DNA of 40,954 nt, taken from the NCBI GenBank assembly GCA_025055265.1, contig JANWXL010000435.1:1-40954 (forward strand). Reading direction: 5' to 3'. A model generated the notes under the pieces. That model did no database searches. It worked only from the letters and a program-made list of their open reading frames with translations, and had not been told where the DNA came from. This document shows positions 1-40,954 of this stretch, piece by piece. Made by a program: the position numbers and the translations under genes. Within the stretch, counting starts at the first letter, position 1, and the number at the start of each line of letters is the position of its first letter. This DNA comes from Roseiflexus sp. Lineage in GTDB: Bacteria; Chloroflexota; Chloroflexia; Chloroflexales; Roseiflexaceae.

Positions 1-250
1 ACCCCCCGCCCTCACAAGTGTAGGTTTTTCCATCACGCCCTCATGTTGAGTCGCCCGTTTGATGCCTCAGAACGCCAAGATTGCCCGTGGGCCCCCCCAC
101 CCCCCGCCCCCCCCCCCCCCCCCCCGGGGGGGCGTGCCGGGGGGCGGGGGGCGGGCCCCCCACGGGGCATTCTTGGCGTTCTGATGCATCAAACGGGCGA
201 CTCAACATGAGGGCGTGATGGAAAAACCTACACTTGTGAGGGCGGGGGGT
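1..250. repeat. Large inverted repeat (arms ~1-88 and ~162-250) with a C/G homopolymer-rich centre
   Basis: Left 'accccccgccctcacaagtgtaggtttttccatcacgccctcatgttgagtcgcccgtttgatg' is the exact reverse complement of the right arm ending 'catcaaacgggcgactcaacatgagggcgtgatggaaaaacctacacttgtgagggcggggggt'; centre contains a 19-C run followed by a 7-G run. Confidence 0.95.
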
Positions 251-277
251 TGGGGGGAGAAGGGGAAGTTGAGGCGT

Positions 278-338
278 CCTGATGCCTCAAATGGGCGACT
301 TAACGTGAGAGCGTGACGGAAAAACCTACACTTGTGAG
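278..338 (+). repeat. Third, diverged direct copy of the inverted-repeat arm
   Basis: 'cctgatgcctcaaatgggcgacttaacgtgagagcgtgacggaaaaacctacacttgtgag' matches 180-240 with a few substitutions. Confidence 0.9.
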
Positions 339-453
339 CTGTGGGCTCCCCTCCAGTGGGCGCCTGCCGCACATGACGCCATTGCCCGCGTCGGTGCGCC
401 TCTTGTGGGCGCCCTCCTGTGGGCGCCCACGCCCGCTGGGTAACATCCCATCA

Positions 454-2565
454 TCAACGGCAAACGAAGATTGCTATCGAAGGGCGATCACTGGAGGTCG
501 CATTGTGCAGGTGAATGTCCCAGGCGGCAACCACCGTCAACCCTGCCTGGTTCAGGAGCTTGGGCAGATCGACAGAGACCGACGAATGATACGTCTCCTC
601 GCCCTTACCGGAAGGATAGAACAGGATGAGAGGATAGGCGGGATGCTGCGCCTCTTTGAGGCGTGTGCAGACAGCGCGGAACCGTTCCTCGAAGAAGCGC
701 TGCGCTGCTTCGACGCCGCTGTGGCGCGACGGATCGGCGACCAGTTCAGTCGCTTTTGGCGTCGCCGGGGCAGCGAACAGGTCGGGATGGATGGACTCTA
801 ACCCTGGTTGAAGCCAGGCGTAGAAGAAGTCGCTCAGTTCAGCCAGAGGCAGACTGTCAGGGTGCGGCGGCTCGGTGCAGACCAGCCCTCTGGCGGTGGG
901 TGCAACCGTGACGTCAGCCGCGTCCTGTTGCACGCTCTTTCCTTCACCCGCCGGATCGAGCGCCTCCAGAACGCGCGCCATTGCCTCGACACGCTGCATG
1001 AAGCCGCCGGAGGAGTCGCTGAACGGGTTGCCTTCGGCATACTCCCAGTTCATCTGCAACGTGTGGCGCGCCAACGCGGGAATGATCCGCTGCGTGCTGG
1101 CATTCCAGCAACACTGACTCGAAGCGACATCCGCCGTCTTGCTGACCGCCAGCCCCAGATATGTCGCCACCGCATCGGCATACGCCGCCGGATCGCGGTC
1201 GCCGCAGCGCTCCGCATCGAGCGCCGCCTTTGCGCGCACATACCCGATCAGGTCGCTGAGAGTCGTCAGAGCGGCGAGTTGCCGCGAGGTGAAGAGCGAT
1301 GCAACCGTGGTGAACCCGTAGTCCGGCAGGTCTACACAACGCGGGTTGGAGGTCAGCCGCGTATCCGGCGTCCAGGGAGGCTTCGTCTGCAGCGTGATGC
1401 GCCCAAAGGAGATAGACGGCTCAAGATGGATTGGTCCTTCGCCGCGATCAACCACAATCGCCATCAATTCCGCGCTCATCCGATCAGCGACACCGGCAGC
1501 GCGCAGTTCGTCGTGCGATATGCGTCTGCCGCAGAAGGGGCATTGCGCACCCTGCCGGATGACCGTCCCGGCGGGCGGCGATCCTTTGCCGCTCTGAAGG
1601 TCGAAGAGGAGTTGCCCTTCATGGCGCGAATACCGCTCGCCGATGCGCGGCACAACCCAGGTTTCCCGGTCCTTCCAAGAGTCGATCACAAACGAGCGCG
1701 CCAGCGGAACCTCGTTGCTGCAACCGGGGTTTGGGCAGACCAGCGTGCTTGCCCAGATCCAGGCAACAATCGGCGCTTCTCCGCCGCCATACCGCGAAGG
1801 CAGTTCGATCGTCGGGAACAGATGCCCAACCTGGCGTTGCGCTTCGTCGCGCATCCACGCCCCATAGAAGCGCACATCGGCGGCAAGCCCGTGCGCGCCT
1901 CTGGGCGAGTGAGGCGAGAGGCGAGAGGCAAGAGGCGAGAGGAGGAACGAACTCTCGCTCCTCGCACCTCTCCACTTACTGCTCGCTTCCGGGTTGACCG
2001 GCGGCAGACCGGCAAAACGCGGCGGCAGCTCAATCAGCGCCCGGTTCATCAATGCGGCGACCGGGTTGAGATCAGAGGCATACGCCGTGAGTCCCAGGCG
2101 TTGCGCTTCGAGCGGAATGCTGCCGCTGCCAGCGCAAGGATCGTAGACCGGCGGAGGGTTATCGCCAGCCGCAGCACGAACGAGCGCGCGAGCCGTGTTC
2201 AGAATCTGGTCATCGTTCACGCTCTCCGGCTCTGCCAGGCGCTCGATGAACCCCAGCACTTTCTGGCGGCGCTGCTCGCCGGGGGAGAGCGTCTGCCACG
2301 CAGAGTCGGTATTCTGCGGGATTGGCAGGGCATCAATTGCCTGCAATAGCGCTTCGGGCGCGTCCGGCTGATCAGGGTCGTCGATGATCGCGGCAAACAG
2401 TACGGCACGGCACAGTGCGAGCGACCGATGAGGCCACCAGCGGTACAGGGTGTCGGGGAAGCGTAGAAACGCTGCCGCTTCGCGGGACGACGCCACGCCG
2501 ACCGCCTGAGACGGAAAAGCCGCCTCGATGAGTTTTTTGCGCGGCGTTCGGGTGGAGGAAGTCAT
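454..2565 (-). CDS. DUF1156/COG1743-like adenine-specific DNA methylase with degenerate catalytic motif
   Basis: RKKLIEAAFPSQAVG N-terminus, SAM motif VYDPCAGSGSIPLEAQRLG, GLAADVRFYGAWMRDEAQRQVGHLFP; ORF trimmed to ATG at 2565 because the upstream 40 aa translate the tRNA. Confidence 0.82.
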   Translation of the reverse strand: MTSSTRTPRKKLIEAAFPSQAVGVASSREAAAFLRFPDTLYRWWPHRSLALCRAVLFAAIIDDPDQPDAPEALLQAIDALPIPQNTDSAWQTLSPGEQRRQKVLGFIERLAEPESVNDDQILNTARALVRAAAGDNPPPVYDPCAGSGSIPLEAQRLGLTAYASDLNPVAALMNRALIELPPRFAGLPPVNPEASSKWRGARSESSFLLSPLASRLSPHSPRGAHGLAADVRFYGAWMRDEAQRQVGHLFPTIELPSRYGGGEAPIVAWIWASTLVCPNPGCSNEVPLARSFVIDSWKDRETWVVPRIGERYSRHEGQLLFDLQSGKGSPPAGTVIRQGAQCPFCGRRISHDELRAAGVADRMSAELMAIVVDRGEGPIHLEPSISFGRITLQTKPPWTPDTRLTSNPRCVDLPDYGFTTVASLFTSRQLAALTTLSDLIGYVRAKAALDAERCGDRDPAAYADAVATYLGLAVSKTADVASSQCCWNASTQRIIPALARHTLQMNWEYAEGNPFSDSSGGFMQRVEAMARVLEALDPAGEGKSVQQDAADVTVAPTARGLVCTEPPHPDSLPLAELSDFFYAWLQPGLESIHPDLFAAPATPKATELVADPSRHSGVEAAQRFFEERFRAVCTRLKEAQHPAYPLILFYPSGKGEETYHSSVSVDLPKLLNQAGLTVVAAWDIHLHNATSSDRPSIAIFVCR

Positions 2566-2582
2566 ATCGAGAGAGGTGGAGG

Positions 2583-2657
2583 TGGTGGGCCGGGTGGGGA
2601 TCGAACCCACGACCATCGGTTTAAAAGACCGCTGCTCTACCTCTGAGCTACCAGCCC
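2583..2657 (-). tRNA. tRNA-Lys (anticodon UUU), CCA encoded
   Basis: Minus strand GGGCTGGTAGCTCAGAGGTAGAGCAGCGGTCTTTTAAACCGATGGTCGTGGGTTCGATCCCCACCCGGCCCACCA folds as a cloverleaf; anticodon loop CTTTTAA. Confidence 0.95.
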
Positions 2658-2688
2658 ATTGTGATGGGGAACTCGCCGTTCCCAATAT

Positions 2689-2694
2689 ATTATA
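2689..2694 (-). promoter_or_regulatory. Probable -10 element (TATAAT) upstream of tRNA-Lys
   Basis: Minus strand GTGCTATAATATATTGGGAAC; no convincing -35; leader contains a GGGAAC/GTTCCC hairpin (2667-2683). Confidence 0.45.
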
Positions 2695-2835
2695 GCACGT
2701 TTTCTATGTATGGGATGTCATAGAACACGGATACGCACGGGTTGAGACGGATTCTTACGGATTGGAGTCATGCACGTCGCAGGAAAGCCATCCCGTGGTG
2801 CGACAATCTCTGTGCCTTTGTGCCTTTGTGTGAGA

Positions 2836-3135
2836 TCAAAGGATGTACCCCCGTTTGCGCGCGACTTCTTCTTTATGCTTGCGGAAGAGAATATCGCGCT
2901 CAGTGCCTTTGATTTCGCGCGAATAGGTGCTCAGAATGCGCTCGACCTCGGCATCGATTTCTTCTTCGATCTTCAGGTCGGCGACGATGAAATCGTAGAT
3001 CGCCTTGACGCGCGCAGCGCGCCCCATCCCCGGCGTCACGCCGCGCGGATCTTTGTACGTCACCAGACCGCGCTGCTCCAGTTCATCATGCAACCGCTCG
3101 GCAATCCGGCGGATTTTGTCTTCGCTCAGGCGCAT
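2836..3135 (-). CDS. DUF507 family protein
   Basis: 99 aa MRLSEDKIRRIAERLHDELEQRGLV... typical DUF507 pattern. Confidence 0.75.
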   Translation of the reverse strand: MRLSEDKIRRIAERLHDELEQRGLVTYKDPRGVTPGMGRAARVKAIYDFIVADLKIEEEIDAEVERILSTYSREIKGTERDILFRKHKEEVARKRGYIL

Positions 3136-3144
3136 GGCAGGCTC

Positions 3145-4755
3145 CTACAGCTTCACCCGACCCAACTCCGCTTCCAGCCGCCGCACCAGCGTACGTAGCG
3201 CCTTGATCCGCGCAAATCGCTTATCCTCGGCTTCGATGATCGTCCACGGCGCGGCAGGCGTCGAGGTGCGCAGCAGCATCTCGTCCGCTGCCGCCTCGTA
3301 CTGCGGCCACTTCTCACGGTTGCGCCAGTCCTCCTCGGTCAGTTTCCAGGCTTTGTACGGGATCGACTGCCGCTCCTCAAAGCGCCGTAATTGCTCCTCG
3401 GGACTGAGGTGCAACCAGAATTTCACAACAATTGTACCAAACTCGACCAGTTGCCGCTCGAATTCATTGATCTCGGCATAGGCGCGCTGCCACTCTTCAG
3501 GACGGGCAAACCCTTCGACGCGCTCCACCAGCACCCTGCCGTACCACGAGCGGTCGAAGATGGCAATCTGTCCACGCGGCGGCAGCCGCCGCCAGAAGCG
3601 GTAGAGGTAGTGGTGCGCCTTGTCGTCGCCGGTCGGCGCGGCAATCGCATGCACCACATAACTGCGCGGGTCGAGTTTCTCGGTGATGCGCTGGATCGTT
3701 CCCCCTTTTCCGGCGGCATCCCATCCCTCGAAAACGACGACGACCGGACGCTTTTGCACATAGACCTGAAAACCGAGGAGGCGCAGTTTGGCTTGCAGCT
3801 TGTTGAGCTTCCGGCTGTACTTCCCGGGATCGAGACGCTGGCTCAGATCGACGCGCCGGAGGATGCTGATGCCGGTCGGCAACGGCGATGTACGGGCAGG
3901 CGTCCCACCAGGAGCGCCATTGTCAGCAGATGCCGTCATCGGGCGCGCGCCGCGGGTGCGCAACACATCGAGACTGCGGCGGAAGGATGTGCCGCGTGAG
4001 TCGAGCAGTTCTTCACGGACTTCAGCGTCCACATCAATGACCGGTCGCCTTCCAATGCGCGCTTCGAGTGCGCTCAGGATCGCCTCGAACGCTGCCACGC
4101 GCGCGTAGCGTCCGCAGGTCGCCGGAATGATGATCCAGGGCGCATACGGGGTGTCGGTGCGCGCGATCATGTCTTCGACCGCGTCGCGCACCCGCTCGTA
4201 GTGGCGATGCTGCCACAGGTCCTCTTCGGTCACCTGCCAGGCCGTCGTTTTGTCGCTGAGCAGCTTTTTGAATCGTCGCCCCTGTTCACGTTGCGAAATG
4301 TGCATCCAGAACTTCAGGATGACGGCGCCATCGTCCGCCAGTTGTCGCTCGAACGCCACAATATCCTCACATCGTGCGCGCCAGTCGGCGACGCTCAATT
4401 CGCCATGGATGCGCTCCCCAAGCACGTGGCGGTACCACGAGCGATCGAAAATCGCAATTTGACCGTAACTCGGCGTTTTCAGCCAGAAACGGTAGAGCCA
4501 GGGGTACTGCATCTCATACGTGCGTGGCGGCGTGATCGAATAAACGCGCAGGCCGCGCGGGTCAAGCCGCCGGGTAATGGCGCTGATCGTGCGCACCTTG
4601 GCGGCGCCAGCCCACCCCTCGAAGGCGAACAGCGCCGGAATGCGCGCCTCGAACAGCGCCTGTTCCATATCGTACAGGCGCATCTGAAGATCAACAAGGC
4701 GTTGACGATAATCGCGCTTGCTGAGTGAAAGCGTCAGATCGACCTGTTCAAGCAT
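3145..4755 (-). CDS. Tandem-domain PPK2 (polyphosphate:AMP phosphotransferase-like)
   Basis: Two PPK2 modules: EGWAGAAKVRTI...FDRSWYRHVLGERI and EGWDAAGKGGTIQRITEKLDPR...FDRSWYGRVLVERV; start trimmed to MLEQVDLTLS. Confidence 0.87.
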   Translation of the reverse strand: MLEQVDLTLSLSKRDYRQRLVDLQMRLYDMEQALFEARIPALFAFEGWAGAAKVRTISAITRRLDPRGLRVYSITPPRTYEMQYPWLYRFWLKTPSYGQIAIFDRSWYRHVLGERIHGELSVADWRARCEDIVAFERQLADDGAVILKFWMHISQREQGRRFKKLLSDKTTAWQVTEEDLWQHRHYERVRDAVEDMIARTDTPYAPWIIIPATCGRYARVAAFEAILSALEARIGRRPVIDVDAEVREELLDSRGTSFRRSLDVLRTRGARPMTASADNGAPGGTPARTSPLPTGISILRRVDLSQRLDPGKYSRKLNKLQAKLRLLGFQVYVQKRPVVVVFEGWDAAGKGGTIQRITEKLDPRSYVVHAIAAPTGDDKAHHYLYRFWRRLPPRGQIAIFDRSWYGRVLVERVEGFARPEEWQRAYAEINEFERQLVEFGTIVVKFWLHLSPEEQLRRFEERQSIPYKAWKLTEEDWRNREKWPQYEAAADEMLLRTSTPAAPWTIIEAEDKRFARIKALRTLVRRLEAELGRVKL

Positions 4756-4757
4756 GC

Positions 4758-6311
4758 TTACATCCCCCGTTTGCGCGCAATAGCGTCGCGGTACAACTGC
4801 ACATACTCTTTTGCGCTGCGCTCCCACGAGAAGTCTTGCGCCATCGCCCTCTGGATCATCTGCTGCATATGGTGCGGTCGGTCGAAGTAGGTGCTGATCG
4901 CCCAACCGATGGTGTAGTAGACCGCGTGAGCGCTCGGTTCATAGAACTTGAAGCCGGTGCCCTCGCCAGTGCGTTCATCATACTGCTGCACGGTATCTTC
5001 CAGCCCGCCGGTTGCGCGCACAATCGGCAGCGTCCCGTAGCGCAGCGAGTACATCTGGTTCAGTCCGCATGGCTCATAGCGCGACGGCATGGCAAAAAAG
5101 TCGCTGCCCGCTTCGATCCAGTGCGACAGTTGATTGTCGTACCCGATGAAACTGCCAATCCGACCGGGGAAGCGCACCGGCAGCAGACCGTAGTACCCTT
5201 CCAGTCCTTTGTCGCCGGCGCCAAGGATGGCGAACTGCACCAGCGCATTCTGCACCAGACCCTCAATCGCGCCCGCCAGCAGGTCGAGACCCTTCTGGTA
5301 CGCGAGGCGGCTGACCACGCCGACGATCGGGATGTTGGGGTTAGGATCGAGCCCCATCCGCAATTGCAATTCACGTTTGCAGATCGCCTTGCCCGCCAGG
5401 TTGTTGGCGCTGTAGCGCGCCGGAATGAGCGGATCGGTCTCCGGGTTCCATTGCGTGTAATCGACGCCATTCAGGATGCCGCGGTAGGCGCTGCCGCGGT
5501 CGTTCAGATACATCGCCAGCCCGTGCCCGCCTTCGGGAGTGCGCGTCTCGTTCGCATACGTCGGGCTGACGGTGTTGAGCATATCGGAGTACTGAATGCC
5601 GCCTTTGAGAAAATTGATCCGCCCGTGATCCTCGAACTTGTCGGAGGTGAAATTACTCCACTGCAACCCCAGGTACGGATAGTGGGACGCATCGTACACC
5701 CCTTGATAGGCGATATTGTGAATGGTCAGGACGCTAGCTGCGCCGCCGAGCACCGGATGGTTCCAGTGCCAGATTTTGAGGTACGCCCCTGCCAGCGCCG
5801 TCTGCCAGTCGTGGGCATGCACGATGTCGGGGCGGAAGCCCATATCAATGCAGAGTTGCAACCCGGCGCGTGTCAGAAACCCGAAGCGGCGCGGATTGTC
5901 GAGATAATCGTTGTAATCGGCGTCGTGGTACAAGCCGGGGCGTGCGAAGTACTTCTCGAACTCGATGAAAAAGATCGGCACGCCGTCGTGGGTGGTCGTG
6001 TGAACAGCGCACCATTCTTCGGTATCGCCCATCCAGACGCCCATTGGCGCCAGGAAGGGACGAATATTGTAGCGTTCGCGGTTGATCATGCCGTACAGCG
6101 GCATAATCACAATCACGTCGTGCCCCAGCGCGCGCAGCGCTTTCGGCAGCGAACCCACCACGTCCGCCAGCCCTCCGGTCTTGGCGAAAGGAACGCATTC
6201 CGAGGCGATCATGGCAATGCGCAGCGCCGGTCCCTCCTGCGGCGCGGGAGCGGCCTGCGCAGCACGGGTGCGTTTGGGTCGTGGCATGCGTGTGCTTCTC
6301 CTATCCTTCAA
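4758..6311 (-). CDS. glgA: Glycogen/starch synthase (GT5)
   Basis: MIASECVPFAKTGGLADVVGSLPKAL..., HAHDWQTAL, RYEPCGLNQMYSLRYGTLPIVRATGGL; start may be internal (6287). Confidence 0.93.
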   Translation of the reverse strand: MKDRRSTRMPRPKRTRAAQAAPAPQEGPALRIAMIASECVPFAKTGGLADVVGSLPKALRALGHDVIVIMPLYGMINRERYNIRPFLAPMGVWMGDTEEWCAVHTTTHDGVPIFFIEFEKYFARPGLYHDADYNDYLDNPRRFGFLTRAGLQLCIDMGFRPDIVHAHDWQTALAGAYLKIWHWNHPVLGGAASVLTIHNIAYQGVYDASHYPYLGLQWSNFTSDKFEDHGRINFLKGGIQYSDMLNTVSPTYANETRTPEGGHGLAMYLNDRGSAYRGILNGVDYTQWNPETDPLIPARYSANNLAGKAICKRELQLRMGLDPNPNIPIVGVVSRLAYQKGLDLLAGAIEGLVQNALVQFAILGAGDKGLEGYYGLLPVRFPGRIGSFIGYDNQLSHWIEAGSDFFAMPSRYEPCGLNQMYSLRYGTLPIVRATGGLEDTVQQYDERTGEGTGFKFYEPSAHAVYYTIGWAISTYFDRPHHMQQMIQRAMAQDFSWERSAKEYVQLYRDAIARKRGM

Positions 6312-7377
6312 TCAGGGCGATCTGACTGCGGCGGAAGGCGATCACGGCCCGACCGCCGCCATACGGATGCGCGTTGCGTTCGAATACCGCTCCGTCGTAC
6401 CCTTCGCGATCAAGCCACCACTCGATGATCGCGTCCGTATTCATGTCGAGACCAAGATCCGCCGCCTCCTGAGTGATACGCTGCCTGAGACGCTTCCAGG
6501 CAGCCGCATCGCAGACGAGCGGACGAAACATCTGCACCCGGTAAAGCCGCCCAACCGCGCCGCCGAGCCGCAGCCATGCGCCCAGCGGCGAGACTTCCAG
6601 CAGCGGAATGCCGCGCCCGACCGGGGTGCGTTGTTGTGCGCTGTTGGGCATGCGGAACAGCCCGTGAACTTCGCCCTGCCGCGCCCAGGTTTCCGCCTCG
6701 CGCGCATTCATCCGGCGCACAGTCTCAGGAAAATCCGACACGCGCCCGATACGCGGCGGCGCCATGATCTGGATCTGCGGCACGGGCAGATCGAAACGCG
6801 GCGTATTCCCTTCGACCCACCGGGCAGCCGCCACGTCCATCGGCGGGTCGGCGCCGATCCGGTAGCGAAACCCGCGCCGGGTGCGTCCCTCATCGGCATG
6901 CGCCACAGCGCCGATCTGCACGATCAGGCGCAGATTGTGCGCCGCCCCCGGCGCCGCGAACCACATACGCTCGACCATAAAGCGCACCAGCGTGCGGCTG
7001 GTTCCGTCTGCCCCCCATTCCTGACCGCACTTCTTCCAGCCGTGCTCGATCAACCCGCTCCATCCGCCAACAATCGCGCGCAGCGGCGCATACACGGCGA
7101 CAATATCATCAGGACCGGGCAACTCGGGTGCAAACCACAACCCTGGCGGCGCAGCCCCCGACGACGGCAGTTTGACCGTGCCGCCGATCACTGCCTGTTC
7201 GGTGCGCGCATTCGCCAGGCGCACCGTGGGTCCGGTCGCCGCAGGAACGGTCTCTGCGCTGAGCGCAAACTGCTCAACCGGTTGACCGCACTCGATACAG
7301 AAGCGCGGCTCGCCGGGAGGCAGATCCGCGCCGCAGAAAGCGCAGAAAAGCGGGATGGAACGCGAGTTGCCTGTCAT
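6301..7377 (-). CDS. Zinc-ribbon-containing protein of unknown function
   Basis: CAFCGADLPPGEPRFCIECGQ N-terminal zinc ribbon; start trimmed to ATG 7377. Confidence 0.65.
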   Translation of the reverse strand: MTGNSRSIPLFCAFCGADLPPGEPRFCIECGQPVEQFALSAETVPAATGPTVRLANARTEQAVIGGTVKLPSSGAAPPGLWFAPELPGPDDIVAVYAPLRAIVGGWSGLIEHGWKKCGQEWGADGTSRTLVRFMVERMWFAAPGAAHNLRLIVQIGAVAHADEGRTRRGFRYRIGADPPMDVAAARWVEGNTPRFDLPVPQIQIMAPPRIGRVSDFPETVRRMNAREAETWARQGEVHGLFRMPNSAQQRTPVGRGIPLLEVSPLGAWLRLGGAVGRLYRVQMFRPLVCDAAAWKRLRQRITQEAADLGLDMNTDAIIEWWLDREGYDGAVFERNAHPYGGGRAVIAFRRSQIALIEG

Positions 7378-7493
7378 ACAAACTATTATACGCGCTGGAG
7401 ATTCGCGTGGAGTCAGCACGGGGCGGCAATCAGGGCGCTGTCGTGATCTAGCGGTAAGCGCCACGTTTGTTATCATCTGTCTCGTCTCTGCGC

Positions 7494-7530
7494 AGCCGTA
7501 AGGGCGGGTCTCAGACCCGCCCTTACGGCT
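7494..7530. repeat. REP-like perfect palindrome, copy 1
   Basis: AGCCGTAAGGGCGGGTCT-C-AGACCCGCCCTTACGGCT, 18-bp arms, 1-nt centre. Confidence 0.95.
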
Positions 7531-7543
7531 ACGTCACAGCTTT

Positions 7544-8290
7544 TCAGTACGCCCCCGGCGCTATCGGCGCTGCCGCTCCCTCGCCGATCACCGGCAACCC
7601 CTTGCGCCGACAGAACTCGTCGAGGATGGCGGCGGTTGCGGTAGCGCCAACCCGCGTCACACCGACGCGCAACACGTCGATCAGCGCATCAAGGGTGCGC
7701 ACGCCGCCAGCCGCCTTCACCTGCACCCGCGGCGAAACGCTGCGCCGCATCAGGATCAGGTCGGGGATGGTCGCGCCAGACGGCGCAAACCCGGTTGAGG
7801 TCTTGACGAAATCCGCTCCCGCTTCCTCAACCAGGCGCGAGGCGCGCTCCTTCTCGGCATCGCTCAGGTAGGCGTTTTCCAGAATGACCTTCACCAGCGC
7901 CCGACCCTCGGTGGCAATGACGACAGCGCGAATATCTTCGAGCACATCCTTATCGTGACCGGAGCGCAGCCAGCCGATATTGATCACCATGTCGAGTTCG
8001 ACGGCGCCCTGCTCGATTGCCAGGCGCGCCTCGAAGACTTTGGTGGCGGTTGCGCTGCTGCCGTGCGGGAACCCGACGACTGTGCCGACCGCCACGTCGC
8101 TGCCCGCCAGCAGGCGCGCCGCCAGCGGCACATCGCACGGTTTGACGCAGACCGACGCCGTGTGGTAGCGCCGCGCCAGATCGCACCCGGCAGCGACTTC
8201 CTGGGTCGTCAGTTCAGGGCGCAAGAGCGAATGATCGATAGTCTTCGCCACCTGTTCATAGGTCAGGGTCTCGAGCGAGATGTCGGACAT
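7544..8290 (-). CDS. deoC: Deoxyribose-phosphate aldolase
   Basis: TIDHSLLRPELTTQEVAAGCDLARRYHTASVCVKPCDV, VKVILENAYLSDAEKERA, DFVKTSTGF, VKAAGGVRTLDALI. Confidence 0.95.
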   Translation of the reverse strand: MSDISLETLTYEQVAKTIDHSLLRPELTTQEVAAGCDLARRYHTASVCVKPCDVPLAARLLAGSDVAVGTVVGFPHGSSATATKVFEARLAIEQGAVELDMVINIGWLRSGHDKDVLEDIRAVVIATEGRALVKVILENAYLSDAEKERASRLVEEAGADFVKTSTGFAPSGATIPDLILMRRSVSPRVQVKAAGGVRTLDALIDVLRVGVTRVGATATAAILDEFCRRKGLPVIGEGAAAPIAPGAY

Positions 8291-8512
8291 GGGAAAGTCT
8301 CCTTGTACTACAGCAGTTCTTGTAAAGGGTGCGTTCCAATCCGTCCAGACCCGTCTCAATCGGTCCGAATCCGTGAGCTATCACACGCCATGCTTCCTGG
8401 AGCAATCAATCCGCTACCGGCGATTGTACCACGATGCGCCTGCGCTCCTTGACAGGCGACGCCAGTCGCGCGAAAATCAGGCGTCGCCAATCTCCTGATA
8501 GTGAGGTGCTCT

Positions 8513-9661
8513 ATGACAGAGATTGCCGCCGCCGTGGTCGGGACCGGGTTCATCGGCGTGGTGCACGTTGAGGCGCTGCGCCGGTTGGGCATCCCGGTGC
8601 TTGGCGTCGTCGGCTCAAGTGTGGAACGCGCCCGCGCCAAAGCCGACGCGATGGGTCTTCACGTCTACGCCAGCTTCGAGGAGATGCTGGCGGATCCGCG
8701 CGTGACAGTCGTTCACATCACCACCCCCAATTACCTGCACTTCCCGCAGGTCAAAGCGGCCATCGCCGCTGGCAAGCACGTGGTCTGCGAAAAGCCGCTG
8801 GCGATGACCTCCGCCGAGTCGGCGGAACTGCTGCGTCTGGCAACCGAAGCCGGGATCGTTCACGCCGTCAACTTCAACATCCGCTTCTACCCGCTCTGCC
8901 AGCACGCGCGCGCGCTGGTGCAGGCGGGCGAGATCGGCGCAACGCGCATCATCCAGGGGTCGTACCTGCAGGACTGGCTTATGCTGCCGACGGATTGGAA
9001 CTGGCGGCTGGAGCCGGAGCTCGGCGGCGAGCTGCGCGCTGTCGCCGACATCGGTTCGCACTGGCTCGATCTGACGATGTTCATCACCGGCGAGAAGGTG
9101 AGCGCCGTCATGGCCGACATGGCGACGTTCATTCCGGTGCGCCGCAAGCCGACCAGACCGATTGACACGTTCACCGGCAAAGAAGTGACCGTTACTGAAA
9201 CCGTCGAGCAACCGATCCACACCGAAGACTACGCCAGCATTCTTTTGCGCTTTGCCAGCGGGGCGCGCGGGGTGCTGACGGTGTCGCAAGTCAGTCCGGG
9301 ACGCAAGAACCGGCTCAGTTTCGAGATCGACGGCGAACGCTCGTCGCTGGCGTGGGACTCGGAGCGACCGGAGGAGTTGTGGCTGGGACGGCGCGAGACC
9401 GCCAGCGGGTTGCTGCTGCGCGACCCGGCGCTGCTCCTGCCCGCAGCGCGCGGTACGACCGACTATCCCGGCGGGCACGCTGAGGGATTCCCGGACACTT
9501 TCAAGCAACTCTACAAGGCAGTCTACCGTGCCGTCGCCGCTGGCGCGCCGCCAGCCGCGCCCGACTATCCCACATTCGCTGATGGACACGAGGAACTGTT
9601 GTTGGGCGAAGCGATCCTGCGCAGCGCGCGCGAGGAACGCTGGGTCACTATTGAACGCTGA
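8513..9661 (+). CDS. Gfo/Idh/MocA family oxidoreductase
   Basis: [19 protein letters not shown] Rossmann motif; [18 protein letters not shown]. Confidence 0.92.
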
Positions 9662-9679
9662 CACACGGGAGGAACTGGC

Positions 9680-10597
9680 ATGAAACTTGGATTCTTCACT
9701 GCCGCGCTGCCGCACCTCTCACTCGAGGAATGCGTCGAATGGGGCGCAGCCAACGGCTTCGAAGCCATCGAGATCGCCTGCTGGCCCGCCGGTTCGGGCA
9801 AAGAACGACGGTACGCTGGCGTCTGTCACATTGATGTCGAAGCGCTGACCGATGCGCGCGCGGCTGAGATCCGCGACCTGATGGCGCGCACCGGGCTGAC
9901 GATCTCATCCCTCGGCTATTACCCGAACAACCTGCACCCCGACCCGGATCACCGCGCGCAGGTCAATGCGCACCTGAAGAAAGTCATCGACGCCGCCAGC
10001 AAACTTGGCGTCGGCGTGGTCGGCACCTTCATCGGGCGCGACCAGACGAAGAACGTGCCCGACAACCTGGAGCAGTTTGCCGCCGTCTGGCCCCCGCTGG
10101 TGCGCTACGCTGGCGACCGCAACGTCAGGATCGCCATCGAAAACTGCCCGATGATCTTCACCTACGACGAGTGGCCCGGCGGCACGAACCTGGCGCACTC
10201 ACCGGCGATCTGGCGCGAAATGTTCCGCATCATCCCGGACGAAAACTTCGGCCTGAACCTCGACCCGTCGCACCTCGTCTGGCAGATGATCGACTACGAG
10301 CGCGCCGTATACGAGTTCAAAGACCGCCTGTTCCACGTTCACGCCAAAGACATGGAGATCAACCGCGACGGACTGTACGCGCACGGCGTTATGTCCGCCG
10401 GGATGGGATGGCAGATCCCGCGGCTGCCGGGGCTTGGCGAGGTGCGCTGGGATCGGTTCATCGCCGCGCTCTACGCCGTCGGCTACGACTTTGTGCTGAG
10501 CATCGAACACGAGGATCGCAAGTTCGAGGGAACCGAGGAGTTGGTGAAGCGCGGCTTCCTGCTGGCGCGCAACGTGCTGCGACCGTATCTGGTGTGA
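9680..10597 (+). CDS. Sugar phosphate isomerase/epimerase (xylose isomerase-like TIM barrel)
   Basis: IAIENCPMIFTYDEWPGG, LNLDPSHLVWQMIDYERAV, FHVHAKDMEINRDGLY, LSIEHEDRKFEGTEE. Confidence 0.9.
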   Translation: MKLGFFTAALPHLSLEECVEWGAANGFEAIEIACWPAGSGKERRYAGVCHIDVEALTDARAAEIRDLMARTGLTISSLGYYPNNLHPDPDHRAQVNAHLKKVIDAASKLGVGVVGTFIGRDQTKNVPDNLEQFAAVWPPLVRYAGDRNVRIAIENCPMIFTYDEWPGGTNLAHSPAIWREMFRIIPDENFGLNLDPSHLVWQMIDYERAVYEFKDRLFHVHAKDMEINRDGLYAHGVMSAGMGWQIPRLPGLGEVRWDRFIAALYAVGYDFVLSIEHEDRKFEGTEELVKRGFLLARNVLRPYLV

Positions 10598-10634
10598 GCG
10601 CCTATCGGTGACGGTCACGTCCAACTGCAAGTGG

Positions 10635-10668
10635 ACCCCCCCTTCTCCCGCACGCGGGAGAAGGGGGT
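10635..10668. terminator. GC-rich hairpin between convergent genes (candidate bidirectional terminator)
   Basis: ccccccttctcccgcacgcgggagaaggggg inverted repeat. Confidence 0.6.
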
Positions 10669-10688
10669 CGGGGGGATGAAGGAAAAGC

Positions 10689-11306
10689 CTACTCCTCCGC
10701 GTAGCGCTCTTCCTTCCAGGGATCGGCGTTATTATTGTAACCGTAGCGCTCCCAGAAACCGGGGCGATCCTCAGCCATGAACTCAATGCCGCGCAGCCAT
10801 TTGGCGCTCTTCCAGAAATACTTGCGCGGCGTCAGCAGGCGCAGCGGATAGCCATGCTCCGGCGTCAACTCTTCGCCCTCATATTTGTACGCCAGCAGCG
10901 CATCGTCCTCTAGCAGCACATCGAGCGGCACATTCGTCGTGAAGCCGTGCTCACAGTGCGCCATCACATACCTGGCGGACGGCTTGAGCGGCGGGATGTG
11001 CTTGAGGAACTCCTTGAACTGCACGCCTTCCCAGTGGGTATCAAGCTTACTCCAGCGGGTCACGCAGTGAATATCGGTCGTAACCGCGATTGTGGGGAGA
11101 GCGCGGAACTCTGCAAAACTGAAGCGCGCGGGCGCTTCGATTTCGCCCCAGACGCGCAGGTCCCAGTCTTTCTCGACATCGTGATAGATTGGAACCTCGC
11201 CATAGTGAAGAACCGGAAACTTTTCCGTGACATACTGACCAGGGGGCACACGATCGCGCTTGTCGGGAGGAGTACGGTCGTACTTCTTCTTGAACAACTC
11301 AGACAT
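10689..11306 (-). CDS. Sulfite oxidase-like molybdopterin-dependent oxidoreductase
   Basis: [92 protein letters not shown]. Confidence 0.9.
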
Positions 11307-11320
11307 ACTGTTCCGTTCTT

Positions 11321-11713
11321 CTAGAAGCTCAGGCTTTCAAAAGCAATGCCCATCCGAACCGCCCGACGATAGGACGCATCTCCGGCGATCTCGCGCAGCA
11401 TGCGATGGATCAGGTCGCGCTCCAGCGGCTCATTGTAACAGTGTATCAACCGCCGAATGGGTTCCGCCAGTTCGCACGCCGGGCAGAACGCATAGACGGG
11501 ACCATCCGGCGAGTTCGTTTCGGAGAGCACCCCGCTCTCTGCCAGTTCGCGCAGCGCCTCGCGCGTACTCCAGATATCACGGTAGATCCGATCTGCCACC
11601 TGCGCAGCAGTGGCGCGCAGATGCTGATGCTCGGCAAACATGAGCACCAGTTGCAGTTTAAGCGGCGTGTCGATCACTCCCTCAAGCAACGAACGCACGC
11701 TCTGGTCGATCAT
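11321..11713 (-). CDS. Small winged-helix DNA-binding-like protein
   Basis: 131 aa, helix-turn-helix-like pattern [30 protein letters not shown]; start trimmed to MIDQ. Confidence 0.6.
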
Positions 11714-12064
11714 TGACCTGCCTCCTTCTGAACTAGAGGTCGCCAGCGACCTCACCCATCAGCGGACTGCGCAAAAACAAAAATGCTTCCGCCGACATGG
11801 GCATCCTGCGTGCGTGGGAGGAGCCACTCGGGGTCGGCATACCTCTTGACACTACTGATTGTGGATTTTATCACAAGATGATCATCGATCTTTTTCAGTA
11901 TACTACAAAAGGTGGGCAATTGCTAGATAGTTTTGAGACGAAAGTTTCCGGTTCGCAATCATGAGTTGACATCCATCCACCTTTGGTGCTACCATCTATC
12001 GAACAGATGCGCCATCTGTTCATGGCGCCGTATGCGCAGCGCGCCTGTGAAGGGGGGACATGCT

Positions 12065-12865
12065 ATGAGCCAGTCAGAGCGGATACTGTTGGTTGACGAT
12101 GAAGCCAACATTCGGTTGACGCTGGGCGCAATGCTGACACGCGCTGGCTATGAGGTGACGACTGCTTCCAGCGGCGCTGAAGCCATCGCGCTCCTCGACG
12201 AGCAGACATTCGATTTATTGATCGTTGATCTCAAAATGCCTGGCGTTGACGGGATGCAGGTCGTGGCAGCCGCCCGCGCCCGTCATCCTGATACTGCTAT
12301 CATTATCCTGACGGGGCATGGTTCGCTCGAAACCGCCATTGAAGGGTTGCGTCACGGCATCTTCGACTATCTGTTGAAGAACACCGAGCCGTCGCAGGTG
12401 CTTGAGCGCGTTCGAGCGGCATTGCAGGCGCATGCTGCCGAGCAGCGACGGCGCGCTCTGCTGAATGCTGTCGATGCGGCGGTTCAGGAATTGCGCGGCT
12501 CCGTCTCCGCAACGGTCGAGACGCCTCCGGCAACGCAGGCTGAGCGCACAATTGTTATCGGTCAGTTGCAACTCGATACCTGGCGCCAGGTCGCTACCCT
12601 CGGCGGGCGCACACTGGCGCTGACGCCAACCGAGTTCCGGGTGCTGCTCTGCCTCGCAGAGCATGCTGGCACGATGTTGTCGTACAGCCAGTTGGTCAAG
12701 TGCGCTCAGGGGTACGACGCCAGCGACCTTGAGGCGGGTGAGTTGATCAAACCCCACATCCATCACCTGCGCCAGAAACTGGAGCCCGACCCCAGTTCGC
12801 CGCGCTATATCCTCAATGTGCGCGGGAAAGGGTATCTGCTCGCGGTCAACAACGAACCGTCCTGA
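12065..12865 (+). CDS. Response regulator: receiver plus OmpR-type winged helix
   Basis: ILLVDDEANIRLTLGAMLTRAGYEV, LLIVDLKMPGVDG, C-terminal LTPTEFRVLLCLAEHAG...LRQKLEPDPSSPRYILNVRGKGYLL. Confidence 0.93.
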   Translation: MSQSERILLVDDEANIRLTLGAMLTRAGYEVTTASSGAEAIALLDEQTFDLLIVDLKMPGVDGMQVVAAARARHPDTAIIILTGHGSLETAIEGLRHGIFDYLLKNTEPSQVLERVRAALQAHAAEQRRRALLNAVDAAVQELRGSVSATVETPPATQAERTIVIGQLQLDTWRQVATLGGRTLALTPTEFRVLLCLAEHAGTMLSYSQLVKCAQGYDASDLEAGELIKPHIHHLRQKLEPDPSSPRYILNVRGKGYLLAVNNEPS

Positions 12866-12874
12866 AGTTCGTTA

Positions 12875-13203
12875 GGGCGCGGCGCGCCGGTTGGGGCAAG
12901 GCTGTCCCGATCAGGTCCAGTTGGGGCGCGGCGCGCCGGTTGGAGCGAGGCTGATCCCGATCAGGTCCAGTTGGGGCGCGGCGCGCCGGTTGAGGCGCCG
13001 CTGCTCCCGATCAGCGGCGGTTGGGGGGTGGTTGATCCCGATCAGGTCTGGTTGGGGCACGGCGCGCCGGTTGAGGCGCCGCCGCTCCCGATCAGCGGCG
13101 GTTGGGGGGTGGTTGATCCCGATCAGGTCTGGTTGGGGCACGGCGCGCCGTGCCCCAACCGCCGTGCCCCAACCGCCGTGCCCCAACTGCCGTGCCCCAA
13201 CTG
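12875..13203. repeat. Tandem repeat block (49/50/81/81 bp units) capped by a 30-bp perfect palindrome and 14-bp tandem units
   Basis: Units start at ~12889, 12938, 12988, 13069; palindrome GGTTGGGGCACGGCGCGCCGTGCCCCAACC 13131-13160; (cgccgtgccccaac)x4 13146-13201. Confidence 0.92.
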
Positions 13204-13206
13204 TCT

Positions 13207-14295
13207 TTAGAGCAGCGACGCCAGGCGCCGCATGCCCTCATCGATCTGCTCCGGCGTCACAGCGCAGAACGGCAGGCGCACGAAGCGTTCGCCGTCCGGC
13301 GCCGGACCTTCGTCGGGATCGGCGAAGAACGCCTGTCCTTCGGTCAGCACCAGCCCTATTTCCTTCGCGCGGGCGACCAGGTTGCGGGTGTTGGCATCCG
13401 CCGGAAGCGTGACGCTGACAAAGAAGCCGCCATCCGGTTCAGAAGCGACGACGCCCTTCAGATACCGTCGCACAGCGCTCATCATCGCCTCCCAACGCGG
13501 TCGGTACAGTTCCTTCAGGCGCTCGATGTTCGGCGCCATCCAGCCGCGCCGCACGAACTCGGCAACCGCAGCCTGCGTCGGCAGCACTGGCGACAGATAG
13601 GTGTTCTCGCCTTCCTTCGTCACTGCCGCCACCAGCGACGCTGGCGCAACCATATATCCGACCCGCATGCCGGGGCTGAGGAGTTTGCTGAATGACGTGA
13701 TGGTGATCACCCGGCTCGGGTTGATCTCGCGCATCATGGGCACGCTTTCCCCCCGGTAGCGCAGCAGGCGGTAGGGAATATCTTCGATGACCCAGAACCC
13801 GTACCGTTCAGCAATCTCCAGGATGGCGCGCCGCTTCTCCAGCGATGTGGTGACGCCAGCCGGGTTCTGGAAGTCGGGTACGGTGTAGAGAAACGCTGGC
13901 GTCTGGCGTCTGACCTCGGCTTCCAGGCGCGCCACGTCGAGACCGTCCGCCTCGAGTGGAATGCCGACAACCCGCGCGCCGCGACGCCGAAACGTTGTGA
14001 TGGCGCGGTCATAACTGGGTTGCTCCGTCAGGACGGTTGCGCCAGGGCGAATCAGGTGCGCCGCCAGCAGATCTTGCAGTTGCAACGATCCGTTAGCGAC
14101 CATAATCTCATTGTCTCTGACGCCGTACTCGGCGGCGAGCAGCGACCGCAACGGCGCGTAGCCGGGTTGCTGACCGTACTGCAATACGACAGCGGCATCT
14201 GACTCGACCGCCGTCGCCAGACATTCGGCGATCTGCGCCGTCGGAAATGCTTCGGTCGGCGGAACGCCTCGGGTGAAAACGATTGTGTCGTGCAT
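13207..14295 (-). CDS. PLP-dependent aminotransferase class I/II (MocR/2-aminoadipate-like)
   Basis: MVANGSLQLQDLLAAHLIRPGATVLTEQPSYDRA, YTVPDFQNPAGVTTSLEKR, VIEDIPYRLLRYRGE, SFSKLLSPGMRVGYM. Confidence 0.92.
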   Translation of the reverse strand: MHDTIVFTRGVPPTEAFPTAQIAECLATAVESDAAVVLQYGQQPGYAPLRSLLAAEYGVRDNEIMVANGSLQLQDLLAAHLIRPGATVLTEQPSYDRAITTFRRRGARVVGIPLEADGLDVARLEAEVRRQTPAFLYTVPDFQNPAGVTTSLEKRRAILEIAERYGFWVIEDIPYRLLRYRGESVPMMREINPSRVITITSFSKLLSPGMRVGYMVAPASLVAAVTKEGENTYLSPVLPTQAAVAEFVRRGWMAPNIERLKELYRPRWEAMMSAVRRYLKGVVASEPDGGFFVSVTLPADANTRNLVARAKEIGLVLTEGQAFFADPDEGPAPDGERFVRLPFCAVTPEQIDEGMRRLASLL

Positions 14296-14444
14296 AGTCC
14301 TTCCTTTGGTTAAGAGATCACCACTTGAGATTGTGAAGAATTTTACAACACTTCCATCAGGATGTGTATACTAGAGCCGTCGGTTCTTTGTGATGAACCG
14401 CACAAGGTTACCGCCAATCTACAACATCCTGGAAGGGGGACATC

Positions 14445-14660
14445 GTGCTGCCTGTCAATGAAAGCGTCTTTGATCGCGACATTCGCCTCGGCGTCGGTCT
14501 GTTGATGTTCCTGTTCGGCTTTTTCGGTCTCACCGGCATCTGGCAGATTGTGCTCACGGTCATTGCAGTGTTGCTGATCGTCAGCGCCGTCACCGGTTTT
14601 TGCCCGCTCTACGCGCTGCTCCATGTCAACACGATGCCTACCGGGCGCAGCGAGAAGTGA
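14445..14660 (+). CDS. DUF2892-like small membrane protein
   Basis: 71 aa; NESVFDRDIRLGVGLLMFLFGFFGLTGIWQIVLTVIAVLLIVSAVTGFCPLYALLHV; GTG start. Confidence 0.75.
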   Translation: MLPVNESVFDRDIRLGVGLLMFLFGFFGLTGIWQIVLTVIAVLLIVSAVTGFCPLYALLHVNTMPTGRSEK

Positions 14661-14729
14661 CATTGCAACCTCCACGAAGAGGCGAAGGGGGGGCGTATGC
14701 CCTCCATTTTTTTCTGCTCCGAGAAATCT

Positions 14730-15548
14730 CTAATACCACCGCGCAATCATGGCATCGATCCGCGCCGGAGGCTCGTGCACCGCGTCGGGATCGGGATGGT
14801 TCTCGACCCAGCGCTGTAATCGCTGCGCCGCCTCCGCGTGAATATCGTCCGGCAACATCCAGCAACTGCTGTACATCCGATCCTGATACCGCCGCGCTAC
14901 AGAACGCACCGTCTGTGGATGCTGGCGGTAGGTGAGCAGCGTCAGACGCTCCACGACAGCGCCAAGCGTCTGGAGATGCTCTTGAAACCGTTCGTCCAGA
15001 CTGTGCGGCGCACCGTCCCGTCGCTGCTCCGGTGGAACGTTCAGTTCGTCCAGGATCGCCGACCATGCATTCTGCACCTGTGTGCGCGGCGTCGGGGGAT
15101 CGCCGTCTTGCCCATCGCGCTCATCGCTGGCAAGCACGATGGCGCCTCCCGGACGCAATACACGCCGCGCTTCGTTCAGCGTCTGCCGCCAGTCCTCCAC
15201 CAGGTGCAGCACGTGCACCATCACTACGGCATCGAACACAGCATCGGACAGGGGCAGCCGCATGACATCGCCGCATATCAGGTGCGCTTGATGAGTTCGC
15301 CCATTAAGTTTCTGGCGTAGTTGTCCCATCATGCGTCGTGAGAGATCGACGCCGACATAGAAATACCCTGCTTCAATGAAGGGAAGCGCAATTCGTCCTG
15401 TTCCAACGCCGGCTTCGAGCAAGCGCGCGTGCCGGGTCAGCCGAAGCGCGGCAACAATCGCATCTCGCAAACGTTCTGCGACGCCTGGCGGATAGCCGCG
15501 GGTTGCGTCGTAGTAATCGACTGCGCGATCGAACGAAATGCCTGGCAT
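14730..15548 (-). CDS. Class I SAM-dependent methyltransferase
   Basis: LLEAGVGTGRIALPFIEAGYFYVGVDLSRRMM, CGDVMRLPLSDAVFDAVVMVHVLHLVEDW, EARRVLRPGGAIVLA. Confidence 0.92.
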   Translation of the reverse strand: MPGISFDRAVDYYDATRGYPPGVAERLRDAIVAALRLTRHARLLEAGVGTGRIALPFIEAGYFYVGVDLSRRMMGQLRQKLNGRTHQAHLICGDVMRLPLSDAVFDAVVMVHVLHLVEDWRQTLNEARRVLRPGGAIVLASDERDGQDGDPPTPRTQVQNAWSAILDELNVPPEQRRDGAPHSLDERFQEHLQTLGAVVERLTLLTYRQHPQTVRSVARRYQDRMYSSCWMLPDDIHAEAAQRLQRWVENHPDPDAVHEPPARIDAMIARWY

Positions 15549-15550
15549 AG

Positions 15551-15668
15551 CGAATGAACGAATGGGTCAACGAATAAACGAATGGGTCAACGAATAAGCG
15601 AATGGGTCAGCGAATAAACGAATGGGTCAACGAATAAACGAATGGGTCAACGAATAAACGAATGGGTC
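15551..15668. repeat. 20-bp tandem repeat (aatgggtcaacgaataaacg), ~5.4 copies
   Basis: Copies begin 15561, 15581, 15601, 15621, 15641, 15661. Confidence 0.97.
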
Positions 15669-15817
15669 CCTCTGTGTTCTCTGTGCCTCTGTGGTTGTGC
15701 TGACAGGCAAACGAATGCATTGGCGCATACACGTCAGCAAGGACACGAATAATCTACGCTCTGTGTTCTCTGCGCCTCTGTGGTTCCGTCAAACGAATGC
15801 GTCAGCCTGTCCCACGG

Positions 15818-19171
<3,354 letters not shown>

Positions 19172-19361
19172 GCTTCCCCCATCATATGCGGCATCAGCGC
19201 CAGTCGAACCTGATACGAGCGGTGTACGTCTGCTGCGCCTGTGGAATAAGACAAGGAACGAGGACGACACCTGCTCCCGCTGTGTGCATACGTTGCACGT
19301 GTGAGCAGTGTAGCACATGTAGCGCCTTTTGGAGTAATGATCCCGCTGAGCTGCGGGCTCA

Positions 19362-19485
19362 TAGGGTTTGAGAAGACCACCCGGTATCGTCCGGTCTAGC
19401 CCGCGCAGGCGGGCTTCGCAACCGTAGCCCGCGACTTCAGCCGCCGGACGGACGAGCGGAGAGCGGAAATGTATTCAAAAACCAC
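19362..19485 (+). repeat. MITE-like dispersed repeat, copy A
   Basis: tttgagaa...ccggtatcgtccggtctagcccgcgcaggcgggcttcgcaaccgtagcccgcgacttcagccgcc...gtattcaaaaacca; shared with 33651-33757 and 40558-40676. Confidence 0.9.
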
Positions 19486-19578
19486 GAGTCCGCAGCGATA
19501 CTTAAGGATCCAGGCACGAATTGTCAGACGGGTTGCGAACACAGCGGATGCACTATGAACGTCGTGCACCCGAACGTG

Positions 19579-19609
19579 CGTAAGGGCGGGTCTGAGACCC
19601 GCCCTTACG
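19579..19609. repeat. REP-like perfect palindrome, copy 2
   Basis: CGTAAGGGCGGGTCT-G-AGACCCGCCCTTACG, same arms as 7494-7530. Confidence 0.95.
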
Positions 19610-19973
19610 GTGTCTGAGACCGGAATGACGGGTTGGGTGGCAGTAAACGCGGCGCTCGCTGTCAACTCGTGACCGCCCCCCTTAACCCGGCGTTGACAAG
19701 CGATTCAGGTAATGTTATCATTTCTTCACTCTGCACTTCAGGCGGATGTTCCCGAGAGCAGTTGTTCCAGCACGACTCTGCTGACGTCCAGGATGCCGTC
19801 AATGCGCTCTACAGGCGCAGTCTTGACGTACCCATGACCACCAACTGCCGAACAGACTCTCCTTCGTTCCTGGCGCTGCGGCGTATCAGCGGCAGCGTGA
19901 AGGAAACGTTGCGTTCGCATACGCAACGTGATAGATTCCCCGCATTGCAGCATACGGAAAGGAACGACAGCGT

Positions 19974-21869
19974 ATGGACAACGACACCAGGACCCGGTTG
20001 ACCCGCCGTGCATTCCTGCGCGCTGCCGCCATCGGCGTCGGTTCAGCGGCGCTCGCCGCCTGTGGCGGCGGTGGAACGACCACTGCTCCCACTTCGCCAC
20101 CCGCAACTCAACCGCCGCCGACACCGGTCCCGACACTGGCGCCGGTACAGCCAACGCCGCCGCCCACGACCGCGCCCGCGCCGACTGCTGCGCCGGCTGG
20201 CGCTGTGAAGAACTCACTTGGGGTCACCCTGCCAGCAGATGCTGCTCCCCTGGAGCATCAGGCATTTGTCGTCTACTTCGACATCACCGCCGACTTTACC
20301 AGCCCGAATCAGATGGAAACAATCTACAAGTCGGGCGGGTTCGGCAGCATCACCAACCTGACCGGCGATACGCTCGTGCGCCTGAACAAAGACTTCCAGG
20401 TGCAACCGGCCGCCGCGCTCTCCTGGTCCTCCGACGAAACCGGCAAGGTCTGGACATTCAACCTGGACCCCAACCTCGTCTGGAGCGATGGCACGCCAGT
20501 GACAGCGGAAGACTTTGTGGCGACCTTCCGCTATGCCGCCGACCCGAAGCACGCATGGGACTTCGCCTGGTACTACAGCGCGCCAGGAGCAATCAAGAAC
20601 TGGGACAAGTGCGTTGCAGGCGAACTGCCGCTGGAACAACTGGGGGTCACTGCCAAGGACAAGCACACGCTCGTCATCGAAACCGAAACGCCGGCCCCCT
20701 TCCTGCCCGCGAAACTGGTCTACAGCGAAGTGTTGAGCGCCGCAAAGCTGAAAGAGTTCGGATCCGGCCTCTACACCGCCGATCCAGCAAAGACGATCTC
20801 GTGCGGACCGTACCTGCTCAAGGAGTTCAAGCCCGGCGAGCGGGTCGTGTTCGAGATCAACCCGACCTACAAAGGCACGAACCGCCCGCGTATCGAGCGA
20901 GTTATCCAGATCGCCGCGCGACCGGAGGCGATGTTCGCCGGGTATCAGGCAGGCGAGGTGGACCGGGTGACCGGCGAGCAGTTGCAGACCGCCGACAACG
21001 AAATCATCGCACGCGACCCTGAACTGTCGAAGCAGGTGCGTCTGACGGCAGGCGACTTCCGCACCGACTACCTCTTCTTCGACTGCCAGAACCCGCCGTT
21101 CAACGATGTGCGGGTGCGCCAGGCGTTCAGCCACATTATCGACCGCGATACGCTGATCAAGACGATCATCACGCCAACCCAGGGCATCCCGGCGTACTCG
21201 TTCCTGATGCCCGGCTTTCCGGGGTCGAACTCCGAGGGACTGAAGGATATTCAGCGGTACGACCCGGAACTCGGGCGCAAGTTGCTGAAGGAGGCTGGCT
21301 ATGAGGGCGGAAAGGGCTTCCCCAAACTGACCCTCTGGCTGCGCAACGAGCCGCAGATCCGCCAGGCGCTCGCAGCGGCGATTGCAGCGGCGATCACACA
21401 GGAGTACGGCATCGAAGTCGAGGTCTCGAACAAAGAGTTCAAGACCTTTATGGACGCGCTCAATGCCAAACCGACGCAGATCCAGTTCGGCATGGTGTCG
21501 TATGGCATTGACTTCCTCGACCCGTCGAATATGCTTGGCGTCTGGCTCAGCACCGGTCGCCACAACTGGTTCAACAAGACATTCGATGAGATGGTGCTGA
21601 AGGCCTCAGAGATGACCGATCAGGAAGCGCGCATCAAGATCTTCCAGGATGCCGAGCGGTTGCTGTGCGAAGAGGCGCCAGCGGTTTTCATCTACCATCG
21701 CACCGTTGCCGACATCTACAAGCCGTATGTGGTCGGCGAGTGCTTCGAGCCGAACATCGCAGGGTTCTCCGGGCTGCAATGGCCTGGCTTCACGTCGATG
21801 AGCGACTCGCTGCAGACGTTGTATATCAGCAACGAGGTCACCAAGTATCGCAAGGCGCCGCCGAAGTAG
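19974..21869 (+). CDS. ABC transporter substrate-binding protein, family 5 (peptide/nickel type), TAT-lipoprotein-like signal
   Basis: RLTRRAFLRAAAIGVGSAALAACGGG signal; WTFNLDPNLVWSDGTPVTAEDFVATFRYAADP. Confidence 0.93.
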   Translation: MDNDTRTRLTRRAFLRAAAIGVGSAALAACGGGGTTTAPTSPPATQPPPTPVPTLAPVQPTPPPTTAPAPTAAPAGAVKNSLGVTLPADAAPLEHQAFVVYFDITADFTSPNQMETIYKSGGFGSITNLTGDTLVRLNKDFQVQPAAALSWSSDETGKVWTFNLDPNLVWSDGTPVTAEDFVATFRYAADPKHAWDFAWYYSAPGAIKNWDKCVAGELPLEQLGVTAKDKHTLVIETETPAPFLPAKLVYSEVLSAAKLKEFGSGLYTADPAKTISCGPYLLKEFKPGERVVFEINPTYKGTNRPRIERVIQIAARPEAMFAGYQAGEVDRVTGEQLQTADNEIIARDPELSKQVRLTAGDFRTDYLFFDCQNPPFNDVRVRQAFSHIIDRDTLIKTIITPTQGIPAYSFLMPGFPGSNSEGLKDIQRYDPELGRKLLKEAGYEGGKGFPKLTLWLRNEPQIRQALAAAIAAAITQEYGIEVEVSNKEFKTFMDALNAKPTQIQFGMVSYGIDFLDPSNMLGVWLSTGRHNWFNKTFDEMVLKASEMTDQEARIKIFQDAERLLCEEAPAVFIYHRTVADIYKPYVVGECFEPNIAGFSGLQWPGFTSMSDSLQTLYISNEVTKYRKAPPK

Positions 21870-21974
21870 GGGTTGGGGGTTAGGGGTTAGGGAGTTAGGG
21901 GTTAGGGGTTAGGGGTTAGATCAATGAAGATCAATGATCATAACCCGTAACCCATAACCCATAACCCCTAACCC
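21868..21974. repeat. Telomere-like inverted repeat (GGGGTTA)n / (TAACCCN)n
   Basis: ggggttgggggttaggggttagggagttaggggttaggggttaggggttag ... cataacccgtaacccataacccataacccctaaccc. Confidence 0.95.
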
Positions 21975-21987
21975 ACAGGAGTCGCGT

Positions 21988-22911
21988 ATGGTTGCATATG
22001 TTGCTCAAAGGCTGGCAGGGCTGGCGTTTGTATTCTTTCTCGTGTCGATTGTTGCGTTTCTGCTGATGCACGCCACACCGGGCGGACCGTTCGACGAGCC
22101 GAATATGCCGTTACCGCCTGCTGCAAAAGAAAATATTTTGCGTAAATATGGTCTTGATCAGCCACTGCACATCCAGTACATCAGGTACATGGCGAACGCA
22201 TTGCGTGGTGATTTCGGGTACTCGTTCTCCAGCCCGACTGAAACCGTCGCCCAGGTGATCGGGCGCACCTGGCCCATCAGCATCACCCTTGGCGGCATCA
22301 CCGTCGTCGTGGCGCTGGGCAGCGGTATTCTGCTCGGTATTCTGGCGGCGATCCAGCAGAACAGCATCCTGGATTATGTGGTCACATTTATTGCCACGCT
22401 TGGGCTGACGGTGCCTAACTTTGTGATAGCGCTATGGCTGATCCTGGTTTTTGCGGTTGAGTTGCGGTGGTTGCCGCTCGGCGGGTGGGGGGAGGACTGG
22501 CGGCAGATCATTATGCCAATGATTGCGCTGGGATTGGGTCCGATGGGCATTGCTACCCGCTACACCCGCGCCAGCCTGGTTGATGTCTTCACGGCGGATT
22601 ATATTCGGACGGCGCGCGCCAAAGGGCTGGCTGAACGCATGGTTGTGATGCGCCACGCAATCAAGAATGCGCTCATTCCGATCATTACAGTGCTTGGTCC
22701 CCGCATTCCTGACCTGATCACCGGCACCATCTTCGTCGAAACCATGTTCCGTGTACCAGGGCTGGGCAAATTTTTCGTCGAAAGCGTCCTCGACCGCGAC
22801 TACCCGATGATCATGGCGCTGGTGCTGCTGATTGCCGTCCTCTGGGGACTGGTCTACCTGATCACTGATCTGCTCTATACTCTCATCGATCCGCGGGTGA
22901 AACTGACCTGA
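21988..22911 (+). CDS. ABC transporter permease (DppB-like)
   Basis: [37 protein letters not shown]..., EAA-loop-like [27 protein letters not shown]. Confidence 0.95.
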
Positions 22912-22930
22912 ACCGAGACACGAGCGTGCC

Positions 22931-23833
22931 ATGAGTGCAGTTATCTCGAAAGATGCCGTCACTAGTGTTGATCCCATCATTTCGCGCCCGCCCAGCAATC
23001 TCTGGCGCGATGCCGCCATCCGCTTCTCGAAGAACAAACTGGCGATGGGGGCGCTGATTGTGGTCGGGGTCCTGGTGCTCATCGGCATCTTCGCCGACGT
23101 TCTCGCGCCGCAACCGAACTTTGCCCGCCCCATCGACGCACGCAAGTTCCCTGGCGAGGCAGGGTACATCCTGGGCACCGACGATGTCGGGCGCGATATG
23201 CTGAAGCGCCTGATCCACGGCGTGCGCACGTCGCTGATCGTCGGCATCTCGGTGCAGGCGATCGCCCTGGTCATTGGTGCGACTCTGGGGCTGTGCGCGG
23301 GTTTTCTGGGGGGATGGGTCGATTTCTTTGTGATGCGCACCGTTGAACTGTTCACTGCCATCCCGCAGTTGTTGTTCGCTTTGTTTCTGATCTCAATCTT
23401 CGGCGGCGGCCTGTTCAACGTCATTATCGCCATTGCTTTGATCGGATGGGTCGATATCTGCCGCCTCACCCGCGCCCAACTCTTTTCACTGCGCGAAAAA
23501 GAGTTCATCGAAGCTGCGCGCGCCCTGGGCATCCCGCCCTTCCAGATCGCCTGGCGCCACCTGTTGCCGAATGCGCTCACTCCCCTGATCATCGCTGTCA
23601 CCCTCGGCATTCCCACTGCCATCTTCACCGAAGCCGGTCTTAGTTTCCTGGGACTCGGCATCAATGAGCCGACTGCCAGCCTTGGCAAAATGGTCGGCGC
23701 TTCGTTCGCCTATATCCGCGTCTACTGGCATATGGGATTGCTTCCCACCCTCATGATTGCCCTGATCATGCTCAGTTTCTCGTTCGTCGGCGACGGCCTG
23801 CGCGACGCCCTTGATCCGCGGTTGAGAAAGTAG
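22931..23833 (+). CDS. ABC transporter permease (DppC-like)
   Basis: ILGTDDVGRDMLKRLIHGVRTSLIVGI, EFIEAARALGIPPFQIAWRHLLPNALTPLI. Confidence 0.95.
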   Translation: MSAVISKDAVTSVDPIISRPPSNLWRDAAIRFSKNKLAMGALIVVGVLVLIGIFADVLAPQPNFARPIDARKFPGEAGYILGTDDVGRDMLKRLIHGVRTSLIVGISVQAIALVIGATLGLCAGFLGGWVDFFVMRTVELFTAIPQLLFALFLISIFGGGLFNVIIAIALIGWVDICRLTRAQLFSLREKEFIEAARALGIPPFQIAWRHLLPNALTPLIIAVTLGIPTAIFTEAGLSFLGLGINEPTASLGKMVGASFAYIRVYWHMGLLPTLMIALIMLSFSFVGDGLRDALDPRLRK

Positions 23834-24290
23834 ATGAGAGGCGCGAGGCGCGAGGCGAGGGGTGAGAGGCGCGAGGCGCGAGGCGAGGGGCAAGAGGCGA
23901 GGGGTGAGAGGCGCGAGGCGCGAGGCGCGAGGCACGAGGTGAGAGGCGCGAGGCACGAGGTGAGAGGCGAGGGGTGAGAGGCGCGAGGTGAGAGGCGCGA
24001 GGCGCGAGGTGTGCGGGAGCGGTTCCGGGCATCGCTGTGCCTTTGTGCCTCTGGGTGAGAAATCAGAGGCGCGAGGCGCGAGGCGCAAGGCGAGGGGTGA
24101 GAGGCGCGAGGCGAGAGACGCAAGGCGTGAGGCAGGGGGCACGAGACGCGAGGCGAGAGACGCAAGGCGAGGGGTGAGAGGCGCGAGGCGCGAGGCGCGA
24201 GGTGTGCGGGAGCGGTTCCGGGTATCGCTGTGCCTTTGTGCCTCTGGGTGAGGAATTAGAGGCGCAAGGCACGAGGCGCGAGAGTAGCAC
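23834..24290. repeat. Degenerate 'gaggcgcgag' low-complexity repeat with two ~50-bp embedded copies
   Basis: gtgtgcgggagcggttccggg(c/t)atcgctgtgcctttgtgcctctgggtgag at 24008 and 24201 (193 bp apart). Confidence 0.95.
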
Positions 24291-24629
24291 GCGGGAAGGT
24301 TGGAGGCGGGAACGTTTCGTGTTGAACGTTGAACGTTGGAAGGTGCGAAGGCGGAAGATGGAAAGATCCTCCTAAATTTTGGCTTCTGATTCCGGGTTCT
24401 TGGTTCTCAGTTCTCGGTTCTCGTACCCCCTAACCCCATCAGTTCTCGGTTCTCAACCATTTGTACATATTCCTTCCGCTCTTCCCGCGATTACGCCCGT
24501 TGCATATTTCTTCATACTGAGGTAACATCTTATATAGTTCTCGAGGTTGCGATGCAACATATACTCCGCACCCTTTTTTGCGTCCGCGACCTGCCGGAAC
24601 ACAGGCGTTTTCGACAAGGGGGAAACATT

Positions 24630-27299
24630 ATGTCCAAGAAATGGGTCTACCTCTTCACCGAAGGTAATGCGTCGATGCGCGATCTCCTCGGTGGCAAAGG
24701 CGCTGGTGTGGCTGAGATGACCCGCACTGGCGTCCCCGTTCCTCCCGGCTTTACCATCACCACCGAAGCGTGCAACGAATACTACGCCAGAGGCAGGCAG
24801 TTCCCCGAGGGGTTATGGGAGCAGACCCTCGAAGCGCTGAAAGTGATCGAAGATCAGGTCGGCAAGAAGTTCGGTGACCCAAACAATCCGCTACTCGTGT
24901 CGGTTCGCTCCGGTGCGCGCGAGTCGATGCCCGGCATGATGGATACTGTCCTCAACCTTGGTCTCAACAAAGAAACGCTCGAAGGGCTCACCCGACTGAC
25001 CAACAACCCGCGCTTCGCTGCTGACGCCTATCGTAGGTTCGTCCAACTGTTTGGAAAGATCGTCCTTGGCGTCGATGGCGAGAAGTTCGAGCACGTGATG
25101 AATGAGGCGAAGGGTAAGGATCGCCAGGATACCGATCTGACCGCCGAAGAACTGATGCAGATCGCCGAAACCTTCAAGGCGATTATCAAGGAGGATACGG
25201 GGGTTGATTTCCCCGAAGATCCATACGAGCAGTTGCGCATGGCCATCACTGCCGTGTTCAACTCCTGGATGGGCCGTCGCGCTGTTGATTACCGCCGCGT
25301 CTATAAAATCCCCGACACGCTTGGCACCGGCGTCAACGTGCAGATGATGGTCTTCGGCAACATGGGGAACGATAGCGCAACTGGCGTCGCCTTCACCCGC
25401 AACCCGGCAACCGGCGCCGACGAACTGTACGGCGAGTACCTGGTGAACGCGCAGGGCGAAGATGTCGTCGCTGGCATTCGCACGCCGAAGCCGCTCAGCA
25501 AACTGCGCGAGGAGATGCCTGAGGTCTACCAGCAGTTCTCCGAAATCGCCAAGATGCTCGAGCGGCATTACAAGGACATGCAGGACGTCGAGTTCACCAT
25601 CGAGCGCGGCAAGCTCTGGATGCTCCAGACGCGCAACGGCAAGCGCACCGGCATGGCGGCGGTGAAGATCGCCGTCGATATGGTCAACGAAGGGCTGATT
25701 GACAGGCGCACCGCATTGCGCCGCGTCCAGCCGGAAATGCTCAATCAATTCCTCTTCCCGATCGTCAACCCCGATGCCGCCGAGCATGCCACGAAGCTGG
25801 CGCGCGGTCTGGCCGCCGGTCCCGGCGCTGCCCAGGGTCGTATCGTTCTCGACCCCGACGAAGCAGCGGCTCGCTCCGAGCGAGGTGAGCACGTCATTCT
25901 GGTGCGCACCGAGACGGCGCCGGAAGATTTTCACGGCATGGTTGCGTCACAGGCAATTCTGACAGCGCGCGGCGGCCTGACCAGCCACGCGGCGGTCGTG
26001 GCGCGTCAGCTTGGCAAGTGCTGCGTCTGTGGCTGTGGTGATCTGGAAATCGACTATAAGGCTGGCACAGTACACGTTCATGGCGCCAATATCACTCTGA
26101 AGGACGGCGACTGGATCACGGTCGATGGTCACTCCGGCTGGGTCTATGCTGGTCAGGTCGAGACGCAGGAAGCCGAGGTCATTCAGGTGATTCGCGGCCA
26201 GATGAAGCCGGAGGACTCGAAGCTCTACGGCTACTTCACCACATTCCTGAGCTGGGCGGATGAAGCGCGCCGTCTGGGAGTGCGCGCCAATGCCGACACG
26301 CCGACCGATGCGCGGATGGCGCGGCTCTTCGGCGCTGAAGGCATTGGTCTGTGCCGTACAGAGCACATGTTCTTCGAAGGCGACCGCATCGACGCCGTGC
26401 GTGAGATGATCGTGGCGGACACACCCGAGGAACGGCGCAAGGCGCTGGCAAAGATCGAGCCGCTCCAGCAAGGAGACTTCGAAGCTATCTTCGAGGTTAT
26501 GGATGGATTGCCGGTGACCATCCGCACGCTCGATCCGCCGCTCCACGAATTCTTGCCGCACGGCGACCGCGAGATTGAGGAACTGGCGCACAAGATGGGC
26601 ATCGATCCCGCACATCTCAAAGCCAAGGTCGAAGGTCTGCGCGAGGCGAACCCAATGCTCGGCTTCCGCGGTTGCCGCCTGGGCATCGAATACCCGGAAA
26701 TCACCGAGATGCAGGCGCGCGCTATCTTCCACGCCGCAGCCAACTGCCAGGCGCGCGGCATCAAGGTGCATCCCGAAATCATGATCCCGCTTGTCGGCGA
26801 TGTAAGCGAACTGCGGATGCAGGGCGACATCGTGCGCCGTGTCGCCGAGGGGGTCATGGCGGAAACTGGGCAGAAGATTGACTACCTGCTCGGCACCATG
26901 ATCGAAGTGCCGCGCGCTGCACTGACTGCTGACAGGATTGCGACCATCGCTGAGTTCTTCTCCTTCGGCACGAATGACCTGACGCAGATGACGTTCGGCA
27001 TGAGCCGTGACGATGCTGGTCGATTCCTCCCGCTCTATGTCGAGCGCAAATTGCTGAAGGACGACCCGTTCGAGGTGCTGGATCAGGAGGGTGTCGGGCA
27101 ATTGGTGCGGATGGGCGTCGAGCGCGGGCGCAGCACCCGCCCCAATCTGAAGACCGGCATCTGCGGCGAGCACGGCGGTGAGCCGGAGAGCGTGAAGTTC
27201 TGCCACCGCGTCGGGCTGGACTATGTGTCGTGCAGTCCGTACCGCGTCCCCATCGCCCGACTCGCCGCGGCGCAGGCGGTGCTGGAGGAGCAGAAATAA
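24630..27299 (+). CDS. ppdK: Pyruvate, phosphate dikinase
   Basis: KWVYLFTEGNASMRDLLGGKGAGVAEMTRTGVPVPPGFTITTEAC; LTARGGLTSHAAVVARQLGKCCVCG active-site His; FSFGTNDLTQMTFGMSRDDAG. Confidence 0.97.
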   Translation: MSKKWVYLFTEGNASMRDLLGGKGAGVAEMTRTGVPVPPGFTITTEACNEYYARGRQFPEGLWEQTLEALKVIEDQVGKKFGDPNNPLLVSVRSGARESMPGMMDTVLNLGLNKETLEGLTRLTNNPRFAADAYRRFVQLFGKIVLGVDGEKFEHVMNEAKGKDRQDTDLTAEELMQIAETFKAIIKEDTGVDFPEDPYEQLRMAITAVFNSWMGRRAVDYRRVYKIPDTLGTGVNVQMMVFGNMGNDSATGVAFTRNPATGADELYGEYLVNAQGEDVVAGIRTPKPLSKLREEMPEVYQQFSEIAKMLERHYKDMQDVEFTIERGKLWMLQTRNGKRTGMAAVKIAVDMVNEGLIDRRTALRRVQPEMLNQFLFPIVNPDAAEHATKLARGLAAGPGAAQGRIVLDPDEAAARSERGEHVILVRTETAPEDFHGMVASQAILTARGGLTSHAAVVARQLGKCCVCGCGDLEIDYKAGTVHVHGANITLKDGDWITVDGHSGWVYAGQVETQEAEVIQVIRGQMKPEDSKLYGYFTTFLSWADEARRLGVRANADTPTDARMARLFGAEGIGLCRTEHMFFEGDRIDAVREMIVADTPEERRKALAKIEPLQQGDFEAIFEVMDGLPVTIRTLDPPLHEFLPHGDREIEELAHKMGIDPAHLKAKVEGLREANPMLGFRGCRLGIEYPEITEMQARAIFHAAANCQARGIKVHPEIMIPLVGDVSELRMQGDIVRRVAEGVMAETGQKIDYLLGTMIEVPRAALTADRIATIAEFFSFGTNDLTQMTFGMSRDDAGRFLPLYVERKLLKDDPFEVLDQEGVGQLVRMGVERGRSTRPNLKTGICGEHGGEPESVKFCHRVGLDYVSCSPYRVPIARLAAAQAVLEEQK

Positions 27300-27313
27300 C
27301 CGTCAATCCCGTG

Positions 27314-27342
27314 GTAGAGACGTTGCATCGCAACGTCTCTAC
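27314..27342. terminator. Perfect hairpin between convergent ppdK and GT4 gene
   Basis: GTAGAGACGTTGC-ATC-GCAACGTCTCTAC; GT4 stop codon (27339-27341) lies in the right arm. Confidence 0.8.
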
Positions 27343-28586
27343 AATCCATACACGCCCGCAAATTGGAACGCCGTAACCGCGCGGGTATCGCGCTGCGCCT
27401 CGCGCCATTCCTCACGTGCCCGCCGGTAGACATCCAGCGTTGAGTGCGCGATGGCGCGCCAGTTGTAGCGGGTGCAAACCTCGTGGAATGCATTTGCTGC
27501 ACGCTGCCGTGACCAGTCGGGATGCGCCAGCGTATGCCGGATGCCCCAGGCAAGCGAGTCCACATTGTTGGGGTAGACCGTCAGCCCCGTTTCGTGCAGT
27601 TTCACCACCTCAGCAAGCCCGCCGGTATGAGACACGACCACCGGGCATTTCGCCGCCATCGCTTCCAGCGCCACAATGCCGAATGGCTCATAGAGCGACG
27701 GAAATACCGCAGCGTCCGCCGCGTGGTACAATCGGTCGCGATCCTCATCGCTGATGCGACCGGTGAAGAGAATGAAATCCGTCAGACCCGCAGCGTGTGT
27801 ACGTTCACGCAGCGCATCGAGATAGCCGCCAGCGCCGGCGATCACCAGCCGCGCCTGCGGGAACTGCGTCAGCACCTGCGACCAGGCATCGATCAGGACG
27901 TGTAATCCCTTTTCGTACACAATCCGCCCGACCGAAAACACCAGCGGCTGATCATCACGCGCGAAGCGGCGACGAAAAGCCAGCCGATCCTCATCGTTTT
28001 CAAACGGGGACGGCCTGACCACCACGCCATTCGGAACGACATCGATCTTCTCACGCGCCACATCAAAAGCAGCGTGTATTTCGTGCGCCATGAAGTGCGA
28101 ACAGGCAATCACCCGGATCGACTCGCTCGTCAATAACCGCTCCAGACGATCAATCTGAACCGAGAGGTCGGTCGTCAGATGCCCCTGTTGCCGCCCGCGT
28201 TCCGTCGCGTGGATCGTCGCCAGCAGCGGCAGGTGGCAGAAACGCTTGAGCGTCATGCCCGCCGGGGCAACCAGCCAGTCGTGTGCGTGGATCAGATCGA
28301 ATCCGCCGACTCGACGGTGCAGATCGAGCGCGGCATTCCGCAGCGCAACATTCAGTTCCTGCGTGAGCGGGAAGAATGTGCGATCAGCAATTGGCGGAAC
28401 AGCCACCCGGTGCACGTGAACGCCTTGAGCGGTAAGTTCATAGCTGTCACCGTGGTGGAGATTTGGAGTGACAATATGAACCTCAACGCCGGTCTGCGCC
28501 AGCGCATCGGTCAGATCAGTCACGTGGCGCCCCAGGCCCCCAATCAGGTGCGGCGGGTACTCCCAGGACAACATCAAAATCCGCAT
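27339..28586 (-). CDS. Glycosyltransferase family 4
   Basis: MRILMLSWEYPPHLIGGLGRHVTDL, FSVGRIVYEKGLHVLIDAW, VFPSLYEPFGIVALEAMAAKCPVVVSHTGGLAEVV; start trimmed. Confidence 0.92.
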   Translation of the reverse strand: MRILMLSWEYPPHLIGGLGRHVTDLTDALAQTGVEVHIVTPNLHHGDSYELTAQGVHVHRVAVPPIADRTFFPLTQELNVALRNAALDLHRRVGGFDLIHAHDWLVAPAGMTLKRFCHLPLLATIHATERGRQQGHLTTDLSVQIDRLERLLTSESIRVIACSHFMAHEIHAAFDVAREKIDVVPNGVVVRPSPFENDEDRLAFRRRFARDDQPLVFSVGRIVYEKGLHVLIDAWSQVLTQFPQARLVIAGAGGYLDALRERTHAAGLTDFILFTGRISDEDRDRLYHAADAAVFPSLYEPFGIVALEAMAAKCPVVVSHTGGLAEVVKLHETGLTVYPNNVDSLAWGIRHTLAHPDWSRQRAANAFHEVCTRYNWRAIAHSTLDVYRRAREEWREAQRDTRAVTAFQFAGVYGL

Positions 28587-28753
28587 AGACCCTCGACAAA
28601 GAAACCCGGCTGCTGTTTTGCAGCACGCGATAACACACAGTCTGGTGCGCGTCATCACGCGATACAAACAACAGCCGGGACGATCATCGCACCAAGGCGA
28701 ACTTGTATTATTAAGGATTATAGCATAACCGGTTTAGGATGTCACTTTCAAAC

Positions 28754-28796
28754 AAATGACAATATGAGGATAGGAGTCTTATATAATTTGTCATTT
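28754..28796. promoter_or_regulatory. Inverted repeat around a TATAAT box upstream of phnD (candidate operator/promoter)
   Basis: AAATGACAA (28754-28762) and TTGTCATTT (28788-28796), TATAAT at 28782-28787. Confidence 0.5.
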
Positions 28797-28874
28797 TTTG
28801 CGGCGCCTTTACTCGTGCTTAGTCAGGCGTTCACATGGACATCATCGTTTCATAATCCGCGTTGCTTAGACTGC

Positions 28875-28911
28875 TGCAGACGATGCACTGGCATCGTCGA
28901 AGACGTCTGCA
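28875..28911 (+). promoter_or_regulatory. Slip-pairing hairpin directly upstream of the phnD Shine-Dalgarno
   Basis: TGCAGACGATGC-ACTG-GCATCGTC-GAAGA-CGTCTGCA followed by AGGAGG and ATG 28927. Confidence 0.6.
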
Positions 28912-28926
28912 AGGAGGGGTTCACTT

Positions 28927-30000
28927 ATGAGGTCTTTTCGACTTCTACTGGTCATTACTGCACTGGCGCTGATAGCAGCGGCGTGCGGCGGCGGCAGCGG
29001 AACCACCGGCGGCGGAACCACTGGCGGCGGCGCTGCTACAAATCCGAATTCGCCCATCATCATCGTATGGCTGCCCAACGAGTCGGGCGCCGAGCTCAAG
29101 GATGCTCGTGATGCCATCGGCGCCGTCGTTGGCGAAACGCTAGGTCGACCGGTTGAACATCGGACCACCACAGACTATCTGATTGCAGTCGAAGCGCTGG
29201 CAAATAACACTGCTCATCTTGGCTTCTTCGGCGCTGAAGCATACGTGCAGGCGCGCGACAAGAATCCGAAGGTGGTGCCATTGGTGATCCCCAGCGGCGC
29301 CGATGGCCGCAAGGAGACCGCCGTCTACTACAGCTGGCTGGCGGTTGCGCGCGGGCAGGAAGGGAACTACCAGGAGAACGGCGTTTTCAAGATTGATAAC
29401 ATTCAGGGAAAGCGTTTCTCCTTCGTCTCCGCTCAGTCTACGTCCGGCTTCCGCGTACCGGCTGCGAATATCGTGAAGTACTTCAGTCAGCAAGAAAAGT
29501 GGAAGAACCTTACCACTGACGAGTTGATTGAAGGCGGTCCGAACAAATTCTTTAGCGAGGTGCAGTTCGGCGGCTCGCATCAAGGCGCAGCAGTCAATCT
29601 GCTGTCGGGCAAAGCGGATGTGGCTTCGTTCTGTGATGCCTGTGTCAGCAACTATGTCAAACTGGTCGAAGGTCAGGAGAATCAGCCCGGCGCCGTCTAT
29701 CGCGTATTGGACAATGCTGCTGAACCGTTTGACAAGTTCCCTGGCGCTGAGTTCGTCATCATCTCGTCGACTCCGGTGATCAACGCTCCCTTTGTGGCAA
29801 ATAGCAACATGCTCAGCGCCGACGAGATTAAGCGCCTGCAGGACAAGCTGACCTCGGACGAAGTTGCGAACAATCCGCGCATCTTCGCAACCAAGGCGGA
29901 GATCGACGCGGGCTTCAAGCCGCTCTTCCGCAAGACGAAGGATGAGCGCTTCCTGGTAGTCGAGGACTCGTTCTTCGATCCTATCCGGGCGTTGCGCTGA
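28927..30000 (+). CDS. phnD: Phosphonate/phosphate ABC transporter substrate-binding lipoprotein
   Basis: LIAAACGGGSG lipobox-like; HRTTTDYLIAVEALANNTAHLGFFGAEAYVQARDKNP; position ahead of phnC. Confidence 0.92.
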   Translation: MRSFRLLLVITALALIAAACGGGSGTTGGGTTGGGAATNPNSPIIIVWLPNESGAELKDARDAIGAVVGETLGRPVEHRTTTDYLIAVEALANNTAHLGFFGAEAYVQARDKNPKVVPLVIPSGADGRKETAVYYSWLAVARGQEGNYQENGVFKIDNIQGKRFSFVSAQSTSGFRVPAANIVKYFSQQEKWKNLTTDELIEGGPNKFFSEVQFGGSHQGAAVNLLSGKADVASFCDACVSNYVKLVEGQENQPGAVYRVLDNAAEPFDKFPGAEFVIISSTPVINAPFVANSNMLSADEIKRLQDKLTSDEVANNPRIFATKAEIDAGFKPLFRKTKDERFLVVEDSFFDPIRALR

Positions 30001-30019
30001 TCAGACATTAGACGGCGGC

Positions 30020-30051
30020 ATTGGTTCTGATACTTATGTATCAGAACTAAT
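30020..30051. terminator. Hairpin between phnD and phnC
   Basis: GTTCTGATAC-TTAT-GTATCAGAAC perfect 10-bp stem. Confidence 0.75.
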
Positions 30052-30076
30052 GTTATTATCAACATAGAGAGGGCGC

Positions 30077-30862
30077 ATGAGCCTGCTAGAGATTGAGAAT
30101 GTCTCCAAACGCTACGGATCTGAGACACTGGCGCTCAATTCGGTCGCCTTCTCGGTGGAAGCCGGAGAATTTGTGGCGATCATTGGTCCGTCCGGCGCCG
30201 GGAAATCGACGCTCCTCCGCTGCATCAACCGGCTGATTGACGTCAGCAGCGGCGATATTCGCTTTGACGGCGTCAGCGTGCCGAAATTGCGCGGCGCAGC
30301 GCTGCGCCGCCACCGCACCCAAATCGGGATGATCTTTCAGCACTACAATCTTGTTAATCGCCTGAGCGTCATCGAAAACGTACTGCACGGTCGGCTCGGC
30401 TACAAGAATACGTTGCAAGGGATCCTTGGTCTGTACACCGAGTACGAAAAGCGCGAAGCGGTGCGCATTCTCGAAACGCTTGGACTGAGCGAACAGATGT
30501 ACAAACGCTGCGATCAGCTCAGCGGCGGGCAAAAGCAGCGGGTCGGCATTGCGCGCGCGCTGGTGCAGCAGCCAAAGATGCTGCTGTGCGATGAACCGAT
30601 CGCCTCGCTCGATCCAAGTTCGGCGAAGGTGATTATGGATACGCTGCGCGACATTAATCAGACGATGGGCATTACCTTGCTGGTCAACCTGCATCAGGTC
30701 GATGTTGCGCTGCACTACGCCGAGCGGATTATTGGCATCAACCGCGGGCAGGTGATTTACGACGGACCGCCGCAGGCGTTGAATAACGAGCAGATCTACC
30801 AGATTTATGGCTCAGAAGCCGGTGAGCTCATCCTCGATCTGAAGGAGCGGTATGCAGCCTGA
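30077..30862 (+). CDS. phnC: Phosphonate ABC transporter ATP-binding protein
   Basis: IGPSGAGKSTLLRCINRLIDVSSGDI, LSGGQKQRVGIARALVQQPKMLLCDEPIASLDP, LVNLHQVDVALHYAERIIGI. Confidence 0.96.
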   Translation: MSLLEIENVSKRYGSETLALNSVAFSVEAGEFVAIIGPSGAGKSTLLRCINRLIDVSSGDIRFDGVSVPKLRGAALRRHRTQIGMIFQHYNLVNRLSVIENVLHGRLGYKNTLQGILGLYTEYEKREAVRILETLGLSEQMYKRCDQLSGGQKQRVGIARALVQQPKMLLCDEPIASLDPSSAKVIMDTLRDINQTMGITLLVNLHQVDVALHYAERIIGINRGQVIYDGPPQALNNEQIYQIYGSEAGELILDLKERYAA

Positions 30863-31640
30863 AGCCTTTTTCCTCCGACGGCGCGTGCAATCGGCGATCT
30901 TTTTTGCAGCGATCCTCGGATTGACCTACGGCAGCATCCTGCTCACGCAGTTCGATGTCATTCAGGGACTGCAGGCGGTTCCGCGCGCATTCGCCTGGGG
31001 CATCGTCAACTTTGTTCCCGATGAGCGCGCGTGGACGCGCCTGCCGCGCATCCTGGAGAAACTGCAAGAAACCGTGCTCATGGCGATCGCTTCGTCGAGC
31101 GTGGCGTCGGTGTTTGGGCTTGGGCTGGCGCTGCTCGGCGCCAACACAACGCGCCCGCATCCCTGGTTCAGCCTGCCAGCGCGTATGCTCGCCAGCATCT
31201 TCCGCAATATTGATGTGTCGGTCTGGGCGCTGATTCTGCTCTTCTCGTTCGGGCAGAGCGGTTTCACCGGTTTCTTTGCCCTGTTCTTTGTTACGCTCGG
31301 CTTTATCACGCGCGTAATGGTCGAGACAATTGACGAGGTGAGCACCGACTCGGTAGAGGCGCTGCGAGCGACGGGGGCAAGTTATGGCGCGATCATCAGT
31401 CAGAGCGTCATCCCTGCCTGCCTGCCGCAACTGATCAGTTGGGTGCTCTATATGATCGAAACCAACATCCGCAGTGCAACGCTGGTGGGCATTCTCACCG
31501 GAACTGGCATTGGCTTTCTGTTCGATCTCTACTTCAAGAACTTCAACTACGGCGCGGCGAGTCTGGTGGTGCTGGCGACTGTTGTAGCCGTTCTGCTGAT
31601 TGAAGCCGTATCGAACGCTATTCGAAGGACGATCCTCTGA
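30852..31640 (+). CDS. phnE: Phosphonate ABC transporter permease
   Basis: RNIDVSVWALILLFSFGQSGFTGFFAL, EALRATGASYGAIISQSVIPACLPQLISWVLYMIETNIRSATLVGI. Confidence 0.95.
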   Translation: MQPEAFFLRRRVQSAIFFAAILGLTYGSILLTQFDVIQGLQAVPRAFAWGIVNFVPDERAWTRLPRILEKLQETVLMAIASSSVASVFGLGLALLGANTTRPHPWFSLPARMLASIFRNIDVSVWALILLFSFGQSGFTGFFALFFVTLGFITRVMVETIDEVSTDSVEALRATGASYGAIISQSVIPACLPQLISWVLYMIETNIRSATLVGILTGTGIGFLFDLYFKNFNYGAASLVVLATVVAVLLIEAVSNAIRRTIL

Positions 31641-32464
31641 TGGAAGCGACGATTCCATCCCGCCGCATTCAGGTGCGGCCCAGAAACCGCGCCAATATTG
31701 TTATTCAGGTGACGCTGCTGACGCTCACTGTCCTGACTCTCTATGGGTTAGTGACGATTGACGCGCGCAATGTGGAATTCTTCGCCGCGTTCGGCGATAT
31801 GCTCGCTAATTTTCGAGTTGTGCTGTTTGAAGCGCGGCTCAAGAATCTGAGCTGGTTCGACCTGTTCAGAGAACTAATGGTCACTGTGGGGCTCGGATTG
31901 CTCACGACAGTGTTCGGGGCTGTGCCAGCTTTCTTTTTCGCATTGTTTGCTGCGCAAAACCTGGCGCCGCGTCGCGTCACTGATGCGGTCAAAGCGGTTA
32001 TGGCGTTCGTGCGGGCTGTGCCAACGGTGCTCTGGGTACTCTTCTTTGCAGTCACTGTTGGTCTGGGCGCGGCGGCGGCTGTCATTGGCATGACGTTCCA
32101 TTCGATCAGCTATCTGGTCAAGGCGTATGCCGAGACGTTCGAGGAACTCGATGAAGGCGCGCTCGAAGCGCTCCGCGCCAGCGGCGCCAACTGGTGGCAG
32201 ACGGTGTTTCAGGCGGTCGTGCCCTCATCGGCGTCGGCGATCCTCTCGTGGACATTCGTGCGTTTCGAGATTAACTTCTCGGTGGCGATTGCGATGGGGG
32301 CGACTGCTGGCGCTGGCGGCATTGGTTACGATATGTTCATGGCCAGCTCGTTCTATCTCGATCTCCGTGAACTGGGCATCTTTACCTATGCAGTGCTGAT
32401 CTTCGCCATTCTGCTCGAATGGGGGGCGACACGCTTGAAGGAAACGGTTGGCGCGACACGCTAG
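31640..32464 (+). CDS. phnE: Second phosphonate ABC transporter permease
   Basis: AFVRAVPTVLWVLFFAVTVGLGAAAAVIGMTFHSISYLVKAYAETFEELDEGALEALRASGANWW. Confidence 0.95.
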   Translation: MEATIPSRRIQVRPRNRANIVIQVTLLTLTVLTLYGLVTIDARNVEFFAAFGDMLANFRVVLFEARLKNLSWFDLFRELMVTVGLGLLTTVFGAVPAFFFALFAAQNLAPRRVTDAVKAVMAFVRAVPTVLWVLFFAVTVGLGAAAAVIGMTFHSISYLVKAYAETFEELDEGALEALRASGANWWQTVFQAVVPSSASAILSWTFVRFEINFSVAIAMGATAGAGGIGYDMFMASSFYLDLRELGIFTYAVLIFAILLEWGATRLKETVGATR

Positions 32465-32509
32465 ATTCAGTTCGCCTGCGCCTTGAACCACCCCTCGACC
32501 GTCGTGCAA

Positions 32510-32544
32510 TCAGCGTTGGCTTCGACAGGCTCAGCCAACGCTGA
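32510..32544. repeat. Hairpin with TCGAC(A)GGCTC loop, copy 1
   Basis: TCAGCGTTGGCT-TCGACAGGCTC-AGCCAACGCTGA. Confidence 0.9.
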
Positions 32545-32587
32545 TCGTCGGAGGCAAGCACGGTGCGAAAGGTTGTCGATACGTACA

Positions 32588-33013
32588 ATGGGCATCTGGA
32601 CTGTCTCACACATTCTCAGTTGCAGCCCGCCGCATCTGGTCTGTGAACTGGCGGAACAGGCGCTGGCGCGGTACGACCGCAGCGCCATCACGTTTGTTAG
32701 CGGGCCGCGCTGTGTTCTGGTGCAGTTGCGGATGATCGACGGCGTCGCGGAAACTGTCTTCAATGCCGGTGAAATTCTGGTCACCGAGACGCGGCTGGAA
32801 CTCAACGGTCAGTTCGGCTTTGGTATGGTGATTGGCAATAACCCCGATCATGCCACAGCCCTGGCGGTCCTCGATGCTGCTCTGCGTATGCCGGGCGATC
32901 CGCACGCCGATCTGCGCCCGCGCATTGCAGAATTGGGTCGCACGCTCAGCGCCGCCCGCGAACGCCGCTTTGCCGCCGCCGCTGCGACGCGGGTCGAGTT
33001 TGAGACATTCTGA
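32588..33013 (+). CDS. phnG: C-P lyase subunit PhnG
   Basis: SGPRCVLVQLRMIDGVAETVFNAGEILVTETRLELNGQFGFGMVIGNNPDHATALAVLDAAL; start trimmed. Confidence 0.9.
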   Translation: MGIWTVSHILSCSPPHLVCELAEQALARYDRSAITFVSGPRCVLVQLRMIDGVAETVFNAGEILVTETRLELNGQFGFGMVIGNNPDHATALAVLDAALRMPGDPHADLRPRIAELGRTLSAARERRFAAAAATRVEFETF

Positions 33014-33020
33014 CTGAACC

Positions 33021-33680
33021 ATGACCACGATTGTTGCTGCACCACCCACGCCGCTCGAATTGTTCAACGGGCGCACTTTTCGTGTGCTGCTCGATTGTCT
33101 GGCACGCCCCGGCAGGGTCGGGCAGTTGCCTGTGTTTCCCTTGGCTGATCTGCCGCGATTGCCGGACGGAACGCCGCCGAATCCGACCGCCGTTGCGGCG
33201 TGCATGAGCCTGCTCGATCAGACGGTCAGTTTCGCGCAGGCAGCCGGCGAAACGTGGATGTCCGTCGATCATCCGTTGACGCGCTGGATAGCGCTCCGCA
33301 GCAATGCCCACCCGGTCGCGCCGGAAGCGGCGGATTTCGCGCTCCTCCACGATCCGGCGGGTGCAGTCCTGCTCGGCGCACTGAAGCAAGGGACGCTCCT
33401 CTGCCCCGAACAGAGTTGCACCGCGTTTCTGTGCGTGCCGGAGATCGTTGCTGGTGGCGCCATGCTGCGCCTGACTGGTCCGGGTATCGCTGGCGAGGCG
33501 ACAGTTGGGCTGCCAGGCGTTGCGCCGACTGCACTCGAGGCGCTGATAGCGCGGCGTGGACGATTTCCGCTCGGCATCGACATCTTTCTGATCGATCGGC
33601 GGGGCTACTGTCTGGGCTTGCCGCGCACGACGCAGGTTGCTCAGGCTTGTCGACTATCTGCCTACCCGCCCGGCGCCTGA
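33021..33680 (+). CDS. phnH: C-P lyase subunit PhnH
   Basis: FRVLLDCLARPGRVGQLP, LDQTVSFAQ, GTLLCPEQSCTAFLCV, LTGPGIAGEATVGLPGV, FPLGIDIFLIDRRGYCLGLPRTTQV. Confidence 0.93.
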   Translation: MTTIVAAPPTPLELFNGRTFRVLLDCLARPGRVGQLPVFPLADLPRLPDGTPPNPTAVAACMSLLDQTVSFAQAAGETWMSVDHPLTRWIALRSNAHPVAPEAADFALLHDPAGAVLLGALKQGTLLCPEQSCTAFLCVPEIVAGGAMLRLTGPGIAGEATVGLPGVAPTALEALIARRGRFPLGIDIFLIDRRGYCLGLPRTTQVAQACRLSAYPPGA

Positions 33681-33757
33681 AGTCGCGGGCTACGGAAAGC
33701 GAAGCCCGCCTTCGCGGGCTAGACCGGGCAATGACGGATTTTTCTCAAAGTCCATAA
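33651..33757 (-). repeat. MITE-like dispersed repeat, copy B (inverted, one end truncated), overlapping the phnH 3' end
   Basis: Reverse complement reads ...cccggtctagcccgcgaaggcgggcttcgctttccgtagcccgcgacttcaggcgccgggcgggtaggcagatag. Confidence 0.9.
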
Positions 33758-33874
33758 GCCCTGACTGAGATCGTGAAAGCCCCTTCGGGGCTTCCATGTC
33801 CTGAGCGAGGGCTTTAGCCCGCAGCTTATAGGAAGATCAACCTGAACCTGGACAAACAAGCCTGCGACTGTGGA

Positions 33875-33917
33875 GCGGTTGGCGTTGGCTTCGACGGGCT
33901 CAGCCAGCGCCAACCGC
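33875..33917. repeat. Hairpin with TCGAC(G)GGCTC loop, copy 2
   Basis: GCGGTTGGCGTTGGCT-TCGACGGGCTC-AGCCAGCGCCAACCGC. Confidence 0.9.
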
Positions 33918-33994
33918 GCGACGGTCACTGTGGACAAGATGGTTCAATGTCTGGTTGATCGATCTATCAGGAGGCGCGCACTTGCGAGGATGTT

Positions 33995-35164
33995 ATGGGA
34001 TATGTAGCCGTCCGCGGCGGCGCTGAAGCCGTTGCTCGCGCCGAGGAACTGGTCGAGTGCCTGCGATTGATGGGGGGCAGTACGCCGCTGCACCTGCCGC
34101 AGATCCGCGACCAGCTCCGCCACGCGGTGAGTCGAGCGATGCACGAGGGCGCGCTCTACGCGCCGCTGCTGGCGGCGCTGGCGGTCAAGCAGGCTGAAGG
34201 CGACAGCATCGAAGCCGCCTTCCTGCTCCGCGCCTACCGCACGACGCTGCCGCGGGTGATGGCGTCGCTGCCGGTTTCGGGACGCGAGATGATGTGCCTG
34301 CGCCGCATTTCGGCATCGTTCAAAGACATTCCCGGCGGACAGATGCTCGGTCCCGCCACTGATTATCTGATCCGGCTCCTTCAGCCCGCGCTTGCCAACG
34401 AAGATATGAGCGTCGTTGTCCGCGCCGCCGAACGCTACGAGGCGCTGGTTGCCATTGGCGGTCAGCGACCCGGCGAGGTCGGGCGTTTCCCCAAAGTGGC
34501 CGACTATATGCGGCAGGAGCGGATAATCGTCGATGTACCGCCCGACCTGGCGCGCGAAGCGCCGTTCGACATCACCCGCGAACCGCTCACCTTCCCCTGC
34601 CCGCGCAGTGCGCGCCTGCAGGCGATGGCGCAGGCCGACACTGGCAGCCTGATGAGCCTGGCGTACAGCAGCGTGCGCGGCTATGGCGATGCGCACCCGA
34701 CGCTGGTTGAGTTGCGCTATGGCTACCTGCCCATCCAGGTGGCGCATCCGCTCACTGGCGAACCGATCACCATCGGCGAGATCGAAGCCACCGAAGCCGA
34801 GGTGGCCTCGAAAGCGCACAGCGTCGTCAACAGCGCCGAACCGCCGCGCTTCAACGTTGGCTACGGCTTTGCCTTCGGCCAGAGCGAACTCAAGGTTATG
34901 AGCATGGCGATCCTCGACAGTGTGCTGACACAGGCGCGCATCGGCAGTCTCAGCGGCGAGTCCGGTCCCGCCGCCGATGAGGAGTTTGTCCTGTTGCACA
35001 GCGATGGCATCGAAGCGAGCGGCTTCGTCGCCCATTTCAAGCTGCCGCACTACGTCACCTTCGAGGCCGATCTGCGCGTTCTCGACCGCGCCCGCGATCA
35101 TCACGCCGAACGCGCCTCCCGTCTCGGACAACTGGTCGATCAGGCGCTGGAGGAGCAGCGATGA
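33995..35164 (+). CDS. phnI: C-P lyase subunit PhnI
   Basis: MGYVAVRGGAEAVARAEELVE, REPLTFPCPRSARLQAMAQADTGSLMSLAYSSVRGYGDAHPTLVELRYGYLPI, FNVGYGFAFGQSELKVMSMAILD. Confidence 0.97.
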   Translation: MGYVAVRGGAEAVARAEELVECLRLMGGSTPLHLPQIRDQLRHAVSRAMHEGALYAPLLAALAVKQAEGDSIEAAFLLRAYRTTLPRVMASLPVSGREMMCLRRISASFKDIPGGQMLGPATDYLIRLLQPALANEDMSVVVRAAERYEALVAIGGQRPGEVGRFPKVADYMRQERIIVDVPPDLAREAPFDITREPLTFPCPRSARLQAMAQADTGSLMSLAYSSVRGYGDAHPTLVELRYGYLPIQVAHPLTGEPITIGEIEATEAEVASKAHSVVNSAEPPRFNVGYGFAFGQSELKVMSMAILDSVLTQARIGSLSGESGPAADEEFVLLHSDGIEASGFVAHFKLPHYVTFEADLRVLDRARDHHAERASRLGQLVDQALEEQR

Positions 35165-36027
35165 GCGCGAACATCGACCAGTTGTACAACTTCGCCTTGC
35201 TTGACGAAGATGCCAAACGCGCCATCCGGCGCAGCCTGCTCAAGGCAGTGGCGCTTCCCGGACACCTGGTCCCCTTCGCCAGCCGCGATCTGCCGATCGC
35301 GCGCGGCTGGGGCACTGGCGGCCTCCAGATCACCCTGGCACTGGTCACGCCCGACGACACGCTCAAGGTCATCGACCAGGGGGATGACGAGAGTGTGAAT
35401 GCGGTCAATCTCCGCCGACTGATCACGCGCACCACCGGCATCACGACGACGGTTGACACAGCGGCGGCCACCGTGATCCAGACCCGCCACCGCATTCCTG
35501 AAGAGCCGCTGCGTGATGACCAGATTCTCGTGTTGCAGGTGCCGATGGCCGACCCGCTGCGCTGGGTCGAGCCACATCTGGAACGCGCCACCGTCATGCA
35601 CGGCGAAGCCGACTACGGCAAGATGTGGGTCTATCTGTACGAGAGCGTGGTTCGAGCTGGCGACCTGCGCATCGCCAGCCAGTATCCGGTGATCGTCAAC
35701 CGCCGCTACCTGATGGACACCACGCCAATCCCGCGCTGGGACGTTCCCAAGCTGCACATGGCCGAGACCCTCTACCTCTTCGGCGCGGGGCGCGAGAAGC
35801 GCATCTACGCTGTCCCGCCATACACGGCGGTCGAACCGCTGCAATTCGAGGATTATCCCTTCCGCACCGAATACCGGCCCGGTCAGCGGTGCGCCCGTTG
35901 CGGCGCCGAGAACGCCTTCCTCACGACGCATTTCGTCGCCGATGCACGTGGCGGACGGTGGGAAGCGACCTGTTCAGATGCCAATTACTGCGCGAAACGG
36001 CGCGCGCAGGCGGAGGCGACCGCATGA
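35161..36027 (+). CDS. phnJ: C-P lyase core subunit PhnJ (radical SAM-like)
   Basis: YNFALLDEDAKRAIRRSLLKAVALPGHLVPFASRDLPIARGWGTGGLQ..., LFGAGREKRIYAVPPYTAVEPLQFEDYPF, Cys pattern CARCGAE...CSDANYC. Confidence 0.97.
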   Translation: MSANIDQLYNFALLDEDAKRAIRRSLLKAVALPGHLVPFASRDLPIARGWGTGGLQITLALVTPDDTLKVIDQGDDESVNAVNLRRLITRTTGITTTVDTAAATVIQTRHRIPEEPLRDDQILVLQVPMADPLRWVEPHLERATVMHGEADYGKMWVYLYESVVRAGDLRIASQYPVIVNRRYLMDTTPIPRWDVPKLHMAETLYLFGAGREKRIYAVPPYTAVEPLQFEDYPFRTEYRPGQRCARCGAENAFLTTHFVADARGGRWEATCSDANYCAKRRAQAEATA

Positions 36028-36866
36028 CGAGTGAGCACTGGCTGCTGCACGTCGAGCAGCTCACTAAACATTTCGGACCTACCTGCCCCGATTGTCGTCG
36101 CCTGACCGGACCCGACACGGGACGGTCGCGCTGCCCGCGTTGCGGCACAGTGTGGGCATGCGTCGATGTCAATGTGCAACTGGCTGCGGGCGAAGTGCTG
36201 GGCATCGTCGGCGAAAGCGGCAGCGGCAAGAGCACATTGCTCCAGATGATTCATCTGGCTATTCGCCCCGACAGCGGGCGCATCTGGTACTGCGACGACG
36301 GCGAAACGCCGCGTGATCTCCTGGCGCTCGACCGCTACGAAGCGCGACACTTTCGCAACACGCGCCTCGGCATCGTCTACCAGCGGCCCGAACTGGGGCT
36401 GAACATGCGCTTCTCGGTAGGCGGCAACGTCGCCGAGAAACTGCTCCTGGCTGAATGGCGGCACTTCGGTCGCATCCGCGCGCGCACCGCTGAACTGATG
36501 GCAAAAACCGAGCTGCCGCCCGAGCGCATCGACGATGAACCAGCCACCTTCAGCGGCGGGATGCTGCAACGGGTCCAGATCGCCAAGGCGCTCGCCAGCC
36601 GCCCGGCACTCCTCCTGCTCGATGAGATCACGAGCGGGCTGGATGTTTCGGTGCAGGCGCGCGTGCTCGACCTGCTGCGGCGCATCCAGTGGGAGGATGG
36701 AATCACGATGCTGCTGGTCTCGCACGACCTGGGGGTAGTGCGGCAACTCGCGCGCCGCACGATTGTGATGAAGAACGGTCACATTGTCGAGGCGGGCCTC
36801 ACCGACCAGATCCTGGAAGACCCGCAGCACCCGTACACGCAACTGCTGGTGTCGTCGGCATTGTAG
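36024..36866 (+). CDS. phnK: C-P lyase ATP-binding protein PhnK with N-terminal zinc-ribbon-like insert
   Basis: LGIVGESGSGKSTLLQMIHLAI, FSGGMLQRVQIAKALASRPALLLLDEITSGLDVSVQARVLDLLR; CPDCRRLTGPDTGRSRCPRC. Confidence 0.94.
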   Translation: MTSEHWLLHVEQLTKHFGPTCPDCRRLTGPDTGRSRCPRCGTVWACVDVNVQLAAGEVLGIVGESGSGKSTLLQMIHLAIRPDSGRIWYCDDGETPRDLLALDRYEARHFRNTRLGIVYQRPELGLNMRFSVGGNVAEKLLLAEWRHFGRIRARTAELMAKTELPPERIDDEPATFSGGMLQRVQIAKALASRPALLLLDEITSGLDVSVQARVLDLLRRIQWEDGITMLLVSHDLGVVRQLARRTIVMKNGHIVEAGLTDQILEDPQHPYTQLLVSSAL

Positions 36867-36884
36867 CCAGGAGTGAGGGTGTAG

Positions 36885-37350
36885 AGGCGTGGCGCCGCCA
36901 CGCCCGCAGATACGGCGGCACCCCGTGGGAAGGCAGGCAAGGCAAGCACGTCGGGGCGTGGCGCCGCCACGCCCACAGATACGGCGGTGCGGCGCCACGA
37001 ACCGGCGGTGCGCCGCCACGCCCGCAGATACGGCGGCACCCTGTGGGAAGGCAGGCGAGGCAAGCACGTGGGGGCATGGCGCTGCCACGCCCACAGATAC
37101 GGCGGTGCGGTGCCATGACATGGCGGTGCAGCGCCACGCCCGCGCCGCCACGCCCACAGATACGGTGGTGCGGCGCCACGAACCCGGCGGCGCGCCGCCA
37201 CGCCCGCAGATACGGCGGCGCCCTGTGGGAAGGCAGGCGAGGCAAGCACGTCGGGGCGTGGCGCTGCCACGCCCACAGATACGGCGGTGCGGCGCCACGA
37301 ACCCGGCGGCGCGCGCCACGCCCGCAGATACGGTGACGCCTGTGGGAAGG
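36885..37350. repeat. ~118-bp composite tandem repeat with gtggcgccgccac palindromes
   Basis: cccgcagatacgg at ~36903, 37021, 37203, 37321; interleaved cccacagatacggcggtg units. Confidence 0.93.
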
Positions 37351-37380
37351 CAAGCGAGGCGAGTGCAGGAGGCAAAGAGC

Positions 37381-37622
37381 GAGCGACGCGGCGCATGACG
37401 CAGGACCCACGCCGGTTCCGTTGTCGGCATTCGTTTATTCGCTTCCGCATTCGCTGACAGCGAGTGACGAGGCGCATAACGCAGGACAGACGTTCCGTTG
37501 TCGGCATTCGTTTATTCGCTTCCACATTCGCTGACAGCGAGCGACGCGGCGCACGACGCAGGACAGACGTTGGTTCCGTTATCGACATTCGTTTATTCGT
37601 TTCCCCATTCGTTGACAGCGGG
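37381..37622. repeat. ~77-81-bp tandem repeat, three copies
   Basis: gag(c/t)gacg(c/a)ggcgca...cattcgtttattcg(c/t)ttcc.cattcg(c/t)tgacagcg starting 37381, 37462, 37539. Confidence 0.95.
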
Positions 37623-37642
37623 AGGCAAGAGGCGAGAGGGTT

Positions 37643-38335
37643 ATGACCCATCTCCTTGAGGTATGCAACCTCCACAAATCATTTACGCTCCACCTGATCG
37701 ACGGGCGCACCATCACCCCGGTGCGCGACGTCAGTTTCAGCGTGGCGGCTGGCGAGCATCTCCTCATCTATGGGCGCAGCGGGATAGGGAAAACCAGCAT
37801 TCTCAAGTGCATCTATCGCTCGTACCTGCCCACCTCCGGCGCGATCTGGTTCGATTCGCAGCAATTCGGGCGCATCGATCTCTGCCGCGCTAGCGAAAGC
37901 GTCATCCTGCGACTGCGCGAACGCGAGATCGGTTTCTGCTCCCAGTTCCTGCGCGCGCTGCCGCGCATTTCGGCGCTCGACACCCTCTGCGAACCGCTCT
38001 ACCGGCAGCAGATGGATCGGGCGACGGCGCAGGCGATTGGACGGGAATGGTTGACCCGGCTGGGCATTGCGCCCGAACTGTGGCAGGCAAGCCCGCTCAC
38101 CTTCAGCGGCGGCGAGCAACAGCGCATCAACCTGGGGCGCGCCTTCATCGCCCGACCGCGCCTGCTGCTGCTCGATGAACCGACCGCCAGCCTCGACGAT
38201 GCCACCAAACAGGTGGTGATCGGCATGATCCGGGCAGCGCAGGCGGAAGGAACCGCGATCATCAGCGTCTCGCACGATCTGGCCGCCCTGGGCGCATGCG
38301 CTGACCGGCAATGGACATTTCAGCCAGCGAGGTAA
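37643..38335 (+). CDS. phnL: C-P lyase ATP-binding protein PhnL
   Basis: LLEVCNLHKSFTLHLIDGRTITPVRDVSFSVAAGEHLLIYGRSGIGKTSILKCIYRSYLPTSG, LTFSGGEQQRINLGRAFIARPRLLLLDEPTASLD. Confidence 0.96.
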   Translation: MTHLLEVCNLHKSFTLHLIDGRTITPVRDVSFSVAAGEHLLIYGRSGIGKTSILKCIYRSYLPTSGAIWFDSQQFGRIDLCRASESVILRLREREIGFCSQFLRALPRISALDTLCEPLYRQQMDRATAQAIGREWLTRLGIAPELWQASPLTFSGGEQQRINLGRAFIARPRLLLLDEPTASLDDATKQVVIGMIRAAQAEGTAIISVSHDLAALGACADRQWTFQPAR

Positions 38336-38338
38336 TGT

Positions 38339-39520
38339 GTGCAATTCCTGTTGACCAATGCAACGGTCGTGATGCCTGACCGGGTAGTGGACGAGGGGTG
38401 GGTTGCGATTGACCGTGGACGGATCGGCGCCATCGGGCGCGGCGCATACCCGCAGGCGCCGACCATGCCGCATTTCGACCTCGACGGCGCCTACCTCCTT
38501 CCCGGTCTGGTCGATCTGCACTGCGACGTGATCGAGAAACTGGTGCAGCCGCGCCCCGGCGTGACGATTGAGCCCGGCATCGCGCTCCACGCCGCCGACC
38601 GCCTCCTGCTCGGATGCGGCGTGACCTGCCAGTTCCACGCGCTCTCGCTCGACGATGCCGAATTTGGCGTGCGCAGCGAACACTTCGTCCACGATTTTCT
38701 TTCGCGCCTGCGCATCGAACGGCACTGCGGCGCGCGTCATCTGGTGCATGCCCGCGTTGAAGTGAGCAGCGAGCGGGGCATCGAGGCGCTGAAGGCAATG
38801 CTCGGTCATCCGCTACTTCGCCTGGTCTCGATCATGGATCACAGTCCAGGGCAGGGACAATACACCACCGAAGAGGCCTTTCGCAGATATGTCGTGCAGA
38901 TGAGCGGGCGCAATGACGCCGAGGTTGACCTAATTCTGGCACGCAAACGCGCCTTACAGACCGACATTCCGCGCCGGATCGGGCAGATCATCGCGTGGGC
39001 GACGCAGTACGGGCTGCCGGTCGCCAGCCACGACGACGATACGCCAGCGAAGGTCGCGCAACTGGTCGAATACGGTGTGCGCATCGCCGAGTTCCCCACC
39101 ACCATGAGCGCCGCGCAGGCAGCGCATGCCGCCGGACTGTCGGTGGGCATGGGCGCGCCAAACGTCTTACGCGGCGCATCCAGCGGCGGCAACCTGAGCG
39201 CGCTGGCAGCCATCGAAGCCGGTGTGGTCGACTGGCTCTGCGCCGACTACTATCCCGCCGCGTTGCTACCGGTCATCTTCCGGCTGGCAGACCGCGGAAC
39301 CCTGAGCCTGCCCGCCGCCGTCGCGCTGGTGAGCCACCACCCGGCGCGCGCAGTCGGGCTTGATCAGCGGATCGGCAGCATCCAGCCCGGTCGTGTCGCC
39401 GATCTGATCGTCGTGCGGCGCATGCCGGACCCCGTCGTGCAGCAGGTCTTCGTCGGCGGCCGGCCCGTCTACGCCTGGGCGGAGCGGGTGGAAATCTCTG
39501 CTGAGAGCCTGTTTGAATAA
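38339..39520 (+). CDS. phnM: C-P lyase pathway hydrolase PhnM (amidohydrolase)
   Basis: LTNATVVMPDRVVDEGWVAIDRGRIGAIG, LPGLVDLHCDVIEKLVQPRPGV, LVSIMDHSPGQGQY, ASHDDDTPAKV; GTG start. Confidence 0.95.
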   Translation: MQFLLTNATVVMPDRVVDEGWVAIDRGRIGAIGRGAYPQAPTMPHFDLDGAYLLPGLVDLHCDVIEKLVQPRPGVTIEPGIALHAADRLLLGCGVTCQFHALSLDDAEFGVRSEHFVHDFLSRLRIERHCGARHLVHARVEVSSERGIEALKAMLGHPLLRLVSIMDHSPGQGQYTTEEAFRRYVVQMSGRNDAEVDLILARKRALQTDIPRRIGQIIAWATQYGLPVASHDDDTPAKVAQLVEYGVRIAEFPTTMSAAQAAHAAGLSVGMGAPNVLRGASSGGNLSALAAIEAGVVDWLCADYYPAALLPVIFRLADRGTLSLPAAVALVSHHPARAVGLDQRIGSIQPGRVADLIVVRRMPDPVVQQVFVGGRPVYAWAERVEISAESLFE

Positions 39521-39608
39521 TCACCTCGAAACGCCTGTTCGTTGTGCTACAATACTTGCGCGACAAACGAACTGCTGACTGCAAAGCTGGTTCTCTGGGG
39601 GGTATACG

Positions 39609-39851
39609 ATGGACACGCTGGTAGTTGAACTTGACCCACAGACCGGCGAACGAGCCCGCCGTCTCGCCGAAGCGCGCGGCATGACAGTGGCGGCGCTGGT
39701 GCGAAGCCTGATCGCCCAACTCGACCACAGTGAGATCGCGCAGGACCCGCTGTCTGGGATGTTTGCCAATGAGCCCGCACTCCTTGACCAGGTAGTTGAG
39801 CAGGCGATGCAAAGTCGCGAAACCCAGCCATTGAGGCGCCCGGATGCATGA
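39609..39851 (+). CDS. VapB-like antitoxin candidate
   Basis: 80 aa, overlaps the PIN gene by 8 bp; ELDPQTGERARRLAEARGMTVAALVRSLIAQL. Confidence 0.75.
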   Translation: MDTLVVELDPQTGERARRLAEARGMTVAALVRSLIAQLDHSEIAQDPLSGMFANEPALLDQVVEQAMQSRETQPLRRPDA

Positions 39852-40263
39852 GTCGCTCCTCGACACTGACATCTTCTCCGAGATTCTCAAAGGCGTCGAT
39901 CCGGTCGTTGCACAGCGCGCCTCAGCCTATCGTGCGACCTTTGGGCGGTATATGATATCGTCGATTACAGTCATGGAGATCATCAAAGGGTTGCACAAGA
40001 TCGGTCGCGAGGATCGTATTCAACAGTTGCTGCAGGGACTTGCCTTCGTGGAAATCCTGGCATTCGACAAGCGGAGCGCTGAGCTGGCGGGGCGCATCGC
40101 AGCGGATCTTGAGCGCACTGGACAGCCGATTGGACGAGCCGATCCAATGGTGGCCGCCATCGCCCTGCAGCATAGGCTGACGCTGGTTACTGGCAATACA
40201 GCGCACTATGAGCGGGTGAAAGCGCTCGGCCATGCGCTGGAGATTGAGAATTGGCGAGTTTAG
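39844..40263 (+). CDS. vapC: PIN-domain toxin (VapC-like)
   Basis: LLDTDIFSEILKG, ISSITVMEIIKGLHKIGRED, GRADPMVAAIALQHRLTLVTGNTAHYERV. Confidence 0.9.
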   Translation: MHESLLDTDIFSEILKGVDPVVAQRASAYRATFGRYMISSITVMEIIKGLHKIGREDRIQQLLQGLAFVEILAFDKRSAELAGRIAADLERTGQPIGRADPMVAAIALQHRLTLVTGNTAHYERVKALGHALEIENWRV

Positions 40264-40290
40264 CGCCTTGTCGATGCATATTGACTGTCT

Positions 40291-40533
40291 ATGTCGGATA
40301 ACGCACACGAATTCACGCCCTTTATGGCAAATATAACGCCATATCTTGATCGCTTTCAGTTGTTGAAACACGACGCCTTCTTCAAAGCGGTCACGGTTGA
40401 CCCTGGCGGGTATGGCATCTCGTGGAATGATGATATGGATGTGAGCGAATACGAGTTGTGGCATCGGGGCGTTGCGGTTGAGTCGAGCGCCGCAGGGGTG
40501 GAGGAAAACGCTGCTGTGCAGCGGATGGAATAG
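40291..40533 (+). CDS. DUF2442-like protein
   Basis: KAVTVDPGGYGISWNDDMDVSEYELWHRG. Confidence 0.7.
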   Translation: MSDNAHEFTPFMANITPYLDRFQLLKHDAFFKAVTVDPGGYGISWNDDMDVSEYELWHRGVAVESSAAGVEENAAVQRME

Positions 40534-40557
40534 CGCCTCCGCATCGCTAAGGGCTGA

Positions 40558-40676
40558 TGGAGTTTGAGAATCCGGTATCGCCGGATCTAGCCCGCGAAGG
40601 CGGGCTTCGCAACCGTAGCCCGCGACTTTAGGCGCCGGGCGGGTGGGCGGATAGCGGAATATGTATTCAAAGACCA
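40558..40676 (+). repeat. MITE-like dispersed repeat, copy C
   Basis: tggagtttgagaatccggtatcgccggatctagcccgcgaaggcgggcttcgcaaccgtagcccgcgactttaggcgccgggcgggtgggcggatagcggaatatgtattcaaagacca. Confidence 0.92.
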
Positions 40677-40832
40677 TTGAGTACAGGAAAGCCCCTCTGG
40701 GGCTTACCCGATGCGAGCAGCAGATTCAGTCCGAAGATAGCCACTGGCAGGCATTGCAGGTTAGGAGTCTACGGATCGCCACGGTTGGCGCCCGCCACCA
40801 CCCGCCGACCCGCACCCATCTGTCGCACTCGT

Positions 40833-40952
40833 GGCAATCCGTGGCCCATTCAAGAGCACACGAATGGCCACGGATCGCAACGGATCGCCACGGATGATGA
40901 TCTCTTCTGCTGATCCGTGAACATCCGTCGCATCCATGTGGATCCGTGTCCT
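40833..40952. repeat. Degenerate 'atccgtg' word-repeat tract
   Basis: ggcaatccgtggcc...cacggatcgcaacggatcgccacggatg...gatccgtgaacatccgtcgcatccatgtggatccgtgtcc. Confidence 0.75.
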
Positions 40953-40954
40953 AT

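Follow-up and report, generated by a model that had tools for sequence, protein, structure and literature searches.

A heptanucleotide repeat tract within an HmaB-like methylase gene of Roseiflexus: an expanded linker that was probably inherited

How does repetitive DNA of a mainly intergenic kind come to lie in frame inside a conserved enzyme? The question is raised by the window, the whole 40,954-nucleotide stretch of Roseiflexus sp. DNA analysed here, in which a minus-strand methylase gene at 454–2565 contains a tract resembling an intergenic repeat on the same contig. The initial annotation read this tract as a 69-bp in-frame insertion of an intergenic repeat, flanked by a 9-bp direct repeat. 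The flanking copies CGCGCCTCT (1894–1902) and CGCACCTCT (1963–1971) are indeed exactly where it placed them, 69 bp apart, and the stretch is in frame. A real and unusual feature had been seen and correctly described, but the interpretation holds only in part, its dating and explanation being wrong. The relevant features are the following.

454–2565, minus strand: orphan HmaB-like DUF1156 DNA-methylase gene, 703 aa (Pfam DUF1156, 1.2e-10; PADLOC HmaB, 2.6e-150)
853–873, minus strand: degenerate catalytic motif IV, EPPHPDS, against DPPYYDN in at least 90% of 30 aligned homologues
1894–1902, minus strand: AGAGGCGCG, codons R-G-A of the conserved (W)RGA.GLA motif, including the unit GAGGCGC
1900–1986, minus strand: variable linker of 29 codons (residues 194–222) between the conserved VNPE and GAHGLAADVR, equal in length in the nearest orthologue
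1911–1942, plus strand: heptanucleotide array (GAGGCGA)4.6 (TRF score 57, 92%); the coding strand gives a LASRLSP-type peptide
1952–1971, plus strand: inverted (CT-strand) heptamer-like arm opposite the GA array; weak hairpin with 14-nt arms, 86% complementary
1963–1971, minus strand: AGAGGTGCG, the second copy, after W198; a heptamer-like unit, target-site duplication not demonstrated
23838–24202, plus strand: intergenic heptamer block (GAGGCGC)51.6 (TRF), holding a 193-bp higher-order repeat at 23873–24279

HmaB is part of the candidate Hma defence system (PMC8565338). The PADLOC HmaB profile PDLC00660 aligns with residues 4–682 of the window protein over positions 4–695 of 967, and the 703-residue protein thus lacks the C-terminal quarter of the profile. 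Whereas the HmaB of Hma systems has DPPY in motif IV, this protein has EPPH, and the nearest orthologue aligns there with ELPHPDS, so that neither carries the HmaB form. No hmaA helicase or hmaC ATPase gene was found among the tested neighbours in either species, the window contig stopping 450 bp past the gene, and a PPK2 gene adjoins the methylase gene in both. Compared with the nearest orthologue, dN/dS is 0.19 outside the linker and saturated inside it. The gene is therefore still under selection, perhaps for something other than methylation.

What kind of DNA is the tract? Its lag-7 autocorrelation is 0.57, compared to 0.31 in shuffles, and TRF finds the same kind of unit in the gene, (GAGGCGA)4.6 at 1911–1942, as in the intergenic block, (GAGGCGC)51.6. 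The piece 1903–1948 has about 100 other matches, which are spread over 38 more contigs, the best of them identical at 31 of 31 bases, with another of 45 bp at 93%. In the real window 31 subwindows match at 26 or more of 32 bases, and in the shuffled window none do. The resemblance to the intergenic block, as initially noted, thus goes beyond base composition, and the possibility that the tract would align by composition only does not hold, since the genomic matches exceed those of shuffles. The heptamer family is present in all six genomes of the genus. Heptamer arrays in general are characteristic of these genomes: the window has 122 per Mb and Roseiflexus G002 (a complete genome, sampled over 400 kb) has 35, while the figure is 43 for other Chloroflexota, 29 for cyanobacteria and 2 for other phyla.

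Heptanucleotide repeats are a known kind of bacterial DNA (PMC6749651, PMC4679880, PMC4692102). Tandem heptanucleotides have been described in cyanobacteria and Xanthomonas, among them the heptanucleotides of Calothrix and G-rich heptamers (PMC4692102), and Chloroflexus aurantiacus has GATAGRA satellites (PMC6749651). They are mostly intergenic, with an intragenic minority in Nostoc/Anabaena (PMC4692102). The present family is similar in having a tandem 7-nt unit in many dispersed and mainly intergenic copies. It differs in the unit itself (GAGGCGA/GAGGCGC), and the methylase tract differs in lying inside a gene of a conserved enzyme family, where orthologues can be compared. Of the 22 period-7/14 arrays in the 400-kb sample from G002, not one is inside a gene, which makes the gene-internal position of the methylase tract exceptional. 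At the sites surveyed in the window genome there was one other convincing gene-internal case; for the remaining gene-internal GA tracts, most of the spanning ORFs have no Pfam match and were dismissed as artefacts of the stop-free repeat.

The age of the tract can be approached by way of linker length. From PPKF to GLA, the window protein has 41 residues, compared to 20–32 (mode 24) in 62 homologues outside Chloroflexota, where W[KRQ]GA is the usual ending; measured against the protein family, this site has indeed been expanded. The nearest orthologue, from an "uncultured Roseiflexus" (G004, the same record as L080), is 77% identical in amino acids, and its linker is also 41 residues long. Between VNPE and GAHGL both genes have 29 codons, with flanks that are 87–88% identical. 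When the two linkers are compared position by position without gaps, 40 of 87 bases are equal, against 26 ± 4 in composition-preserving block shuffles, of which 0–3 in 2000 reach 40. The likeness resides above all in the last (3′) third (17/29, p 0.001), there is nothing above chance in the middle, and the cross-correlation of the two linkers peaks at −14, −7, 0 and 14, that is, at multiples of 7. At 47/87, the linkers nevertheless mismatch more often than the synonymous sites of the gene do (0.39; p 0.003). This in-register similarity, together with the shared ends, indicates that most of the stretch between the "direct repeats" is older than the split of the two species. One ancestral linker with a rewritten core would be the simplest account, and it is probable that the expanded linker was already present in the common ancestor of these two Roseiflexus-like species, its core having been rewritten since while its ends and frame were kept. 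A shared heptamer ancestry would rest on two sequences, by way of their equal length and in-register similarity (p ~0.001), no intermediate orthologue having turned up in the genomes searched.

If a mobile repeat element of 60–70 bp had recently been inserted in the lineage of the window, duplicating 9 bp of its target, this would explain why the linker is shorter family-wide, with W[KR]GA directly before xGLA, and why WRGA and RGA flank the window insert. Such an insertion is nonetheless distinctly unlikely. The initial annotation itself held that linkers of similar length in close and distant homologues would speak against it, and the close one, the G004 orthologue, has a linker of exactly equal length, alike in register; in this only close orthologue the site is filled, and there is no empty site. 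Removing one repeat plus the insert was expected to restore the family sequence, and WRGA does normally abut xGLAADVR, but deletion of the 23 residues leaves 18, fewer than in any of the 62 non-Chloroflexota homologues. Nor are the 9-bp flanks an independent mark: AGAGGYGCG occurs 12 times in the window, nine of them inside the intergenic block, and being a unit of the heptamer family it provides no evidence of target-site duplication. The likeness of "ctctgggcgag" to sequence in that block is real, as GCCTCTGGGYGAG occurs three times in the assembly, always in the window, but it is explained by an ancestral GCCTCT and a degenerate heptamer. As the specific donor, the 24-kb block was rejected: GCCTCTGGGYGAG is made up of ancestral codons and a single degenerate unit, and a different contig has the best match in the genome. 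No genomic copy of the insert exceeds about 46 of 69 bp, and the copies diverge at differing points and share no ends. The insert folds no better than shuffles (DNA fold z = −1.1, not significant), and a hairpin or terminal-inverted-repeat element was rejected on that account. The marks that would define a MITE or an element like those of Rickettsia, namely a target-site duplication, defined ends with terminal inverted repeats or a stable hairpin, and an empty site in a close relative, are thus lacking. Of the suggestion that the repeat family "moves or expands", expansion stands, and moving is not supported.

Could the site instead have been expanded twice? Two independent expansions at one permissive site, equal in length by chance, would be in keeping with the apparently different contents of the two linkers, and other Chloroflexota show that the site is permissive. 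Autocorrelation does not mark the G004 linker as heptameric (p about 0.1), and within its own genome this linker is no recognisable repeat. Against this stand the equality of length to the residue and the significant ungapped likeness, above all in the 3′ third, which make such a coincidence unlikely. It is very improbable that we are dealing with an ordinary drifting low-complexity linker, similar to the repeats only in its purine/pyrimidine composition. The loop is variable across the whole family, but for the core tract this reading is refuted by the 4.6 tandem heptamers at 92% and by the matches elsewhere of 31 of 31 bases, with none in the shuffled window. An assembly artefact can scarcely be credited, even though the metagenome bin is fragmented (604 contigs, 83% complete) and the contig begins with 240 bases of near-perfect palindrome, since the reading frame is unbroken, an orthologue that was assembled independently has a linker of equal length, and six genomes contain the repeat as a genuine feature.

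How might an inherited linker of this kind have arisen and persisted? It would have been seeded by heptamers, tolerant of length, and renewed through slippage or template switching. The conserved R-G-A codons contain a GAGGCGC that could have provided the seed for the array. The core would then have been rewritten by replication slippage, and probably also by switches of template from the GA strand to its inverse; that the GA array has an inverted CT arm after it would fit such switching, although the hairpin is not significant. Each 7-bp copy moves the frame by one, and three copies close it again, so that arrays grown by multiples of three would be the ones to survive. The unit (GAGGCGA)n is stop-free in every frame of both strands, giving EARGERR on one and LASRLSP on the other, and the same open seven-codon cycle results in every frame of a strand. 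The AlphaFold model of the 703-aa protein is moderate overall (mean 64.6), with low confidence in the insert loop (pLDDT <50 at residues 205–218), which lies between helices 192–205 and 225–249. With a frame closed by three heptamers, a stop-free unit and a disordered, length-variable loop between two helices, expansion by multiples of three would be survivable. That the tract can be tolerated as a linker, as the initial annotation had it, agrees with its being in frame, in a loop predicted to be disordered, and surrounded by sequence under purifying selection. The peptide itself presumably has no function.

A second gene provides independent support for tolerated heptamer linkers. A PMT_2 glycosyltransferase on another contig of the window genome (C124; L027 480–2984) has (GAGGCRA)n and (CCTTCAA)n in frame in a loop, the loop peptide being RQEARGERQEARGKRREVSGERREARGERREA followed by the (CCTTCAA)n-encoded NIEPSTFNLQPSTFN. 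G003 has the identical insert, those of G004, G001 and G002 are shorter, and G005 reads N there; all five genomes of the genus with a readable site have inherited the tract, which ranges from ~54 residues down to a dozen. This is an inherited in-frame heptamer tract of changing length. Dispersed repeats tolerated in frame at permissive sites of protein genes are also found in the Rickettsia palindromic elements, according to the review PMC10969869 on the work of Ogata (2000, 2002). Those elements are ~150 bp long and palindromic, with defined ends, whereas the methylase tract is a short tandem array that has neither ends of this kind nor a significant hairpin. Both heptanucleotide repeats and in-frame protein repeats are known in bacteria, and the methylase tract is a new instance.

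Inserts of other kinds occur in the hma genes of Chloroflexota. In G010, hmaB has a hairpin peptide, TAEGAEEPRGSYRQNPLRSSTSSAV, twice and the hmaA helicase has one that is related to it; hmaB of G029 has hairpins encoding RFEIFDLRLEDKKSKISNPKSQI and two copies of TAEDAEERREAG[DH]LPLPLRSSAASAV. The strong Hma hairpins are 68–77 bp long and occur in two lineages, also in a neighbouring hmaA; the two hairpin linker copies tested had DNA fold z values of −5.3 and −5.8.

L219, 3990–4063, 8056–8129 and 8893–8966: in-frame strong hairpins in hmaA/hmaB
L220, 6383–6450, 7186–7262 and 7345–7421: in-frame strong hairpins in hmaA/hmaB
L036/L222, 5850–6900 (G001:C142): Y1 (IS200-like) transposase domain in the hmaB frame (PF01797, 4e-10), between two tandem-repeat tracts
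L223, 6265–6618 (G000:C556): complete 23S-rRNA-IVP (four-helix) gene nested in another frame (PF05635, 1.3e-37)

One of the hairpin families has 97 matches genome-wide in G026, yet in G029 it is found on no contig but that of hma, and in G010 hardly on any other. Of the second family (RFEIF type), most copies in G029 likewise lie on this contig. Such a distribution suggests that the operon was acquired from a repeat-rich donor, with contig misbinning also possible. Local proliferation of hairpins within the hma operons was set aside, transfer being simpler. In a GTDB survey, none of these hairpins was found in 68,130 residues of methylase ORFs; they are therefore a trait of these genomes or lineages, and the idea that they are a general feature of the methylase family was dropped.

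The window genome also has an intact-looking hmaA-GmrSD-hmaB cluster, on contig C556, whose end falls within hmaB. In this hmaB, the nested IVP gene lies at the same linker as the heptamer tract, and the hmaB frame is open throughout (linker 161 aa); no inverted repeats were found around the IVP gene. A second in-frame hairpin (SEERGVRSEERGDQEASSSLTPHSSSLTSY) is present in the same hmaB at L223 7061–7152. Tentatively, Chloroflexota HmaB may be a recurrent acceptor of unrelated in-frame repeats and small genes, either because hairpin- or ssDNA-type elements prefer certain sites or because selection acts on the loops of a defence protein.

Why do such tracts matter? The methylase tract is a clean example of non-coding, microsatellite-like DNA becoming bacterial protein sequence. 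Heptamers are frame-neutral (7 = 1 mod 3, stop-free in any frame), so that expansion within a gene need not destroy it. The wider Hma pattern would make it testable whether defence proteins have hypervariable loops or repeat elements have site preferences. Repeat peptides such as LASRLSP, SSLTPHSSS, AEDAEER...PLRSSASSAV and KSKISNPKSQI mislead domain annotation, and they could flag horizontal transfer from repeat-rich donors.

Some further repeats were seen in passing. In G002 (L234, G002:C1:5550200-5550514), a heptamer-like tract, SHLQPSHLQPS, joins an IVP gene in frame to the next ORF, which by eye resembles a DegT-type aminotransferase. The palindrome at positions 1–240 of the window, at the contig start, has arms of ~90 bp and a C/G-rich centre, with a further copy of the arm at ~270–340, and is possibly an assembly end artefact. 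Long tandem repeats with periods of 50 and 81 are found at 12871–13201 of the window, and others with periods of 118 and 182 lie at 36886–37360, inside a long open frame.
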